DNA of 64,000 nucleotides from Candidatus Gastranaerophilales bacterium (lineage in GTDB: Bacteria; Cyanobacteriota; Vampirovibrionia; Gastranaerophilales; Gastranaerophilaceae), in the NCBI GenBank assembly GCA_944324315.1, contig CALUVW010000006.1, forward strand, positions 1 to 64,000. Direction: 5' to 3'. Position 1 is the stretch's first letter. Each line of letters opens with the position of its first letter. Below the pieces are notes generated by a model that searched no databases, was not told the DNA's origin, and saw nothing but the letters and a program-made list of their open reading frames with translations. A program made the translations under genes and the position numbers. Positions 1-64,000 of the stretch are shown piece by piece.

Positions 1-59
1 TATTGGAACGAGTTCTTAAAGCTCCCCCCCTCCGATTTTTTAATAATATTTCTTTTCAT
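1..59 (-). CDS. Unknown protein, N-terminal fragment cut by window edge
   Basis: An ATG read leftward at 59 is preceded by AAAGGAG at a good distance and by a convincing promoter at 91-119. The first 19 residues begin MKRNIIKKSEGG and then leave the window. The frame contains a run of seven G (C at 24-30 on the plus strand), unusual in this AT-rich DNA. No family can be named from so short a piece. A prepilin-like protein with a long leader is possible, because a similar G run lies upstream of the pseudopilin at the other window end, but this is only a guess. Confidence 0.5.
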   Translation of the reverse strand, partial: MKRNIIKKSEGGSFKNSFQ

Positions 60-90
60 ACTTTCACTCCTTTTTTTGGTTTATATTTTT

Positions 91-119
91 ATTGTAATAC
101 ATGTTGAAATTTTTTTCAA
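91..119 (-). promoter_or_regulatory. Sigma-70-type promoter of the leftward partial gene
   Basis: Read leftward, TTGAAA (114-119) and TACAAT (91-96) are separated by exactly 17 nt. The leader continues to a Shine-Dalgarno AAAGGAG and the ATG at 59. Confidence 0.55.
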
Positions 120-218
120 GACTTTTTGTTTTGAATTTTATTATTTATATGACACTCATACAAGTGCTCCATGACATTAATAAAAAATTAATATTATAGA
201 ATATTTTATAAAATTTGT

Positions 219-224
219 TATAAT
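219..224 (+). promoter_or_regulatory. -10 box placed for a leaderless transcript
   Basis: TATAAT lies 6 nt before the ATG at 231 and there is no Shine-Dalgarno sequence, so the predicted transcript would begin at or within a base or two of the start codon. No good -35 box is visible. Confidence 0.45.
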
Positions 225-230
225 AATTTT

Positions 231-950
231 ATGAATGATAAAGATTATGAAGATTTTATTTCTACGGTAAGTCATGAACTAAGGACACCTCTAACCTCAA
301 TAAGAGGTTTCTCGCAAACCATGCTTGCGTCTTGGGATAAACTTGATGATGAAAGCAAAAAAAAATTCTTAAAAATCATAACAGAACAGTCAAACAGGCT
401 TATCAACCTTATTGAAAATATGCTGTCTGTAACACGGTTACAAAACACAAAAGAAAATCTTATTTTGAAAGAAGTTTCTCTTAAACCTGTCGTTGAAATG
501 ATTGCATCTGTTGTTAAAACCCAGTATCCAGATAAATCCTTCAATATAGAAATAAAACCTAATACCCCGTCAATTCTTGTTGATAAAGATAAGTTTCAAC
601 AGATAATGACAAATGTAATGGAAAATGCCGCAAAATACGGAGACGAAAATTCCACAATAGATATAAACACTGATTTTACCGAAGATTTTGTAAAAATAAA
701 TGTCACAAATTCCGGAATAGAGATTCCAAAAGAAGATCAAGAAAAAATATTTACTAAATTTTCAAGAATTGACAACCCGCTGACAAGAAAAGTGCAGGGA
801 AGCGGACTCGGGTTATTTATTACAAAAAACTTGGTTGAAAAAATGAACGGAACAATTTCTGTTAATTCACAAAACCATAAAACAACATTTGAAATATGCA
901 TGCCCACCGCCAATATTGAAAAACAAGCGAGGGAAAAATGCAGACAGTAA
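231..950 (+). CDS. Soluble sensor histidine kinase (HisKA + HATPase), no input domain
   Basis: This is a 239-residue histidine kinase core. The H box SHELRTPLTSIRG gives phospho-acceptor His15. The N box is around Asn132, the F box around 173-179 and the G2 box GSGLGL at 190-195. The protein starts almost directly with the H box, so it has no transmembrane, PAS or other sensor part and must receive its signal from a partner. The G1 box reads NSGIEIP instead of the usual D-x-G-x-G-I-P: the Asp is Asn160 and the second Gly is Glu164, which could weaken ATP binding. Its last 13 bases overlap the next gene, so the two are translationally coupled. The start has no Shine-Dalgarno sequence but has TATAAT 6 nt upstream. 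Confidence 0.85.
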   Translation: MNDKDYEDFISTVSHELRTPLTSIRGFSQTMLASWDKLDDESKKKFLKIITEQSNRLINLIENMLSVTRLQNTKENLILKEVSLKPVVEMIASVVKTQYPDKSFNIEIKPNTPSILVDKDKFQQIMTNVMENAAKYGDENSTIDINTDFTEDFVKINVTNSGIEIPKEDQEKIFTKFSRIDNPLTRKVQGSGLGLFITKNLVEKMNGTISVNSQNHKTTFEICMPTANIEKQAREKCRQ

Positions 951-2224
951 CATTAATTATAGATAAAAGACGCGAACTCTCAACTAAGTATAAAAAACTT
1001 TTAGGCAGTAAAAATAACAGCGTTATAATTTCAAAAAATCTTCTGTCTGCCATAAAATTTATACAGGAAAAAGAACCTGATTTGATACTAATTTCTGACA
1101 GCATTGACAGTGATTTGTCTGACTATTGCAAAAAAATAAGGGCATTAACTTACAATATGCGCCCAATAATTATTGCATTATCAAAATCTGCCGCACTTGA
1201 AGATAAATTAAAAGCACTTGAAAACGGAGCAGATGATTTCATCTCAGAACCTGTAAATTCAGAAGAATTTATTATGCGAATACACGCCCATTTGAGACGT
1301 GAACTTGAATCAAATATGGATACAAAACGCTTTTTACCGGGGATAAACTACTCAAAGCGTGCACTCAAAAGAATAGTATCCGATAATAAATCATGGGCTG
1401 CAATGCTCATAAGTATTGAAAATTTTAACAATTACAAAGAAACATACACAGAACTTGCATCTGACAAATTAGTCCAAACATTTTGCGCAATTATTAATTC
1501 CGCCTTATCAGAAACCGATTATCTCGGAACACTGGCAGAAAATGAATTTTTGCTTATCACAGAAGGGTCAAAAGCTGAACAGGTAGCGAATTTTCTGACC
1601 TTTGCATTTGATACCGTCGCTCCTAAATTTTATTCAACACAGGATAACAGGCGCGGCTATATGCTTATGCAAGGAGACGAATTTGCAGGACGGCGGTCAA
1701 ATTTCGTACACACTACAATCGGAATTGTCACAAATGAATTTATTCAATATAAGGATTCGTCACAGTTAATACACGCACTGGTACAAATTCATAAACTTGC
1801 GGATCTCCCCTCAAAATCACATTACTTAATCGAACGTCCGCGAATCAGCGCCGAAAATGCTATTGAAAATGAAATTAATAATAAAATATTTATAATAGAA
1901 CCTGACGAGGCAATGAATCTTCTTCTTACAACAATTTTAAATCTTCAAGGTTATGATGCGGAAGTCATAAATGATTTTTCTGCGCTTAAAAATAAAATAC
2001 CTGCCTTAATAATACTTGATGCCGGAGATTTAGATTCTTTAAAAGGTCTTGAATTATGTAAAAAAATCCGACAAAATCCTGATTTTAACAGAACAAAATT
2101 GATAGTTACATCAATACTCCATGACAAAGAACTTATTCTAAATACAGGCGCAGATTTGTATATACCGAAACCTTATGAAATTTCCGGCCTTATAAAATGG
2201 ATAGAAACACTTTTAAGACATTAA
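938..2224 (+). CDS. REC - degenerate GGDEF - REC signalling protein
   Basis: The 428-residue partner of the overlapping kinase has two receiver-like domains around a degenerate diguanylate-cyclase fold. In the N-terminal receiver (1-120) the residue aligned with the phospho-acceptor Asp is Ser53, with Asp54 beside it. The middle part (about 135-300) has AENEF where active cyclases have GGDEF, so it should not make c-di-GMP and may bind a ligand or only form a platform. The C-terminal receiver (about 315-428) keeps an Asp in ALIILDAGD and a Lys-Pro near the end (PKPYE), so it is the more likely phosphate acceptor. No DNA-binding output domain is present. Confidence 0.75.
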   Translation: MQTVTLIIDKRRELSTKYKKLLGSKNNSVIISKNLLSAIKFIQEKEPDLILISDSIDSDLSDYCKKIRALTYNMRPIIIALSKSAALEDKLKALENGADDFISEPVNSEEFIMRIHAHLRRELESNMDTKRFLPGINYSKRALKRIVSDNKSWAAMLISIENFNNYKETYTELASDKLVQTFCAIINSALSETDYLGTLAENEFLLITEGSKAEQVANFLTFAFDTVAPKFYSTQDNRRGYMLMQGDEFAGRRSNFVHTTIGIVTNEFIQYKDSSQLIHALVQIHKLADLPSKSHYLIERPRISAENAIENEINNKIFIIEPDEAMNLLLTTILNLQGYDAEVINDFSALKNKIPALIILDAGDLDSLKGLELCKKIRQNPDFNRTKLIVTSILHDKELILNTGADLYIPKPYEISGLIKWIETLLRH

Positions 2225-2409
2225 CCAATTAAAGATTCAAGAATTTTAGCATCTTTTTCTGCTTTTTGAGGATTAGAAATATTAACACGTCTCATATAAG
2301 TTCTTAAAGCCTCACGAATTAATTCACTTCTGGTTCTCTGTTCATTTGATGCAACCCCGTCAACTTTATGCAAAAACGCATCAGGCATTGTCACTAAAAT
2401 CTTAGCCAT
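2221..2409 (-). CDS. Ribbon-helix-helix (CopG/MetJ-type) DNA-binding protein
   Basis: This 62-residue protein has the compact RHH pattern: a beta strand MAKILVTMPDAFL, then helices carrying RTRSELIREALRTYM. Such dimers bind DNA as small repressors or as antitoxins; no toxin gene adjoins it. It is a clear paralogue of the protein at 62501-62689, which has the same length and the same RTRSELIREALRTYM core and also ends in a LEALLG-like tail. The ATG at 2409 is chosen because GGAG lies at the right distance; the longer frame adds seven residues through that site. Its stop overlaps the end of the convergent REC gene. Confidence 0.8.
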   Translation of the reverse strand: MAKILVTMPDAFLHKVDGVASNEQRTRSELIREALRTYMRRVNISNPQKAEKDAKILESLIG

Positions 2410-2501
2410 AATAATACTCCGTTTACTCACACACTAGTATAATAACATATTAACATGCTTTTTTCAAGTGTACTAATTTGAACAAGAGCTTACTCTTTGC
2501 C

Positions 2502-2528
2502 AGATGCTGAAATAAATTCAGCATGACG
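2502..2528 (-). repeat. Dispersed palindromic repeat, copy A
   Basis: Read leftward this is CGTCATGCTGAA, a short loop, and TTCAGCATCT. It has the same frame as copy B at 2545-2571, but the stem bases are changed on both sides (GCTGAA/TTCAGC instead of CCCGAA/TTCGGG). Paired changes argue that the hairpin is what is conserved. Confidence 0.65.
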
Positions 2529-2544
2529 GAATATTTTTTATTTT

Positions 2545-2571
2545 TGTCATCCCGAACTTGTTTCGGGATCT
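2545..2571 (+). repeat. Dispersed palindromic repeat, copy B
   Basis: TGTCATCCCGAA and TTCGGGATCT enclose the loop CTTGT. Copy A lies 16 nt away in the opposite orientation, forming a head-to-head pair. A third, weaker copy is at 33922-33949. The GTCAT...GAA...TTC...ATCT pattern resembles REP-like elements seen in many bacterial genomes. Confidence 0.7.
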
Positions 2572-2745
2572 GAATGAGATGCTAAAACACGCAGGTCAAT
2601 CCAACATTTACCATAAACAATATTAATCAGTCTGCTGTAAACTTGTATATAAGTACTACTAATCCTGTTGTGCAATAGACTTCCAAAATTTTATTTTTTA
2701 TATTATAAACTGTAGTAATGATGTAGTTATGAAAGGAGTTTTCTT

Positions 2746-3312
2746 ATGGAAGATAACAATTACAAACATGAAGAATTTGATGACTGCTTTTTATGCAAAC
2801 ATCCCGCATTGAGATATATACTGACAGGTTTGCTTATATTTCTCGGTGCTTTTGCGGCATTTTACGTTGTGTCTGACTGGCACTTTAAAAGAATGCTAGA
2901 TCCTGCTTTTCAAATGAGAAGAATGGACAGAGCAGTTATGCAGAGAGAAAGAAATTTCGACAAAATGGAGAGAAAAGCTTTGAAACAACAAGAATGGCTT
3001 GATAAGAAAGCTTTTAAAATGCAGCGAAATCTTGAGCGCAACGCAGCCCAATTTATCCATGTCGAAAAAGCAGATGATGCTTACAAAATTATTATTGATT
3101 TAAAACCGTTTGACAATGATGAAAAAAATGTAGAAATACGACCTGACGGTAATACACTGACAATTAAAGCTGCAGGAGAACGCAATGTCCGTAATAAAAA
3201 AGCAATTATAAGATACAGCCAGACATTTGCATTCGGGGAAGATATTGACAGTGCAAATATTACAAAAGTCAGAGAAGGCGACAATTATATAATTACTGTT
3301 CCTTTTGATTAA
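2746..3312 (+). CDS. Membrane-anchored small heat-shock (Hsp20/alpha-crystallin) protein
   Basis: The 188-residue protein begins with about 20 soluble residues including Cys-x-x-Cys (FLCK region, 14-17). One strong membrane helix follows (about 22-42), then a charged, Met- and Arg-rich linker likely to form a coiled coil (about 48-100). The C-terminal domain (about 108-188) follows the Hsp20 order: IDLKPFDNDEKNVEIRP, NTLTIKAAGER, an F-x-F-G-E-D strand and the final NYIITVP. Classical Hsp20 proteins are soluble chaperones, so the membrane anchor suggests protection of proteins at the membrane. The canonical C-terminal I-x-I tail is absent. A strong Shine-Dalgarno (GAAAGGAG) precedes the start. 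Confidence 0.7.
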   Translation: MEDNNYKHEEFDDCFLCKHPALRYILTGLLIFLGAFAAFYVVSDWHFKRMLDPAFQMRRMDRAVMQRERNFDKMERKALKQQEWLDKKAFKMQRNLERNAAQFIHVEKADDAYKIIIDLKPFDNDEKNVEIRPDGNTLTIKAAGERNVRNKKAIIRYSQTFAFGEDIDSANITKVREGDNYIITVPFD

Positions 3313-3353
3313 ACATAAAAAAAATTAAATTAATTTAATTTGAAATATTTGAG

Positions 3354-3378
3354 AAAGCCGCTTTGAAAGCGGCTTTTA
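3354..3378 (+). terminator. Rho-independent terminator after the Hsp20-like gene
   Basis: AAAGCCGCTTT and AAAGCGGCTTTT form a tight GC-containing stem followed by T-rich sequence, 42 nt after the stop codon. It also insulates the next gene, whose -10 box follows at once. Confidence 0.85.
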
Positions 3379-3381
3379 TGT

Positions 3382-3387
3382 TATAAT
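3382..3387 (+). promoter_or_regulatory. -10 box placed for a leaderless transcript
   Basis: TATAAT ends 6 nt before the ATG at 3394, directly after the preceding terminator. No Shine-Dalgarno sequence is present. Confidence 0.45.
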
Positions 3388-3393
3388 ATATTT

Positions 3394-3780
3394 ATGAAAA
3401 AGCGAGTTTTAATTGTTGATGATTCTCCAAAATGGGTTTTGTATCATAAAGATGCAGTAAAAGAAATTTTTAAAAATGAAGTTGAAATAGATACTGCCTC
3501 GTGTGCAAAAGAAGGGGTTGAAAAAATAACCTGCTCAATTGATAAACCTTATGACTTCATCCTTACTGATATGCAGATGGAACCTGATTTTTTGCCATTG
3601 TATGCAGGAGAATGGTTTATTAAACAAATAAAATTTTTTAACGAATATAAAAACAGTAAAGTAATAATTATTTCAGCAACAAGCAATATTAAAAATATAG
3701 CCGAACAATATCAGACAGATTATATTCCGAAATACAAGTGTAATGACTTAAATGAATATTGTAACAAATTATTAAATTAA
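3394..3780 (+). CDS. Single-domain response regulator (receiver only)
   Basis: The 128-residue protein is a stand-alone receiver domain. Acidic residues Asp9-Asp10 sit in LIVDDS. The likely phospho-acceptor is Asp59 in FILTDMQM. A Ser/Thr is found in IIISATS and the conserved Lys lies in IPKYK. The loop after the phospho-acceptor is longer than usual (EPDFLPLYAGEW). There is no output domain, so it probably acts by protein contact, as CheY-like or Spo0F-like proteins do. No kinase gene adjoins it; the nearest is the soluble kinase at 231. Confidence 0.8.
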   Translation: MKKRVLIVDDSPKWVLYHKDAVKEIFKNEVEIDTASCAKEGVEKITCSIDKPYDFILTDMQMEPDFLPLYAGEWFIKQIKFFNEYKNSKVIIISATSNIKNIAEQYQTDYIPKYKCNDLNEYCNKLLN

Positions 3781-3819
3781 CCCATAATATCCTAAAGTTT
3801 CAGACCTTAAAATCCGATA

Positions 3820-3825
3820 TATAAT
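3820..3825 (+). promoter_or_regulatory. Possible -10 box of the 44-residue protein
   Basis: TATAAT lies 36 nt before the ATG at 3861. The -35 region 17 nt upstream (GTTTCA) is weak. Confidence 0.35.
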
Positions 3826-3860
3826 TTGTTGACAGGTTAGTAAACAAAAAGGAGATAATA

Positions 3861-3995
3861 ATGTTCGGTTACATTTCTTGGCCCGGGGTATACAGTTTTA
3901 AAGAAGAGATTGGTATGTTCATGGAATATTTACGTGAACAGATTGATGAAGTGATGAAAGAGATAGAAAAAGCAGAAGATTTAGCTGCTAAATAA
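3861..3995 (+). CDS. Small 44-residue protein of unknown function
   Basis: A short frame starts MFGYISWPGVYSFK and continues into an acidic, amphipathic helix rich in Glu and Lys (EYLREQIDEVMKEIEKAED). Support is an excellent Shine-Dalgarno (AAAGGAG, 8 nt before ATG), a TATAAT box upstream and a terminator 40 nt downstream, so it looks like a single-gene transcript. The aromatic N-terminus and helical remainder might contact a membrane or partner. No family is recognised. Confidence 0.6.
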   Translation: MFGYISWPGVYSFKEEIGMFMEYLREQIDEVMKEIEKAEDLAAK

Positions 3996-4035
3996 TATCA
4001 GTTAAAGTAACGCATAGAAGTTGATAAGGATATGT

Positions 4036-4069
4036 AAAGCCGATAATTAAGGAATTTATCGGCTTTTTG
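4036..4069 (+). terminator. Rho-independent terminator after the 44-residue gene
   Basis: AAAGCCGATAA pairs with TTATCGGCTTTTT across an 8-nt loop. Confidence 0.85.
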
Positions 4070-4080
4070 TTACACAAAGG

Positions 4081-4107
4081 AAAACTCCCGTCTGAGAAGG
4101 ACGGGAG
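4081..4107 (-). terminator. Terminator of the prepilin-YadA-S74 gene
   Basis: Read leftward, CTCCCGTC and GACGGGAG form a stem followed by TTTT. It lies about 170 nt beyond the stop codon of the leftward gene. Confidence 0.7.
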
Positions 4108-4260
4108 AAGGAATGAAAGTAAGCTTGCCGCAATAAATGCGGTATTGGCTTAGTATGAAAAATTATGATTGCTTCCTTTTTATCGAGCTTTACTCAATTT
4201 CTTGAATCAGGAAGGACGGGTGGGTGGAGATAATCCCGCCCTGGCCTTCTTTATCAGTGA
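4108..4260 (-). other. Structured 3' untranslated region
   Basis: Between the stop of the large leftward gene and its terminator are two further hairpins. One is built on GCCGCA/TGCGG with AAGC/GCTT outside (about 4121-4153). The other is built on GAAGG/CCTTC with internal GGG/CCC pairs (about 4212-4250). GC content is well above that of the surroundings. No coding frame is seen. It could stabilise the mRNA or be a processed small RNA. Confidence 0.35.
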
Positions 4261-4277
4261 GGAAGAATTAGTGTATC

Positions 4278-6665
4278 TTACTTCATTTTTGCCTCCAGTT
4301 TTTGTATACGTTTTTCTAACTCATTAATTCGTTGTTCTTGAGCTTTGTATTTTGCATCAAGTTCTTTTATTGCGTTTATCATGGCGTAGAACATATCCTC
4401 TAAACGTATTCTCAAAAAACCGTCTTTTGCCTTGCTTACTGCATCAGGGAAGATTTTTTGTAAATCCTGCGCGATTACACCGACATGCGGGGTTTTCTTT
4501 TCATCTTTTTTGAAGGTGTAATTGAATACTTTCAATTGACGAATTTTGTCTAAGCCAGAGGTGTTTTCCTTGCCTACATATTTTAAGCGACGGTCGGACC
4601 ATAGAGGGTGTTTATCTAGATCGCTATCACCACCCATTAAGTATACATCATCATTATCCAGCGATTGTTCTAAAAATCCACTTGTATAGCTATTGGCACC
4701 ATTATGTTTCATTTTTGCAAGTATAGGACCTTTGACTATTAAAGCACCGTTTATTACAACACCGCTAGCATTATTATGCTCTGAACCACCATAAGAAAAT
4801 TCATCACTAATATTATGCACCTCTAAGACTGAACCAGCATGATTAAAGTTTGATGTGCCGCCGAGGTAGATATGTTCCTCATTAATGGTATTATTACCAA
4901 TACAAATTGAACTACCAGACCCTGTACAAGAGATTCCATGCCCTATGGCTATATCATCACTCTCTGCATAAGTACCACTCCCTATAGCTATACTGCTGCT
5001 ACTCGTTGCTCCAGAATAATCCCCTATTGCTATACCATACGAAACTCCCTTATTATTATATGTTTTATTCTCGTTAGTACCAGCTCTGTAACCTACTGCA
5101 ACACCACTATAAGAACCTGATTTACCGGCACTGGCATTAGATCCGATAGCTGTTCCGTTATCAGATCCATAAGCACCATAACCCACTGCAACTGAATTAC
5201 CACCATATATAATAGTATCAGCACCAACTGCTACACTGTAATTCGCGTTATATGAATTAGAACCAATTGCATAATAACCAATTGCCACAGTCTTAGTCGC
5301 ACTTGAATTTGTATTTAAACTATTAGTTCCAATTGCAACATTAGCTCCGTTACCAGATGTACCACTATAACGGGCACCGGCATTTTTACCAATAGCAACA
5401 TCGTTTCCAATACTATATGAATTATAACCTATAGATATACCATATTCTTTATCACTTACATTATAATTAGTAGTGCTTTCTGTTTCTGCACCATCACCTA
5501 TTGCAATTCCTCCGTCACTTGTTGCACTTGTTTCACGACCAATTGCAATAGAGCCGATACTTGTTGCGACAGCCTCATTCCCTATAGCAATTGATGAAGT
5601 TCCACTGGCTGTTGTGCGAACAGCACCAGCAATCGATGGATCAGAACCTCCGATTGCAATTGCATTGTTTGATGTTACAAGTGTGCCTGATCCTATAGAT
5701 ATCGAATATGAACCAGTCGCTTTAGTTTGGTTGCTACCTCCCGAGTCACCGCCATATTCATTAAGAAAACCACCTAAAACCAGCGAGTTGTAACCTGAGG
5801 CAAGCGTATTATGACCTATCGCAATTGCATTATAATTTGTAGCCGCAGAATTAATCCCTAAAGCAAGACTGCGAGCACCGGTTGCACTAGCAGAATTTCC
5901 TATAGCAATTGAACCATAGTAAGAACCTGTTGTTGTTGCACCTGTAGAAACAGTATTTTGACCTATCGCAATTGTATCATTGACAGATATATTTGCGCCA
6001 TCATTAGCCTGATAACCTATTGCTATATTGTTGCTTCCGCTTGCATAACGCAGAGCATGCACACCTATAGCCGTATTGTTGTTGCCGGAAGGAGAATTAT
6101 CCTCTGTCCCGGACAGAGCATCAACACCAACAATAGTATTATTATTCCCTGTACTTAAATGAAAAGCATTAGCACCTATAGCTGTATTGTTACTGCCTTT
6201 ATTCTGCTTCATTGCCTCGGCTCCCAAAGCTGTGTTTGCATCACCATCTTCGTTTTCCAACAAAGTGTTAAAGCCGATTGCGGTATTAACATCACCTTTA
6301 AAAGAACCGTTGCTCAAAAAAGTATTTCCGCCGGAAACAAATAAACGACCTGTTATATCTTCACCTTTTTTAAACAAAATATGAGCAGCTTCGTCATCAT
6401 GACCGGTAATCGCACTAATAATAAATCTCACATAATTACCGTCAGTTTCTTCTTTCTTTTTCTGACCAATCATTGCAGTTTGTGTATCGCCTAAGCCGAA
6501 ATATGTATCAGCGCGGTCATCTGTCCATTTCCAGGGCGAAGAATTATCACGCATGGAATTGTCCCGCGTTGTCATTACAGGTGCCATAGCAGCCAGAATG
6601 ATACTCATGATTAATAACACAACCATCATTTCCGCTAAAGTAAAGGCCTTTTTAAATTCCAGCAT
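4278..6665 (-). CDS. Chimeric surface protein: type IV prepilin leader + YadA-like head repeats + S74 chaperone
   Basis: The 795-residue protein joins three known modules. Residues 1-34 form a class III prepilin signal: leader MLEFKKA, cleavage before Phe8, Glu at +5 (FTLAE) and a long hydrophobic helix. Residues from about 130 to 610 are dozens of short repeats ending in AIG, VAIG or ALG, as in the left-handed beta-roll head of YadA/Hia trimeric adhesins. The C-terminus (690-795) is a peptidase S74/endosialidase-type intramolecular chaperone. It begins SDRRLKYVG, with the Ser690-Lys695 pair of the self-cleavage site, continues PHVGVIAQDL and ends in a coiled coil. Inference: the protein is moved by pilus/type II-like machinery and folds as a trimer with the S74 domain cut off. 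It has a strong Shine-Dalgarno (AGAGGAG). There is no YadA outer-membrane anchor. Confidence 0.85.
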   Translation of the reverse strand: MLEFKKAFTLAEMMVVLLIMSIILAAMAPVMTTRDNSMRDNSSPWKWTDDRADTYFGLGDTQTAMIGQKKKEETDGNYVRFIISAITGHDDEAAHILFKKGEDITGRLFVSGGNTFLSNGSFKGDVNTAIGFNTLLENEDGDANTALGAEAMKQNKGSNNTAIGANAFHLSTGNNNTIVGVDALSGTEDNSPSGNNNTAIGVHALRYASGSNNIAIGYQANDGANISVNDTIAIGQNTVSTGATTTGSYYGSIAIGNSASATGARSLALGINSAATNYNAIAIGHNTLASGYNSLVLGGFLNEYGGDSGGSNQTKATGSYSISIGSGTLVTSNNAIAIGGSDPSIAGAVRTTASGTSSIAIGNEAVATSIGSIAIGRETSATSDGGIAIGDGAETESTTNYNVSDKEYGISIGYNSYSIGNDVAIGKNAGARYSGTSGNGANVAIGTNSLNTNSSATKTVAIGYYAIGSNSYNANYSVAVGADTIIYGGNSVAVGYGAYGSDNGTAIGSNASAGKSGSYSGVAVGYRAGTNENKTYNNKGVSYGIAIGDYSGATSSSSIAIGSGTYAESDDIAIGHGISCTGSGSSICIGNNTINEEHIYLGGTSNFNHAGSVLEVHNISDEFSYGGSEHNNASGVVINGALIVKGPILAKMKHNGANSYTSGFLEQSLDNDDVYLMGGDSDLDKHPLWSDRRLKYVGKENTSGLDKIRQLKVFNYTFKKDEKKTPHVGVIAQDLQKIFPDAVSKAKDGFLRIRLEDMFYAMINAIKELDAKYKAQEQRINELEKRIQKLEAKMK

Positions 6666-6798
6666 TAATATCTCCTCTAAAACTTAATGTAATTATTTAT
6701 ATTATATCGTGTTTTACTTTATTAGTCAATAGTAAATATAAAGTTATACATTATGTTAAGAGTGAGATATTTATAAAATAATTTTTGAAGGAGTAAAA

Positions 6799-7113
6799 AT
6801 GTCGGAATTAAAAAAACTTTTAGGGAAAAAAATTCAGACAATACGAAAATCCAGAATGCTCACACAGGAAAAATTGGCTGAGCTTATTGATATTGAAACA
6901 CCGAGCCTCAGTTATATTGAAACCGGGAAATACTCGCCTTCTGTAGAAACTTTACAAAAATTAGCAGATGCCCTAAATGTAAAACCATGGGAATTTTATT
7001 ACTTTGACGATATATCTGATCATGAGAAAAGAGAAGAATTAAAAAAAGCTCTGGACACTAATCCAAAGCTTATTAAAATGCTTTATAAGTTCTATAAATC
7101 TATTGAATATTAG
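6799..7113 (+). CDS. XRE-family helix-turn-helix regulator
   Basis: This 104-residue protein has an HTH_3 domain at about 9-63 ([19 protein letters not shown], then [24 protein letters not shown]) and a short C-terminal helix. Such proteins are small repressors. It stands opposite the big surface-protein gene: the two are divergent across 133 nt, so it may control that gene, though no operator palindrome is evident. Its 3' end overlaps the convergent panD by 14 bases. It has a good Shine-Dalgarno (GAAGGAG). Confidence 0.85.
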
Positions 7114-7456
7114 TTATTTTATTTTTCTCGTCAACCATAATAATTGTAGGTTTATAATTATCCATTTCATCAGGATTGTACAAACCATAGGCTATTATAA
7201 TAACCTTATCGCCCGGCTGAACTTTTCTTGCAGCAGCACCATTCAGACATATCATGCCGGAATTTGCTTCACCTTTTATTACATAGGTATGAAATCTTTC
7301 TCCGTTATTAATATCTAATATATCAACTTTTTGCCATTCTTTTATTTTAGAAGCTTTCATTAAGCTTTCATCAATTGTTATAGAGCCTACATAATTTAAG
7401 TTTGCATCTGTTACAGTGGCTCTGTGAATTTTTGAACTTATAAATTCTTGCAGCAT
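7100..7456 (-). CDS. panD: Aspartate 1-decarboxylase (PanD)
   Basis: PanD makes beta-alanine from aspartate for pantothenate and coenzyme A. The proenzyme self-cleaves between Gly24 and Ser25 (VGSITID) to create the pyruvoyl cofactor; both residues are present, as is Lys9 in [10 protein letters not shown]. The later stretch [19 protein letters not shown] is typical of the family. The 118-residue length is normal. The ATG at 7456 is chosen because GAGG precedes it and it gives the standard N-terminus; the longer frame adds 16 unrelated residues. No other pan genes lie nearby. Confidence 0.95.
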
Positions 7457-7513
7457 ATTTATACCTCGCCCGAACATTTTAACTCGAACATAAAAAAAAA
7501 TCAAAAAAAGAAA

Positions 7514-7544
7514 ATGTAACTATTAACAAATATAATAGTTACAT
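7514..7544 (-). terminator. Terminator of the GH13 operon
   Basis: ATGTAACTATTA and TAATAGTTACAT are perfect 12-bp arms around a 7-nt loop. Read leftward the stem is followed by TTTTCTTTTTTTG. It lies 27 nt after the stop of the operon's last gene. Confidence 0.8.
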
Positions 7545-7570
7545 CTTTCTGTTTATTTAATGTGCCTATT

Positions 7571-9301
7571 TTAAATATTTTGTTTGTAAACCTTATCGGA
7601 ATTTTTTTCTATGTCAGGCGTATCTATTTCAAAAACATGAACTCTTGCAGGACCTAAATCCACACAGAGCATATTGTCTTGCGCCTGCAAAATACTTTCC
7701 TTACCGTAAGAAGGCAGCAAGTTATACAAATCCTGATCTGCTTTTAATGTCGGAACTTTAATTTTACATGCCACTGAGCGGTTTACATTTTTATTCGCAA
7801 CAACCAGCAGAGTTTTACCGTTCAGGTGACGGGCATAAGCAATTATTTGATCGTTTTTGTCATCTATTTTATCTAATTGAATAAAACTGCCTTTTGAAAT
7901 AATATCCAAATATTTATCTCTCATTTCAAAAGCACTCGTCATAAACTTGCCGATTTCAGGCTGAGTTCCGCCCGGTTTTCTTGAAAGGTTAAATATGTCG
8001 AGTCTGCCTCTGTGGACAGTCATTTCATGATTATCTGTCTGAGTAACCGGATTATACTTTTCTTCATAAGGATATTTATAATCATCTCCGCTTTGATAAC
8101 CGTCTAATATATAAGGATTTAACATCGGAAGAGTAGCTTGAAGCCCCATTGTTAAATTGCAATAATCAGCACCGCCATGATACATCGGAGAAATATCATC
8201 GTGCGTTGCAAATGAACCAATCATAGACTTGCCTTTTGGAATTTTGTGAGACATATCAAGCATTGATTTTACATAGTCCATAAATATTGTGGCATTCGGC
8301 CATTCATGGAAAATATGGTATTGTCCGTAAATCATATCAAATCCAGCCCTTAACGAATCTTCCGGTCTGTCATAAGCCATATTTGCCTGAGGAGAAGCAT
8401 CCTCATAAGTATATGTCTCTGCAAGCCATGCAAATTCAGGATCACGCATATGTGAATAAGGTATAATTATATCCCAAAATTCAACTGGTTTCGCTCTTGC
8501 GACATCTGATCTTATACCATCAATTCCTAAATCAATACACATATCAATAAATTGTTTATGAAGTTCCAGCAATTTCGGATTTAAAGTTCTTTTACCTTCA
8601 TCTTCCCATGGTTGAAACATTCTGATATCATTCCAACCCTGAGGAGTTTTTGCAAGTCCGTCCCCTTCCATAGCCATCCATTCCGGATGTTCAAGGAACA
8701 TATCATAAGAAGCACAACTAGGTAAATCAAGCATGACCTTTATATTACGTTTATGGCATTCATCAATAAAGGCTTTAAACTGCTCTTTATCACTTCGAGG
8801 ATCATTTTTATCAATCAAATTAGGATCTATTGCAAGAAGATCTTTCGGGGAATATACAGACCCTGCAGTACCCATAGCTTTCTTTTTCCCGGGAGGATTT
8901 ATCGGAAGTACATGCAGAGTATTAAACCCTTGTGCTTTTACTTCATCAAGTCTTTCTATAGCATTTAAAAATGTTCCGCACTGTTCATTGCCGTCAATAT
9001 ACTCGTTACCGTTTAAATCTTTCGCATTAAATGTTCTGGGAACAATAGCCAAAATCTTTGCTTCATTATTCTGAACCATTGTTCTTAAGTTATTGTGATA
9101 ATTAACCGGCGCAGTTGTCTCAACTTTTTTGACAGCAGGAATATTCATCATAGCCAGATTGTTTAAATATGAATTTATCAATCCTGATTTTGTCTCTTTT
9201 TCTGTTTGGTTTGCATTGATGACAGCCGTTGTATTATTTTGTACACCGGTTTGTTTCATACTGTTTAGTTTTATTGTAAGCAAATTAGTTTGACTTATCA
9301 T
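7571..9301 (-). CDS. GH13-family alpha-glucan enzyme with atypical region I
   Basis: The 576-residue protein carries an (alpha/beta)8 barrel of the alpha-amylase family from about residue 82. Region II is DGIRSDVA with nucleophile Asp266, the general acid is Glu295 (WLAETY), and region IV is FATHDD with Asp368. Region I reads LDLPSCAS, so the His of the usual D-x-x-x-N-H is missing. Together with the following EHPEW this recalls GlgE-type maltosyltransferases more than amylases. About 80 N-terminal residues are low-complexity and Asn-rich, with no signal peptide. It is the last gene of a three-gene leftward operon and overlaps the gene before it by 17 bases. Whether it acts on glycogen or extracellular glucan is not clear. 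Confidence 0.7.
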   Translation of the reverse strand: MISQTNLLTIKLNSMKQTGVQNNTTAVINANQTEKETKSGLINSYLNNLAMMNIPAVKKVETTAPVNYHNNLRTMVQNNEAKILAIVPRTFNAKDLNGNEYIDGNEQCGTFLNAIERLDEVKAQGFNTLHVLPINPPGKKKAMGTAGSVYSPKDLLAIDPNLIDKNDPRSDKEQFKAFIDECHKRNIKVMLDLPSCASYDMFLEHPEWMAMEGDGLAKTPQGWNDIRMFQPWEDEGKRTLNPKLLELHKQFIDMCIDLGIDGIRSDVARAKPVEFWDIIIPYSHMRDPEFAWLAETYTYEDASPQANMAYDRPEDSLRAGFDMIYGQYHIFHEWPNATIFMDYVKSMLDMSHKIPKGKSMIGSFATHDDISPMYHGGADYCNLTMGLQATLPMLNPYILDGYQSGDDYKYPYEEKYNPVTQTDNHEMTVHRGRLDIFNLSRKPGGTQPEIGKFMTSAFEMRDKYLDIISKGSFIQLDKIDDKNDQIIAYARHLNGKTLLVVANKNVNRSVACKIKVPTLKADQDLYNLLPSYGKESILQAQDNMLCVDLGPARVHVFEIDTPDIEKNSDKVYKQNI

Positions 9302-11900
9302 TTTTATTACCTTTTATTTGCGGGTTAGTCATTTTACGGAAAACAAATTGTGCTAAAACTGTAACTCCAAGAAGCCCTAGAGCGAATTTACCAAACATAT
9401 TTTTCCATTTATGTGTATTATAAACCTGCTGAAATCCTTTATAGAAAAATTCATCGGTTGATATACCTGTTATAAGGAATTTAAGATTTGAGCCAAACTC
9501 TCTAGGGTCTCTTACCAGATGACGCAATTTGGCAAAATACTTATCACTTCCAAGGATTTCCATAGACATATCCCTGTAATTAACCAATTCTTTATATATA
9601 GGACTTGCCTCTGCCAATTTTTGTGTATCATGGTGCATTGGAGATTCAAACATTGCACGCATAGCATTTTGATAGAAATATTTATCTCCGCCAATATCAG
9701 CAACATCCTCAGTTGCTCCAAGATATTTATTTATTACTTTTCCGTTTTTAACTTCAATAGAAGAATTATCAGCCGCCGGATGCTGGTTTCTTTGCATATA
9801 GAATTTTGTAGCATGGTCAGATGAATGACCTTCAAGAGTTATGATTTTACATAATTCAACAAGTTCTTCTTTAATTTCTTTTGATAAACTGCCGCGTACA
9901 TCTATTGAATCTATGCTTGCAGGCGTATCCGCAATTCTTCTGTAAAAATCCAGAGTGTTAATTAATCTGTAGAAAGAACTCTTTACACCCAAAAGTCTGT
10001 CAGATACAAATGCTTTTTGTAAATTTCTTACACTTATATCGTCACCACTTCCTTTCCCGGAAAGCAGGTTTGCGGTTCTTGTAAGACCGTTAACATGAAG
10101 TAACGCAGCTGTATCTTCAAATACTATATCAACCTTCTTGTCATACAGAGGTTTCAACAGAGGTTTCGGTCCACGTTTATCCGGAAATTCTTTTTGGAAT
10201 AATTTTTCAGACATAATATCCGGTTTGATTTCTTTATTTATTACAGCGACTTTTTCAATAAGTCCTTTCATTACTTTGTTGTAAAGTTTGTCATCCGATG
10301 CAATTTTTTCAATCCGGTCTCTCAATAAGTCTGCAAAAAGACTCTTATTAAATCTGACTTTTTCAAATTGTTTCGGGGTTATACCAAAAAGTTTTAAAAT
10401 ATCTTTTGAGGTATTATTCCAATAGTTTGCAATTACAGTTTCAGGAGCAGAACCAATCTTCAAAACAGCGGCTTCATCAAGAGCATACATTTTTGCTCTG
10501 AAATCATCCATAAATTCAGCAATTAATCTTACCTTTTCTACAACTTTAGGCGTGATTTTATTTGTTTGCACAACGGGTTTTATTTTTTTAACAGGATGTT
10601 CTCCGTTTTTATTATTATTGAGAAGGCTGTTGATATATGCAAAATCTTCTTTTTTATCAGGCATTGCAGATTTGTTATATTCTTCAACCATATCTTCAAG
10701 CATTAATTCTATGCTTTTAGTAACATTTCTAAAATCTGAAGCTGTAATATTTTTATTCATGAAACTGTTGGATTTCAAATTATTAATAATAACTTCAGCA
10801 TTTGGCAGCATAGACGATATAAATTCTTTTTGAACTCCGCCTTCTTCAAACTTTTGAATTAAATTTGCATATATAGTTTTTGCAGCTTTTTCATCAATAT
10901 TGTAATATGAGGATGCCTCCAAATCTATAAATGCTTTTAAATCTTTTATAAGACGTTTTGATACAGCAGGTTCAAGCGTCTGTGAAAATGACTCCAGAAT
11001 AAGTTTTTCAAATTCTTTATTAAACGGTTTATCACTGTACAAGTTTAATATCTTCTCAACGCGTGTCTGAATTTTGTTATCCTGATATTTTTCGGCATAT
11101 TGATCAATATTGTTTAAAATTTTATCAGCCTTTTTATTTTTCATGTCATTCAAGAATTTTGAAATATGAGGCTCCAACTGATTACATATTAAACCGCTCA
11201 TAACAGGTGTTGCAAAGCCTGCAGTTAACATCCACAACGTATTATTTTGAATGAACTTTTTCTTCATTTCATCTTGAATTACAGTTCTTCTGTTAGGTAT
11301 ATTTTTATCTATACCCATGTAATCACCTATTTTTTGAATTTTTTGCTCACTGCATAAATCCCATGGTAAAAATTGCGGATCTTGAGCAAAAGGTTTCTTT
11401 CTGCCGGCACTGTCAATGTATTCTTTTTGAACATTAAAACCATGCACCAGATATGCCGGAAGCTGAATTGCAATTTTAGGCCAAATTGCCATAGAAGCTA
11501 AAAATGATCCTAAGCCCACAAACTCCATTACTTTAGTCATTGGTGTTTGTTTTCTTGTAAATAAATAGCTTGCAATTGCAAGACCGCCAACAGTCAAACC
11601 CAGATTATTTAATTTTCCGAGTTCATGATCGTTTGCTTCTCCCTTTAAGACATGCTTCAAAGCCTTAGCATCATATATTGTATCTTTAACAGCATACAAG
11701 GGTATATTAAATAAATTATAATTTACAAGATGTCCCTGTCCGTCTTGCGGTTTAATCAAATCTTTATTTTTAAGCACATGATGAATATCAAAGTGCGGCA
11801 TGGGCTTTTTGTGCGGCTCTTTACGATTATTGTTTGAATTTACAGTTCCGCCTGCATTTTGTCTGTTTATTATGAAGTTTTGGATTAAATTTGTATTCAT
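9285..11900 (-). CDS. Large membrane protein of unknown function (871 residues)
   Basis: No family is recognised. The N-terminus is polar and Asn/Lys-rich. Hydrophobic segments follow at about 99-115, 128-150 and 221-240. A long helical, charged middle part (about 250-840) comes next, and one membrane helix near the C-terminus (about 845-862). The region 60-235 parallels residues 55-250 of the protein encoded just upstream. Both have hydrophobic helices, then a F-x-x-W-D-L motif (FLPWDL at 177-182), then a G-M/I-x-x-N-pattern segment and a Trp-containing helix, so the two look like distant paralogues. It starts 2 nt after that gene's stop and overlaps the GH13 gene, so the three are co-expressed. 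Confidence 0.75.
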   Translation of the reverse strand: MNTNLIQNFIINRQNAGGTVNSNNNRKEPHKKPMPHFDIHHVLKNKDLIKPQDGQGHLVNYNLFNIPLYAVKDTIYDAKALKHVLKGEANDHELGKLNNLGLTVGGLAIASYLFTRKQTPMTKVMEFVGLGSFLASMAIWPKIAIQLPAYLVHGFNVQKEYIDSAGRKKPFAQDPQFLPWDLCSEQKIQKIGDYMGIDKNIPNRRTVIQDEMKKKFIQNNTLWMLTAGFATPVMSGLICNQLEPHISKFLNDMKNKKADKILNNIDQYAEKYQDNKIQTRVEKILNLYSDKPFNKEFEKLILESFSQTLEPAVSKRLIKDLKAFIDLEASSYYNIDEKAAKTIYANLIQKFEEGGVQKEFISSMLPNAEVIINNLKSNSFMNKNITASDFRNVTKSIELMLEDMVEEYNKSAMPDKKEDFAYINSLLNNNKNGEHPVKKIKPVVQTNKITPKVVEKVRLIAEFMDDFRAKMYALDEAAVLKIGSAPETVIANYWNNTSKDILKLFGITPKQFEKVRFNKSLFADLLRDRIEKIASDDKLYNKVMKGLIEKVAVINKEIKPDIMSEKLFQKEFPDKRGPKPLLKPLYDKKVDIVFEDTAALLHVNGLTRTANLLSGKGSGDDISVRNLQKAFVSDRLLGVKSSFYRLINTLDFYRRIADTPASIDSIDVRGSLSKEIKEELVELCKIITLEGHSSDHATKFYMQRNQHPAADNSSIEVKNGKVINKYLGATEDVADIGGDKYFYQNAMRAMFESPMHHDTQKLAEASPIYKELVNYRDMSMEILGSDKYFAKLRHLVRDPREFGSNLKFLITGISTDEFFYKGFQQVYNTHKWKNMFGKFALGLLGVTVLAQFVFRKMTNPQIKGNKNDKSN

Positions 11901-11902
11901 AT

Positions 11903-12940
11903 TTAATTTACCACATACCTGTCATTTTTAGCTATTACATCTGCAGAATCGACCTTTGAAGGTTTTTTGGAACTTTTTAACGAAAACGCAGTTCCGACAA
12001 TTGATGATAACAGAGCAGTTCCCAAAAGTATTTTTCCGGCTTGTTTGCTGACTCCATGCCCTTCTCCTTTGAAAAATATTTTCGCACTGTCTTCAAAACT
12101 TTCTTTCAATATTCTCATGGATTTTGAAAATTCTTCTGTTTTCCAGAATTTAAAGGTCATCGCCTTAAAATATTTCTCCCATGGCTGCTGGAATGCAAAT
12201 GCAACGCCCACTGCCGCCCATAAATATGAGGATATATTTTTTGCCAGATTAGATTTTACTATAATTTCTTTTATTCTATCTTTTACTTCTTGGTCTGAAT
12301 CATTAAGGTTGCGCCCCATGCCGAGTTTTCTTGCAATTCGATCATAGCGGAAATTTCTTTTTTGCCCTTTTGCTTCGTCACCATATAACAAATCCCAGCG
12401 TGGAAATTCTACACTTTCAAACACTTTATGATACTCAATACTTGTAATATCAGTGTCATTAACATCATCAGGAAGTTCATATATAACCTTGGCATAAGGT
12501 CTTTCAATATCAATGCCGGTAAATAAATTTATCGGAACACTTACAAATGATTTTGAAATATTTTTTGCTATTCCGTAAAATAATACCCCTAGTGCAAGTT
12601 TGTTGCCTAAAGCAGGACCTGCTTTTGTCTGGGCAAATGGTTTGTAATACTTATTAGCAGCATTGAATACGGCCATTAAACTTAAACTACCTGTTATATA
12701 AGGAACTGTCCCCATTGTTAAAAATTCATAAAAATTAGCATTTTTACTTCCTTTTAAACCTTTTGCCGGATATAAAGTAAATGCATTGGTAAATTTATCA
12801 AGACCTATACGTGTACGTGTGGCAAGATTATTATTTAAAAGCGTATCATGATCATAATCTAAAGCTTTTTTATTATCTTCCCCGGCAGAATTAGCAGAAA
12901 AATTAACTTTGTTATTCAAATTATTTACAGGTAAAATCAT
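11903..12940 (-). CDS. Membrane protein of unknown function with N-terminal VNFSA motif
   Basis: This 345-residue protein is first in the operon with the 871-residue protein and the GH13 enzyme. Residues 12-16 read VNFSA, a motif seen near the N-terminus of several other proteins here. Hydrophobic segments lie at about 73-95, 110-138, 232-250 and 305-325. The FPRWDL motif at 179-184 and the following NLNDSDQEVKDRIKE part match the arrangement in the downstream protein. The ATG at 12940 has GGAG 5 nt upstream; the longer GTG frame runs through that ribosome-binding site. No signal peptide is evident. Function unknown. Confidence 0.7.
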   Translation of the reverse strand: MILPVNNLNNKVNFSANSAGEDNKKALDYDHDTLLNNNLATRTRIGLDKFTNAFTLYPAKGLKGSKNANFYEFLTMGTVPYITGSLSLMAVFNAANKYYKPFAQTKAGPALGNKLALGVLFYGIAKNISKSFVSVPINLFTGIDIERPYAKVIYELPDDVNDTDITSIEYHKVFESVEFPRWDLLYGDEAKGQKRNFRYDRIARKLGMGRNLNDSDQEVKDRIKEIIVKSNLAKNISSYLWAAVGVAFAFQQPWEKYFKAMTFKFWKTEEFSKSMRILKESFEDSAKIFFKGEGHGVSKQAGKILLGTALLSSIVGTAFSLKSSKKPSKVDSADVIAKNDRYVVN

Positions 12941-13039
12941 TGTTTCTCCACACACATCAATGCCAGTTATATAAGAACCGTAAATATTATTTTTTGTCAG
13001 TATAATTCCAGCAATTTTACATTTTTTAACAATACTAAA

Positions 13040-13885
13040 TTAAGAATATATTGTAAAAAATATTGCACAAAAAATGCCTGCGATAATACAGTAATACCCG
13101 AATATTGCAAGCGAAAACTTTGAAATAAACTTCATAAAATATTTTATACACAAATACCCGACAATAGCAGATATAACCGTACCTGCAATTATTGCCGTCC
13201 AGTTATACTGCATAGCTTCATGAATATCTATTTTCACGAGCGGATACACCATTGAAGCGCCTAAAATGATAGGAATACTTAGTAAAAATGAATATCTTGC
13301 AGCTGTAACCCTATCCAGACCAAAAAATAAACCGGTTGCAATAGTCCATCCGGAACGAGAAAATCCGGGAAGTGCAGCAAGACCTTGAGCCAATCCGATA
13401 AATAATGACGTTTTTAAATCTACAGTATTCTTTTTATCTTCTATTTTCTTTGATTTATATTCACTATACAAGAGCGTAAAACCGGTTATAAAAAGCAAAA
13501 TTCCAACAATAGAAGGAGTATACACTAACTTTTCCGCTATTTCATTTATAGGAAGCGCGAGACAAATAGTTACTATTGTACCTGCAATTATATAAAGTCC
13601 GAGTTTAGCTTCTCTTTCAGACCAATCCGCAGTTTTCATAGCATGCCACATTGATTTTACAATATTAATTACATCTTTTCTAAAAAATATTAATACTGCA
13701 ATCAACGTTCCAAGATGAACCATTATATCAAAAAAGACTTCTTCATTTGATGTTTGAACAATTTCAATACCCTTAAAAACTTTATAAAAATTCGAGGTAA
13801 ACACAAGATGTGCCGAACTTGATATCGGTAAAAATTCGCTTAATCCCTGTACAATCCCCATTAATATTGCCTGTATAAGATTCAT
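13040..13885 (-). CDS. uppP: Undecaprenyl-diphosphatase (UppP/BacA)
   Basis: UppP removes a phosphate from undecaprenyl diphosphate at the membrane, recycling the lipid carrier for peptidoglycan and LPS sugars. The 281-residue polytopic protein has both family motifs: GIVQGLSEFLPISSSAHL near the N-terminus and ALPGFSRSGWTIATGL in the middle. The Glu in QGLSEFLP and the Arg in GFSRSG are catalytic residues in the family. It is last of the leftward group kdsD-kdsC-queD-uppP, and a Shine-Dalgarno AGGAG precedes the ATG. Confidence 0.97.
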   Translation of the reverse strand: MNLIQAILMGIVQGLSEFLPISSSAHLVFTSNFYKVFKGIEIVQTSNEEVFFDIMVHLGTLIAVLIFFRKDVINIVKSMWHAMKTADWSEREAKLGLYIIAGTIVTICLALPINEIAEKLVYTPSIVGILLFITGFTLLYSEYKSKKIEDKKNTVDLKTSLFIGLAQGLAALPGFSRSGWTIATGLFFGLDRVTAARYSFLLSIPIILGASMVYPLVKIDIHEAMQYNWTAIIAGTVISAIVGYLCIKYFMKFISKFSLAIFGYYCIIAGIFCAIFFTIYS

Positions 13886-13903
13886 GTTTTCTCCTGATTA
13901 ATA

Positions 13904-14266
13904 TTATTCTTCTTCATAGTAACTGCAGCATGAAGTCTGGGTTTCCCATACTGTTACTTCGCTCAATTGCACAACTCTTTCTTTCAATTTATTGTAAATA
14001 AACATTGATATCATCTCGCTTGAAGGACTTTCCCCGTTAAATTCCGGTAAAGCGTTCAAATCTTTATGATCAAGCAGATCCAAAACAGCTTTGAGTTCTT
14101 TTTTCAAGACTTTATAATCTATCAAAATATTACTTTTATCAAGAGTATCACCTTTTACAAATACTTCAACCATCCAGTTATGTCCATGCTGATTTTCACA
14201 TTCTCCTTCGTAATTTAAAAGATGGTGTGCAGCGGCAAAAAATGCCTGTGTCTTAATTTCAAACAT
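13904..14266 (-). CDS. queD: 6-carboxy-5,6,7,8-tetrahydropterin synthase (QueD)
   Basis: The 120-residue protein belongs to the PTPS/QueD family, which turns dihydroneopterin triphosphate into a pterin on the way to queuosine. Zinc ligands are visible in AAHHL (14-15) and HGH (27-29). The catalytic Cys23 precedes HGH by four residues (CENQHGHNW), the QueD arrangement. A Glu in TVWETQTSC is also typical. It begins 3 nt after the kdsC stop, so it is co-transcribed although the pathway is unrelated. No other que genes are in the window. Confidence 0.9.
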   Translation of the reverse strand: MFEIKTQAFFAAAHHLLNYEGECENQHGHNWMVEVFVKGDTLDKSNILIDYKVLKKELKAVLDLLDHKDLNALPEFNGESPSSEMISMFIYNKLKERVVQLSEVTVWETQTSCCSYYEEE

Positions 14267-14269
14267 TCT

Positions 14270-14737
14270 TTATATCCCCTTTTTTAAGATGTAATCACAA
14301 AACTCTCTGACAGCTCCTCTGCCGCCGTTTTTTGATGAAATAAAGTTTGCGACAGCTTTTACTTCTTCAACGGCATCAGCCGGACAGCCTTTTAAACCAA
14401 CTTTCTCAAGGATACAAATATCTGGCAAATCATCACCCATATAAGCTATTTCATCAAAAGAAATCTTATATTTATTCATTATACCTTCAAGAGTCTCTAT
14501 TTTATTTTTTGATCCCTGGTGTAGTTCTTTAATACTTAAATTTTTTGCTCTGTGTTCAACAGTTCCATTATTTCTTGCGGTAATAATTGCGGTTATAATT
14601 CCCGCATTATTCAGATTGACAATTCCTTGTCCGTCTTTGGCATTAAAAGTTTTATATTCATGACCGTTCTCATCAAAAGTAAGGCTTCCATCGGTTAGCA
14701 CCCCGTCTACATCAAAAGCAACAAGTTTAATATTCAT
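14270..14737 (-). CDS. kdsC: 3-deoxy-D-manno-octulosonate 8-phosphate phosphatase (KdsC)
   Basis: KdsC is a HAD-family phosphatase that releases Kdo for lipopolysaccharide inner core. The nucleophile and acid pair Asp9 and Asp11 lie in FDVDGVLTDG. The Kdo-phosphatase signature TFNAKDGQGI follows, then ITARN and the metal-binding YMGDDLPD. The 155-residue length is that of stand-alone KdsC, without a cap domain. Its ATG touches the stop codon of kdsD, as expected for a tight operon. It supports an LPS-bearing outer membrane. Confidence 0.96.
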   Translation of the reverse strand: MNIKLVAFDVDGVLTDGSLTFDENGHEYKTFNAKDGQGIVNLNNAGIITAIITARNNGTVEHRAKNLSIKELHQGSKNKIETLEGIMNKYKISFDEIAYMGDDLPDICILEKVGLKGCPADAVEEVKAVANFISSKNGGRGAVREFCDYILKKGI

Positions 14738-15727
14738 TTATGCAACCCCTGCTTTTAATAAATCATGAATATGTATAACTCCAATGGGCTTACTATTTTC
14801 ATCAACAACTGCAAGTGCAGTAATAGAGAATTTTTCCATAAGATTCAGAGCGCTTGCGCCGTAATCCTTTGCAGAAATATGTTTTGGATTAACAGACATT
14901 ACATCTTTTGCAAGCAACGGTCTTATATTTTGATATTTAATCAGAGTCCTTCTGATATCACCATCTGTCAATACTCCTGTAAGCTGTCCTGAATCATCAA
15001 CTATCATTGCCATTCCGAGTTTCTTCTCTGAGATCAACTTTATGACATCTGCAAAAGAATCAGATTCTTTCGCTATTGGCAGTTTATCAAAATCTGTAAG
15101 CATCAAATCCGCAACTTTATAAGTAAATCCTTTACCTAAAGCTCCAGATGGATGAAAAATTAGAAAATCTTCTTCCGAAAAGCCTCTTTTCTCTAGCAGA
15201 CACACAGCAAGAGCATCACCCATAGCAAGAGTTGCCGTTGTACTTGCAGTAGGAGCTTTATTCAAAGGGCATGCTTCTTTTTCAACAGAAATATCAAGAA
15301 CAACATCAGAAGAATGTGCAAGGGTAGAATTCATTTTACCTGTCATACCAATCATTGTTACTCCAAAACGTTTGATCAAAGGTAAAAGATTTAATAATTC
15401 CTGAGTTTCTCCGCTGTTAGATATAGCGATAACAACATCATTTCTTGTAATAATTCCGGAATCTCCATGGGTACTTTCCGCCGGATGCAAAAAGTAAGAC
15501 GGCGTGCCTGTGGATGTCAGTGTCGCTGCAATCTTTCGCCCGATCAACCCTGATTTTCCCATACCTGTAACAATTACTCTGCCTTTACAATTAAAAAGGA
15601 TATCAATTGCCTTATCAAAGTCTTCTCCGATATTATTTTTCAAACGGAGTATGGAGTTAGCTTCAATATCTAGAACTTCTTTTGCTAATTCATTAATTTT
15701 ACTGATACTCATTGTACTTGTTTCCAT
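14738..15727 (-). CDS. kdsD: D-arabinose 5-phosphate isomerase (KdsD)
   Basis: KdsD converts ribulose 5-phosphate to arabinose 5-phosphate, the first step to Kdo. The SIS domain (about 35-190) includes TGMGKSGLIGRK and SNSGETQEL, with the HGD motif in between. Two CBS domains follow (about 200-329). The start at 15727 (METSTMSIS) is chosen because GGGGG lies 5 nt upstream. A second in-frame ATG at 15742 sits 5 nt behind a TATAAT box and could be used if the transcript is leaderless. First gene of the kdsD-kdsC-queD-uppP group. Confidence 0.94.
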   Translation of the reverse strand: METSTMSISKINELAKEVLDIEANSILRLKNNIGEDFDKAIDILFNCKGRVIVTGMGKSGLIGRKIAATLTSTGTPSYFLHPAESTHGDSGIITRNDVVIAISNSGETQELLNLLPLIKRFGVTMIGMTGKMNSTLAHSSDVVLDISVEKEACPLNKAPTASTTATLAMGDALAVCLLEKRGFSEEDFLIFHPSGALGKGFTYKVADLMLTDFDKLPIAKESDSFADVIKLISEKKLGMAMIVDDSGQLTGVLTDGDIRRTLIKYQNIRPLLAKDVMSVNPKHISAKDYGASALNLMEKFSITALAVVDENSKPIGVIHIHDLLKAGVA

Positions 15728-15828
15728 TTTAGCCCCCAACATAACAAATTATATAATAAATATCATATAAAAGTATTAAATAAGCATTAAATATTTAATT
15801 TTTGTAAAATAATAACGAATTTTTAAAT

Positions 15829-16098
15829 ATGACAAAATTTTATGATTTAAAGTTCAATTGTTCAAAAAACAAAATAGAAAAATTCAAAAAATACTTAAAA
15901 ACGCATGAATGCCCGAATATAAATGTTGATTTATCATCTTTAAATATATTTGATGCAGCAGAATTTATTGTATTATCATCTGTTTATCATTCTCAGAAAT
16001 ACCCTGCGGGAAAACTTAAATATAGTGTATCCTCTCCTGATATAAAATATCTCATATCGAATTTTACAATGAACTTTGAACTTGTAACCGCAAATTAA
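15829..16098 (+). CDS. Small protein of unknown function, possibly STAS-like
   Basis: The 89-residue protein has an alternating strand/helix pattern: INVDLSSLNIFDAAEFIVLSS, then a final strand. The D-L-S-x-L-N-x-x-D-A order recalls the STAS fold of anti-sigma antagonists, but the phosphorylatable Ser position cannot be assigned. The start lacks a clear Shine-Dalgarno. It stands alone between divergent kdsD and the transporter downstream. The function remains unknown. Confidence 0.55.
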   Translation: MTKFYDLKFNCSKNKIEKFKKYLKTHECPNINVDLSSLNIFDAAEFIVLSSVYHSQKYPAGKLKYSVSSPDIKYLISNFTMNFELVTAN

Positions 16099-16155
16099 TT
16101 AAATTATTTCTGTTGTATAATCAAAAATAAAAATTGAAATTTCGGGAGGGTATGA

Positions 16156-17484
16156 ATGATAGAAGTTTTGCAGAATATAATATGTGAACATTCAGTTTTT
16201 ATTTCCGCTTTAATCTTACTAATTGTTTATATTTTTATTGCAGTCGACAGAATCCCCAAGGTCACAATTTCGTTAATAGGAGCGGTAATTACAATTTTGC
16301 TGGGACTGGTAAGCCAGACAAAAATGATTGATGGAACTTTAAACGTCCATTATTTTATTAACTATGTTGACTTTAACGTAATATTTTTACTTGTATCTAT
16401 GATGATAATAGTTAGTATTGCAACAAAAAGCGGGATGTTTAACTGGATTGCAAACGAACTTTTAAAGCTTACAAAAGGGCATCCCAAGTGTATCCTTTTC
16501 ACCCTCGGGATTTTTACGGCTGTAACTTCTGCTTTTCTTGATAATGTAACGACTGTAATTCTTATTATGCCTGTTACATTCTTTATTGCAAAACAACTCG
16601 AAATTAACCCCATACCATTTTTGATAACTGAAATTTTTGCATCTAATATCGGAGGCACAGCTACTCTTATCGGAGATCCGCCAAATATTATAATCGGAAG
16701 CGCCGCAGGATTATCTTTTATGGATTTTGTGAAAGAACTAACTGGCGTTGTATCTTTAATTCTGCTTGTTATTGTTAGTTTAATGATAGTTATTTTCCAA
16801 AAATCGCTTGTCGCTAAGTCGGATAAAATGAAAGCTGTTACTAATCTTGACAACTCTAAAACAATTACGGATTTTCCTTTAATGGTGAGAAGTGCTGTTG
16901 TTTTGTTTCTTGTTATTCTGGGTTTTATTTGGCATGACATAACACATATTGAAACCTGCGTTACAGCAATGTTAGGAGCAAGTATTCTTCTGTTGTTTGA
17001 AAAGCCTAAAAATATTTTTTACGAGGTTGAATGGAATACGATATTTTTCTTTATCGGTTTATTTATAATCATAGGCGGACTTGAGGCATCAGGCGCAATT
17101 GCTTTAATGGCAAAATGGATTTTGAATGTTACAAAAGGCTCCGAATCCGCAACTGCAATGATAATACTCTGGGCGTCAGGTATAATTTCCGGTGTAATTG
17201 ACAATATTCCGTACACTGCGACCATGACTCCTATGTTATTGGAAATCCAAAAAACTATGGGGGCTGATTATACATATCCTTTGTGGTGGTGCTTGTCTCT
17301 CGGGGCATGCCTTGGAGGAAATATGACAATAATCGGGGCAGCCTGTAATGTTATTGTGTCTGAAACTTCAGCACACAACGGACATCCGATTTCATTTATG
17401 AAATTTTTTAAGTATGGCGTTGTTACAATGCTGATTTCACTTGTGATAAGTTCTATGTATATCTGGCTAAGATTTTTAAGTTGA
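16156..17484 (+). CDS. NhaD/ArsB-superfamily ion transporter
   Basis: The 442-residue protein has about 11 hydrophobic segments and the two inverted-repeat signatures of the ion transporter superfamily: GGTATLIGDPPNIIIG near 175-190 and GGNMTIIGAACNVI near 395-410. The first fits NhaD-type sodium/proton antiporters and ArsB-like carriers; the substrate cannot be fixed from sequence. There are no ars genes nearby. A strong Shine-Dalgarno (GGGAGGG) and TATAAT at 16117 precede it. Its end overlaps the convergent emrB-like gene by 9 bases. Confidence 0.85.
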   Translation: MIEVLQNIICEHSVFISALILLIVYIFIAVDRIPKVTISLIGAVITILLGLVSQTKMIDGTLNVHYFINYVDFNVIFLLVSMMIIVSIATKSGMFNWIANELLKLTKGHPKCILFTLGIFTAVTSAFLDNVTTVILIMPVTFFIAKQLEINPIPFLITEIFASNIGGTATLIGDPPNIIIGSAAGLSFMDFVKELTGVVSLILLVIVSLMIVIFQKSLVAKSDKMKAVTNLDNSKTITDFPLMVRSAVVLFLVILGFIWHDITHIETCVTAMLGASILLLFEKPKNIFYEVEWNTIFFFIGLFIIIGGLEASGAIALMAKWILNVTKGSESATAMIILWASGIISGVIDNIPYTATMTPMLLEIQKTMGADYTYPLWWCLSLGACLGGNMTIIGAACNVIVSETSAHNGHPISFMKFFKYGVVTMLISLVISSMYIWLRFLS

Positions 17485-19014
17485 TTGTTTCGACTTTTTA
17501 TATTTAATAAGCAATAACAATGGAATAACAGCAACAGCCATAAGCGCAAGGACAGTAAAGACGTCGAAAAAAGATGCAAGTTTTGCCTGCTGTAAAAGCT
17601 GGTTATATAAACTTCCGCTTGCTTTTTTTGCAGCAACAACATCAGGGTAATGTATCAGAAACTTAGTTTTCAAGGCTGCAAGCTTATATTGAAAAATAGG
17701 ATTATGCGGAGATAAATTTTCTACAAGATAAGTTTGTCTTACCTGCGAAACTCTTGCAATAAATGTCGCAGAAGCAGATGTCGCAATTGCTGTTATAATG
17801 TTTTTAAACAGTGCATGCAAAGAAGCTGCATCTGCATTTTTTGAAGCAGGAAGAGTTTGGAAAGACAATGCCGTAATCGGTACAAATGCCATTGGAACAC
17901 CTACGCAAAGCAGCAGATTTGGCAATATAACACTTTCTATTGAAGATGTTGTGTTTAATTGGGTTAGCATTAACAATGAAACAGAAATGGTTATAAGACC
18001 TGCTGCAGCCATTATTTTGGGCTTTATATATTTTGAAAGTTCGCCAAACAGCAATAATCCTATTAAACAAACAATAGCTCTTGGAAACATTGAAAGTCCT
18101 GATTTTGAAGGACTGTATCCCAGTAAACTTTGTACAAACATCGGCACAAGCAGCAGTGTTGAGTAAATCGTAACATTTATAAAAGAACTCATTAAAGTTC
18201 CAAACATAAAATTTCTGTCTTTAAATACTCTGATATCAATTACAGGATATTTGTATTCAAGCTCCCATACATAGAAAAAGACGAACGCAAAAATACATAC
18301 GCCTGTTGTCCAACAAATCCATGTTGTATCAAACCAGTTATATTGCTGCCCCTTATCTAGTACAACCTGCATGCAGCCCATCGCAATTACAATTGCGCTG
18401 TAGCCTATTATATCAAATTTTTTATTATATTTTTGTTTTTCTGGTTTGTCATTAGAAACAAACAACTTAACAAGTGCAAACGAAATCATGCAAAGCGGAA
18501 TGTTTATGATAAAAATCCACTGCCATGACCAGTTATCAGTAAGATATCCTCCAATAAACGGCCCTGCCAGAGGTGAAAACATAGCCGCAACTCCGAATAA
18601 TCCCATTGCAACCCCTCTTTGCTCGGGCGGAAATATTTCAAGTAGTACAGCCTGGCATAAAGGTAATATAGCCCCGCTGCCAATCCCTTGTACAATTCTT
18701 GCGGCGATAAGTGCCTGTAAATTAGGTGCTAGTATGCAAAGAAGGCATCCTAGTGCAAATAACCAGATACTGTAAAAGAGTAAAAGCTTTTTACCTATTG
18801 TTCTGACCAGATATCCCGTAACAGGAAGCATAAGACCGCCAGAGATGATATAACAGGTTATAACTGTATTTGTTTCATATTGAGTTGCTCCGTAAAAACC
18901 TGCAATATGCGGCTGGCTCACGTTTGTTGCTGAAGATGCTGCTAGCGACAAAAATGCCGGAAGCAATACTGATATTGCAACTATATAGGGGTTTGTTTTT
19001 TTTGTTTCTTCCAT
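17476..19014 (-). CDS. EmrB/QacA-type multidrug MFS exporter (DHA2 family)
   Basis: The 512-residue protein has about 14 membrane helices. The DHA2 motif C is near GVAAMFSPLAGPFIGGYL and motif A-like sequence is in TGYLVRTIGKK. It expels drugs or other hydrophobic compounds with protons. Its ATG overlaps the stop codon of the emrA-like adaptor gene (TAATG), so the two proteins form one unit. With the TolC-like protein encoded divergently they would span both membranes. The substrate is unknown. Confidence 0.93.
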   Translation of the reverse strand: MEETKKTNPYIVAISVLLPAFLSLAASSATNVSQPHIAGFYGATQYETNTVITCYIISGGLMLPVTGYLVRTIGKKLLLFYSIWLFALGCLLCILAPNLQALIAARIVQGIGSGAILPLCQAVLLEIFPPEQRGVAMGLFGVAAMFSPLAGPFIGGYLTDNWSWQWIFIINIPLCMISFALVKLFVSNDKPEKQKYNKKFDIIGYSAIVIAMGCMQVVLDKGQQYNWFDTTWICWTTGVCIFAFVFFYVWELEYKYPVIDIRVFKDRNFMFGTLMSSFINVTIYSTLLLVPMFVQSLLGYSPSKSGLSMFPRAIVCLIGLLLFGELSKYIKPKIMAAAGLITISVSLLMLTQLNTTSSIESVILPNLLLCVGVPMAFVPITALSFQTLPASKNADAASLHALFKNIITAIATSASATFIARVSQVRQTYLVENLSPHNPIFQYKLAALKTKFLIHYPDVVAAKKASGSLYNQLLQQAKLASFFDVFTVLALMAVAVIPLLLLIKYKKSKQST

Positions 19015-20129
19015 TATCTGATTTTAACCTTTGGTACTACTGACATTCCTGGAACTATGTTGTAATCTTTTATATCTTCGTCAAAAAGAATTTTAACAGG
19101 AACTCTTTGTACGATTTTTACATAACTTCCTACTGCATTTTCGGGCGGGAATAAACTTGATTTTGCACCTGTAGAGCGTTGAATACTGTCAACGTGCCCC
19201 TTAAAACGCTTGCCGGGGTAAGTATCAACTTTAATTGAAACAGGCTGGCCTTTTTTCATATTTGTTAATTGGATTTCTTTAAAGTTTGCAATAACCCAGA
19301 CATGCTCCGGAACTATATTCATAAGAGGCTGCCCAACTTTAACATAGTTGCCTTTTTCTACACTTCTTGCAGACACCATACCTGCCTGAGGGGCGTAAAT
19401 TTTAGTATAAGAAAGGTTCAATTTCGCCTGTGCAACTTCAGCTTCCAATCTTTTAATTTCGGCCTGAACAGCTTCTGCTTTTGCTTTATGAGATTCTAAA
19501 GCTGATTCCATTGCTTTGGATTTCTCAGCCGCAGCTTTATGATTTGCTTGAGCAACTGTATAGTGCGTATTACTGTTATCATAATCCTGTTTTGACACTA
19601 TACCTTCTTTATACATGTCAGTGTATCTTTTATGATCTTTTGCCGCAAAATCAAGTTTTGATTGCGCTGATGTAACATCTTCATATGACTGGTTTACATT
19701 AGAGCTGCCTTCTTCAATTTGTTTTTCAGTAACATTAAGCTGTGCCTTTGCTTCTTCAAGTTTTGCTTCAGCCTGATGAAGTTTTACCTCGTAATCAGCG
19801 GGATCTATTTCAACAAGCAATTGTCCTGCTTTTACCTCATCATTATCATCTACAAGAAGATTTATGACAGGGCCTTCAACGCGCGGGGCAACTGAAATTA
19901 ATCTGCCTTCGACAAAGGCATCATCGGTTGATTGAAAAAATGTAGCATGAATTGCCAGATAAATTCCTGTCAAAACAAGAATAACCGCTGTTACAACTGG
20001 AACTACAACTCGTTTTTTCTTATATTCCGGCCGGTTTTTTTTAGCTTTTTCTTTTCTTCCCTTTAATCTTTCTTTTGCTTTTTCTTCAAATTGGTCATCG
20101 TGAATTTTCTTTTGGGGTTTGTCTGTCAT
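19014..20129 (-). CDS. EmrA/HlyD-type membrane fusion protein
   Basis: The 371-residue periplasmic adaptor has a charged N-terminal tail and one membrane helix (about 43-65). The biotinyl-lipoyl half motif FVEGRLISVAPRVEGPV follows, then a long alpha-helical hairpin (about 110-220) and the second lipoyl half with AGMVSARSVEKGNYVKVGQPL. The long hairpin is rich in Ala, Glu and Lys. It links the exporter encoded next in the operon to an outer-membrane channel. The 14-nt gap from the marR gene indicates one transcript. Confidence 0.92.
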   Translation of the reverse strand: MTDKPQKKIHDDQFEEKAKERLKGRKEKAKKNRPEYKKKRVVVPVVTAVILVLTGIYLAIHATFFQSTDDAFVEGRLISVAPRVEGPVINLLVDDNDEVKAGQLLVEIDPADYEVKLHQAEAKLEEAKAQLNVTEKQIEEGSSNVNQSYEDVTSAQSKLDFAAKDHKRYTDMYKEGIVSKQDYDNSNTHYTVAQANHKAAAEKSKAMESALESHKAKAEAVQAEIKRLEAEVAQAKLNLSYTKIYAPQAGMVSARSVEKGNYVKVGQPLMNIVPEHVWVIANFKEIQLTNMKKGQPVSIKVDTYPGKRFKGHVDSIQRSTGAKSSLFPPENAVGSYVKIVQRVPVKILFDEDIKDYNIVPGMSVVPKVKIR

Positions 20130-20143
20130 TTTTCACCTCTTAA

Positions 20144-20602
20144 TTATATCTGCATATTTAATTTTTCTTCCAAGTTTGCTTTTATTTTATTTAATACTTT
20201 CAAACAATTGCTTAATTCTTCATCACTTATCCCTTTAACAGTATCTTGCCAGTGTTCTAATACTGTGGGCACAACTTTTTCATAAGCCTGTTTACCTTTT
20301 TCTGTTATGTTTATCTTAAATATTTTTCGTTTATTTGTATCTGGAGTTCTTGTAACAAATTCTTTTTCTTCAAGAATATTTATAATCCTTGTGATATTTG
20401 GTCTGTCTTTGAGAGTTAACGCACCTATTTGCCTCTGGTATAAACCGTCATGGTCAAGAATGGCTGTTAATACCGTAAATTGTTCGGGGGTTATAGGGTA
20501 ATTCGCTTTTGCAAATTTTTGATTGGCTATGGCGCGAACCATTTTCCCGACACGCACCAGTTTCATTCCAATTCTGCTTTGTAATAAATTAAACTTGTCC
20601 AT
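20144..20602 (-). CDS. MarR-family transcriptional regulator
   Basis: The 152-residue winged-helix protein (LYQRQIGALTLKDRPNITRI recognition region; wing around TPDTNKRKIFKINITEKG) begins the leftward marR-emrA-emrB operon. MarR proteins are repressors released by drugs or phenolic ligands. The start at 20602 is chosen because the longer frame runs back through a perfect palindrome, the probable operator, and because 152 residues is a normal length. The Shine-Dalgarno is weak. It likely represses both its own operon and the divergent TolC-like gene. Confidence 0.9.
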   Translation of the reverse strand: MDKFNLLQSRIGMKLVRVGKMVRAIANQKFAKANYPITPEQFTVLTAILDHDGLYQRQIGALTLKDRPNITRIINILEEKEFVTRTPDTNKRKIFKINITEKGKQAYEKVVPTVLEHWQDTVKGISDEELSNCLKVLNKIKANLEEKLNMQI

Positions 20603-20610
20603 GATTTTTC

Positions 20611-20634
20611 TTTGTGTTATTATGATAACACAAA
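20611..20634. promoter_or_regulatory. Perfect palindrome, probable MarR operator
   Basis: Arms TTTGTGTTAT and ATAACACAAA are perfect inverted 10-mers around the 4-nt spacer TATG. The site lies between the marR start (20602) and the tolC-like start (20659), where one dimer could block both promoters. Confidence 0.75.
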
Positions 20635-20658
20635 CATATTTAAAAGGAAATAGCAAGC

Positions 20659-22047
20659 ATGAAAAATTTTAAAATATTACTTACCCTGTTTATTTTGCTG
20701 TGCACATTCAATGTAACAGCAGAAGCAAAGAACAAAAAAAATACACCTGATTACAGAATTGAATACTTAAATTTAGACTGGTGGGAGAAATATAATGATC
20801 CTGTTTTGACAGATTATATTTCAACAGCTTTCAAAAATAATCAAGATTTAAAAATAGCATCATTAAATGTGAAACAATCTGAACAGGCCGTAAAAATGGC
20901 ATTTGCAGGACAACTGCCTCAAGTAGGATTTCAAGGAGATGTATTCAGAGATTTTTCGTCGTCGACCGTAAAATTTGGTGATGTTGTCATCCCTGACTAT
21001 AAACAAAGCAATTTCTTCTTGCCTTTGACTATGAGCTATGAAGTTGATATTTGGGGTGAAAACTACCTTAAAACAAAATCTGTCAAAAAACAGCATGAAA
21101 TTGTTAAACAAAATGAAAGAGCATCTTATATAGCTTTAACTTCCGCGGTTGCATCGCAATATTTTAACTTAGTAAAGTTTGATAAGCTTATAAAAGATCA
21201 GGAAGAACTTGTAAAAATCCAAACGGAAATTGTAAGAAAAGAAGAAATTAAATATAAAAACGGTTTGTGTCCGATAACGGAGTTAATGGATGAAAAGCAG
21301 CTGTTAACACAAGCTCAAGAGGAATTAAATGTATATAAAGACAAACGTGAAATTGTTGCAAGAGCACTCGGTGTTTTGACCGGATTGAGAGAAAAAGATT
21401 TGAATTCCATGGCGAGGTCAAATTATGAACAGTTAACCCTCTTATCTATTCCTGATGCTATAAATGCTGAAGTTATTCAGTATAGACCGGATTTTGTAAA
21501 AGCTGAAGAATATATTGAAAAAATTGGGATTGATGCAAGAGTTGCAAAGCGTGATTTCTTGCCAAAATTTATTTTATACGGTCAGGCAGGGTTTAGTGCA
21601 TATAATCTGGGTAACATTTTTGGCGATCATACATTCAAGTCGCTTCTTGGATTTTTGCCGTCAATTGATTTGTTCACAGGCGGAGCTAAAATGGCGCGTT
21701 TTAGATGGACAAAACTCGAACTTGAAAAAGCTCAACAGCTTTATGAAAAAACAATTCTTACTTCTATACAGGAAGTCAATGATTCTTTGAGTAGTGCAAA
21801 AACAAGAGAAAAAAATTACAAAGAAAGCGTAAAACGTTACAATTTAGAAAATGAAAAATATGCACTAGCTGATAAGAAATTTAATATAGGAGCGAAGTCA
21901 AACCTAGATTTGATGAAAGATTCTGAAAAACTCTTAGTTGCAGATAAGGATAAAGTCAACAGCCGGATAAATTATCTGCTTTCAACAATTGATGTCTACA
22001 AAGCAATTGGCGGAAAAGACTTTACAACAATAAATGACAATCTCTAA
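20659..22047 (+). CDS. TolC/NodT-family outer-membrane efflux protein
   Basis: The 462-residue protein begins with a signal peptide (MKNFKILLTLFILLCTFNVTAEA). It has the two-fold repeated coiled-coil/strand pattern of outer membrane factors, including the NodT-like LNLDWWEKYNDPVL near the N-terminus and PEL-like positions in the two halves. It forms the trimeric outer-membrane channel for the EmrAB-like pump encoded on the other side of the shared operator. No convincing lipobox is present. AGGAAA precedes the ATG. Confidence 0.9.
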   Translation: MKNFKILLTLFILLCTFNVTAEAKNKKNTPDYRIEYLNLDWWEKYNDPVLTDYISTAFKNNQDLKIASLNVKQSEQAVKMAFAGQLPQVGFQGDVFRDFSSSTVKFGDVVIPDYKQSNFFLPLTMSYEVDIWGENYLKTKSVKKQHEIVKQNERASYIALTSAVASQYFNLVKFDKLIKDQEELVKIQTEIVRKEEIKYKNGLCPITELMDEKQLLTQAQEELNVYKDKREIVARALGVLTGLREKDLNSMARSNYEQLTLLSIPDAINAEVIQYRPDFVKAEEYIEKIGIDARVAKRDFLPKFILYGQAGFSAYNLGNIFGDHTFKSLLGFLPSIDLFTGGAKMARFRWTKLELEKAQQLYEKTILTSIQEVNDSLSSAKTREKNYKESVKRYNLENEKYALADKKFNIGAKSNLDLMKDSEKLLVADKDKVNSRINYLLSTIDVYKAIGGKDFTTINDNL

Positions 22048-22113
22048 ATATTAACCTTATATATAACTCAAAAGCGTAATTCTTTTTATATAAAAAAATG
22101 TTTAAATTTTTAT

Positions 22114-22677
22114 ATGAAAAGAATTTTTTTTATACTTTTAACCTTGTTTGCAGTACAGATTTCCTCCCTCGCGGAAGATATCCACTTTGACAATGAAGTT
22201 TATACCCTGAAGTATAGTTCATTAGCTCCAACTACAAACGGATACGGTAATGAATATTTTAAGAAATATGAAAATGTTTCCAACTGGACAAAGATGATAG
22301 GTATTTATTATTACCCGAATGAAAATAATCCAATAAAGTATGCGGAAGATTTTGAAAAAACAGTTGAAAAAACAGACAATAGCGTACTTTTAAAGTTTAT
22401 AGAAAACAAAAAAGCAGACAAAGCAGCAATAAGTTTTCTGGTAAACGGATGTGAAAATGCTAAGAAATATTTCGAATACGATATATATAAATTTGAAAAA
22501 CATCCAACTAAAGGCATGCTACTCTTAAAGCATGCAGTGAAGCACTTCTTCACAAATGATAATGATATAAATCTTATCGCTCAAAAAGTTAAAGAAAATA
22601 ATGATAAATACCTGGAAATGATTATCTCATCACCAATTCCGCCTGTTATTGAAAAAGACATTCAATTGAATGATTAA
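22114..22677 (+). CDS. Secreted or periplasmic protein of unknown function
   Basis: The 187-residue protein has a clear signal peptide (MKRIFFILLTLFAVQISSLAED, cleavage probably after Ala20). The mature part is about 165 residues, mixed alpha/beta, with several Tyr/Lys-rich stretches and a single Cys near the middle (NGCENAKK). No family is recognised. No Shine-Dalgarno sequence precedes it. It follows the TolC-like gene in the same direction after 66 nt, so read-through is possible. Confidence 0.65.
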   Translation: MKRIFFILLTLFAVQISSLAEDIHFDNEVYTLKYSSLAPTTNGYGNEYFKKYENVSNWTKMIGIYYYPNENNPIKYAEDFEKTVEKTDNSVLLKFIENKKADKAAISFLVNGCENAKKYFEYDIYKFEKHPTKGMLLLKHAVKHFFTNDNDINLIAQKVKENNDKYLEMIISSPIPPVIEKDIQLND

Positions 22678-22690
22678 AAGCTCAATGCTA

Positions 22691-22719
22691 TTGACATATT
22701 TGTAAAGTAACTTTATCAT
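22691..22719 (+). promoter_or_regulatory. Promoter placed for a leaderless transcript
   Basis: TTGACA (22691-22696), a 17-nt spacer and TATCAT (22714-22719) end 6 nt before the ATG at 22726, which has no Shine-Dalgarno sequence. Confidence 0.7.
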
Positions 22720-22725
22720 TTAATT

Positions 22726-23529
22726 ATGGTTACAGTTGAAACAACCAGAGTAAAAGATTATCTTAATAAAACAAAATTAAGGACCCTCGATTATGTAATT
22801 AATCCTTATGTCGGCTGTCCGCATAAATGCCTGTACTGCTATGCATCTTATATGTCGAGTTTCAGCAAACATAAAGAGGAATGGGGTGAATTTATTGATG
22901 TAAAACATACAAGCAAAAAGATTAATACTTTTAAAATTAAAGATAAAAAAGTAATGATTAGTACAGTTACTGATCCTTACAATTTGTATGAGAACAAATA
23001 TAAAGTTACCAGAAATATAATGGAACAACTTGTAAAATCTGATGCATACATCACTATTGTAACTAAATCTAAACTTGTGTTAAGAGATATTGATTTATTT
23101 AAAAAGATGAAACATGTTGAAATAGCAATATCTATAAGTACATTAGATGAAAATACGAAAAGAAAAATAGAATTAAATTCCTCTTCCGTAAAAGAAAGAC
23201 TTGAAACATTAAAACTTTTGAAGCAAAATGGTATTAAGACGATAGTATTTATTTCTCCGATTATTCCTCAAATAACAGATTTTAAACGGATAATAGATGC
23301 TACCAAAGACATAGCTGACGAATACTGGTTCGACAAATTAAATCTCAGAAGCAGTTTTAAAACTAAAATGCTGAGATTTATAAATGAAGAATATCCGATA
23401 TATAATTCAATATACAAAGATATTTATACTGACAAAAATTCAATCTATTTTGATAATATATCCAAAGAAATTGACAACTATTGTTTAAAAAACAATATAA
23501 CATATAAGAATTTTTCTGCCGGCACATAA
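22726..23529 (+). CDS. Radical SAM protein of the SPL-like (SplB/Rv2578c) family
   Basis: The 267-residue protein has the iron-sulfur motif C-x-x-x-C-x-x-C in VGCPHKCLYCYA (residues 30-37), preceded by YVINPYVGC as in the SPL family. The sequence STVTDPYN and the ISISTLDE strand follow the radical SAM barrel order. Family members include spore photoproduct lyase, but many are of unknown function, and this organism need not sporulate. The protein is slightly short for the family. The transcript appears leaderless. It stands alone. Confidence 0.8.
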   Translation: MVTVETTRVKDYLNKTKLRTLDYVINPYVGCPHKCLYCYASYMSSFSKHKEEWGEFIDVKHTSKKINTFKIKDKKVMISTVTDPYNLYENKYKVTRNIMEQLVKSDAYITIVTKSKLVLRDIDLFKKMKHVEIAISISTLDENTKRKIELNSSSVKERLETLKLLKQNGIKTIVFISPIIPQITDFKRIIDATKDIADEYWFDKLNLRSSFKTKMLRFINEEYPIYNSIYKDIYTDKNSIYFDNISKEIDNYCLKNNITYKNFSAGT

Positions 23530-23582
23530 ATTGCTTCTTGACCAAAATAAAATAATAAATCTTTTGCCGGCTTTTCCTAAAA

Positions 23583-25073
23583 TTAAAGGACATTGATGAA
23601 TTTAACAAAAGCATCAAGTCCTTTTTTATCGCGTTTAAATACTGCGCAGCATTCAAGAACTTTTATAAAAACAAGTCCTGTCTCTTTTTCTAAAATGTTC
23701 ATTATATTATTTTCATTGATATCAGAATAGTTAGGTAAGAAATCATAAACCCAATCCGCATGTTTTGCAGTATATTCATTTTTACGCAAATCAAGTTTAT
23801 TAAGAATACATTTTGCTGTTTCTTTCAATTCCTTCTCTAGGCGAGAAGGAAGAACAGCCAAACCCATAACCTCAATAAGCCCTATATTTTCCTTTTTTAT
23901 ATGATGTAGTTCTTTATGCGGATGATAAACTCCAAGCGGATATTCATCTGTCGTTATGTTATTTCTTAATACAAGATCAAGTTCATACACATTATCTTTT
24001 TTGCGCGCAATAGGAGTTATTGTATTGTGCGGTTCTCCATTTGTTTCCGAAAAAATAAATACATCTTTGTCATTATAATTTCGCCATTTATTCAATATAT
24101 ATGCAGCAAATTCTACAAGCCTTTCAGTGTTTTTATGTCTAATTCTGATTACTGACATAGGCCACTTTAAAATACCGGTTTCTATATCTTCAAATCCTTT
24201 TATTGTAAAATATTTTTCAATTTCCGCTCTTTCCATTGCAAACTCAAAATGTCCACCTTGAAAATGATCATGAGATAAAATAGAACCTCCGACGATAGGT
24301 AAATCTGCATTTGACCCCACAAAATAATGAGGGAAAATTTTTATAAAATCAAAAAGTTTTTTAAATGTACTTTTATTTATCACCATAGGAGTATGTTTAC
24401 TGTTTAAAACAATACAATGCTCATTATAGTAAACATAAGGAGAATATTGAAAATACCAGCTTTCTCCGCCTATTTGTAATGGTATAATTCTATGATTTTG
24501 CCGCGCAGGCTGATTAAGTCGTCCTGCATATCCTTCATTTTCAGGGCAGAGCATACATTTAGGATATCCTTTTTGTTTTGCGGATTTTGCTGCTGCAATA
24601 TCTTTAGGATCTTTTTCAGGTTTTGAAAGATTTATAGATAAATCCAGATTGCCATATTCAGTTTCGGTCTGCCAGCGTATATCTTTTGTTATTCTGTAAC
24701 GTCTTATATAATCCGTATCCTGACTAAATTTGTAATACCAGTCTGTGGACCGTTCCGGAGATTGAAGATAAAGTTTTTTAAATTCTTCAATCACCTCATG
24801 CGGGGGAGGCACAAGTACACTCATCAGCTTTGTGTCAAACAAGTCGCGATTGATAATAGTATCATCAATTAAGCCTTTTTCTACCGAATAATCAAGAATT
24901 TCCATGAGAGTTGTTTCAAGATTAATATTTTCATAATTCTGTTCAGGTTCAATATATTCATCAAGATCCAAGATCTCAAGCAGTCTGTTAATTGTATAAT
25001 TGGCATCTTCCTGAGTAATCAAATCTTTTTCAATACCATATTGTACAAGCTTTTTTATAGAATCATAAATCAT
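23583..25073 (-). CDS. galT: UDP-glucose--hexose-1-phosphate uridylyltransferase, type 2 (GalT)
   Basis: GalT exchanges uridylyl between UDP-glucose and galactose 1-phosphate in the Leloir pathway. The 496-residue length and the GYPKCMLCPENEGYAGR motif identify the Firmicutes-style GalT type 2. The active-site H-x-H-x-Q is in LSHDHFQGG. It overlaps galK by 11 bases, so the order is galK then galT, leftward. No galE epimerase gene is in the window and one must be encoded elsewhere. Confidence 0.95.
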   Translation of the reverse strand: MIYDSIKKLVQYGIEKDLITQEDANYTINRLLEILDLDEYIEPEQNYENINLETTLMEILDYSVEKGLIDDTIINRDLFDTKLMSVLVPPPHEVIEEFKKLYLQSPERSTDWYYKFSQDTDYIRRYRITKDIRWQTETEYGNLDLSINLSKPEKDPKDIAAAKSAKQKGYPKCMLCPENEGYAGRLNQPARQNHRIIPLQIGGESWYFQYSPYVYYNEHCIVLNSKHTPMVINKSTFKKLFDFIKIFPHYFVGSNADLPIVGGSILSHDHFQGGHFEFAMERAEIEKYFTIKGFEDIETGILKWPMSVIRIRHKNTERLVEFAAYILNKWRNYNDKDVFIFSETNGEPHNTITPIARKKDNVYELDLVLRNNITTDEYPLGVYHPHKELHHIKKENIGLIEVMGLAVLPSRLEKELKETAKCILNKLDLRKNEYTAKHADWVYDFLPNYSDINENNIMNILEKETGLVFIKVLECCAVFKRDKKGLDAFVKFINVL

Positions 25074-26313
25074 ATTTTACCTCAATACCGCCTTGACTTC
25101 TGATTGAAAGAATATGACAATTTCCTTTTCCTGCAATTTTTTCAATCTTTTCTTTAAATTCATCTAAAATATTTAAAGGCACAAATGCCTGGATTGTTCC
25201 AGCAAATCCACCGCCATGAACTCTGTATGCACCTTTGTCATGTAATATTTCATCACATAACGCAAGAATTACCGCAACGGCCTGTTCTTTGGCAGAACCG
25301 CATACACAAACATTCTGCAGGTACATGTATGATGAGAAACCGGAATCTTTTACAAGTTTTAAGAATTTATTAAAATCGCCGTTTTCAAGAGCCTTTGCCT
25401 CATTTTGTGCTCTTTGATTTTCATTAAAAAAATGAAGTGCGCGTAAAACTGCTCTATCACCAGCAGATTTTCTTAAAATAGAAATATTATTTATAAAATC
25501 CTCTTTTTTTACATCTCTAAGATATTCTTTGCCAAAATGTTTTGCGACCTGTGTCATCTCATACGGAATTGCGGCATATTCATCCGTCAAATCAGCATGA
25601 TCAGCTCCGGAATCAATTATACAAAGTCCATAACCAGCTTTTTGAAAATCAAAATCAATTTTTTTTATAACAGGATTTTCGGTATCTTTAAAATCAATAG
25701 ACACTACCCCGCCGACAGAGGAAGCCATTTGATCCATAAGTCCGCATGGTTTGCCAAAATACACATTTTCAGCAAATTGACCAATTTTAGCAATATCAAC
25801 TGCCCCGATTTTATTCTCAAAAAATAACCCGTTTATAACATTACCTATTAGAATTTCAAAAGCCGCAGAGGATGATAGACCCGATCCCTTTAAAACGTTA
25901 GATGTTGTATAACAGTCAAAACCTTTTACCTCACATCCGAGTTCTCTAAATTTTGCAGTTATACCTCGAATAAGAGCTTTTGCCTGATTATACTCTTTTT
26001 TGTCAGGTTGTAGTTCTGCAAGATTTATAATATCTAAAGGATATCCTTCTGACTGAACTCTTATTTCATTTGTATTATTAACAGCAGCTGCCGCAATGAC
26101 ATCAAGGTTAATACTTGCTGCTAACACACAACCATGCTGATGATCGGTGTGATTGCCTCCGAGTTCCGTACGTCCGGGAGCGGAAAAGAGTTTTATTTCC
26201 ATATCATTTTTAAAAGTTTTTTTAAAGTTTCTTATCAGGTTTTTAAATCTTGTTTCATATATTGATGTATTTGTTGTGCAGTATAGTTTTTCCAGTTCTT
26301 CTCTCTGAATCAT
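25063..26313 (-). CDS. galK: Galactokinase (GalK)
   Basis: GalK phosphorylates galactose at C1. The 416-residue GHMP kinase has the galactokinase signature PGRTELGGNHTDHQHG near residues 45-60 and the ATP-binding KGSGLSSSAAFE. A third GHMP motif is VHGGGFAGTIQAFV near the C-terminus. Catalytic Asp is in GLMDQMAS. AAAGGAG precedes the ATG. The gene is divergent from galP, and 145 nt between them must hold both promoters; no clear operator was seen. Confidence 0.97.
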   Translation of the reverse strand: MIQREELEKLYCTTNTSIYETRFKNLIRNFKKTFKNDMEIKLFSAPGRTELGGNHTDHQHGCVLAASINLDVIAAAAVNNTNEIRVQSEGYPLDIINLAELQPDKKEYNQAKALIRGITAKFRELGCEVKGFDCYTTSNVLKGSGLSSSAAFEILIGNVINGLFFENKIGAVDIAKIGQFAENVYFGKPCGLMDQMASSVGGVVSIDFKDTENPVIKKIDFDFQKAGYGLCIIDSGADHADLTDEYAAIPYEMTQVAKHFGKEYLRDVKKEDFINNISILRKSAGDRAVLRALHFFNENQRAQNEAKALENGDFNKFLKLVKDSGFSSYMYLQNVCVCGSAKEQAVAVILALCDEILHDKGAYRVHGGGFAGTIQAFVPLNILDEFKEKIEKIAGKGNCHILSIRSQGGIEVKYDL

Positions 26314-26458
26314 AAAACTCCTTTTTTATTATTTTATACCCGCTTAAATAAATATAGAAACATATAAATATATTATTTGAAGTATAAATTTTTAAAAATA
26401 TTATGATAAAATTATCAAAATTCGGGAATATATTTATTATCTATTTAGGAGATTTTGT

Positions 26459-27871
26459 ATGGAAGATTGTAACGTAAATTATGATGTGCAGAGAGTAAAA
26501 AACGCTCAGCGCATGAAAATTTTTATTTCTTTTGCAGCCGGTATGGCAGGACTTTTATTCGGGCTTGATATCGGAGTAATATCGGGTGCGTTGCCATTTA
26601 TTACAACACATTTTGAACTAACGAGCAGACTGCAGGAATGGGTTGTAAGCACTATGATGCTTGGAGCAGCTTTAGGGGCAATGTCTACTGGTTGGATTTC
26701 TTTTAAACTTGGTCGTAAAAAAAGTTTGATGTCCGGAGCGGCATTATTTGTACTAGGATCAATAGGTTGTGCTTGCGCTCCAAACGTAGTTACTCTTTTA
26801 ATATCACGGGTAATGCTGGGATTTGCTGTAGGAATAGCGTCATACGTGGCACCTTTATATCTGTCGGAAATGTCTGAAAAAGAAGATAGAGGAAAACTGA
26901 TTTCAATGTATCAAATGATGGTAACAATCGGTATTCTGGTTGCATTTATCTCAGATACGATATTCAGTTACGGTGGTCACTGGCGTTTAATGCTCGGAGT
27001 TATAAGTATTCCTGCATTGTTATTGATGATTTCCGTATTTGGACTTCCTGACAGCCCCAGATGGCTGGCTTCAAAAGGACATTTTGATAAAGCAAAAGAT
27101 ATTTTGAGAATGCTTAGCACAACTGATGCTAAGGCAGACGGAGAACTATCGGAAATAAGAGAAAGTCTCAAAGTTAAACAGGAAGGATGGGGACTTTTTA
27201 AAGCCAATAAAAATGTTCGCCGCGCAGTATATTTAGGAATGTTGTTACAGGCTATGCAGCAGTTTACCGGAATGAATGTAATTTTATATTATGCACCTCA
27301 GATATTTAAACATGCCGGTTTTGCAAACACTGAACAACAGATGATTGCAACGGTAATCTGCGGTTTAACCAATACTCTTGCAACACTTATTGCAATGAGA
27401 ACAGTTGATAAACAGGGAAGAAAACCTATTTTAAAAATCGGTTTTGCGGGAATGGCAACCGGTACATTCTTGCTTGGAGTATGCCTTTATATGATTAATG
27501 CTGGATTTAGCGCATTGTGGATTTCAATTGCTGCAATCATTATGACATTATTTACAATTACAAGTTTTGCGATGAGCGCGGGACCTGTAGTTTGGATTTT
27601 ATGCTCAGAAATTCAGCCTTTAAAAAGCAGGGATTTCGGTGTAGCATGTTCGACTACAACAAACTGGATTGTAAATATGATTATCGGCGCTACATTCCTG
27701 ACTTTAATTAATACATTTGGAATTGCAGTTACATTCTGGATTTATACAGCACTGAACCTTTCATTTATAGTGCTCACAATATTATTAATACCTGAAACCA
27801 AAGGGATTTCTCTTGAAAATATAGAAAAGAACCTTATGGACGGTAAACCATTAAAGGATATCGGGGTATAA
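26459..27871 (+). CDS. galP: Galactose:proton symporter, GalP-like MFS sugar transporter
   Basis: The 470-residue, 12-helix transporter of the sugar porter family has [14 protein letters not shown], the motif A element [32 protein letters not shown] and [15 protein letters not shown]. Compared from memory with E. coli GalP, long stretches such as QEWVVS-MM-GAA-GA and [15 protein letters not shown] are nearly the same, so galactose (and perhaps glucose) is the likely substrate. Its place opposite galK-galT agrees. The strong similarity to an enterobacterial protein may mean lateral transfer. Shine-Dalgarno TTAGGAG. Confidence 0.93.
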
Positions 27872-27875
27872 AATA

Positions 27876-27909
27876 AAAAAAGCTTTCCGATACAGGAAAG
27901 CTTTTTTTT
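27876..27909. terminator. Bidirectional terminator between galP and the GH77-like gene
   Basis: AAAAAAGCTTTCC and GGAAAGCTTTTTTT form a stem with a 6-nt loop (GATACA) and T runs on both strands. It serves the convergent genes on either side. Confidence 0.92.
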
Positions 27910-27910
27910 A

Positions 27911-29806
27911 TTATGCATAAACTTTTTGGGGATTATCCACTTTTTCCTCATGCTTTTTATAAATTGCATAAGCTCCGCCCAAAGCTGTAAAAATTCCGGT
28001 AAACCACAACCATTTACGCGGCTTTACCTCTTTAATCTTTCCTTCAATTTCTTCAAGAGGTCTGATTTTTACGAAATTTTCCTCTATATCTTCTGAGGCT
28101 ATAAGTGCAGGATCTTTCTCAGCCAGAATATCTCTGAATTTTACAATTCTTGCATACAAATCCTGATGAGATTTATCAAAACCTTTAGCTTTGAAAACTT
28201 TTTCAAATGCATCCATTATATTTAAGCCAAATCCTTCACTTAAGGCTTTTTGATAAGCAAGTTTATAATCAGACGGCACACGCCTTCTAAAATTTATCTT
28301 TCTGTCAACTTCAGTCTCACATGAATGCAAATTGTACCGTTCTTCTCTGCCAAATACATCCATAAAGAAATAATGAATATTTTTTGCGCTCATAATCTCA
28401 GCGAATTTGGCTTTTGAATATTTTGAAGGGTCTGCTAAATCAGCTTCGTTTATATTTAAAATTCTTGAAAGAGGTTTTATTGATTGTGTTTTATGCTCAC
28501 CATTTGAAAAGTCAGATCTTCCTTCTGCAATTTGTCTTAATGGCTGCGAGTCATGATTTCCGGTACCTATCGAAAACGTGTCAGGATGCCAGCCACGCTT
28601 GATAAAAGCATCATTACTTCCCCAATCTTCACTCATATAAATATTGGAATAAACTTTAACCCTGTCTTTTAATGGATCTATCAGCTCATTACCGCCAGGT
28701 TTAAATATTGCAAAATCAGAGGGATTGGCTTCTACTTCATAAACAAGATTTTTTAAATCAAAATCTTCTCCTTTTACCTCTTTTACCCACCTGTCAATAT
28801 TGTCAACCAGAGAACTTCCTAAATGTTTTTTATTCTTATCTAAAATTTTTTCTTCACCTTTAGGAGTCATTATAGGAGTAATATAGTTCCAGCCTACATC
28901 AAATCTTATCATATCATATCTTTTTGCCATAAGCTGAACTTTTGTTTTTAAAAGTTTGTAAGCATCACTTGATTCATCTAAAATAGTATCATAGTCAAGC
29001 GATGGAATTTTCCATGACGGAAGCCCCGTATAATGATCTTTCTTAAAAGCTTTTGGAAAAGCTTGAACTTCATCATCAGTAAAATTTATCGGACAATCAC
29101 CGCAAAGCTTTATTCCTCTTTCATTTAACAATTTTTTGCCTAAAGCAAGATGTTCATCTGCGAGAAATTGTTTAAATTTAAAAAATTCCTGATCAGGCTC
29201 TTCTTTCCTCGGGAAATTAAGCCAAGATTCATTTTCCGATAAAAATTTATTATACTTTTGTTTTAATTCAGAATTTGCGTCTAATTTTTTAAACCTGTCA
29301 TAAGCTTTTTTTAAAGCATTATCCTGAGGACTACCGCTTTGCATTGTATTTTCGCAATTAATCAAAACATTTTTATTTGCTTTGTTATTTGATTTAACAA
29401 TTGTTTGAAATTCTTCTTTCGTCAATATAGCTCCGTATTCCGGCTGTGTTAAAAGTTCCGGATTTATATTCTGATCTCCAAGAGCTAATGCAGAAGCCTC
29501 ATAATTACAGAAAAAATTTTTATAATGTTTTATTTGTCCTGAAGGCAAATCTTTTACAACATTAAAATCAAGATATGTTTTCATATAATCTATAAAATCA
29601 AGACCGTCTTTTGACGTTATATGTCCTATCCCCGTATCTTTTTCCGGTGATACCGGAAGAGTTGTCAAAGGAATTATTAATGCAGATTTGCCTGTTTGCC
29701 CTGTAACCTTTTTACTTTCTTTTAGTGTTTTTTTGAACTCTTCAATTTCATCCGTTTTTAATGAACGTCCGAAATTTACCCCTGATGATACCCTTGTGAT
29801 TTGCAT
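27911..29806 (-). CDS. Divergent GH77-like (4-alpha-glucanotransferase-type) protein with C-terminal membrane helix
   Basis: The 631-residue protein keeps the order of MalQ-type motifs though overall divergent. KNFFCNYEASALA is near 97. RGIKLCGDCPINF (about 230-242) corresponds to the R-G-I-x-L-x-G-D-x-P motif of GH77. RFDVGW holds the likely nucleophile Asp303, VYEVEANP the likely acid Glu357, and GTGNHDSQPLR the third acid Asp419. VNFGR at 10-14 is the recurring N-terminal motif. The last 45 residues contain a membrane helix (WLWFTGIFTALGGAYAIY) and a basic tail, so it is tail-anchored. The ATG at 29806 follows AAAGGAG by 11 nt; the alternative TTG upstream runs through that site. It lies 64 nt after galM in one leftward unit. 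Confidence 0.7.
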   Translation of the reverse strand: MQITRVSSGVNFGRSLKTDEIEEFKKTLKESKKVTGQTGKSALIIPLTTLPVSPEKDTGIGHITSKDGLDFIDYMKTYLDFNVVKDLPSGQIKHYKNFFCNYEASALALGDQNINPELLTQPEYGAILTKEEFQTIVKSNNKANKNVLINCENTMQSGSPQDNALKKAYDRFKKLDANSELKQKYNKFLSENESWLNFPRKEEPDQEFFKFKQFLADEHLALGKKLLNERGIKLCGDCPINFTDDEVQAFPKAFKKDHYTGLPSWKIPSLDYDTILDESSDAYKLLKTKVQLMAKRYDMIRFDVGWNYITPIMTPKGEEKILDKNKKHLGSSLVDNIDRWVKEVKGEDFDLKNLVYEVEANPSDFAIFKPGGNELIDPLKDRVKVYSNIYMSEDWGSNDAFIKRGWHPDTFSIGTGNHDSQPLRQIAEGRSDFSNGEHKTQSIKPLSRILNINEADLADPSKYSKAKFAEIMSAKNIHYFFMDVFGREERYNLHSCETEVDRKINFRRRVPSDYKLAYQKALSEGFGLNIMDAFEKVFKAKGFDKSHQDLYARIVKFRDILAEKDPALIASEDIEENFVKIRPLEEIEGKIKEVKPRKWLWFTGIFTALGGAYAIYKKHEEKVDNPQKVYA

Positions 29807-29870
29807 AAAACAATAAACTCCTTTTCTCTTTCTTTTCAATATCTTTAAAAAACGTAAATATTTTTTTTTG

Positions 29871-30848
29871 CTACTTTGTTTTAAATTTGTAAATAATTGT
29901 TTTGTTATATAATTTCCCCGGTTTCAGTATTGGTTTTGTAAAATTTTTATAATCAACCGCATAAGGCAAATATTGACACTCCAGACAAAATCCTGAATGA
30001 TTTTTTATAGGCATATCATTTTTACCGTTTTCTGCCCCATCTAAAAAATTGCCGCTATAAAATTGTACACCCGGCAAATCGGTATAAACTTCAAGTTCAA
30101 TGCCGGTTTCATCTGAAAATGCTCGTGCGGCTCTATGAATTTCGCCGTTATAATTTTTTATTATCCAGTTATTATCAAATCCGTTTGCTAACTTAACTTG
30201 ATAAAAATCACTGTTAATATCTTTGCCAATAGTTTTCGGTCTCCTAAAATCCATAACTGTATTTGTAACAGATTTTATTTCCCCTGTCGGAAGCAAATCA
30301 CTGTCATTTTCAATAAAATTGTTAGAAAATATTTGAACCTTTTGATTAAGCACGTCTCCGTATCCGTTAAGATTAAAATAAGAATGATTGGTAAGATTGC
30401 ATATCGTTTCCTTATCCGTTATCGCACTGTAGTTTATTACTACAGATTCGCCATCTAAAGAATAAGTAACTTTTACATTTAGATTTCCGGGATAATTTTC
30501 TTCTCCATCCGCGGATTTATAAAACATTTCGACACTATCATCAATTTTTCTTGCCTGCCAGAATTTTTTATCAAACCCGATATTACCTCCATGTAAATGA
30601 TTTTTCCCTTCATTTTGGCTCAGTTTATATATCTTATCTTTTATTTTTATTTTACCGTCTTTTATTCTGCCGCAGCATCGCCCGACTGTAGCTCCTATAT
30701 ATTTAGTCTGTCTTTTATATTTGTCTAACGAATCATAGCCAAGAACTACATCAACTTTTTTACCGTCCTTGTCTGGAACCATTATAGAAACTATAGATGC
30801 ACCATATTCAGAAATCTCTACTTCCAAAAACTCATTCTTCAATATCAT
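29871..30848 (-). CDS. galM: Aldose 1-epimerase (galactose mutarotase, GalM)
   Basis: GalM interconverts alpha and beta galactose for GalK. The 325-residue protein has the family stretches IGATVGRCCGRI, NHLHGGNIGFDKKFW with a catalytic His, NLTNHSYFNL with the second His, and the catalytic Glu near the end in SGFCLECQYLP. It completes the local galactose set with galP, galK and galT. There is no Shine-Dalgarno; TATCAT lies 6 nt upstream of the ATG. Confidence 0.95.
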   Translation of the reverse strand: MILKNEFLEVEISEYGASIVSIMVPDKDGKKVDVVLGYDSLDKYKRQTKYIGATVGRCCGRIKDGKIKIKDKIYKLSQNEGKNHLHGGNIGFDKKFWQARKIDDSVEMFYKSADGEENYPGNLNVKVTYSLDGESVVINYSAITDKETICNLTNHSYFNLNGYGDVLNQKVQIFSNNFIENDSDLLPTGEIKSVTNTVMDFRRPKTIGKDINSDFYQVKLANGFDNNWIIKNYNGEIHRAARAFSDETGIELEVYTDLPGVQFYSGNFLDGAENGKNDMPIKNHSGFCLECQYLPYAVDYKNFTKPILKPGKLYNKTIIYKFKTK

Positions 30849-30854
30849 AATTTT

Positions 30855-30860
30855 ATGATA
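30855..30860 (-). promoter_or_regulatory. -10 box placed for a leaderless galM transcript
   Basis: Read leftward, TATCAT is followed by 6 nt and the galM ATG. With the start codon it forms the perfect palindrome TATCATAAAATTATGATA (30843-30860), which may be coincidence or an operator. Confidence 0.4.
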
Positions 30861-30905
30861 CCATAAGAATAATAAATTGAACGTACAAAATTTTAGGAGG
30901 GTGCT

Positions 30906-31538
30906 ATGAAAGTTTTATTGTTTAACGGAAGCTCAAATGAGCAGGGATGTACTTATACTGCATTATCAGAAGCTGCTGCATCTTTAAAGAAAAACGGTAT
31001 TGAAACAGAAATTATTCAGGTCGGCAAAAATGCAATCCGCGATTGTATCGGATGCGGCGGATGCCGTAAAAATGACGGTAAATGTATTTTTAATGACGAC
31101 ATCGTAAACGAAGTTATTGAAAAAGCAAAAGAGGCTGACGGCTTTATTTTCGGTTCACCTGTATATTACGCACATCCAAGCGGAAGATTATTATCATTTA
31201 TGGACAGACTGTTTTATGCAGGAGGAGCAAACTTCTCATTTAAACCGGCAGCAGCAGTCGTTTCGGCAAGGCGTGCAGGCACAACTGCATCACTTGATGC
31301 AATTACAAAACATTTTACAATAAATCAGATGCCAGTTATTTCATCAAATTACTGGTGTATGACACACGGTGCTCAAAATTCTCCGGAACAGGCAAAACAG
31401 GATTTAGAGGGAATGCAGATAATGAGAGTTCTGGGTGAGAATATGGCATGGATTTTGAAATGTATTGAAGCCGGTAAAAAAGAAGGGATTTTCCATCCGC
31501 AAACGGAAAATAAAATTATGACCAGTTTTATACGTTAA
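30906..31538 (+). CDS. Flavodoxin-fold NAD(P)H-dependent FMN reductase / iron-sulfur flavoprotein-like
   Basis: The 210-residue protein has a flavodoxin-like fold: FNGSSNEQGCTYTAL for FMN phosphate binding at the N-terminus and FGSPVYYAHPSG in the middle. The sequence CIGCGGCRKNDGKC (47-60) gives the C-x-x-C-x-x-C-x5-C spacing of iron-sulfur flavoproteins, so a 4Fe-4S cluster is possible. It probably moves electrons between NAD(P)H or ferredoxin and flavin. AGGAGGG precedes the ATG. Its end overlaps the convergent P-type ATPase by 4 bases. Confidence 0.85.
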   Translation: MKVLLFNGSSNEQGCTYTALSEAAASLKKNGIETEIIQVGKNAIRDCIGCGGCRKNDGKCIFNDDIVNEVIEKAKEADGFIFGSPVYYAHPSGRLLSFMDRLFYAGGANFSFKPAAAVVSARRAGTTASLDAITKHFTINQMPVISSNYWCMTHGAQNSPEQAKQDLEGMQIMRVLGENMAWILKCIEAGKKEGIFHPQTENKIMTSFIR

Positions 31539-33403
31539 GCTTTTAATGCTCTGAGGGAGTTTATAACAGCTAAAAGCGCAACACCTGTGTCGGCAAATAC
31601 TGCTCCCCACATTGTGATAATTCCAAAAGCTCCGAGGATTAAGAACAAGGCTTTTATACCAAGAGCAAATACTATATTTTGTTTTACGATACTCATTGTT
31701 TTTTTTGCAATGAGTATTGCTTTTACAATTTTTGAAGGTTTATCATCCATTATAACAGCATCGGCAGCCTCTATTGCAGCATCAGAGCCAAGCCCGCCCA
31801 TTGCAATTCCGACATCTGCTCTTGTTAAAACAGGAGCATCATTAATGCCATCGCCAGCAAATATAACACTTTTATTTTTTGTTTTCCCTGAAATCAATTC
31901 TTCAAGTTTTTCAACTTTTTGCGCGGGAAGCAGTTCTGCATAAAATTTATCTACCCCAAGTTCTTCTGCAATATATTGCGCGTTTTTTTGAGAATCCCCC
32001 GTGAGCATTACAGTTTGATTTGCAAGTGTTTTTAAATTATTAATCGTAAGTTTTGCATCTTCTTTTATTTCATCGGAAATAACAATATAACCTATGAATT
32101 TTCTGTTTTTCGCTGTATAAACTATCGTTCCTGCACTGTCAATTGTCGAAAAATCAACGTTAAACATATCCATAAGATTTGAATTTCCAGCAAGAATCTC
32201 ATCTCCGTCAATATTTGCTTTTACTCCGTTTCCTGCTATTTCTTCAACATTTTTAATACTTTCAATATTAATTTCTTTTCCGTATGCTTCTTTTAAAGAA
32301 GCAGCAATCGGGTGGCTTGAATAGTTTTCTGCTTGGGCGCATAGTTTTAAAAGTTCCTCCTCTGTTATATTTGAGGTGTGGATTTCCGTTACTTTAAATG
32401 TTCCCTTTGTTAGAGTTCCTGTTTTGTCAAAGACTACATAATCCGGATTTGACAGAGCTTCAATATAACAGGCGCCTTTTATTAAGATTCCGGCTTTCGA
32501 TGCACCGCCTATGCCTGCAAAAAATCCTAAAGGTACTGATATCACAAGCGCACACGGGCATGAAATTACAAGAAATGTCAATGCTCGCTGAAGCCAGATA
32601 TTAAAATCGGCGTGTAAAATTAACGGTGGCAAAACGGCTAATATAGCAGCACCGGCCACAACAGCAGGAGTATAATATCTTGCAAATTTTGTAATAAAGT
32701 TTTCAGCTTTTGCTTTTTTAGAACCTGCATGTTCAACAAGCTCAAGTATTTTTGATACTGTTGATTCGCCAAATTCTTTTTCAACCTTTATTTTCAGAAA
32801 ACCGTTTGTATTTATGCATCCGCTGATTGCGCTGTCTCCTGCACTTAATTCTCTCGGAACAGATTCACCGGTAAGGGCAGATGTGTCGACAGATGCGTGT
32901 CCTTCAATCACTGTTCCGTCAAGCGGGATTTTTTCACCTGTCTTAACAGTTATTATATCATCTTTTTTTACCACTGACGGATTGACTTTTGTTAGTTTTC
33001 CGTCAATTTCAATGTTTGCATAATCAGGTCTTATATCCATAAGCTGTGAAATTGATTTTCTTGATTTCGCAACAGCTTTTTCCTGCAAAAATTCGCCAAT
33101 CTGATACAAAATCATAACCATAACAGCTTCAGGATACTCTTTAATAGCAAAAGCTCCAGCTGTTGCTATAACCATTAAAAAGTTTTCATCAAATATTTCT
33201 CCTTTGAAAATATTCTTAACGGCTTTAATCACAACATCACCGCCTGCAATTATGTAAGCTGTAAGAAATATCATGACTTTTACAATTCCGGCAGAAGGTG
33301 TCACAATTGCAAGCGTGAAGAAAACAATTGCAAGAATAATCTTTATTAATTGCAATTTGTCATTTCCTTTTAAATGTTCGTGATGGTGATGATGTTCGCA
33401 CAT
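31535..33403 (-). CDS. Zinc/cadmium/cobalt-type heavy-metal P1B ATPase
   Basis: The 622-residue pump has the P1B-2 markers: SCPCALVISVP in a membrane helix, phosphorylated Asp in FDKTGTLTKG, TGES in the actuator domain, SSHPIA (the HP locus) and GDGINDAPVL. It exports Zn, Cd or Pb from the cytoplasm. There is no N-terminal CxxC heavy-metal domain; instead the protein begins MCEHHHHHEH, a His cluster likely to bind metal. The start at 33403 follows AAGGAG by 9 nt. It is divergent from an SmtB-like repressor with operator palindromes between. Confidence 0.93.
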   Translation of the reverse strand: MCEHHHHHEHLKGNDKLQLIKIILAIVFFTLAIVTPSAGIVKVMIFLTAYIIAGGDVVIKAVKNIFKGEIFDENFLMVIATAGAFAIKEYPEAVMVMILYQIGEFLQEKAVAKSRKSISQLMDIRPDYANIEIDGKLTKVNPSVVKKDDIITVKTGEKIPLDGTVIEGHASVDTSALTGESVPRELSAGDSAISGCINTNGFLKIKVEKEFGESTVSKILELVEHAGSKKAKAENFITKFARYYTPAVVAGAAILAVLPPLILHADFNIWLQRALTFLVISCPCALVISVPLGFFAGIGGASKAGILIKGACYIEALSNPDYVVFDKTGTLTKGTFKVTEIHTSNITEEELLKLCAQAENYSSHPIAASLKEAYGKEINIESIKNVEEIAGNGVKANIDGDEILAGNSNLMDMFNVDFSTIDSAGTIVYTAKNRKFIGYIVISDEIKEDAKLTINNLKTLANQTVMLTGDSQKNAQYIAEELGVDKFYAELLPAQKVEKLEELISGKTKNKSVIFAGDGINDAPVLTRADVGIAMGGLGSDAAIEAADAVIMDDKPSKIVKAILIAKKTMSIVKQNIVFALGIKALFLILGAFGIITMWGAVFADTGVALLAVINSLRALKA

Positions 33404-33423
33404 ACTTATAATCTCCTTAACAA

Positions 33424-33439
33424 TTGAATATATATTCAA
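33424..33439. promoter_or_regulatory. Operator-like palindrome 1 for the SmtB-type repressor
   Basis: TTGAATA-TA-TATTCAA is a perfect inverted repeat 20 nt upstream of the P-type ATPase start. It matches the TGAA...TTCA pattern bound by ArsR/SmtB proteins. Confidence 0.7.
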
Positions 33440-33456
33440 CTATCTATCAATATTAT

Positions 33457-33476
33457 AATTGAATAACTATTCAATT
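33457..33476. promoter_or_regulatory. Operator-like palindrome 2 for the SmtB-type repressor
   Basis: AATTGAATA-AC-TATTCAATT is a perfect inverted repeat with 2-nt spacer, the same core as palindrome 1 and 18 nt from it. A weaker half-palindrome (TTGAAC...GTTAAA) lies in the promoter spacer at 33517-33532. Confidence 0.75.
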
Positions 33477-33509
33477 GTCAAGTGTAAAAGAGTTTTTTGT
33501 AACAAAAAT

Positions 33510-33539
33510 TTGACAATTGAACAATCGTTAAACTATAAT
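33510..33539 (+). promoter_or_regulatory. Promoter of the SmtB-type gene, placed for a leaderless transcript
   Basis: TTGACA (33510-33515) and TATAAT (33534-33539) are separated by 18 nt. The -10 box ends 6 nt before the ATG at 33546. Confidence 0.8.
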
Positions 33540-33545
33540 ATTGTT

Positions 33546-33896
33546 ATGGAAATTAAAAAGACTGACTGCGAAGCGATTAATCCTAAAATTGTGGAAAAAG
33601 TTATGCCTGATATGCCGGATGTCCGTATTTTATATGATTTATCAGATTTTTTTAAGGTTATGGGCGACAGTACCAGAATTCGTTTATTATGGGCTTTAGA
33701 GGAAGCTGAAATGTGTGTAAATGACCTTGCAGTGCTACTTGATATGACAAAATCAGCTGTTTCTCATCAGCTTAAAATATTAAGAACAGCCAAACTTGTA
33801 AAGGCTGAAAAACGCGGCAAAAATGTTTATTATTCACTTGCTGACAATCATGTAAAAGTTGTACTTGAGATGGCACTTGATCATGTCAGGGAGTAG
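33546..33896 (+). CDS. ArsR/SmtB-family metal-sensing repressor
   Basis: The 116-residue winged-helix repressor carries the complete alpha-5 zinc site of SmtB: Asp100, His102, His113 and Glu116, with the same +2, +13, +16 spacing. Cys57 in EMCVNDLA sits at the alpha-3 position used by CadC-type sensors, and Cys8 is in the N-terminal arm, so cadmium or lead sensing is also possible. The recognition helix is in DMTKSAVSHQLKILR. The ATG at 33546 is preferred over a longer frame from 33459, which would run through operator and promoter. It should repress the divergent ATPase and itself. Confidence 0.92.
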   Translation: MEIKKTDCEAINPKIVEKVMPDMPDVRILYDLSDFFKVMGDSTRIRLLWALEEAEMCVNDLAVLLDMTKSAVSHQLKILRTAKLVKAEKRGKNVYYSLADNHVKVVLEMALDHVRE

Positions 33897-33921
33897 ACCA
33901 TCCTATCCCGCAGTTTTTTTG

Positions 33922-33949
33922 AGATCGTGAAACAAATTCAGGATGACAG
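33922..33949 (-). repeat. Dispersed palindromic repeat, copy C (imperfect)
   Basis: Read leftward, CTGTCATCCTGAA and TTTCACGATCT enclose TTTG. The stem has one mismatch. The GTCAT and ATCT flanks match copies A and B at 2.5 kb. Confidence 0.5.
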
Positions 33950-34064
33950 ACTCAAGTGCCATGACTGAATAAAGCTACAGCGCGAATATTGATAACATAT
34001 TTAGAATTTTCGCGAAAGCGCCTTATGCAGATCTGTAAGCTGTATTGGATGAAACGGCTACACT

Positions 34065-34976
34065 TCACATTTTCTGTTTAAGCTCGTTTTTAATATCGCT
34101 TAAAGGCCCGTTGTTCGGAGTCCTGATGTTATGATAATAATTTTTAGCAAACGTAAACGGATATTTCGGAAGCCACGTAAACTTTATAAAGATGTTTACC
34201 GTATCTGCCCCTTGAGAGAGCATAAGTTCATCAATAGTGGCTTCATGTGCAGGCGAAATTGATGAAAAGACTTTTAAAAAGTAGTCAGTGAATGTAACTG
34301 CAGAATAACCTGACGCTGTAACAGGATTAGTAATAAATTCGGTTACTTTAAAGTTATCATCACCTTTAATATTTTTTACATCATCAGGAAGTTGTAATTC
34401 CCCGCCGGCAATTTGTTCGATTTCATACCACTGACCGTTATATTGGATACGCATAATATTAGGTTTTGGCATATAAATATCATCGAAAATATTATCAAGG
34501 ATTACATTCCCATTTCTGTCGCATACACCGTATTTATAATTCTTTTTAGTTAAAAACATTCCGCCAAAAAGAATGTCTATTGATGAATATTCCGGAGGTA
34601 TAATTATTTCGCCTTTTTCATTATAAATTGCAAAATTATTGCTGTTGCCAATTTTCAGGTATTTGCCCAAAATTCTGTCTACATGTCTGTATTTAGGCTC
34701 AATAAGATAGTTTCCGCTGTTATCTATAAGACCGTATTTTGTCTTTTTCAAAACAATCCATGAAGAATCACCGAGTCTGATAAGTTTTTTATATTGCGGC
34801 TCAACAATTATATTTCCTGATTTATCCTGCAGTCCGAACAAATTTTTTTCGTTGCTGAATACAGTTAAATCAGACATAGAAATAGATGCTTTTATTGGTT
34901 CATTAACAGATTCACCAGCAAATGCGCATCCGTTTAATACTATAATTATACCCAGCAATATAAAAATTTTCTTCAT
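34065..34976 (-). CDS. WG-repeat lipoprotein
   Basis: The 303-residue protein starts with a lipoprotein signal (MKKIFILLGIIIVLNGC; Cys17 after L-N-G). Residues about 40-185 hold repeated units of the WG type: LFGLQDKSGNIIVEPQYKK, KYGLIDNSGNYLIEPKYRH, a weaker NFAIYNEKGEIIIPPEYSS and YKYGVCDRNGNVILDNIF. These repeats form beta-propeller-like or beta-rich binding surfaces. The C-terminal third is different and unrecognised. No Shine-Dalgarno is present; the start lies beside a perfect inverted repeat shared with the divergent AsmA-like gene. Confidence 0.8.
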   Translation of the reverse strand: MKKIFILLGIIIVLNGCAFAGESVNEPIKASISMSDLTVFSNEKNLFGLQDKSGNIIVEPQYKKLIRLGDSSWIVLKKTKYGLIDNSGNYLIEPKYRHVDRILGKYLKIGNSNNFAIYNEKGEIIIPPEYSSIDILFGGMFLTKKNYKYGVCDRNGNVILDNIFDDIYMPKPNIMRIQYNGQWYEIEQIAGGELQLPDDVKNIKGDDNFKVTEFITNPVTASGYSAVTFTDYFLKVFSSISPAHEATIDELMLSQGADTVNIFIKFTWLPKYPFTFAKNYYHNIRTPNNGPLSDIKNELKQKM

Positions 34977-34978
34977 AT

Positions 34979-35016
34979 ATATATAATAGCATAAAATAAT
35001 TTATGCTATTATATAT
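34979..35016. promoter_or_regulatory. Perfect 17-bp inverted repeat in a divergent promoter
   Basis: Arms ATATATAATAGCATAAA and TTTATGCTATTATATAT surround a 4-nt ATAA loop. Each arm carries a TATTAT -10-like box for the outward gene, 6 nt before the leftward start codon. The repeat fills nearly the entire gap between the two genes. Confidence 0.7.
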
Positions 35017-35030
35017 TTAGGATGATTAAG

Positions 35031-37826
35031 ATGAATTTAACTAAAAAAACAAAGATTGGACTGTCTGTTGCAGCAGCAGTTGTTGTACTGGCTGCAGCTC
35101 CGTTTGTTATTTATTTAAAAATTTTGCCTGCGGCAGTTTCAAATAAGCATGTAATTAGTTTTGTAGAAAAAACTTTATATGACGTGGCGGGATTAAAGCT
35201 TGATATCAAAAATCCGGTGTTGAAAACATCTTTTGAGCCGGAAATAGCTTTTAAGGTTGATGAATTAACTCTTTCAAACAAAGGGGCTAGCCTTTTAGCA
35301 GTTGAAAATTTTGATACGGAAATTTCATTTAAAGAAATTTTTGATAAAAATATTATAGTAAAAAAATTAGGTGCTGATTATATTTTTGCAGATATTAATA
35401 ATCTTTTGGCACTTGCACCTAAACAAAAAGAGCAAAAAGAACAGCAGAAAAGCGAATGGAACTTTGACTTTTTTGATTCTCTTTTGTATGTAAAAAAATC
35501 TTTGTTCCTATATAAGGTAGAGCCGGAAACATATATATCTTTAAAAGCTGATGATATTGAAATTGATAATACTCAAAAAGCTCTGCGTTATATACGTTTT
35601 AATATTACATCAGATATCAGAAAAGCCGGAAAAAGCATGTATATCAACATTGCAGACAGAAATTCCGTCTATATCAAAGATAAGGCTCTGCATATTGATA
35701 AATGTATGCTGACTGTTAATAAATCGAAGATTTATTTTAATGCTTTCGGAGCAAGACACAAAGAATCATATCTTGAAATCTTTACGGATAAAATTCTTGT
35801 CGGAGATGTATTAGAACTTATTAATTCTCAAATTATCGAAAACAATCTGAACGAACCTTTAGCATTTTTCAAGGATTTAAAAGGCGATTTCAATTTTAAT
35901 ATAAGATTAACTAAAAAAGATTTAAACGGTATTGTAAACCTTAATAAAATATCATGCAAGCTTATACCCGTTGACAATATTCCTCTTATGCTTGAAAAAG
36001 GTCAGATTGTTATGGGTAAAAATGATATTGTTGTAAAAGATTTCAAAGGATATTACAACAATAAAAAAGAAAACAGTATTGAAATGGAAGGTACTGTTAA
36101 AGATTATCTGAAAACCATTGATACAAACTTAATTGCGCGTGCCACGGTTACTAATGATTTTGCAAAAAATCAATTCTCAAATATGGTAGGTATCCCGATT
36201 ACCCTGACCGGCGGCTCTACAAAAACAAGACTTGATATAAAATCTGTAAACAATAAAATTGATCTTAAATGGCTTTTCGGATTAATGCCGGGGCAGGATT
36301 TATTAATAGATGGTGCCTCTCTGACTCCAAATAAATTTATCAGAGGCTTAAATGCGGATATGCATTTTGAAGGAAATATTTTTGATATCAAATCCATTGA
36401 TTACTATATTGTACCTGACAGTTTTTCAATCGAACAGAAGAAAAATGCAAAGCCTGTTGTTAGCGTTGCGGGGAAATTAGATGTTTCAACACCAATCCCT
36501 ACAGTGCAAAATATGGGATTTGAAATTCCAAACCCTTTGCCAAGCGAATTTTTAAATGTCTTAATCGGACAAAAACTGTTTAAAAACGGAAAAATTGCCG
36601 GAAATATGGAATTTGTCAACACAGGGAAATACCCTGTATTAAACGGCAGGCTCACAATGGATGATGTGAGAATACCATCTCAACGAGTTTATTTGAAACA
36701 CGGTGAAATGAATACATCAAACGGGCTTTTAAATCTTGCAGCAGAAGGGAGATACAGACGCTCTGCTTATAACTTTGACGGAAGTCTTATAAATGCTGTT
36801 AAATTTCCGGTTGTTGTAAAAGATGTTAATTTAACTGTTGATGATGTTGATATTGAAAAATTTATTGTATCAGCAAACAATCAAAGCTCCGAAGCTATTA
36901 AATCCGAAAAATTTGACGTAAAAGCTTCAGGAGAAGCGATTGATGACGATGCCAATACTCCAACATTTGATATCGGTAATTTTGTGGTCGAAAACTGCGT
37001 GCTCCATATTTTGAAAGGTGCATACAAAGACATAACATTTGAAGATGTAAAAGCAACTCTATCGCTTGATAAAAATAGTATCTTGAACTTATATTCAAAC
37101 AGATTTGCAATTGCAGAAGGACATTCATCTGCTAAAGTTAACTGCGATTTGAAAAAACATAAATATAGTATAATTCTTGGTATAAAAGATGTAAATTCCG
37201 ATTTAATGGCGACAACCCTTCTTGCATTGAAAAAAGAAATAACAGGAAAAGCCAGCGGACTTATTTCTTTAAATACGGATGATTCTTTGAAGCTTAACGG
37301 CTCTATTAAGTTTGTTGTTAAAGACGGAACTATTCAAAAAGTCGGACTGGTTGAATATATCCTGAAATTTGCCGCATTATTCAGAAATCCGCTTGTTATG
37401 ATAAGCCCCTCAACATTTTCGGATCTTGTAAATATTCCCGAGGGCAATTTTGACAAGATTAACGGTGATATCAGGATAAAAAATAATGTTATTGAAAACA
37501 TGATGATAAAATCATCCGCACCACAGCTTAGTTCGTTTATTGTAGGGCGTTATGATCTTGAAACGAGAGATGCAACTTTGAGAATTTACACAAAATTCAG
37601 CAACAAAAATAAAGGTTTCGGCGGATTTTTAAGAAATATCTCACTTAACAGTCTTGCAAACAGAATGCCTTTAAGCAGCAGTAATGACAGTAACTATTAC
37701 TCAGCGGAGATATCACAGCTCCCGCCGATTGATGCTGATGAAAAAGACTGCCAGATATTCCTGACAAAAGTTGACGGTGATGTTGAGCATAATAACTTTA
37801 TTTCATCTCTCAAAAAGATTAAATAA
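35031..37826 (+). CDS. AsmA-like/TamB-like envelope protein
   Basis: The 931-residue protein has one N-terminal membrane helix (about 8-30, IGLSVAAAVVVLAAAPFVIYL) followed by a long beta-rich periplasmic part. The N-terminal YxxV...AGLKLDIKNPVLKTS region and the C-terminal segment with AGKASGLISLNTDDSLKLNGSI-type repeats and VEYILKFAALFRNPL are characteristic of AsmA-like proteins. These form grooved bridges that help move phospholipid between membranes or influence outer-membrane assembly. The ATG at 35031 is preferred to the one at 35022 because AGGA then lies at proper spacing. It is divergent from the WG-repeat lipoprotein. Confidence 0.8.
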   Translation: MNLTKKTKIGLSVAAAVVVLAAAPFVIYLKILPAAVSNKHVISFVEKTLYDVAGLKLDIKNPVLKTSFEPEIAFKVDELTLSNKGASLLAVENFDTEISFKEIFDKNIIVKKLGADYIFADINNLLALAPKQKEQKEQQKSEWNFDFFDSLLYVKKSLFLYKVEPETYISLKADDIEIDNTQKALRYIRFNITSDIRKAGKSMYINIADRNSVYIKDKALHIDKCMLTVNKSKIYFNAFGARHKESYLEIFTDKILVGDVLELINSQIIENNLNEPLAFFKDLKGDFNFNIRLTKKDLNGIVNLNKISCKLIPVDNIPLMLEKGQIVMGKNDIVVKDFKGYYNNKKENSIEMEGTVKDYLKTIDTNLIARATVTNDFAKNQFSNMVGIPITLTGGSTKTRLDIKSVNNKIDLKWLFGLMPGQDLLIDGASLTPNKFIRGLNADMHFEGNIFDIKSIDYYIVPDSFSIEQKKNAKPVVSVAGKLDVSTPIPTVQNMGFEIPNPLPSEFLNVLIGQKLFKNGKIAGNMEFVNTGKYPVLNGRLTMDDVRIPSQRVYLKHGEMNTSNGLLNLAAEGRYRRSAYNFDGSLINAVKFPVVVKDVNLTVDDVDIEKFIVSANNQSSEAIKSEKFDVKASGEAIDDDANTPTFDIGNFVVENCVLHILKGAYKDITFEDVKATLSLDKNSILNLYSNRFAIAEGHSSAKVNCDLKKHKYSIILGIKDVNSDLMATTLLALKKEITGKASGLISLNTDDSLKLNGSIKFVVKDGTIQKVGLVEYILKFAALFRNPLVMISPSTFSDLVNIPEGNFDKINGDIRIKNNVIENMMIKSSAPQLSSFIVGRYDLETRDATLRIYTKFSNKNKGFGGFLRNISLNSLANRMPLSSSNDSNYYSAEISQLPPIDADEKDCQIFLTKVDGDVEHNNFISSLKKIK

Positions 37827-38255
37827 TTAGTTTAGTATCATAATTCCCATATTCAGATATGCAGCAAAACATATCCATAACAGATATGGAATAAGCAAAT
37901 ATGCAGCGGGTTTTGATATTTTATAGAATGAAATTATTGTCAAAATTAAAAAGATTAAAAGTAATATTATTATGACAAAACTTAGTGTTATATTATGCAG
38001 GTAAAAAAATACAGGACTCCAGCTAAAATTTAACAGAAGCTGGACAAGAAAAAATAAAATACCCGCTTTTTTATCTTTATCGGTTTTAGCAAACATAAAG
38101 ATAAAAAATGATAAAAATATAAGCGTATAAATAACTCCCCAAACAGGAGCAAATATAGCTGACGGCGGGTTTAAAGGCGGTTTATGTAATGTATTGTACC
38201 AACTTAAATCCATACTAATATTATTCCATTTTACAAAAATGTTTACATCAGACAT
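37827..38255 (-). CDS. TspO/MBR-family membrane protein
   Basis: The 142-residue protein has five predicted helices and the TspO signatures WYNTLHKPPLNPPSAIFAPVW near the N-terminus, LLLNFSWSPVFF in the middle and PYLLWICFAAYLN near the end. TspO proteins bind porphyrins or similar ligands and affect stress responses. It overlaps the upstream SGNH-hydrolase gene by 8 bases. Its stop abuts the stop of the convergent AsmA-like gene. Confidence 0.9.
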   Translation of the reverse strand: MSDVNIFVKWNNISMDLSWYNTLHKPPLNPPSAIFAPVWGVIYTLIFLSFFIFMFAKTDKDKKAGILFFLVQLLLNFSWSPVFFYLHNITLSFVIIILLLIFLILTIISFYKISKPAAYLLIPYLLWICFAAYLNMGIMILN

Positions 38256-38862
38256 TCAGACAAAGAAGTTTAATAACGTTTTCGGCAATTATTTTATGCT
38301 GGTCAGCTTCATAGTGAAGCCCGTCAATATCCGACGTCTGTACAAGTTTGTTTAAATCTAAAAATTTACAGTGATAGTCTTTTGCAATTTTTTCATAAAT
38401 CGGTGTTATTTGCTTTGACTTTTCAACGGAAGCTTCATCAAAAAGAAATCTAAAATTACTGTTCAAAATATTTTCCCTTATATGTGATGGTGCAAGTATT
38501 ATAATTTCACTTGCCGCAGGTTGTTCAACAACGAGAGAAACAAATGACTGCATACTTTTTTGAAATTGTTCAAGAGTAGGATTATAAAATTTTTGCAAGT
38601 CATTTATTCCGATAGCAAGAATTATGCAGTCAAAATTATCTTTTAAATATTCTTGAATAAGCTTATATCCTGTATATGCAACCCCTTCAGGATTATCAGA
38701 AAACGCTGTTCTGTTATTTCCGCCGGCTTCTATTATTTCGTAATTATCTCCTGCAAACTTTTGTAAAATTCCTGTCCAGCGGATATTTTTATTGTAGCGG
38801 TTCCCATTATGCGGATTATAACCAAATGTATTACTGTCTCCAAAGCATAGCACTCTTTTCAT
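38248..38862 (-). CDS. SGNH/GDSL-type hydrolase
   Basis: The 204-residue cytoplasmic protein has block I FGDSNTFGYNP with nucleophile Ser10, a Gly/Asn-rich block II (EAGGNNRT), the block III-like AIGINDLQ and block V DGLHYEADQH with catalytic Asp and His. These enzymes cut ester bonds in lipids or acetylated sugars; the substrate is not predictable. There is no signal peptide and no Shine-Dalgarno sequence. Overlaps the TspO gene, with which it is co-transcribed. Confidence 0.9.
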   Translation of the reverse strand: MKRVLCFGDSNTFGYNPHNGNRYNKNIRWTGILQKFAGDNYEIIEAGGNNRTAFSDNPEGVAYTGYKLIQEYLKDNFDCIILAIGINDLQKFYNPTLEQFQKSMQSFVSLVVEQPAASEIIILAPSHIRENILNSNFRFLFDEASVEKSKQITPIYEKIAKDYHCKFLDLNKLVQTSDIDGLHYEADQHKIIAENVIKLLCLNV

Positions 38863-38952
38863 ATATTAAATAATATCATATATATGAAAAAATATCAGTC
38901 AAAATAATTATTATAATTCTTTGTGCTAAAATATTTACGCAGGAGGTACTTT

Positions 38953-39369
38953 ATGTACACAATAAAAGAAGTTTCTGATAAAATGAATGTTTCCGAACAT
39001 ACTCTCAGATTTTGGGCTAAATCAGGATTTTTTCCGTTTGTAAAAAGAGACAAAAATAATATAAGAAAATTTTCGGAAAATGATTTAGACTGGGTTAAAA
39101 TAGTAAAATGTCTGCGTTCTGTCGGGACTGAAAATAAATCAATAAAAAAATACATTGATCTGTGTATAATAGGCGATTCAACCATTCCTGAACGGTATGA
39201 TATAATTCATGCAACAAAAATAAAAGCAGAAAAACAAATGCAAGAATTACAAAAACAAATTGACCTTTTAAACTTTAAAGAAAAATTTTACCAGAATTTA
39301 ATCGAAAACAATCTGGAAGATACCTGGAATCCTATGAATAAAATGCAGCTCGTTACAGAATCTGTTTAA
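38953..39369 (+). CDS. MerR-family transcriptional regulator
   Basis: The 138-residue protein has a MerR-type N-terminal winged helix (YTIKEVSDKMNVSEHTLRFWAKSG, residues 2-25) followed by the long dimerisation helix (about 80-120, KIKAEKQMQELQKQIDLL). No metal-binding Cys are evident, so it is of the organic-ligand or stress-sensing group. The ATG at 38953 follows AGGAGG. It leads a rightward unit with an acetyltransferase and a nucleotidyltransferase-fold protein. Confidence 0.9.
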   Translation: MYTIKEVSDKMNVSEHTLRFWAKSGFFPFVKRDKNNIRKFSENDLDWVKIVKCLRSVGTENKSIKKYIDLCIIGDSTIPERYDIIHATKIKAEKQMQELQKQIDLLNFKEKFYQNLIENNLEDTWNPMNKMQLVTESV

Positions 39370-39391
39370 TATACAAAAGAAAAGAGACTTT

Positions 39392-39946
39392 ATGACAGAA
39401 AAAGAAAAAATGCTTAATGCAAATCTTTACGACGCTAATGATAAAGAATTGTACGACGAAAGAATCAGATGTAAATCTTTATGCTATGAATATAATAACC
39501 TTCCTCCTAATGATACAGAAAAAAGGACAAATTTAATAAAAAAACTGATTGGCAAAGCAGGTGAATCTTTTCTGATAGAACAGCCCTTTCAATGTGATTA
39601 CGGTTATAACATTGAATTTGGAGAAAATTTTTATTCTAACCACAATTTAATAATTCTGGATCCTGCAAAAGTAACGTTCGGGAACAACGTTTTTATAGGT
39701 CCGAACTGTGCATTTTATACCCCCGTACACCCGCTTGATGCAGAGACACGAAACAAAGGACTTGAATATGCATATCCAATCAAAATCGGTAATAATGTTT
39801 GGTTTGGCGGAAATGTTGTTGTATTACCGGGTGTAACAATAGGGGACAACGTTGTAATAGGTGCAGGAAGCGTTGTTGTTAAAGATATTCCACCAAATGT
39901 TCTTGCAGTTGGCAATCCGTGTAAAATTGTAAAAAATATAGATTAA
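39392..39946 (+). CDS. maa: Maltose/galactoside O-acetyltransferase (LbH family)
   Basis: The 184-residue protein has the N-terminal Mac domain (EKMLNANLYDANDKEL) and the left-handed beta-helix hexapeptide repeats (IGNNVWFGGNVVVLPGVTIG, then DNVVIGAGSVVVKDIPPN). The catalytic His is in TPVHPLDAETR. The VLAVGNPCKIVK ending is typical. It transfers acetyl from acetyl-CoA to sugars such as maltose or galactosides; which one cannot be decided. It lies 22 nt after the MerR gene. The symbol is tentative. Confidence 0.88.
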   Translation: MTEKEKMLNANLYDANDKELYDERIRCKSLCYEYNNLPPNDTEKRTNLIKKLIGKAGESFLIEQPFQCDYGYNIEFGENFYSNHNLIILDPAKVTFGNNVFIGPNCAFYTPVHPLDAETRNKGLEYAYPIKIGNNVWFGGNVVVLPGVTIGDNVVIGAGSVVVKDIPPNVLAVGNPCKIVKNID

Positions 39947-39958
39947 ATAAGAGGATTT

Positions 39959-40741
39959 ATGAATAATTTTGACATATTGGACAAAATGACTGAGGACTAC
40001 AAAAAACTTGAATATGTTTCTGCAATAGTTTTAGGCGGTTCTTCAACTGTAAATAATGACGATAATAAATCAGACTTTGATATATATATTTATTGTACAA
40101 AAGAACCGCCGGTCAGTAAACGAAGAGATATTGCATACAAATATTCAGATGCTCCTGAAATAGATAATCATTACTTTGAAACCGGTGATGTATACCGTTT
40201 ACGTGCAACCGGAAAACCCATAGATATTATGTACCGCTCATTAGAGAGTATTGAAAGGAATATTGAATGGGTATGGGAAAATCATAATGCTTGCCTCGGT
40301 TATACTACCTGTTTTATTGATAATGTAAATAAATCAAAAATTTTGTATGATAAAAACGGATGGTTTGGGCAGCTGCAAAAGAGAACACGTACACCTTACC
40401 CGCAAAAATTAGCAGATAATATTATTAAAAAGAATTTTTCTTATCTCAAAGATGTTATGTTTTCTTATTACGACCAGCTTGAATCTGCAATTATAAGACA
40501 TGATTTTGTAAGTATTAATCATCGGACTGCCGCATTTCTTGCAAGTTATTTTGATATAATATTTGCTAAAAACAAAATTTTACATCCCGGAGAAAAAAAG
40601 CTTGTTGAATTTGCTTTAGAAAATTGCAGCACTTTACCTGAAAATTTTGAAAATGATGTTAAATTTCTTGCAATAGGAGCTATTGATTTAAAACTGAATA
40701 CTGCAGAAAATATGGTAGAAAATTTAAGAATTATTCTCTAA
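39959..40741 (+). CDS. Nucleotidyltransferase-fold protein, DUF4037-like
   Basis: The 260-residue protein has the minimal nucleotidyltransferase signature: VLGGSSTVNN at 24-33 and SDFDIYIY with the two metal Asp residues at 40-42. The helical C-terminal half (KKNFSYLKDVMFSYYDQL, then LENCSTLPENF) resembles DUF4037 proteins. Relatives modify small molecules such as aminoglycosides, but the substrate is unknown here. GAGG precedes the ATG, 12 nt after the acetyltransferase. It overlaps the convergent neighbour by 4 bases. Confidence 0.75.
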   Translation: MNNFDILDKMTEDYKKLEYVSAIVLGGSSTVNNDDNKSDFDIYIYCTKEPPVSKRRDIAYKYSDAPEIDNHYFETGDVYRLRATGKPIDIMYRSLESIERNIEWVWENHNACLGYTTCFIDNVNKSKILYDKNGWFGQLQKRTRTPYPQKLADNIIKKNFSYLKDVMFSYYDQLESAIIRHDFVSINHRTAAFLASYFDIIFAKNKILHPGEKKLVEFALENCSTLPENFENDVKFLAIGAIDLKLNTAENMVENLRIIL

Positions 40742-41913
40742 TCCCATTGTTTAGAGTTTAAATTTTCTCGTAACAATCCGTTTTCATTCAAATAATCAAG
40801 TATTCTAAAATTCAAGAGATTTCTGTAATCTCTCATTGCAGTAGTATAATTGGAAGTATTTTTCGGACATTTTTTCTTTAATTCTGCAAGTTTTTTTTCA
40901 GAAAGCATTCCCGTTCTGAATCTGTTAGGCTGGTATACAGTCCAGGTTTCATGCGGATAGTAAGACGACCTGCATTCATTTGTATTTTCATTTATGAGCA
41001 TTTGTTCAAAAACTTCCAGCGGCATATCATGAAACTCCTGCGGGATATCTTTATAATACGGCCACAACCTTTCAGGAAGCTGTACTTTAGGAATAGGAAT
41101 TTCTTGATCGTCATAATACATATTTTCCATATACTCAAGACAGCCGATGCCAAAAATTCTTATGGATTTTGCAAAGTCTTCTAAAACACCTTCTTCTTCA
41201 GCGATTTCAGACATTATATCCAAAAATGAGCAAGCACCTTTTCCTGAATTAATATAATCGGTTATTACAACTTTCTTCCCTGTTTTATTGTGAACATCTA
41301 CAATATGTTTAGGATCTGCCTGTATTCTTTTTAAATATCTTTTATATGCCTTTTTCTCCTCTTCAGTAGGAGCACAGCTATTCATTCTAACAAGACCATC
41401 AGGAGAATTTCTATACCAGTATTTTGAAAATGAAACACATTTATAATCATCTATTCCGTCTTTCATCCATAAAGCAGTATTTAAAAACCATTTAGGGCTT
41501 CTTCCAAGACAAAGTATCGGCTCATTTCGCAAACCTCTGTATAAATCACAAACTTTTATAAATTGTTTCATTACTCTGTCATCTTTTAACGGCAAATATT
41601 TTTCTTTTGAATTTTCCAATTCTTCTGGATTTACATCTTTTGAAAAATTTTCGTATTTTTTACGCAAAATTTGTTTCATGTGAGGAGATAAATTTTTGTA
41701 TTCAAAATAATCAATACTTGGAACACGCCTTCTGCTACGATTTTCTGCCGTAAAATTAATATTGCTTATTAAACATGAGTATAAATTTTCATTATAATTA
41801 TGCATTCCCTGAGGATTATTTTCATATACTTCATTATTACAACGTTTATCAAGGTTTGTAGTAACTTTCAAACCAGCGCCAGTGTAATTGGGTAAAATAC
41901 TTTGAACTTTCAT
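40738..41913 (-). CDS. Phosphoribosyltransferase-like protein of unknown role, with INFTA motif
   Basis: This 391-residue protein is not recognised overall. Residues 215-232 read KVVITDYINSGKGACSFL, much like the PRPP-binding loop of type I phosphoribosyltransferases (hydrophobic strand, acidic pair replaced by T-D, then S/T-G-K/T-G). ILCLGRSPKWF at 133-143 would fit the preceding strand and pyrophosphate loop. The first 60 residues are low-complexity and include the recurring motif as INFTA (52-56), followed by Arg-rich NRSRRRVP. The C-terminus is long and helical. It has a strong Shine-Dalgarno (AGGAG). Monocistronic. Confidence 0.65.
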   Translation of the reverse strand: MKVQSILPNYTGAGLKVTTNLDKRCNNEVYENNPQGMHNYNENLYSCLISNINFTAENRSRRRVPSIDYFEYKNLSPHMKQILRKKYENFSKDVNPEELENSKEKYLPLKDDRVMKQFIKVCDLYRGLRNEPILCLGRSPKWFLNTALWMKDGIDDYKCVSFSKYWYRNSPDGLVRMNSCAPTEEEKKAYKRYLKRIQADPKHIVDVHNKTGKKVVITDYINSGKGACSFLDIMSEIAEEEGVLEDFAKSIRIFGIGCLEYMENMYYDDQEIPIPKVQLPERLWPYYKDIPQEFHDMPLEVFEQMLINENTNECRSSYYPHETWTVYQPNRFRTGMLSEKKLAELKKKCPKNTSNYTTAMRDYRNLLNFRILDYLNENGLLRENLNSKQWD

Positions 41914-41966
41914 TAATTTTCTCCTGTTTTTTCTTTTTAAAAACCGGTGAAAAAATTTTTTGCGTA

Positions 41967-42593
41967 TTAATTTAAAACTTTATCTAAAATTAATGAAAGA
42001 TCTTTTTTATCAATAATAATATCTGCATTTTGTTTCAAAATAGGCTTAGCACAAAACGCAATACGCGTGCCCGCGTATTCAAACATACTTAAATCATTTG
42101 CCCCGTCACCTATTGCAATGGTATTTGACTTATCAATCCCTGATATTAGCTGCAACCTTCTTAGCATACTTCCTTTACTTGAACCAAACATCATTTCGCC
42201 GCCCACAAGCCCGGTAAGATACCCGTCTTTTTCATGCAAAATATTAGAAAATTCACAATCAAGACCATATTTTTTTAAAAAAGGAACGGTAGCATTTTTA
42301 AACCCTCCGGAAAAACAAACAACTTTGTACCCCATATCCTTTAAACCTTTAATAGTTTTTTGTACGCCGGGCATTGGCGGAAGATTTTCACAAATGTTAT
42401 TAACGGTTTTAACTTCCAGACCTTTCAATAAACCGACACGCTTTTGCAGACTCTCGAAAAAATCAATTTCTCCGCGCATAGCTCTTTCCGTAATTTCTTT
42501 AACCTCTTTTTCAATACCTGTTTCCCTAGCCAGATATTCCAGAGTTTCGCCGTCCATTAATGTAGAGTCAAAGTCAAAAACCGCTAATTTCAT
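41967..42593 (-). CDS. serB: Phosphoserine phosphatase (SerB)
   Basis: SerB performs the last step of serine synthesis. The 208-residue HAD enzyme has the nucleophile pair Asp7/Asp9 in FDFDSTLMDGET, CFSGGFKNA in motif II and GDGANDLSMF in motif IV. Glu in the DGET loop and Arg residues in the cap are typical for phosphoserine. It is third in the leftward serine operon, 15 nt after serA. AAGGAAA precedes the ATG. Confidence 0.95.
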   Translation of the reverse strand: MKLAVFDFDSTLMDGETLEYLARETGIEKEVKEITERAMRGEIDFFESLQKRVGLLKGLEVKTVNNICENLPPMPGVQKTIKGLKDMGYKVVCFSGGFKNATVPFLKKYGLDCEFSNILHEKDGYLTGLVGGEMMFGSSKGSMLRRLQLISGIDKSNTIAIGDGANDLSMFEYAGTRIAFCAKPILKQNADIIIDKKDLSLILDKVLN

Positions 42594-42608
42594 TTGTTTC
42601 CTTTACAG

Positions 42609-44204
42609 TTATTGTGCATTTAAGTTTATATATTTTGGGTTATGAACACCCTCTATCTTTTCAATTTCATCCAATACATTTGAGTTGACTTCAGAGTCAA
42701 TATTTATAACCATTATTGATTCTGTTTCATGCTTATCATTCTTTTGAACAACATTCATAGAACCGATATTTATATTGTTTTCACCTATCACCTGAGCAAC
42801 TTTTGCAATCATAGAAGGTCTATTAACATGCGGAACTATCAGCATGTGTTTTTGCGGACGTATACTTGTTTCATAATCGTTAATTTTTACAATTCTTGGA
42901 ATATCTTTTGCAACAAGTGCTCCGGAGACTATATTTATCCCTTTGTCTGTTGTAAGTTTTATTGTTAAAAGTCCTGCAAAGTTACAATTTGTATTAGAAC
43001 GAGTAGACACTATATCAATACCGCGCTTTTTAGCTAAAAACGGGGCATTAACATAATTTACACCTTCAATAACTGATGACAAAATTCCTTTTAATACCGC
43101 AACTTCAAGAGGTTGTATATCCAGATTTGCAAGATACCCTTGAGCAGTAATTTCTATTTTTTCAATAACACCTTGAGATATCTGCATAACCAGTTCGCCT
43201 GAATTTTCTGCTATTTGCATATAATCCTTAACAGGTTCCAATTTATCAGGTCTGAGTGACGGAATATTAACAGCAGAAGAGGCAGAACCGCCAGACAATA
43301 CTTCTTTTATTTGTTCGGCGACATCAATTGCAACATTTAATTGCGCCTCCTGAGTGCTGGCTCCAAGATGCGGCGTGAGTACAATATTTTTTTCACAATT
43401 AATTAACGGACACTCATTGATATTGGGTTCATTTTCGTAAACATCAATAGCCGCAGCAGCAACCTGTCCATCTTCCAATGCTTCTTTTAAATCATGTTCA
43501 TTAATAATTCCGCCGCGAGCGCAATTTACAAGTCTTACACCCTTTTTCATTTTTGCAATTGTGTCTTTATTAATCATATTAAGAGTTTCTTTAGTTTTTG
43601 GGACATGTACGGTTATAAAATCACATCTGCTCCACAAATTATCAAGTGATTGTACATATTCTCCGCCGGCTCTTTCTACAACATCTTTAGCTGTAAAAGG
43701 ATCAAATATGAGTAATTTCATCCCGAGTGCTTTTGCGACTTCACCGACATGCGAACCTATTTTCCCGAAACCTATTATGCCGAGTGTTTTATTAAAAAGT
43801 TCGCAGCCGGTAAATTTTGATCTATCCCATTTACCTGCTTTTGTAGATGCCGCAGCCGGTGCAATATTTCTTGCCATAGCAAGCATTAACGCAATAGTAT
43901 GTTCCGCAGCAGCAATTGTGTTACCATCAGGAGAATTTACTACAATAATTCCTGACTGTGTTGCAGAATCAACATCAATATTATCGACTCCTACTCCTGC
44001 TCTGCCAATTATCTTTAAATTTTTTCCTGCCTGAATTATTTTGGCAGTTACTTTTGTCTGACTCCTTACCATCAACGCATCATATTCAGGTATTATTTTT
44101 ACAAGTTCATCTTCTTCCATAGTTGGCAAAATATCTACTTGAGCAACCTGTTCAATGATTTTTGCGGCTGCTTCATTTATTTTATCAGTTATTAAAACTT
44201 TCAT
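42609..44204 (-). CDS. serA: D-3-phosphoglycerate dehydrogenase (SerA)
   Basis: SerA oxidises 3-phosphoglycerate, starting serine synthesis. The 531-residue type I enzyme has the catalytic domain (GRAGVGVDNIDV), the Rossmann motif GIIGFGKIGSHVGEVAKALG, NCARGGIINE with the catalytic Arg region, and HLGAST with catalytic His. The extra ASB-like domain (about 320-450) and a C-terminal ACT domain (from about 458, HVNRPSMIAKVAQVIGENNINIGSM) suggest feedback control by serine. A strong Shine-Dalgarno (GGAGG) precedes the start. Confidence 0.97.
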   Translation of the reverse strand: MKVLITDKINEAAAKIIEQVAQVDILPTMEEDELVKIIPEYDALMVRSQTKVTAKIIQAGKNLKIIGRAGVGVDNIDVDSATQSGIIVVNSPDGNTIAAAEHTIALMLAMARNIAPAAASTKAGKWDRSKFTGCELFNKTLGIIGFGKIGSHVGEVAKALGMKLLIFDPFTAKDVVERAGGEYVQSLDNLWSRCDFITVHVPKTKETLNMINKDTIAKMKKGVRLVNCARGGIINEHDLKEALEDGQVAAAAIDVYENEPNINECPLINCEKNIVLTPHLGASTQEAQLNVAIDVAEQIKEVLSGGSASSAVNIPSLRPDKLEPVKDYMQIAENSGELVMQISQGVIEKIEITAQGYLANLDIQPLEVAVLKGILSSVIEGVNYVNAPFLAKKRGIDIVSTRSNTNCNFAGLLTIKLTTDKGINIVSGALVAKDIPRIVKINDYETSIRPQKHMLIVPHVNRPSMIAKVAQVIGENNINIGSMNVVQKNDKHETESIMVINIDSEVNSNVLDEIEKIEGVHNPKYINLNAQ

Positions 44205-44216
44205 TTATCCTCCGTT

Positions 44217-45368
44217 TTATTTGCTTAATTCTTCTATAATAGTTTTTACACCGTCACCAAGATTAAATTTATGACCAAGTTTGTATAATACCGCTTCCAA
44301 AGCACCGACTGACGCAATCAAATCTCTGTCACAAACAAAGCCTAATGTCCCCATTCTAAATATTTTATCTTTTAATTGATTTTGACCGTTTGCAACAACT
44401 ATATCGAAGTCATTCTTTAAAGCTTTTCTTATTTCCGGCACCGAAATACCTTCTGGCGGAACTATTGAAGTTATAGCATAGCTGGCATTTTCGTCATTTT
44501 CAACCAGTAACTTCATATTTATAGCTTTTAATGCCTTTCTTAACGCCATAGCATGTTTTTTATGTCTGGCATTAACATTTTCAATACCTTCTTCCTTTAT
44601 CATTTTTAGAGCAACATTTAAACCAGCAATTAAATTGACGGCTGGAGTAAACGGTGTCGAATTTGCCTGAACAGATTTTTTATGAGCAGCCCAGTCAAAA
44701 TAAAAACTCGGATGCTTACACTGTTCATAAACTTTCCATGCTTTTTCACTTGCTGTTAAAAATGCAAGTCCAGGCGGAATCATAAAACCTTTTTGAGAAC
44801 CTGATATCAATACATCAATTCCCCATTCGTCAGGTTTACAGGGCATTGCACAAACACTTGTAACACCATCAACAACAGACAATGCACCATGTTCTTTTAT
44901 CAAAGCGCAAAGAGCCTTAATATCATTTGCTGCACCTGTTGAAGTTTCACTGTGAGTAAGTGTTACAATTTTTATCTCTTTATTTATATCTTCATCCAAA
45001 CGTTTTTTTAATACAGCCGGATCAATCACTTCTCCGGGTTGTACTTCTATTTTTTCAACAACTGCTCCGCGTGATTCCGCGATTTTAGCCCATCTGTTGC
45101 CGAAATTTCCTATAACAAGAGAAAGGACTTTATCGCCTTCGTTAATAAGATTTTCAAGTGCAGCACACATAGCACCTGTACCGCTTGATGTATACATAAA
45201 AACATCATTTTTCGTTTGAAAAACATATTTTAAATTTGCATAAACTTCTTCCAAAATGGAGGAAAATTCGGAACTTCTGTGTCCTATCGGGTGTTTTGCG
45301 ATTTCCAGTAATACTCTTTCTGGTACGGGTGTAGGTCCCGGAATCATTAAAAATGTTTTGTCGTTCAT
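44217..45368 (-). CDS. Class V aminotransferase, probable phosphoserine transaminase
   Basis: The 383-residue PLP enzyme resembles alanine/serine-glyoxylate aminotransferases: PGPTPVPERVL at the N-terminus, SSGTGAMCAAL, VDGVTSVCAM with the PLP Asp and SGSQKGFMIPPGL with the PLP Lys. It is first in an operon with serA and serB, exactly where serC would be expected, so it probably converts 3-phosphohydroxypyruvate to phosphoserine. It is not a classical SerC sequence. AGGAGG precedes the ATG. Confidence 0.85.
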   Translation of the reverse strand: MNDKTFLMIPGPTPVPERVLLEIAKHPIGHRSSEFSSILEEVYANLKYVFQTKNDVFMYTSSGTGAMCAALENLINEGDKVLSLVIGNFGNRWAKIAESRGAVVEKIEVQPGEVIDPAVLKKRLDEDINKEIKIVTLTHSETSTGAANDIKALCALIKEHGALSVVDGVTSVCAMPCKPDEWGIDVLISGSQKGFMIPPGLAFLTASEKAWKVYEQCKHPSFYFDWAAHKKSVQANSTPFTPAVNLIAGLNVALKMIKEEGIENVNARHKKHAMALRKALKAINMKLLVENDENASYAITSIVPPEGISVPEIRKALKNDFDIVVANGQNQLKDKIFRMGTLGFVCDRDLIASVGALEAVLYKLGHKFNLGDGVKTIIEELSK

Positions 45369-45476
45369 ATTGTTCCTCCTTTTTTGTATACTTTATAATT
45401 GCACATGCTTTATAAAAAAGGTAGTTTTTCACAAAAATATATGTAGTTTTGTAATGATAAATATTTAAAATTAGAC

Positions 45477-45506
45477 TTGTTAACTTTTTTATGTTTGAGT
45501 TATACT
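45477..45506 (+). promoter_or_regulatory. Promoter of glgP
   Basis: TTGTTA (45477-45482), an 18-nt spacer and TATACT (45501-45506) lie 44 nt upstream of the glgP ATG. Confidence 0.6.
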
Positions 45507-45549
45507 GTTAATAGTCTTTATATTTTTATTTTATTAAGAGAGGGAATAT

Positions 45550-48060
45550 ATGGGAGCTGAAATTAAATACAAATCTGATGCGTATAGTACTGTTTCTTTA
45601 GATAAAAAAAACTTTAATAAAGAAGATTTCAAAAAGAAAGTAGAAATCATAGTTAAAGCACTTTACAGAAAAACAATAGAAGAAGCAACCCCAAAAGAAC
45701 TTTTTCAAGCAGTTGCATACACAGTAAAAGACATTATTATTGATGACTGGTGGAAAACCCAGAAACAATATGAAAAAGATGATCCTAAAACGGTTTATTA
45801 TCTTTCCATGGAATTTTTAATGGGACGTGCTTTAGGTAATAATCTTATTAACTTATGTGATTACAAAGAAGTTAAAGAAGCACTTGATGAATTAGGATTT
45901 GACCTTAACGTTATAGAAGATCAAGAGCCTGATGCTGCGCTGGGTAACGGCGGTATGGGACGTTTGGCTGCCTGCTTTATGGATTCTTTTTCAACATTAG
46001 GCTATGCAGCATACGGCTGCGGCATCCGCTACAGATACGGAATGTTTAAACAAAAAATTGAAAACGGATTTCAGGACGAACTGCCTGATAATTGGCTCAA
46101 AGACGGTAACGTATTTGAATTAAGACGACCTGAATACGCAAAAGAAATAAAATTCGGCGGTTATGTACGCGTGGAATATGATCCTAAAACAAAGAAAAAT
46201 GTATTTAAACAGGAAGGATATCAATCTGTTATGGCAATTCCATACGATATTCCGGTACTCGGGTACGGTAACGGAATTGTAAATACATTGAGAGTTTGGG
46301 ATGCCGAAGCTGTTACAAACTTCAACCTTGATTCTTTTGATAAAGGTGATTACAACAAAGCAGTTGAACAGCAAAATCTTGCAAAAAATATTGTAGATGT
46401 CCTTTATCCTAATGATAATCATAATGCAGGAAAAGAATTAAGACTTAAGCAACAGTATTTCTTTGTATCTGCAAGTATTCAAACCGCTATTGAAAAATAT
46501 AAAAAATCTCATGATGATATTCGTAAATTCCATGAAAAAGTTGTTTTCCAGATGAATGATACTCACCCTGCGGTTGCGGTGGCTGAACTTATGAGAATTC
46601 TGGTAGATGAAGAAGGCTTGAGCTGGGAAGAAGCATGGGATATTACAACAAAAACCTGTACATATACAAACCATACAATTATGGCAGAAGCTCTTGAAAA
46701 ATGGCCTATAGAGCTTTTCTCAAGACTGCTTCCGCGTATATTCCAGATAATCAAAGAAATTAATGCAAGATTTATTGCAGAAATACAGAAAAAATATCCT
46801 GGTGATACTGAAAAAATCCGGAAAATGGCAATTATCTATACAGGACCTGTAAGAATGGCTCACCTTGCTATTGTCGGAAGTTATTCGGTTAACGGGGTTG
46901 CAAAACTCCATACCGAAATTCTTAAACATCAGGAACTTAAAGATTTCTATGAAATGATGCCTGAAAAATTTAATAACAAAACAAACGGAATCACACAAAG
47001 ACGCTTCCTTTTGCATGCAAATCCGCTTCTTGCCCAATGGATTACAAATCATATAGGCGACGGCTGGATTACGGACTTACCGCAGCTTGCAAAAATGAAG
47101 CAATATACCGACGATAAAAATTCTCTTAACGAATTTATGGATATAAAATATCAAAATAAACTTCGTCTTGCTAAATATATTAAAGAACATAACGGAATTG
47201 ATGTAGATCCATCATCTATATTTGACATCCAAATTAAAAGAATGCACGAATACAAAAGACAGTTATTGAATATTCTTCATGTTATGTATCTTTATAACAA
47301 AATAAAAGAAAATCCGGAAAAAGAATTTTATCCTAGAACCTTTATTTTTGGCGGAAAAGCTGCTGCCGGATATTATAGAGCAAAACTTATAATTAAACTG
47401 ATAAACAGCGTTGCAGATGTTATTAACAACGATAAATCTATTAACAATAAAATTAAAGTTGTGTTTATAGAAGATTATCGTGTCTCAAATGCAGAAATTC
47501 TCTTTGCCGCAGCTGACGTTTCTGAACAAATTTCTACGGCAAGTAAAGAAGCATCAGGTACCGGTAATATGAAATTTATGCTTAACGGAGCAGTTACAAT
47601 TGGAACAATGGACGGTGCAAACGTTGAAATAGTAGAAGAAGTAGGAAAAGAAAATGCATTTATCTTTGGGCTGAGTGCTGAAGAAGTTATTCGCTATGAA
47701 AATGAAGGCGGATATAATCCTATGGAATACTTTAATAATGATCCGGATATAAAACAGGTTCTTACTCAATTGATAAATGGTGATTATTCAAAAGATGATC
47801 CTGAATTGTTTAGAGATTTGTATAACTCTCTGCTTTATCAAAACGGAGATGAAAAAGCTGACAGATTCTTTGTTCTTGCCGATTTTAAATCTTATGCTGA
47901 AGCTCAGGAACAAGTTGCAAAAGCTTACTGCGATAAAAATAAATGGGCTAAAATGGCAATGTTGAATATGGCCTGCAGCGGTAAATTCTCTTCCGACAGA
48001 ACAATACAGCAATATGTCGATGAAATCTGGCATTTGGACCATGTAACCATTGAACAATAA
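45550..48060 (+). CDS. glgP: Glycogen/alpha-glucan phosphorylase (GlgP)
   Basis: GlgP releases glucose 1-phosphate from the non-reducing ends of glycogen. The 836-residue GT35 enzyme shows YYLSMEFLMGRALGNNL near the N-terminus, AALGNGGMGRLAACFMDS, QMNDTHPA and the PLP-binding KEASGTGNMKFMLNG with the cofactor Lys. It has normal full length. GAGAGGG precedes the ATG. It is monocistronic, between the divergent serine operon and its own terminator. With the GH77-like and GH13 genes elsewhere in the window it supports glycogen metabolism. Confidence 0.98.
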   Translation: MGAEIKYKSDAYSTVSLDKKNFNKEDFKKKVEIIVKALYRKTIEEATPKELFQAVAYTVKDIIIDDWWKTQKQYEKDDPKTVYYLSMEFLMGRALGNNLINLCDYKEVKEALDELGFDLNVIEDQEPDAALGNGGMGRLAACFMDSFSTLGYAAYGCGIRYRYGMFKQKIENGFQDELPDNWLKDGNVFELRRPEYAKEIKFGGYVRVEYDPKTKKNVFKQEGYQSVMAIPYDIPVLGYGNGIVNTLRVWDAEAVTNFNLDSFDKGDYNKAVEQQNLAKNIVDVLYPNDNHNAGKELRLKQQYFFVSASIQTAIEKYKKSHDDIRKFHEKVVFQMNDTHPAVAVAELMRILVDEEGLSWEEAWDITTKTCTYTNHTIMAEALEKWPIELFSRLLPRIFQIIKEINARFIAEIQKKYPGDTEKIRKMAIIYTGPVRMAHLAIVGSYSVNGVAKLHTEILKHQELKDFYEMMPEKFNNKTNGITQRRFLLHANPLLAQWITNHIGDGWITDLPQLAKMKQYTDDKNSLNEFMDIKYQNKLRLAKYIKEHNGIDVDPSSIFDIQIKRMHEYKRQLLNILHVMYLYNKIKENPEKEFYPRTFIFGGKAAAGYYRAKLIIKLINSVADVINNDKSINNKIKVVFIEDYRVSNAEILFAAADVSEQISTASKEASGTGNMKFMLNGAVTIGTMDGANVEIVEEVGKENAFIFGLSAEEVIRYENEGGYNPMEYFNNDPDIKQVLTQLINGDYSKDDPELFRDLYNSLLYQNGDEKADRFFVLADFKSYAEAQEQVAKAYCDKNKWAKMAMLNMACSGKFSSDRTIQQYVDEIWHLDHVTIEQ

Positions 48061-48081
48061 CAAAAAATCTAAACGATTACC

Positions 48082-48120
48082 TTAATCACCGTGATTATAA
48101 TAATCACGGTGATTAATTTA
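48082..48120 (+). terminator. Terminator of glgP
   Basis: TTAATCACCGTGATTA and TAATCACGGTGATTAA are perfect 16-bp arms with a 3-nt loop, followed by TTTATTATATTT. Confidence 0.85.
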
Positions 48121-48185
48121 TTATATTTAATTTTTATTAAGACATATATTTAAAGATATCAAAAAAAAGTTTGTCCAATTTTTAT

Positions 48186-48983
48186 ATGAATATGAAAATT
48201 GGAAACCCAGCATATTCATATAAAAATAAACAGATCCGTCCGTCTTTTACAGCAATTCCCCTGGCAAGATACAACACAGAACCCGATGTTTTTATTACAA
48301 TATATCAACTTGAAAAAAACGATTTACCTTTTGTTTCAAATTTTCTTAAAAATATAAATCAATATTTTGAGGAAAAGAAAATTTGTGATTTTGCCCACAA
48401 ACAAGTTATGGAAGAAGCTTTTGGAGCAGTCAAAGCAATTCTTACATCCGCACATCCTGGGAAAAAAGTTAAAAGTCTGCTTGCGATATCTGATATGGAA
48501 CCATGCGGAATTCTAGTCGGAAATGTTGCTAAAAAACGAAATCTTAATAATAAACTTGTTTATTCAAGCAGAAAAAACCACGGCAGCAAAGAAACCGAAC
48601 TTGACTGGCTGACAACATGGAATCCTAAACCGGAACAGAAGATGAAAAATATAGGAAAAGCCATAGCTTCTGAATATTATGATACTGTTCTCAAAGATGG
48701 CTTTAAAGATATATATGTGCGCTCGGAAGTCCCTGAAATGTCTTATGCAGTATACTTTTACAAGTCAATTGGATTTAATGAACTCTTTAAAGAAAGAAAA
48801 AAGATTACGAAATATCAAACTAACCGATATTTAATAGGGAATTATGATAATCCCAAAGATGAAGTAATTCCTATGATTGCCTCTCGTGGTAACATTGTAA
48901 AAACAAAAGAAGAATTATTTGAGAAATTAAAGCGTTGTAAAATAGAATCAAGTTCAATTGATATTAATACTGTTCTTAAATAA
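48186..48983 (+). CDS. GNAT-like acetyltransferase-fold protein with N-terminal SFTA motif
   Basis: The protein (265 residues from the ATG at 48186) has a GNAT-like layout: a first strand and helix (ITIYQLEKNDLPFVSNFL), a central CGILVGNVAKK strand, and near the end ASEYYDTVLKDGFKDIYVRS plus AVYFYKSIGFNELF, the usual final helix and strand. The acetyl-CoA loop is not clearly of the R-x-x-G-x-G/A type, so activity is uncertain. Residues about 20-23 read SFTA, a variant of the recurring N-terminal motif. The longer frame begins at a TTG. No Shine-Dalgarno is evident. Confidence 0.6.
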   Translation: MNMKIGNPAYSYKNKQIRPSFTAIPLARYNTEPDVFITIYQLEKNDLPFVSNFLKNINQYFEEKKICDFAHKQVMEEAFGAVKAILTSAHPGKKVKSLLAISDMEPCGILVGNVAKKRNLNNKLVYSSRKNHGSKETELDWLTTWNPKPEQKMKNIGKAIASEYYDTVLKDGFKDIYVRSEVPEMSYAVYFYKSIGFNELFKERKKITKYQTNRYLIGNYDNPKDEVIPMIASRGNIVKTKEELFEKLKRCKIESSSIDINTVLK

Positions 48984-49030
48984 ATCTTTTTTGAAATAAA
49001 AATATAGTGTAAATTGCAAAGGAAATCCTA

Positions 49031-49369
49031 ATGAAAATACATAATGTCACGATAAATAAATCTACCTCAAGTCAAAAAGTAAATTTTGGAGCACAAATAT
49101 TTCATCAAAGAGAAATTTTCAAATCTATTGCTGAAACCGACAGCCGTTGTTGGAATGTAGGACAAAAATATGAACATATTAAAATGATTCGTAATGCAAT
49201 AAATTACATTAAAGAAATAGGTGATCCGGATACAGGTATAAGCTTATTACAAAAACCTGTAACTATTGAACATCATAAGTGCTGGTACAACACAAGAATA
49301 ACTAATAAAAAATTCCCAAATATTGCATATCATAATGTCTGGAAAATAATGAAAGCTTTTTCAATATGA
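49031..49369 (+). CDS. Small protein of unknown function with N-terminal VNFGA motif
   Basis: The 112-residue protein has VNFGA at residues 17-21 after a Ser/Lys-rich start, then a helical part with conserved-looking His and Trp residues (EHHKCWYNT). No family is recognised. AAAGGAAA lies upstream. Its stop overlaps the next start by 4 bases (ATGA), so the two small proteins are made together. Confidence 0.6.
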   Translation: MKIHNVTINKSTSSQKVNFGAQIFHQREIFKSIAETDSRCWNVGQKYEHIKMIRNAINYIKEIGDPDTGISLLQKPVTIEHHKCWYNTRITNKKFPNIAYHNVWKIMKAFSI

Positions 49370-49632
49370 ATTATCTGGAGTTTTTTCGCCAAAAGAATGA
49401 TGATCTGATTAACTGCATAGAAACTTTTGAACAAAAATTTTTAAAATATGTATCTAATCTTGCACAACAAAAACCTCCTGCAGTTTTAGAAATGTTTAAT
49501 ATAAAAGATGAACACTGGATGAAAATTGCGGATAAAATAAAAGACAGTTCCGGGTATTTATACGTAGGTCTTGAAAAAGACAGAAAAATCTTTGAAGAAA
49601 AATACCTAAAATACCTGATAAATAGATTGTAA
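49366..49632 (+). CDS. Small helical protein of unknown function
   Basis: The 88-residue, mostly helical protein begins MNYLEFFRQKNDDLINCIE and ends KYLKYLINRL. It is coupled to the preceding VNFGA protein by a 4-base overlap, which suggests a two-protein unit. No domain is recognised. No own Shine-Dalgarno is needed with such coupling. Confidence 0.55.
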   Translation: MNYLEFFRQKNDDLINCIETFEQKFLKYVSNLAQQKPPAVLEMFNIKDEHWMKIADKIKDSSGYLYVGLEKDRKIFEEKYLKYLINRL

Positions 49633-49666
49633 AAGAACACTTGGTTTGATTACTTGTTACAGATGC

Positions 49667-49687
49667 TTTGATTATTTTTGGACACTT
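49667..49687 (+). repeat. Repeat copy left of the MATE pair
   Basis: TTTGATTATTTTTGGACACTT differs by one base from 53644-53664 on the same strand. The related TTGGTTTGATTA stands at 49641-49652. Confidence 0.6.
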
Positions 49688-49689
49688 TG

Positions 49690-49930
49690 TGTTGGGTGCA
49701 GAACCCTCAACCTACAAACTGCAATTTCTAAAGCATAAGGGGGGCTGCAAGTCCGACACCTTCGCTTGTAAATCTTGTTATTCTTATTGCAACATACAAT
49801 GGAGCTTCTCCTGCTTCAAGCATTCTCTTACATTTAAGCATATTTTCTGCTGTTTAAAACCAATTAAAGCTAATTGTTCAGCAGTTTGCTTTACAGAAAC
49901 ACATGATGTAATTTTAAACCATATATGCTT
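49690..49930 (-). pseudogene. Possible gene remnant in the gap beside the MATE pair
   Basis: Read leftward, one frame gives TSCVSVKQTAEQLALIGFKQQ before stopping. An overlapping frame continues as MLKCKRMLEAGEAP, then YVAIRITRFTSEGVGLAAPLML and a stop. Together they look like a short coding sequence broken by a frameshift. No family is recognised, and the fragments may be chance. Otherwise the 49633-49994 gap shows only the repeat copy. Confidence 0.2.
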
Positions 49931-49994
49931 TTTATAGATTATATTACCAATTTATACATTTTAATTTGATATAAAATTTACCGTATAAATTAAA

Positions 49995-51323
49995 TCATTT
50001 ATTTAGTACGTTACGGTATATAGCAACAGAAATAATGGCAGTAACAGCTTCAGTAACCCAAAATGCATGCCAAATCCCTACTACTCCTAATATTCGGCTT
50101 AATAAAAATGCTGTTGGAATAATGATAAATATATACCGGCAAAGCGAAATTAACAAGGACGGAATTCCTTTACCTAATCCCTCTAACGCACCTGATGAAG
50201 TAACAGACACAGCAGAAACAATAAACCCTGTGCATACAATTCTCAATGCTGTTTCTCCAGCTTGGAGAGTATAATCAGTATGAGTAAAGAGTTCCATAAG
50301 TTTCTCCGGATAAAACAGGCAAATTATAGTTCCCAATATCATAATTATACAATTCAGATACAAAACAATTCTATAAATTTGATTGACTCTTTTATTTTCA
50401 CCAGCACCGTAATTATAACCAATTAAAGGACGCATTCCTTGAACAATACCATTTGCAGGGAGATAGATAAATGTTTGCAATTTATAATAAATACCTAAAA
50501 TTAAAATGTAGACTTCGGAATAAGCAGCCAGAATTGCATTTAGTGCAGAAATTAATAACGATGGTAATGCAAGATTCAGTGTAGCCGGAATCCCAATTAA
50601 GTATAGTTTCAATACAATTTTAGGAGAAAATACAATATACTTCTTGCGAATATGTACACAGATTGGCCGCATATAATAAACAATAAGATATATTATCAAT
50701 GTCAACATCTGACCTATTCCGGTTGCTAATGCAGCTCCTTTAATCCCCATTTGAGGGAATGGTCCATAACCAAAAATCAGTATGGGATCCAATATGATAT
50801 TTGCGATACATCCGCTCATCAAACTTATCATTGTTGTTTTCATTTTACCTGCGGCTTGAAAGATTTTCTCAAATGTTATCCCAACGAGAATAAACAGAGT
50901 AAAAGAGAATGCGATAACCGAATAATTAATGCTGAGTTCAATCACTGGTTCTGATGAAGTGAACTTTCTTAAAAAGAATGGCATAATTGCAATACAACAA
51001 ATTGTCATTACAATACTATGAATAATCGCCAATAGAAGTCCTATAGTAGCAGCCCTATCAGCATTTTTATTATCTCCGGCTCCAAGATAAAAAGCGATAA
51101 CCGCATTAATACCAACCCCGAAACCAATCCCTACTGCATTTATAAAATTTTGAACAGGATAGACAAGTGATAGTGCGGTCATTGCATCCTCACTAATCCT
51201 GGCAACAAAATAACTATCTACAATGTTGTATAGAGAATTAACAAGCATTGATAAAACCATAGGTAATGACATTGATAAAATCAATGGTATAATCGGTTTT
51301 TCCTTCATAAAAGTATTATTCAT
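49995..51323 (-). CDS. MATE-family efflux transporter (second of a pair)
   Basis: The 442-residue protein has 12 hydrophobic segments in two halves. MATE features include PLILSMSLPMVLSMLVNSLYNIVDSYFVA-type N-terminal sequence (Pro and Asp positions kept) and GKMKTTMISLMSG. It probably exports drugs or metabolites using a sodium or proton gradient. It overlaps the upstream MATE gene by 4 bases (ATGA). The two may act as a heteromer or as separate pumps. Confidence 0.92.
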   Translation of the reverse strand: MNNTFMKEKPIIPLILSMSLPMVLSMLVNSLYNIVDSYFVARISEDAMTALSLVYPVQNFINAVGIGFGVGINAVIAFYLGAGDNKNADRAATIGLLLAIIHSIVMTICCIAIMPFFLRKFTSSEPVIELSINYSVIAFSFTLFILVGITFEKIFQAAGKMKTTMISLMSGCIANIILDPILIFGYGPFPQMGIKGAALATGIGQMLTLIIYLIVYYMRPICVHIRKKYIVFSPKIVLKLYLIGIPATLNLALPSLLISALNAILAAYSEVYILILGIYYKLQTFIYLPANGIVQGMRPLIGYNYGAGENKRVNQIYRIVLYLNCIIMILGTIICLFYPEKLMELFTHTDYTLQAGETALRIVCTGFIVSAVSVTSSGALEGLGKGIPSLLISLCRYIFIIIPTAFLLSRILGVVGIWHAFWVTEAVTAIISVAIYRNVLNK

Positions 51324-52705
51324 GATTTCTCCTGTTTGAATTGTTCCGTTAAGATTTTGAAAATACTATGATTGTTGGAATAGCCACCCAACACCATCAA
51401 GACAAGGGCAAAAATTAATGTGATTCCTTCTGTAACAGGAAAAGCATACCAAATCCCATTCATTTGGAATACCTTATCCAAACACCACATAGCCGGAACA
51501 AATAAAATCAGCTGCCTGCAAAGTTGAATTCCAATACTTGACAATACATTCCCCGTAGCCTGAAAATAAGTTGAAATCATTGTAGAAATACCACAAAACA
51601 GGTAACTTACAGCCATAATCCGCATAGCGGATATCCCAAAAGAACACATTTCATCGGAAGCAGCAAATAATTTTAAAATTTGTGACGGATATACAGTTAC
51701 AACTATTGTACCGATAATCATCATGATTGAAACCAAAATTGTGCCATAGCGGAAAGCTAAATTTAATCTTTCTCTGTTTCCTGCCCCGTAGTTGAAACTC
51801 ATAACAGGCAAACACCCCTGGATTAAACCATTTACTGTCATAACAATTAGTTGCTGAATTTTGAAATATGCACCGAAGAATGCAATCGCAGTAGCAGAAT
51901 ATGCTGCCAAAAAAAGATTTACAAAGGTCACCATAAAAGAACTAAGTGCATTCATAATAAATGATGGCAGTCCAAATGCAAAGATTCTACCGATTATTTG
52001 TTTCTGCAACCGAAAACCTTTGATTTGAAAGTGTACTTTTTGTTTGGTTCCAAGTAATAAAGCAAATGCCAAAATCATAGAGACCATATAACCTGCAACA
52101 GTTGCTAAAGCAGAGCCGCAGATTCCCAAGGCTGGAAAAGCTCCAATTCCAAAAATTAAAATCGGGTTAAGAATAAAATTAACAACAACCCCTGCAATCT
52201 GAAACCACATAGGAGCAACCATATTACCTGTAGCCTGAATCATTTTTTGAATAGCTATATGAACCATATTTGGTATTTGCATAAGTGAACAGAGACCCAT
52301 ATAGGCTATACTTAATTTATATATTTCCTCATTACCTGTAAAAGCCCTAAAGTAAGGTTTCATAATCAATAATACCAGAATATTGAGCAAAGCACCAACA
52401 ACAAAGGACAGTAAAATTCCGTGAGTAACAACACTATCCGCTTTATCTTGCGCTTTTCCCCCAAGGTATCCGGCAATCAATACATTCACCCCAACACCTA
52501 TCCAAATTGATGCCGCATTCATTAATGTTGTTATAGGAAATGAGAGAGACACAGCTGTTAATGCGTTTTCACCAAGTTTTGCAACAAAAATACTATCTAT
52601 CAGATTATAAGAATATTGCAAAAACATTGATATCAAAGGCGGTGCTGACATTTGACAAATAAGCTTACCAATTGGCATAACTGCCATTTTATTCTCGGCC
52701 TGCAT
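51320..52705 (-). CDS. MATE-family efflux transporter (first of a pair)
   Basis: The 461-residue, 12-helix transporter begins MQAENKMAVMPIGKLI and continues with the QYSYNLIDSIFVAKLGENAL motif of MATE proteins. The start at 52705 is chosen because AAGGAG stands just upstream; the longer frame would run through a strong hairpin at 52743-52776. Similar but not identical to the downstream MATE protein. The pair lies between repeated sequences and next to a gene-poor stretch, hinting at acquisition. Confidence 0.92.
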   Translation of the reverse strand: MQAENKMAVMPIGKLICQMSAPPLISMFLQYSYNLIDSIFVAKLGENALTAVSLSFPITTLMNAASIWIGVGVNVLIAGYLGGKAQDKADSVVTHGILLSFVVGALLNILVLLIMKPYFRAFTGNEEIYKLSIAYMGLCSLMQIPNMVHIAIQKMIQATGNMVAPMWFQIAGVVVNFILNPILIFGIGAFPALGICGSALATVAGYMVSMILAFALLLGTKQKVHFQIKGFRLQKQIIGRIFAFGLPSFIMNALSSFMVTFVNLFLAAYSATAIAFFGAYFKIQQLIVMTVNGLIQGCLPVMSFNYGAGNRERLNLAFRYGTILVSIMMIIGTIVVTVYPSQILKLFAASDEMCSFGISAMRIMAVSYLFCGISTMISTYFQATGNVLSSIGIQLCRQLILFVPAMWCLDKVFQMNGIWYAFPVTEGITLIFALVLMVLGGYSNNHSIFKILTEQFKQEKS

Positions 52706-52742
52706 ATATTTTCTCCTTTTCCTTTTATCCGGATAATCAAAA

Positions 52743-52776
52743 TGCCACACAGTTATCATAAGATAACTGTGTGGCA
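52743..52776 (-). promoter_or_regulatory. Perfect hairpin/operator upstream of the MATE pair
   Basis: TGCCACACAGTTATC and GATAACTGTGTGGCA are perfect 15-bp arms around a 4-nt loop. Read leftward the stem is followed by TTTTGATT, then the palindrome TTATCCGGATAA (52725-52736) and the Shine-Dalgarno. It may be an attenuator-like terminator in the leader or a repressor operator. Confidence 0.6.
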
Positions 52777-53451
52777 AAAAGATGATTAAATCCGGAAAAG
52801 TCCACTTAAATTTTCGGTTATGATTATAATTTGCTAGTCAACAATTGTCAAGTATTATGAGAAATTATACAGCAGTTTACACTTGAATGAAAAAGCTGCT
52901 TAAACTTTAAATATGTTTACAAAATCAAACAATAACAGTAAAGTGAGAAAATAGCATTTTTATTAATAGTAATCGTATTAACATTGATTTTTGTAATTCA
53001 CCAAGAAAACTCTTATATTTGTAAACCATCAATTTGATTGAGATAAAATAACATCGGTTTAAGAATAAAAATAAAAAAACTTCTTATATAATTGCGATTA
53101 GATAAAAGTTTCACTCCAGAGGTTCCTTAAAGTTGGTTCCGCAGATTTGCAAAATTAATATTTTCTATGAGAAATTCTCAAATTTGATGTTATTTTTGAA
53201 ATTTACACTGTAATTATTGCCAGTATTAGACTTTGCACAATTTTATACTTAACGATTTTATTGAATTTGAGGCATATAAGTTCCGTTGATACAAGTTCTG
53301 AAAAATTTCAAAATATATTACTATTACTTATCTATCTATAGTTCCAACCTGTCCGTTTGTAGCCATTTTATATATTATTTTACATCCGACCTTAAGAAAA
53401 AACTTCCGGTTAGCGAATTTTCGGTAGGGTGAAGCGGAGCGTAACCCGTAA

Positions 53452-53482
53452 GGTGCAGGTCGGACATTACTCCGCCTGCACC
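53452..53482. repeat. GC-rich hairpin
   Basis: GGTGCAGG...CCTGCACC with inner CGGA...TCCG makes a 12-bp stem with one bulged T and a 6-nt loop. It stands out from AT-rich surroundings. No poly-T follows, so it is not a simple terminator. Confidence 0.5.
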
Positions 53483-53516
53483 CCGAATAATCCAAGACAA
53501 ATTTCAAATGTCCTTG

Positions 53517-53534
53517 CCGAAAATAATCAAACCA
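53517..53534 (-). repeat. Left arm of an 18-bp inverted repeat
   Basis: CCGAAAATAATCAAACCA is the exact reverse complement of 53641-53658. Confidence 0.75.
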
Positions 53535-53640
53535 TTCGTACAAATTCAAATATGTCCTAAACTTCCGCCACATAAGGGTTACAACCAAAAGTCGAGGGGG
53601 GTAGACTTCAACGGACACTTCGTGGACTTTTCAAGTAATT

Positions 53641-53664
53641 TGGTTTGATTATTTTCGGACACTT
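53641..53664 (+). repeat. Right arm of the inverted repeat and direct-repeat copy
   Basis: TGGTTTGATTATTTTCGG (53641-53658) pairs with 53517-53534. Positions 53644-53664 repeat 49667-49687 with one mismatch. Confidence 0.7.
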
Positions 53665-53849
53665 CCGGCAGGTTGAAACCTAAACACAAAGCCACTTTTC
53701 AGCCAATAATCATTTTAACCGTACACGATTGAAATGTCTGCACAAATACATAGATCCGTACAATAACTTTGATTTTAATCATATTAAATTATTTAACTAT
53801 GTAAATATTACAAGGAGACTAATACAATAAATAAACACACTAACAAAAC

Positions 53850-53876
53850 AGCGATAAGTCTAAGAACCTTATCGCT
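53850..53876 (-). terminator. Terminator of tRNA-Arg
   Basis: AGCGATAAG and CTTATCGCT form a stem with a 9-nt loop and T/A-rich flanks on both sides. Read leftward it follows the tRNA 3' end and is trailed by TTTTG. Confidence 0.75.
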
Positions 53877-53892
53877 ATTTTGTTTCAAACCT

Positions 53893-53966
<74 letters not shown>

Positions 53967-54103
53967 TTATCTTTTGTCGGGAACATATTTATTTTAACAA
54001 AAAAAGATTTATTTTCAAGTTTTTTCAAATAAAATAAAAACAGGCAATATAATTAATCTTTTTTAATCAAAATATGTTATTTTGTATTTGAGAGGTATAA
54101 ATT

Positions 54104-54304
54104 ATGCAAAAATTGACAAAAAGAGAACTTACTATTTTAAGGATGATTACTCAAGGTTATGGAAATGAAGAGATAAGCGAAATAATTTTCGTAAGCATTC
54201 ATACTGTTAAAGCTCATATAAGTTCTATTATAAGAAAACTAGACGCTAAAAACAGAACCAATGCAGTTTATATTGCAATTAAAAATCATTTGCTTGATGA
54301 ATAA
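54104..54304 (+). CDS. Stand-alone LuxR/GerE-type HTH protein
   Basis: The 66-residue protein is only the LuxR-type DNA-binding domain: LTKRELTILRMITQGYGNEEISEII, then VSIHTVKAHISSIIRKLDAKNRTNAVYIA. There is no receiver or ligand domain and the upstream DNA does not continue the frame, so it is a genuine small protein, similar in plan to GerE. It may dimerise or pair with a separate receiver protein. GAGAGG precedes the ATG. Confidence 0.88.
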   Translation: MQKLTKRELTILRMITQGYGNEEISEIIFVSIHTVKAHISSIIRKLDAKNRTNAVYIAIKNHLLDE

Positions 54305-54316
54305 AATTGTTACAAT

Positions 54317-54345
54317 TTGATAGCTTTTCTTGCACGTTATATAAT
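54317..54345 (+). promoter_or_regulatory. Promoter of the amidase-murI unit
   Basis: TTGATA (54317-54322), a 17-nt spacer and TATAAT (54340-54345) lie 5 nt before the ATG at 54351. Confidence 0.7.
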
Positions 54346-54350
54346 ATATA

Positions 54351-56240
54351 ATGAGCGAGATTTATTCTATGAAAAAATTAATAATTTTATTTATATTTCT
54401 TTTTACCGTAATATTTACTTTTATACCTAAAGGATATGCGGAAGAACTTTACAAATTCACGGCAGCCAACTTTGATACTTCCAATTCCATAATCGTTTTA
54501 TCCGGGAAAGATACAGCATCCGGAAGTGTTCTGGATAATATTAAACTTGTTAAAATGGAAAACCCTTCCAGAGTTTATTTTGATATTAATTCTTCCATTA
54601 TTACATTTCCAAAACAAGACTGGACATTTAATTCCGGATCTATTAGACAAATTAAAATTACTCAATTCTCAACAAACCCGAATATAGTCAGAGTTGTAAT
54701 GTATTATGACACAAGTACCGGATTTAATCCTGACGATATAGAATTTTTAAGAATTAAAAACAGTATTATTATAAAGCTCAAAGATAAAACAATATGTGAT
54801 AATCCGTATTATCACAATACCTATAGAGATGAACATTCTTCATCAAGCGATTTTTACGAATACTTAACAATAACAACACCTGTAGATCAAAGTGAAGACA
54901 CTATTGTCGGTCAGATACAAGACGCGTTTGAAGAACAAACAAAACAACTGAGAGAACGAAAAGAACTTAAACTTAATACAAAATATTATCTAAATAACAT
55001 CACAATTAAACAAAACGGTGTTTTACTAAACGGCTTTGGTTCAGTAAGCATTGAACGTCCCATGATACTGCAAAACCCGACAAGAATTATTTATGATTTA
55101 CCTAACACTCTTGTCAATATGAAAATCCGTAATAAAGAATATCGAATAAATGAAACAGAAACCGTAAAAATAGGACAATTTTCAGTTAATAAGGCAAGAG
55201 TTGTTATAACAACCGATGCTGTAAGTGATTATATTCCAATATATTCAAGTGACAATCAATCCTTGCTGATTGCAAATTATCAAAAAATTAATAACACAAC
55301 GTTGTATAATAACATAAGTAACGCTATAGCTTATGATAAAGAAAAAATTAATGATTTAACAGAATCTATGATTCTTAAATTCAGTTCACCCGTTGTACAC
55401 GGTATTGACAGATATAATGATAAAATTATTTTATATTTATATAATGTTTCAAAATACCATGATGAAAATTTTAAAGCAGCATATAAAAATACATTCTTTA
55501 ATAATGCAGAAATTGACTTAATGCCTAAAGTCGGATTAAAGCTGACAATTCCTGTCGAACAAAATACAATGGTAAGCAGCTATATTAGTGCCGATGGCAG
55601 AAGTATAAAAATTACGTTGAAAGCATCCAAAAAACCTGTAGAAGAAGAAATAATTACACAACCCTCTATAATACTCAATCCGCCGGTAAGCTCAAAAGAT
55701 AAAACTAAAAAGAAAATTGTTATTGATGCCGGACATGGCGGAAGTGATGTTGGTGCAATCGGCGGTGAAATTTATGAAAAAAATATTACTCTTGATGTTG
55801 CAAAAAGAGTTGAAAAACTTTTAAAACAAAAAGGTTATCAGGTTGTAATGACAAGAGATGATGACAGATACGTATCTTTACAGGACAGAGTACAAATAAG
55901 TGAAAATGCATCGCCTGATATTTTTGTAAGTATACACGTTAATTCGAGTGTAAGACCTGAAATTACAGGTATTGAAACACACTACTACCATCAGGAAAGT
56001 GTTGCACTTGCTCAAACTGTTCATTCATCATTTGCAAGTGCGGTCAATTCGCCAAACCGCGGCTTGTTTAAATCAAAATTTTATGTTATAAATCATACTA
56101 CATCTCCTGCAATCTTAGTCGAAATAGGATTTATCTCAAACGGAGAAGAGAGAACTCAGCTTATAGGAGAAAAAAGAAAGCAGGCAACTGCAAAATCAAT
56201 AGCAGATGGAATACAAGACTATTTTAAACAATATAAATAA
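54351..56240 (+). CDS. N-acetylmuramoyl-L-alanine amidase with AMIN domains
   Basis: The enzyme cuts peptide stems from peptidoglycan in the periplasm, mostly at division. A signal peptide (MKKLIILFIFLFTVIFTFIPKGYA) is followed by an AMIN-type domain (about 35-150) and a second AMIN-like region (about 215-320). The Amidase_3 domain (about 452-626) has zinc ligands in DAGHGGSD, the Glu of YEKNITLD and SIHVNSS, and catalytic Glu in LVEIGFISN. The start is either 54351, leaderless after the promoter, or 54369 (MKKL), which gives a cleaner signal peptide. The last 35 bases overlap murI. Confidence 0.92.
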   Translation: MSEIYSMKKLIILFIFLFTVIFTFIPKGYAEELYKFTAANFDTSNSIIVLSGKDTASGSVLDNIKLVKMENPSRVYFDINSSIITFPKQDWTFNSGSIRQIKITQFSTNPNIVRVVMYYDTSTGFNPDDIEFLRIKNSIIIKLKDKTICDNPYYHNTYRDEHSSSSDFYEYLTITTPVDQSEDTIVGQIQDAFEEQTKQLRERKELKLNTKYYLNNITIKQNGVLLNGFGSVSIERPMILQNPTRIIYDLPNTLVNMKIRNKEYRINETETVKIGQFSVNKARVVITTDAVSDYIPIYSSDNQSLLIANYQKINNTTLYNNISNAIAYDKEKINDLTESMILKFSSPVVHGIDRYNDKIILYLYNVSKYHDENFKAAYKNTFFNNAEIDLMPKVGLKLTIPVEQNTMVSSYISADGRSIKITLKASKKPVEEEIITQPSIILNPPVSSKDKTKKKIVIDAGHGGSDVGAIGGEIYEKNITLDVAKRVEKLLKQKGYQVVMTRDDDRYVSLQDRVQISENASPDIFVSIHVNSSVRPEITGIETHYYHQESVALAQTVHSSFASAVNSPNRGLFKSKFYVINHTTSPAILVEIGFISNGEERTQLIGEKRKQATAKSIADGIQDYFKQYK

Positions 56241-57036
56241 AAAATATGACAACAGACCTATAGCTTTTTTCGATTCAGGCGTCGGTGGACTTACTGTTTT
56301 TGAAAAGGTAAAAAAAATATTGCCTGATGAAAATTTTCTGTACTTTGGTGATACAAAAAATATGCCGTACGGAGAAAAAACAGAATCACAGCTTATAACT
56401 TTTGCTGACAGAATTTTTAAATTTTTTGAGGAGAAAAATGCAAAGGCTGTGGTAATGGCCTGTAATACCACATCAGCAATTACTTATGAAAAATTAAAGA
56501 ATAATTATAATTTTAAAATATTTCCTATTATACAATCTGTTTGTGAGACACTTGCAAGAATGTCTGATGTAAAAAAACTTGGAGTTATAGCAACTCCTGC
56601 AACAGTTAATTCGCATGCTTATTCAAGAGAAATAGCCAAGTATAATCAAGATATACAGATTTTTGAACTTGCGGCGCCTAAATGGGTAAGAATTGTAGAA
56701 GAACACAGGATTAATCAACCTCAAAGTATTGAGCAAATTGAGGAAATACTTGATATAATGCAAGATTTTAATCCTGATAAAATTGTATTGGCCTGTACGC
56801 ATTATCCATATCTTTTAAATGTTCTCAAAAAATTTATTGCAAGAGATAAATTTATTGATCCTTCCATTTATTTTGCACAAAATATAAAAAACTATCTCAC
56901 AGAACATAATATGTTAAACAATCATTTTGAGTATGAAAAATTTTTTGTAAGCTCTAATCCGGAAAACTTTAAAACAGCTTCAGAATTATTCTATAAACTG
57001 CAAGAACTCCCCGCATTAGTCAATCTTGAAAACTAA
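56206..57036 (+). CDS. murI: Glutamate racemase (MurI)
   Basis: MurI makes D-glutamate for peptidoglycan. The 276-residue protein has FFDSGVGGLTVF with the catalytic Asp region, the substrate loop YFGDTKNMPYGEK, the first catalytic Cys in MACNTTSA and the second in ACTHYPYL. The only in-frame ATG before these motifs is at 56206, giving a 35-base overlap with the amidase gene and tight coupling of two peptidoglycan functions. Confidence 0.95.
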   Translation: MEYKTILNNINKKYDNRPIAFFDSGVGGLTVFEKVKKILPDENFLYFGDTKNMPYGEKTESQLITFADRIFKFFEEKNAKAVVMACNTTSAITYEKLKNNYNFKIFPIIQSVCETLARMSDVKKLGVIATPATVNSHAYSREIAKYNQDIQIFELAAPKWVRIVEEHRINQPQSIEQIEEILDIMQDFNPDKIVLACTHYPYLLNVLKKFIARDKFIDPSIYFAQNIKNYLTEHNMLNNHFEYEKFFVSSNPENFKTASELFYKLQELPALVNLEN

Positions 57037-57037
57037 A

Positions 57038-58018
57038 TTATAATTTTTCTATAATATTGAGGCATTCATCATATGTCTGTACAACTTGAATAAAATCACT
57101 TTTGCCTAATTTTTCTGCATTTATATTCAATTCTGTAGTATTTTCTTTAATAGAAAAAACAGGGATATTACGTTTGACAGCCTCAAAAACAGGTACAGAA
57201 CCAAGGGCGTCATAAGGCATAACGAGATAGTCCAAATTATCAATACTTATCCCTTTTTCTTTAGAAATTAGAGGTGCATTATCCAATCCTAACAAAATGC
57301 ATGGAAGGAAAGTTGGAGTAATATATTCAGATGCCGATTTTGCATCAACTATTTTTGGATATATACCGTAATCTTCAAATGCTGGAGAATGTACACACGG
57401 AACTAAAAGCTCTTTTGATATGTAATGAGATAAAACAGCCTCAACTCCGCCTACAGGATCTACTCCGATGCCGTTTGAATAATCAGTATTATAATCTTCA
57501 GGATCTTTAAACAGACAAACAAGAGCTATAGCATTACAGCCTTTTGTTATAAGTTTTTTGGCAGCCATCAAAAGAGTGTCAGCATTTTTAACAGAACCTG
57601 TTGATATACCGTTTTCTTCGACTTTAAAATCAACACCTACATAATCATCCGTAACGATATAATCATAAACATTTATGCCATAAACAGTTTTAACAGCATT
57701 TATTGTATTTATATGAATATTTAAAACATCTACGGGAATACCTTTATCAAAAACAACTCCGATTTTGTTGTGCGTTGAATTTAATAGTTTGATATTTCCT
57801 TTAAAAAATTCATTAAGTGAATATCCTTCAACATAAAGCATATTTGAGGTAATTCCGGAAAAACCTCCAGCATTAACAACATTCGGGTTAACAATAAGTT
57901 TTGAAATTCCAGCAAACTTTCTTGCCTGACAACTTGCATCTCCGGCATATCCGCCTATTGAAGCACCAATTCCTGTCGGAACTATAAATGCACCTAATTT
58001 TTGATTACCGTTTAGCAT
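57038..58018 (-). CDS. DUF3326-family protein
   Basis: The 326-residue protein fits DUF3326, a family known mainly from cyanobacteria and plastid-bearing plants and of unknown function. Seen here are the GAFIVPTGIGASIGGYAGDA opening, VNPNVVNAGGF, a GIGVDPVGGVEAVLSHYI segment and PTFLPCILLGLDNAPLI. The Gly-rich loops suggest nucleotide or cofactor binding. Its presence supports a cyanobacterial relationship. No Shine-Dalgarno; TATTAT stands 7 nt upstream of the ATG. Its end nearly abuts that of convergent murI. Confidence 0.85.
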   Translation of the reverse strand: MLNGNQKLGAFIVPTGIGASIGGYAGDASCQARKFAGISKLIVNPNVVNAGGFSGITSNMLYVEGYSLNEFFKGNIKLLNSTHNKIGVVFDKGIPVDVLNIHINTINAVKTVYGINVYDYIVTDDYVGVDFKVEENGISTGSVKNADTLLMAAKKLITKGCNAIALVCLFKDPEDYNTDYSNGIGVDPVGGVEAVLSHYISKELLVPCVHSPAFEDYGIYPKIVDAKSASEYITPTFLPCILLGLDNAPLISKEKGISIDNLDYLVMPYDALGSVPVFEAVKRNIPVFSIKENTTELNINAEKLGKSDFIQVVQTYDECLNIIEKL

Positions 58019-58035
58019 ACTTAATATAATACAAT

Positions 58036-58063
58036 AAAAAAACAGCTTTAAAGCTGTTTTTTT
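58036..58063. terminator. Terminator between the coiled-coil gene and the DUF3326 gene
   Basis: AAAAAACAGCTTT and AAAGCTGTTTTTTT form a perfect stem with T/A runs on both sides. It lies 21 nt beyond the stop of the leftward 58084 gene. Confidence 0.88.
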
Positions 58064-58083
58064 ATTTATAATGGTTACTTTAT

Positions 58084-58473
58084 TTACTGCTGAGCGCCAC
58101 CGTATGAAAAATCATTTTTAATATTAGTTTGTAGCAATTTAGTCCAAGTTGTCTCAAATGTATTAATTTCATTCAACTGAGTTTCAAGGTTATTTTTTTC
58201 CAACTCAAGTTCCTGTTCCCAGGAATTTAAGTTTGCAAGCTGCAGTTCATGATCTTCTTCAAGACTTTCACTCAATAATTCATAAGTCTCAGGATCAGAA
58301 GAATAATACTGATAATAAACATTATTAACCTGATCATTATATTTTGCCTGTTCTTCTGCAACCTGTTTAGACGAATTTAACAAATTCATTGCATTCTCAG
58401 AAAGTTTGTCATTAATCATAGACTTTTGTTTAGTGTAAAGTAACAATGTTTCATGAATATTTGAAATTGCCAT
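58084..58473 (-). CDS. Coiled-coil protein of unknown function
   Basis: The 129-residue protein is almost wholly helical with heptad-like spacing, rich in Gln, Glu, Asn and Leu, with a Tyr-rich middle (NNVYYQYYSSDPETYELL) and a flexible end (SYGGAQQ). No signal peptide or membrane segment is seen. The start at 58473 (MAISN) follows a GAGAG sequence; another ATG lies 9 nt upstream. Its composition and size recall small secreted filament or chaperone subunits, but no family is recognised. Confidence 0.65.
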   Translation of the reverse strand: MAISNIHETLLLYTKQKSMINDKLSENAMNLLNSSKQVAEEQAKYNDQVNNVYYQYYSSDPETYELLSESLEEDHELQLANLNSWEQELELEKNNLETQLNEINTFETTWTKLLQTNIKNDFSYGGAQQ

Positions 58474-58657
58474 CTCTCTCATCCTCTTTTCTTAGTTCTT
58501 GTATATATATAAACAATTTGGGAAATGGCTGATTTCAATAAGAAATCAAATTGTTACATTCCGTAATATAATATATTTACTTTTAATTCTTGATAATATT
58601 TATTATGCATTTTCTTTGTTTTTATATTATGATATAATTGTTATATAGGAGAGAAAA

Positions 58658-59272
58658 ATGGATCAGCAAACTTATATGAAAATTATGGGTTACGTACCCA
58701 CTGTTATAGAAGCATCTTCTCGTGGAGAGCGCTCTTTTGATATATTTTCAAGACTGTTAAGAGAAAGAATTATTTTTCTGGGAACAGAAATAGATGACGA
58801 TGTAGCAAATTCTATTGTCGCTCAGTTATTACTGCTTGACAGTGAAAATTCGGAAAAAGATATTATGCTTTACATAAACAGCCCTGGTGGTGTAATCACT
58901 GCAGGTATGGCTATATATGATACAATGCAGCTTATCAAATCAGATGTTTCAACAATTTGTCTGGGTGATGCCGCATCAATGGGAGCTTTCCTGCTCTGTT
59001 CAGGTACAAAAGGCAAAAGAATGGCTCTTCCTAATTCCAGAATAATGATTCACCAGCCTCTTGGCGGTGCCAAAGGACAGGCTACAGACATTGAAATTGA
59101 AGCAAAAGAAATTCTCCGAATGAAAGATATGTTGATAGGAATTATTGCAGAAAATTCAGGTCAACCTGTTGAAAAGGTTAAAGAAGATTGTGAACGCGAT
59201 CACTTTTTAACAGCTCAACAAGCTTTGGAATACGGGCTTATAGACAAAGTTATAACAAGAGATAAAAAATAA
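58658..59272 (+). CDS. clpP: ATP-dependent Clp protease proteolytic subunit (ClpP)
   Basis: ClpP forms the proteolytic chamber of Clp proteases. The 204-residue protein has the catalytic triad Ser107 ([10 protein letters not shown]), His132 (IMIHQPLGG) and Asp181 (CERDHFLTA). The [13 protein letters not shown] strand is typical. TAGGAGAG precedes the ATG and TATAAT is about 20 nt further up. No clpX or tig gene is adjacent. Confidence 0.98.
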
Positions 59273-59298
59273 TTGTAACATAACTTAACAAAGCAATC

Positions 59299-59333
59299 AA
59301 AAACATGCAATTTCAACAAGTTGCATGTTTTTA
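59299..59333 (+). terminator. Terminator of clpP
   Basis: AAAACATGCAA and TTGCATGTTTTTAT form an 11-bp stem around a 10-nt loop. Confidence 0.85.
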
Positions 59334-59388
59334 TATTATTGTAAGGTTGAAAAAGGTTAGTTATAAAAATTAGGTAGGAGAAACAACA

Positions 59389-59913
59389 ATGGGTCTTTTA
59401 ATTTTCGCATACCGAAAATTAGACATTATTCGTCGGAAGAACGATTTACAATATCGTCTGATGGATCTGACCAGAAAGTTATCTGATTTGCAGCAATATG
59501 CAGCAAATATAGCAGATGGTTCAGTTTCGATGAGCGATATGATGAACACTCCAAGTTCAATGTTCGGACGACAAATGATGTATATGCAATATGCTCATAA
59601 CGGAGCATTGTTCGGTGCGCAGCAAAAATTCACAATGATGCAGCCTATGATTTCAATGCAAATGCAGCAAATGCCTGATCTGAATATGCAGGCTATGTAT
59701 CAGAACTGGATCTTTAAAAATCTTTATGATCAAGAACGTGAAAGAATGGGTAAACAGGAAGCAAAACTTCTTAATGAACAAGAAAAACAAATACAGGCAG
59801 AAAAAGCAAAAATAGAAACCCAGATAAAACTTCTTGAACAGGAATATGAAGCTTGTAAACAGGGTGAAGACAGATCAGTCCAAATGTTTAAACCTGAATA
59901 TACTTCACAATAA
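59389..59913 (+). CDS. Met/Gln-rich coiled-coil protein of unknown function
   Basis: The 174-residue protein has a short N-terminal hydrophobic piece (MGLLIFAYRKL) and a first coiled coil (DLQYRLMDLTRKLSDLQQYA). A Met-rich middle follows (about 75-110, repeated MQ and MM), then a long second coiled coil (about 120-158) ending near EYEACKQGEDRS. No family is recognised. GTAGGAG lies upstream. In composition it resembles the coiled-coil protein on the other side of clpP. It may be a structural or secreted filament protein. Confidence 0.65.
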   Translation: MGLLIFAYRKLDIIRRKNDLQYRLMDLTRKLSDLQQYAANIADGSVSMSDMMNTPSSMFGRQMMYMQYAHNGALFGAQQKFTMMQPMISMQMQQMPDLNMQAMYQNWIFKNLYDQERERMGKQEAKLLNEQEKQIQAEKAKIETQIKLLEQEYEACKQGEDRSVQMFKPEYTSQ

Positions 59914-59952
59914 AATTTTACCTGTAATCCTATCCTTAACTAACCCTGAAGT

Positions 59953-59985
59953 AAAGGAGGCTGTAATAATACGGTCTCCTTTTTA
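59953..59985. terminator. Bidirectional terminator
   Basis: AAAGGAG and CTCCTTT pair across a 16-nt loop, with T-rich sequence to the right. It lies between convergent genes. Confidence 0.65.
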
Positions 59986-60495
59986 ACATGAAATAATAAA
60001 ATCAACAGGTTTATCATAAGTTTCATGCGGAAGCTTATCAATCACTAACATTTTTGATATAGCTGTAACCGTAAAAACTTGAGGATATTTTTCAATAAAC
60101 CTGTCATAAAATCCGCCCCCATAGCCCAACCTATAATTAAACTTATCAACCATCAGTGCAGGAACAAAGGCTAAATCCAGTATATCAGCATTGACAGGTT
60201 CAGTACACGGTTCATCCACGTTTAGAGAAGATTTTGCTAAAATATCACCCGGTTCATAAGGACAAATAACAATTTCTGTCCCCTTAACCTTTGGCAGGTA
60301 AAAATTCTTATTGTCATTAATGAGGTCAAGAAGATTAATCTCATATTTCAATGGATAATAAAGTAAAACATTATGAGCATTGTTATAAAAATCCTGACTT
60401 CTTATCTTTTCAATAATTTTTAAACTCAGAGCACTGATATCTAAATTTTTTCTTAGTTCTTTTGCCTTAATTCTTAAGTCTGTTTTACTATACAT
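59983..60495 (-). CDS. 5-formyltetrahydrofolate cyclo-ligase
   Basis: The 170-residue enzyme converts 5-formyl-THF to 5,10-methenyl-THF with ATP. Visible family marks are the basic N-terminus (LRIKAKELRK), YYPLKYEINL, and the C-terminal ATP-loop RLGYGGGFYDRF. The length is slightly short but complete. The transcript may be leaderless: TATACT lies 6 nt before the ATG. It is divergent from cobO, and the two -10 boxes overlap. Confidence 0.93.
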   Translation of the reverse strand: MYSKTDLRIKAKELRKNLDISALSLKIIEKIRSQDFYNNAHNVLLYYPLKYEINLLDLINDNKNFYLPKVKGTEIVICPYEPGDILAKSSLNVDEPCTEPVNADILDLAFVPALMVDKFNYRLGYGGGFYDRFIEKYPQVFTVTAISKMLVIDKLPHETYDKPVDFIISC

Positions 60496-60501
60496 AATTT
60501 T

Positions 60502-60507
60502 AGTATA
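60502..60507 (-). promoter_or_regulatory. -10 box placed for a leaderless transcript
   Basis: Read leftward, TATACT is followed by 6 nt (AAAATT) and the ATG at 60495. On the other strand TATAAT (60506-60511) lies 10 nt before the cobO ATG, so two divergent boxes overlap. Confidence 0.5.
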
Positions 60508-60521
60508 TAATAAAAAAAATT

Positions 60522-61100
60522 ATGTCTGAAATATGTAACAACAATCTTATTAATCCCGATTGGGCAAAACACGGGTACATACAAGTTTATACAGGTGACG
60601 GCAAAGGCAAAACCACAGCATCTTTAGGGCTTGCAATGCGAGCATTGGGACGATGCTGGAAAGTATTAATTGTAATGTTTACAAAAGGCGGAAACGACTA
60701 CGGGGAACTAATCTCTTTCCGCAATCTTTCACCCGAAATCGCAAAAAATCTAACTATTGTTCAGGCAGGTTTGGACAGAATTGTTTATGAGCAAAATAAA
60801 AACGCCGACGATGAAGCCGAAATAAAAAAGGGTTGGGAACTTGCCAAAAAAGTAATTAAAAACGATGAATACAATCTTGTTATTCTTGATGAGGCTAATA
60901 TCGCAATTGATTTAGGTCTCATAGAGCTTCAAGATATGCTCAACGTTTTGAAAAACAAACCCGAAGAAATGGAAATCGTTTTAACAGGAAGAAACGCAAG
61001 GCAGGAAATTATTGATATAGCTCATCTTGTCTCTGAAATTAAACCCGTCAAACATTACTGGGATACAGGGATAGCCGCACGCAAAGGGATTGAATATTAG
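60522..61100 (+). CDS. cobO: Cob(I)yrinic acid a,c-diamide adenosyltransferase (CobO/BtuR)
   Basis: The enzyme adds the adenosyl group to cobalamin or its precursors. The 192-residue protein has the P-loop TGDGKGKTTASLGLAMRALG near residues 23-42, the Walker-B-like LVILDEANIAIDLGL and the C-terminal HYWDTGIAARKGIEY characteristic of CobA/CobO. No Shine-Dalgarno sequence is present. No other cobalamin genes are adjacent, so it may serve salvage of B12. Confidence 0.95.
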   Translation: MSEICNNNLINPDWAKHGYIQVYTGDGKGKTTASLGLAMRALGRCWKVLIVMFTKGGNDYGELISFRNLSPEIAKNLTIVQAGLDRIVYEQNKNADDEAEIKKGWELAKKVIKNDEYNLVILDEANIAIDLGLIELQDMLNVLKNKPEEMEIVLTGRNARQEIIDIAHLVSEIKPVKHYWDTGIAARKGIEY

Positions 61101-61121
61101 ATTTTTACAGGATAATCGTCA

Positions 61122-61308
61122 GGGATTTTCCAACTGTAAAAACATCTTTGCCTACGATTAATATATCCTTGTTTTTTGCACTGGATAATACTATATTAAA
61201 CTCCATCGAAAGAGAAGTAAATGCATGTGACGACTTAAATTCCTTAAATATTAATGAGAAGCCTAGATATCCCCACCCCTAGGTTACATCTCTTAATAAC
61301 TTTTTCAT
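61122..61308 (-). pseudogene. Small frame with an in-frame amber codon, or a 9-codon leader
   Basis: An ATG at 61308 has a good Shine-Dalgarno (GAAGGAG) and a TATAAT box upstream but meets TAG at codon 10 (61279-61281) after MKKLLRDVT. The same frame stays open for 52 more codons (GWGYLGFSLIFKEFK and on) to a TGA. This fits a decayed small gene, or a 9-residue leader peptide followed by a CCTAG/CTAGG stem. It lies 44 nt after the end of another small gene in the same direction. Confidence 0.35.
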
Positions 61309-61352
61309 ACTTATGCTCCTTCTTACTTTTTTATTATAACATATCGCAATAC

Positions 61353-61532
61353 TTACGCACTTCTACGCATCAAGTCAGACAATTTAACATCTTTCTGAAT
61401 TTTTGCAACCTTTTTTACAGTTTTTTTAGATTCCTTTTCTTCTTTTTTAAATTGCGAAAGTCCTATTTTTACTTTGGAATTTTCGTCAGTAATCATTAAA
61501 ATATCTTTAAAAAATGCGATTAATTCTTTCAT
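61353..61532 (-). CDS. Small 59-residue basic protein of unknown function
   Basis: The frame starts MKELIAFFKDILMITDENSK and has a strongly Lys-rich second half (FKKEEKESKKTVKKVAK), ending LSDLMRRSA. GGAG precedes the ATG by 8 nt. It sits in an otherwise gene-less gap of 560 nt after cobO. No family is recognised; the basic tail could bind nucleic acid. It may share a transcript with the interrupted frame that follows. Confidence 0.55.
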   Translation of the reverse strand: MKELIAFFKDILMITDENSKVKIGLSQFKKEEKESKKTVKKVAKIQKDVKLSDLMRRSA

Positions 61533-61660
61533 AATTATTTCTCCTAATAGAATTATACTATATAAATAATTAATTTATATCATTCATTAAAACCATATTG
61601 CCTTAAAAAAACATTGTAGTTTATGGTATATTATTGATATAACGGCAAAAGGAGTAAAAT

Positions 61661-62371
61661 TTGAACACTGATAACCTCCAAATTTTGAACGAAAAATATA
61701 AACAAGATTTTAATACAGCTTTATATATATATGAAAACTCTTATACTCATCAAAATCTTATTGATTTGCTGAAAAATGGTTCAATAGTTGAAAAACAAAT
61801 TGCGGCACTCAAACTTCATAGCATAGATAATTTTGAGGAAGCACAAATTCTTATATCTAATTTAACAGGCTGCGACGGTAAAATACGAGAAGCCGTATCG
61901 TTCAGATTAAAAGAATTTATTCCCCAAAACCCACAATTTTATAAAAAATTTGCAGATATATTTCTTGATGCAATTATTGATATCAACGGAAATATTTGCA
62001 GAAACACAATTGAAGCAATTCAAAATATGAAAAATATCAGTGAATTTACAAACTATTTTTGTCCTGAATTAATCGCAAATGCTCAAAAATTAACCGCAAA
62101 AATTAAAACATTCAATATTCAAGACGGCAAATATAAGATTAACAAAGAAATATTTAAACTATACTGGTATCTTGAAACAATTTATCATTTTATCGATTTT
62201 ATACCTCCGGAAAAACTCAAACCAGTTCTACAAGAAACAAAAAATATATCTGAATACACTATTAGAGAAAAAACCGCAAAAATTCTTTCAAAAATTCATG
62301 ATAATAAAGATTTATTACAAATTAAACAAGAATTAAAACAAGACGAAAACTATTACGTCAGAAGATTTTAG
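61661..62371 (+). CDS. Helical-repeat protein of unknown function (HEAT-like), TTG start
   Basis: The 236-residue protein is all-alpha with repeated helix pairs resembling HEAT repeats, for example VEKQIAALKLHSIDNFEEAQ, KIREAVSFRLKEFIPQNP and YTIREKTAKILSKIHDNKD. Such folds bind proteins. The start is a TTG with a near-perfect Shine-Dalgarno (AAAAGGAG, 7 nt) and no ATG nearby in frame. No signal peptide. Partner unknown. Confidence 0.7.
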   Translation: MNTDNLQILNEKYKQDFNTALYIYENSYTHQNLIDLLKNGSIVEKQIAALKLHSIDNFEEAQILISNLTGCDGKIREAVSFRLKEFIPQNPQFYKKFADIFLDAIIDINGNICRNTIEAIQNMKNISEFTNYFCPELIANAQKLTAKIKTFNIQDGKYKINKEIFKLYWYLETIYHFIDFIPPEKLKPVLQETKNISEYTIREKTAKILSKIHDNKDLLQIKQELKQDENYYVRRF

Positions 62372-62500
62372 GCAAGTATATTAAGTTTTATTAAGATTTT
62401 TATAAAAAATATATACTCTTTACGCAATTTTTAATTACAATTTTCCTTTATATAGATACAAGGGGAATACAGAACAAGGGAAAACAAAAAGGAGAAATGT

Positions 62501-62689
62501 ATGGCTAGAGTATTAATATCAATGCCCGAAAGATTTTTAGATGAAATAGACAAAGTCGCAGGAAATGAAAATCGTACACGTTCAGAATTAATCAGAGAAG
62601 CATTAAGAACCTATATGTACAGAAATCAAGTAAGAAATTCTCAAAAATCAACAAAAAATGCTGAAATATTAGAAGCTCTTCTCGGTTAA
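62501..62689 (+). CDS. Ribbon-helix-helix (CopG/MetJ-type) DNA-binding protein
   Basis: This 62-residue paralogue of the protein at 2221-2409 has strand ARVLISMPERFLDEID, helices with RTRSELIREALRTYM and the LEALLG tail. AAGGAG precedes the ATG. A second small gene with an RHH-like core follows 58 nt downstream. Candidate roles are repressor or antitoxin. No toxin with a recognisable fold is adjacent. Confidence 0.82.
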   Translation: MARVLISMPERFLDEIDKVAGNENRTRSELIREALRTYMYRNQVRNSQKSTKNAEILEALLG

Positions 62690-62747
62690 GAAAATTTGAA
62701 AAATTTAGAAATTTAAACTATAATATTCAACAAAAGGGGAAAATAAA

Positions 62748-62909
62748 ATGGAAAATAGAGATTACATCATGTCATCATTAGACGAATACTTTGAAATTTT
62801 AGACAAAGAAAACAAAAAACGTTCTGAACTGGTTGCAAAATCTCTGGTCAAATATTTGCAGAAATCAAAAGAAGCCACGAAATTTGAAGCACTTCAAATG
62901 GCAAAATAA
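62748..62909 (+). CDS. Small RHH-like protein, partner of the preceding gene
   Basis: The 53-residue protein MENRDYIMSSLDEYFEILDK continues with KKRSELVAKSLVKYLQ, which lines up with the R-S-E-L-x-x-x-A-L-x-x-Y core of RHH proteins although the first strand is not obvious. AAAGGGG stands upstream and TATAAT about 30 nt before the start, so it may have its own promoter. A terminator follows at 62978. It could form mixed dimers with the RHH protein upstream. Confidence 0.55.
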   Translation: MENRDYIMSSLDEYFEILDKENKKRSELVAKSLVKYLQKSKEATKFEALQMAK

Positions 62910-62977
62910 AAGGTCAAGGTCATATATTATTTTGGGAAACAGGTAAAAAATTTTTAGGGGAAAACAATTTAAAATGT

Positions 62978-63009
62978 AAACGGCTTACAAATTGTGTAAG
63001 CCGTTTTTG
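62978..63009. terminator. Bidirectional terminator
   Basis: AAACGGCTTAC and GTAAGCCGTTT pair across a 7-nt loop, with a T run to the right and an A run to the left. Confidence 0.88.
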
Positions 63010-63013
63010 TATT

Positions 63014-63874
63014 TTATCGCCATAAATAATCCTCTTTTATCTGCCATCCGTCTTGCTGAATTAATGCACCGCAGTAATAGCGTTTAGACGTTCTGCTGTT
63101 ACAGCCCCATGCTGAATTATTTTTTAAAGTTTCCCTGTCACGTCCCGCGCCATACAGAGCAATTTTTTTATTAGCGGAAGAAACATCTATTATAAACAGA
63201 TCCCGGCCATATACATTAGTGCCGCCCGCTCCGTTTAAATCTACGGTAACAAGTAAATGTCCTGATGTGACCGGTGTTTGATGTCCATTGTCATCAGTAA
63301 CGATATTATTGTCAACAATTATACTATATAATGTGCCGTCAGAAGTAATAAACATTCTGCCATAATTTATATTAAGCTTAAAAGAAGATTTATCCAAAGA
63401 TGTTGTCATATAGGTCTGACATTTATTAACATTATCTAACCCGCAATCCTTGGATATCTGCATATATTTCATTATGTAATTCTTAATAAATATTTCACGT
63501 TCTGCTTTTACCGAATCAGAATCAGTTGATAAATCCGTGCCCGATTGTAAAAATGTCCAGCCTGACATATCACCATAATCAGCCTGAGCACGTGTTATAG
63601 CCTGTTCAAAACTTGATACTGCCTTTTTTAATCTGTTGACCGTTACATGCTTTTGGTGCTTTGTAATAAGTGTCGGTAAAGTAATTGCTGCAACTACACC
63701 AATTATTCCCAGGGTAATTAAAACTTCGGCTAAAGTGAACGCAGCTTTCTTTTTAAGTAAAGTGTGAAATGTGAAGATTAAAGAGAGTTTAGAAGAATTA
63801 GTTCGTTTCGGGGAATTACTCTTCCTCGCCCTGATTAGGATAAAAGTTAGGGGTAGGTATTGAAAAAAAATCAT
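63014..63874 (-). CDS. Type IV pilin/pseudopilin-like protein with long leader
   Basis: The protein (286 residues from the ATG at 63874) has the class III prepilin site KKKAA-FTLAEV (Phe46, Glu at +5) and a hydrophobic helix ITLGIIGVVAAITLPTLI. A 220-residue C-terminal domain follows with four Cys in its last part and around the CGLDNVNKC loop. The 45-residue leader is far longer than in classical prepilins and has low-complexity Arg/Ser/Lys content. The ATG at 63874 follows TAAGGTAAGG; a GTG at 63925 would extend it by 17 residues without a Shine-Dalgarno. It probably forms part of a pilus or type II-like secretion pseudopilus. Confidence 0.8.
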   Translation of the reverse strand: MIFFQYLPLTFILIRARKSNSPKRTNSSKLSLIFTFHTLLKKKAAFTLAEVLITLGIIGVVAAITLPTLITKHQKHVTVNRLKKAVSSFEQAITRAQADYGDMSGWTFLQSGTDLSTDSDSVKAEREIFIKNYIMKYMQISKDCGLDNVNKCQTYMTTSLDKSSFKLNINYGRMFITSDGTLYSIIVDNNIVTDDNGHQTPVTSGHLLVTVDLNGAGGTNVYGRDLFIIDVSSANKKIALYGAGRDRETLKNNSAWGCNSRTSKRYYCGALIQQDGWQIKEDYLWR

Positions 63875-63925
63875 CCTTACCTTACCTAATAAGTGAAGGA
63901 ATGTATTTTTACGCGGGCACTGCAC

Positions 63926-64000
63926 ACAGATAACGGCTTGCCTTCCTGACTTCGTGACCTCTAATCCTACAGCGGAGCCTAAAGTGCCCCCCCCCCGAAG
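63926..64000. other. GC-richer sequence with a ten-C run at the window end
   Basis: No gene is visible. Positions 63987-63996 are ten consecutive C, exceptional in this AT-rich genome, and the flanking 90 nt are GC-richer than the rest. It lies upstream of the leftward pseudopilin gene and may be part of its leader region. Confidence 0.4.

Follow-up and report, generated by a model that had tools for sequence, protein, structure and literature searches.

Within the window, that is, the whole 64,000-nucleotide stretch of Candidatus Gastranaerophilales DNA that was analysed, a gene on the minus strand at positions 4278-6665 encodes a protein of 795 residues. Its ATG start codon has a good ribosome-binding site, with the Shine-Dalgarno sequence AGAGGAGA read at 6671-6678, and about 36 nt before the ATG lies a candidate sigma-70-like promoter, TTGACT-17-TATAAT (6701-6729), identified by its 11/12 match to consensus only. 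This is the best promoter-like site of a region in which 14 such sites are found and 12.2 are expected from shuffled sequence. A weak candidate for an intrinsic terminator, a hairpin at 4085-4107, is positioned downstream of the gene (2 such hairpins are found and 1.9 expected). These features, and all of those within the gene that are described below, are on the minus strand.

An earlier note on this DNA had claimed that a single frame of this length joins a class III prepilin site (A-FTLAE and a hydrophobic helix), the head of a trimeric adhesin, and a peptidase S74 domain with a final coiled coil. The Pfam domain order, N_methyl, YadA_head, Peptidase_S74, confirms the three-part frame, and the prepilin site is present as MLEFKKA^FTLAE. 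The predicted leader peptide, MLEFKKA (residues 1-7; 6645-6665), would be cleaved between A7 and F8, and is followed by a hydrophobic N-terminal helix (residues 8-30; 6576-6644) in which E12 corresponds to Glu5 of a mature pilin. Both N_methyl (residues 5-27, 24.2 bits, cut-off 21.2) and the NCBIfam prepilin domain TIGR02532 (22.8 bits, cut-off 16.3) score above their cut-offs. Residues 31-110 (6336-6575) comprise a putatively flexible linker (about 31-59) and a conserved neck with the motifs SPWxW and QTAMIGQ.

The predicted trimeric head, composed of YadA-type beta-roll repeats, occupies residues 128-600 (4866-6284) and matches Pfam YadA_head with 40.7 bits over 5 stretches (cut-off 25). It also matches parts of the NCBIfam models for the trimeric autotransporters Ata, EmaA, BimA, and YadA, at scores far under the full-length cut-offs. 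Residues 111-600 contain 29 [AVSTG][ILV]G motifs where 7.6 are expected; in 2000 composition shuffles the count never exceeded 16. The spacing met most frequently between motifs in the head is 14 residues, which is the period of the YadA coil. A beta-rich stalk (residues 601-689; 4599-4865), hypervariable across family members, precedes the putative Peptidase_S74 intramolecular chaperone auto-processing domain (residues 690-754; 4404-4598). Here Pfam Peptidase_S74 is matched at residues 690-743 with 58.3 bits (cut-off 22), and the SDRRLK motif, with Ser690, Asp691, and Lys695, lies within this match at exactly residues 690-695, as the earlier note had it. The protein ends in a predicted coiled coil (residues 755-794; 4284-4403), which belongs to the chaperone.

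Predicted structure

An AlphaFold model of the monomer, built from an alignment of 49 sequences, has a mean pLDDT of 71. It has a helix at residues 11-30, a beta roll that extends to about residue 600, and strands of moderate to low confidence at 598-677 in the stalk. The S74 region is weak, and the model closes with a helix at 755-794. A poor monomer model would be expected of an obligate trimer. The terminal helix, a single one of 40 residues, bears out the coiled coil claimed previously; its pLDDT is about 66-87 in the full model and up to 94 in another model, made for the last 228 residues only, which as a whole was set aside because its confidence is too low for use. The linker is unordered, with pLDDT below 50 at residues 28-48 and 50-59. 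No globular alpha-beta pilin domain is seen after the helix in the monomer model, in which residues 28-59 are of low confidence.

A Foldseek search with the modelled head retrieved the BpaC head (7o23, E 5e-8) and YadA (1p9h, E 0.003), which supports the assignment of a YadA-type trimeric head. The head also matches YadA-like viral proteins; such heads occur in phages and chloroviruses. When solved structures were searched, the head again matched BpaC and YadA, while the C-terminus matched the chaperone domain of MYRF (7dc3) and, more weakly, phage fibres.

Distribution and conservation of the family

The earlier note had treated the protein as a single case. Its architecture is real, but it belongs to a whole family, with four S74 genes in its own genome. 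S74 genes are present in 72 of the 146 genomes sampled from the taxonomic family, with up to 12 copies per genome, and the same three-part order, which the note had proposed to look for, recurs in dozens of them. The closest named relatives are from metagenome-assembled genomes of Candidatus Gastranaerophilales; others are of gut origin.

A search of the family with the S74 profile alone yielded 60 genes that were read, 5 of them cut at the 5' side and 55 complete. All 55 complete genes have a prepilin leader (54 by pattern and one, L102, by eye), and because only the S74 profile was used, this test of the leader is unbiased. Another set, of 79 genes, was retrieved with patterns of which the leader forms part and is therefore biased for it; the leader was recognized by pattern in 50 of its 53 complete frames. 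The motif SDxx[LMF]K is kept in 60/60 family S74 genes, so the predicted cleavage residues of the S74 domain claimed at the outset are intact in every one of these relatives. Across 49 aligned proteins F8, L10, and E12 of the prepilin part and S690, D691, and K695 of the S74 part are invariant, and W45 and G67 in the linker and neck are conserved; by Pfam, S74 is recognized in 49/49 of these relatives, N_methyl in 46/49, and YadA_head in 41/49.

Among the genomes sampled from the class, S74 is almost confined to this family. One genome of a second family of the same order carries a trio of leader-bearing S74 genes (L209). Where S74 genes were inspected in other families of the class, and in one photosynthetic cyanobacterium, no prepilin leader was found; those outside the order look phage-like or otherwise different, and one of them (L205) is cut at the 5' side, so that its lack of a leader is unproven. 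Within the phylum, and judged from this small sample, the fusion of prepilin and S74 thus looks specific to the order; other phyla may carry it, going by the main text of a 2021 survey of modular pilins (PMC8179133).

Several further observations concern the genomic setting of the family. Contigs C4 (at L036:8011) and C14 (at L037:8162) of the gene's own genome each break off within an S74-prepilin gene, at one and the same 77-base sequence, which falls in a conserved part of the gene, and the N-terminal parts of these two copies are missing from the assembly. From the shared 77 bases, it was probably the repeats that broke the assembly. Adjacent trios of S74-prepilin genes occur in one genus (L071, L074, L075, L076), in another (L070, L077, L087, L101), and in the second family (L209:1764-5121); every gene of a trio has its own leader and S74 domain. 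Such trios could specify homotrimers of three kinds or, by analogy, one heterotrimer like the GspI-J-K pseudopilus tip. The gene family is also present in records labelled Fusobacterium sp. CAG:439 or Heliobacteriaceae (L116, L132, L134, L171, L187, L189), labels that are probably wrong.

Fixed ends and a variable head

Comparison of paralogues within genomes gives leader pN/pS values of 0 in the gene's own genome (G000), 0.04 in G211 and G215, and 0.08 in G429. For the S74 domain, the corresponding values are 0.03 (G000), 0.14 (G211), 0.05 (G215), and 0.19 (G429). In the one pair formed by the window gene and its paralogue on contig C1, the leaders are identical, with a pN of 0, and pS is 0.87, so that synonymous sites are near saturation. 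By these ratios, both the leader and the S74 domain are under strong purifying selection. The DNA of the head is only about 50% identical between paralogues of the gene's own genome, to which this comparison is limited.

Recombination between copies also leaves its mark. In G215, the first 1122 bases of L220 and L222 show 98.8% identity but the final 402 show 86.3%; in this final part L220 has more in common with L221 (93.5%). The paralogues L220, L221, and L222 of G215, like L212, L214, and L215 of G211, are mosaic, with 5' and 3' nearest relatives that differ. Since the 5' and 3' parts have different closest relatives, recombination between copies is indicated. Recent gene conversion alone was rejected as the cause of the constant ends, because many synonymous sites distinguish the paralogues in both leader and S74 domain. 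On these comparisons, the main cause of the constant ends is selection, with some recombination besides. A constant-variable-constant pattern of this kind fits an adhesin with fixed export and folding parts.

Export machinery in the genome

A single secretin is encoded in the genome. Its gene, on contig C5, stands in line with those for a PilB/GspE ATPase and a PilC/GspF protein, and a prepilin gene follows farther along the row; the best profile score of the secretin is to GspD. The genome also has one prepilin peptidase, encoded on contig C20 (L113:3223-4218), and two PilT-type ATPases, the latter named from their T2SSE match, size, and sequence. The single secretin and single prepilin peptidase support the link to pilus-type export that had been suggested for the protein. 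Likewise, the proposed lack of a C-terminal beta-barrel anchor holds: S74 and a coiled coil make up the C-terminus, and YadA_anchor (PF03895) is absent from the whole genome. No major-pilin operon adjoins the gene, a finding that counts against the model given below. Type IV pilus genes have been reported in a termite Gastranaerophilus (PMC5877343).

Other features of this genome may be recorded here. The PilB/GspE ATPase (L112:9216-11225) has an N-terminal MshE-type c-di-GMP-binding motif (49.2 bits, cut-off 38), from which pilus assembly may be c-di-GMP-controlled. About 107 prepilin-like genes are detected at E <= 0.001 (125 at E <= 1) in the 1.88 Mb genome, and relatives of similar genome size have from 4 to 112. 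Most of those that were read (for example, L005-L034) begin A/G^FTLAEVLITLGIIGVVAA, in open reading frames of 200-400 aa; one within the window, at 63014-63925 on the minus strand, also matches DUF6613. Closer to the gene, adjacent proteins of 871 and 350 aa (9285-11900 and 11903-12955, both on the minus strand) have no Pfam match, and this pair is adjoined by an amylase-like protein at 7571-9301.

A model for folding and display

Taken together, the domains and their order, their conservation, the selection acting on them, and the export machine lead us to infer a processed, trimeric protein with a particular location. On balance, we consider it somewhat probable that the gene specifies a modular minor pilin carrying a trimeric adhesin, which is trimmed by its own S74 domain and shown at the tip of a type IV pilus or pseudopilus. 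The pre-protein would enter the inner membrane by its N-terminal helix, leaving the remainder in the periplasm, where the S74 domain and the coiled coil would gather three chains from the C-terminal end, allowing the head to adopt a trimeric beta-roll fold. The folded trimer would then trigger a cut before Ser690, releasing a chaperone of about 106 residues and thereby serving as a folding check, and prepilin peptidase would take off MLEFKKA at A7/F8. The three N-terminal helices, tied to the C3-symmetric fibre by the flexible linker at 31-59, could fill three successive subunit positions, and this set of three at the tip would start or cap the filament. Finally, the fibre would pass the secretin and bind gut ligands, with the duplicated genes and their mosaic heads providing different specificities.

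Precedents exist for several of these steps. In phage endosialidase and in MYRF, a Ser/Lys dyad of the S74 domain does the cutting (PMC3742443), and in a Bdellovibrio fibre a Ser-to-Ala change stops self-cleavage (PMC10769870). The tip model for TcpB, as outlined in PMC9565799, has three helically placed pilin parts and a flexible linker to the trimer, and the unordered stretch at 31-59 provides what a tip of this type requires. That S74 self-cleavage acts in Gastranaerophilales as an assembly checkpoint, admitting only the folded, trimmed trimer to the pilus, is a more tentative idea, to which we give a little less than an even chance.

The largest doubt is whether the protein becomes a subunit of the pilus or is merely pushed out by it. 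With no globular pilin domain seen after the helix, incorporation is less certain than for CofB, TcpB, or PilB of S. sanguinis, and the processed trimer might instead be expelled by a pseudopilus to form a free or membrane-tethered surface fibre. A secretin that scores best against GspD would suit such a piston, as would the presence of more than 100 other prepilin-like proteins, more than one pilus plausibly needs. However, Glu5 and the hydrophobic helix are invariant, as they are in assembled subunits, and the two PilT-type ATPases point to a retractile pilus; we therefore regard simple expulsion as unlikely, if the most serious of the alternatives. The number of copies per genome, up to 12, could also mean that the three-part proteins are not at the tip but project as numerous side branches from the shaft of a heteropolymeric pilus, or form its major pilin. 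This arrangement is quite improbable: a C3 trimer of 490-residue heads for every three subunits would be hard to pack laterally without long linkers, and large modules suit the tip, as is argued in the main text of PMC8179133.

Processing itself may be questioned. Ala at -1 is usually a poorer site for prepilin peptidase than Gly, though it is common among the other prepilins of this genome. If the leader were left in place, the protein would remain in the inner membrane with type II topology and its fibre would cross the periplasm, and a tether of this sort has a parallel among S74 proteins in MYRF (PMC3742443). Yet the short class III leader is under strong purifying selection and the genes for the machine are present, making an unprocessed leader slightly less probable still. 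Last, it is very improbable that the gene is that of a phage tail fibre, now domesticated or in decay, which owes its N-terminus to chance, or that it was fused in assembly: identity to the S74 domains in L-shaped tail fibres of the phage T5 type is 38% and YadA heads are present in phages and chloroviruses, but the leader is in 55/55 complete S74 genes of the family, selection is strongly purifying, no phage genes surround the gene, and a viral collection yields only one distant S74 match. An origin as a phage or prophage gene was rejected on those surroundings and on the finding that the whole protein has no viral homologue in a scan that used leader and neck patterns, and so tests the whole protein rather than S74 alone. 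As for a fusion made in assembly, which the earlier note had named as a possible refutation, it is excluded by the recurrence of the architecture in dozens of independent genomes.

Comparison with known systems

The favoured reading, a self-trimmed trimeric adhesin at the tip of a pilus, has relatives, and the claim of a new kind of surface appendage is not supported: homotrimeric minor pilins at the tip, CofB and TcpB, are known, and the 2021 survey already lists the pairing of pilin with S74. According to its main text, this architecture (IPR012902-IPR030392), with the same N-terminal class III signal and C-terminal S74, is among the 15 commonest; S74 is interpreted there as 'peptidase activity' and receives no study of its own (PMC8179133). 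The pairing being on record there, the novelty of the present family is lowered. No mention was found in that main text of Melainabacteria, YadA, trimerization by S74, copy number, head diversity, or selection. A search of the literature on prepilins with Peptidase S74 and on pilins of Melainabacteria/Vampirovibrionia likewise yielded no description, which, as it covered open-licence papers, is weak evidence.

CofB and TcpB of type IVb pili, as they are described in PMC9565799 and PMC8179133, resemble the protein, as the model pictures it, in being homotrimers at the pilus tip with a beta-rich trimeric extension and a flexible linker. They differ in having a globular pilin domain, which is not seen in the monomer model of the present protein, a lectin-like distal domain, no YadA head, and, in these descriptions, no S74 domain. 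The MAT fibres of Bdellovibrio bacteriovorus are likewise an expanded family of bacterial, chromosomal trimeric fibres, many of which end in S74 with SDxxxK, and their self-cleavage has been demonstrated with a Ser-to-Ala control; their N-terminus, however, is a signal peptide followed by a beta domain of 130 residues, not a prepilin leader (PMC10769870). Head repeats and fold are shared with the type Vc trimeric autotransporters BpaC and YadA, whereas the C-terminal barrel anchor is absent from the Gastranaerophilales protein and the export route is probably another. The same chaperone domain is found in phage S74 tail fibres and tail spikes and in the ICA domain of human MYRF, and a YadA-like head in chlorovirus proteins, but none of these has a prepilin leader and their context is the virion or the nucleus. 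Finally, the shufflon PilV of I-complex plasmids also combines a constant pilin N-terminus with a variable adhesive part. PilV is one gene switched by a recombinase; here the copies are dispersed, and both ends are constant while the middle varies (PMC9045228).

Implications

We could not find a description of a YadA head placed between pilin and S74, of S74 as the likely trimer chaperone in a pilin, of the expansion throughout the family, of the gene trios, or of constant ends around a variable middle. Most likely, the S74 part of pilin-S74 proteins is a disposable chaperone, which would correct their reading as pilus-borne peptidases. If the model is true, a large trimeric fibre completes its folding in the periplasm before a type IV pilus takes it over, with a folding device known from phages serving as quality control. 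YadA-type trimeric heads would then have a further export route besides type V secretion and virions. There would also be a lineage-wide repertoire of recombining heads, and the gene trios of some genera may yield heterotrimers. These uncultured gut relatives of the Cyanobacteriota would gain a defined repertoire of adhesins.
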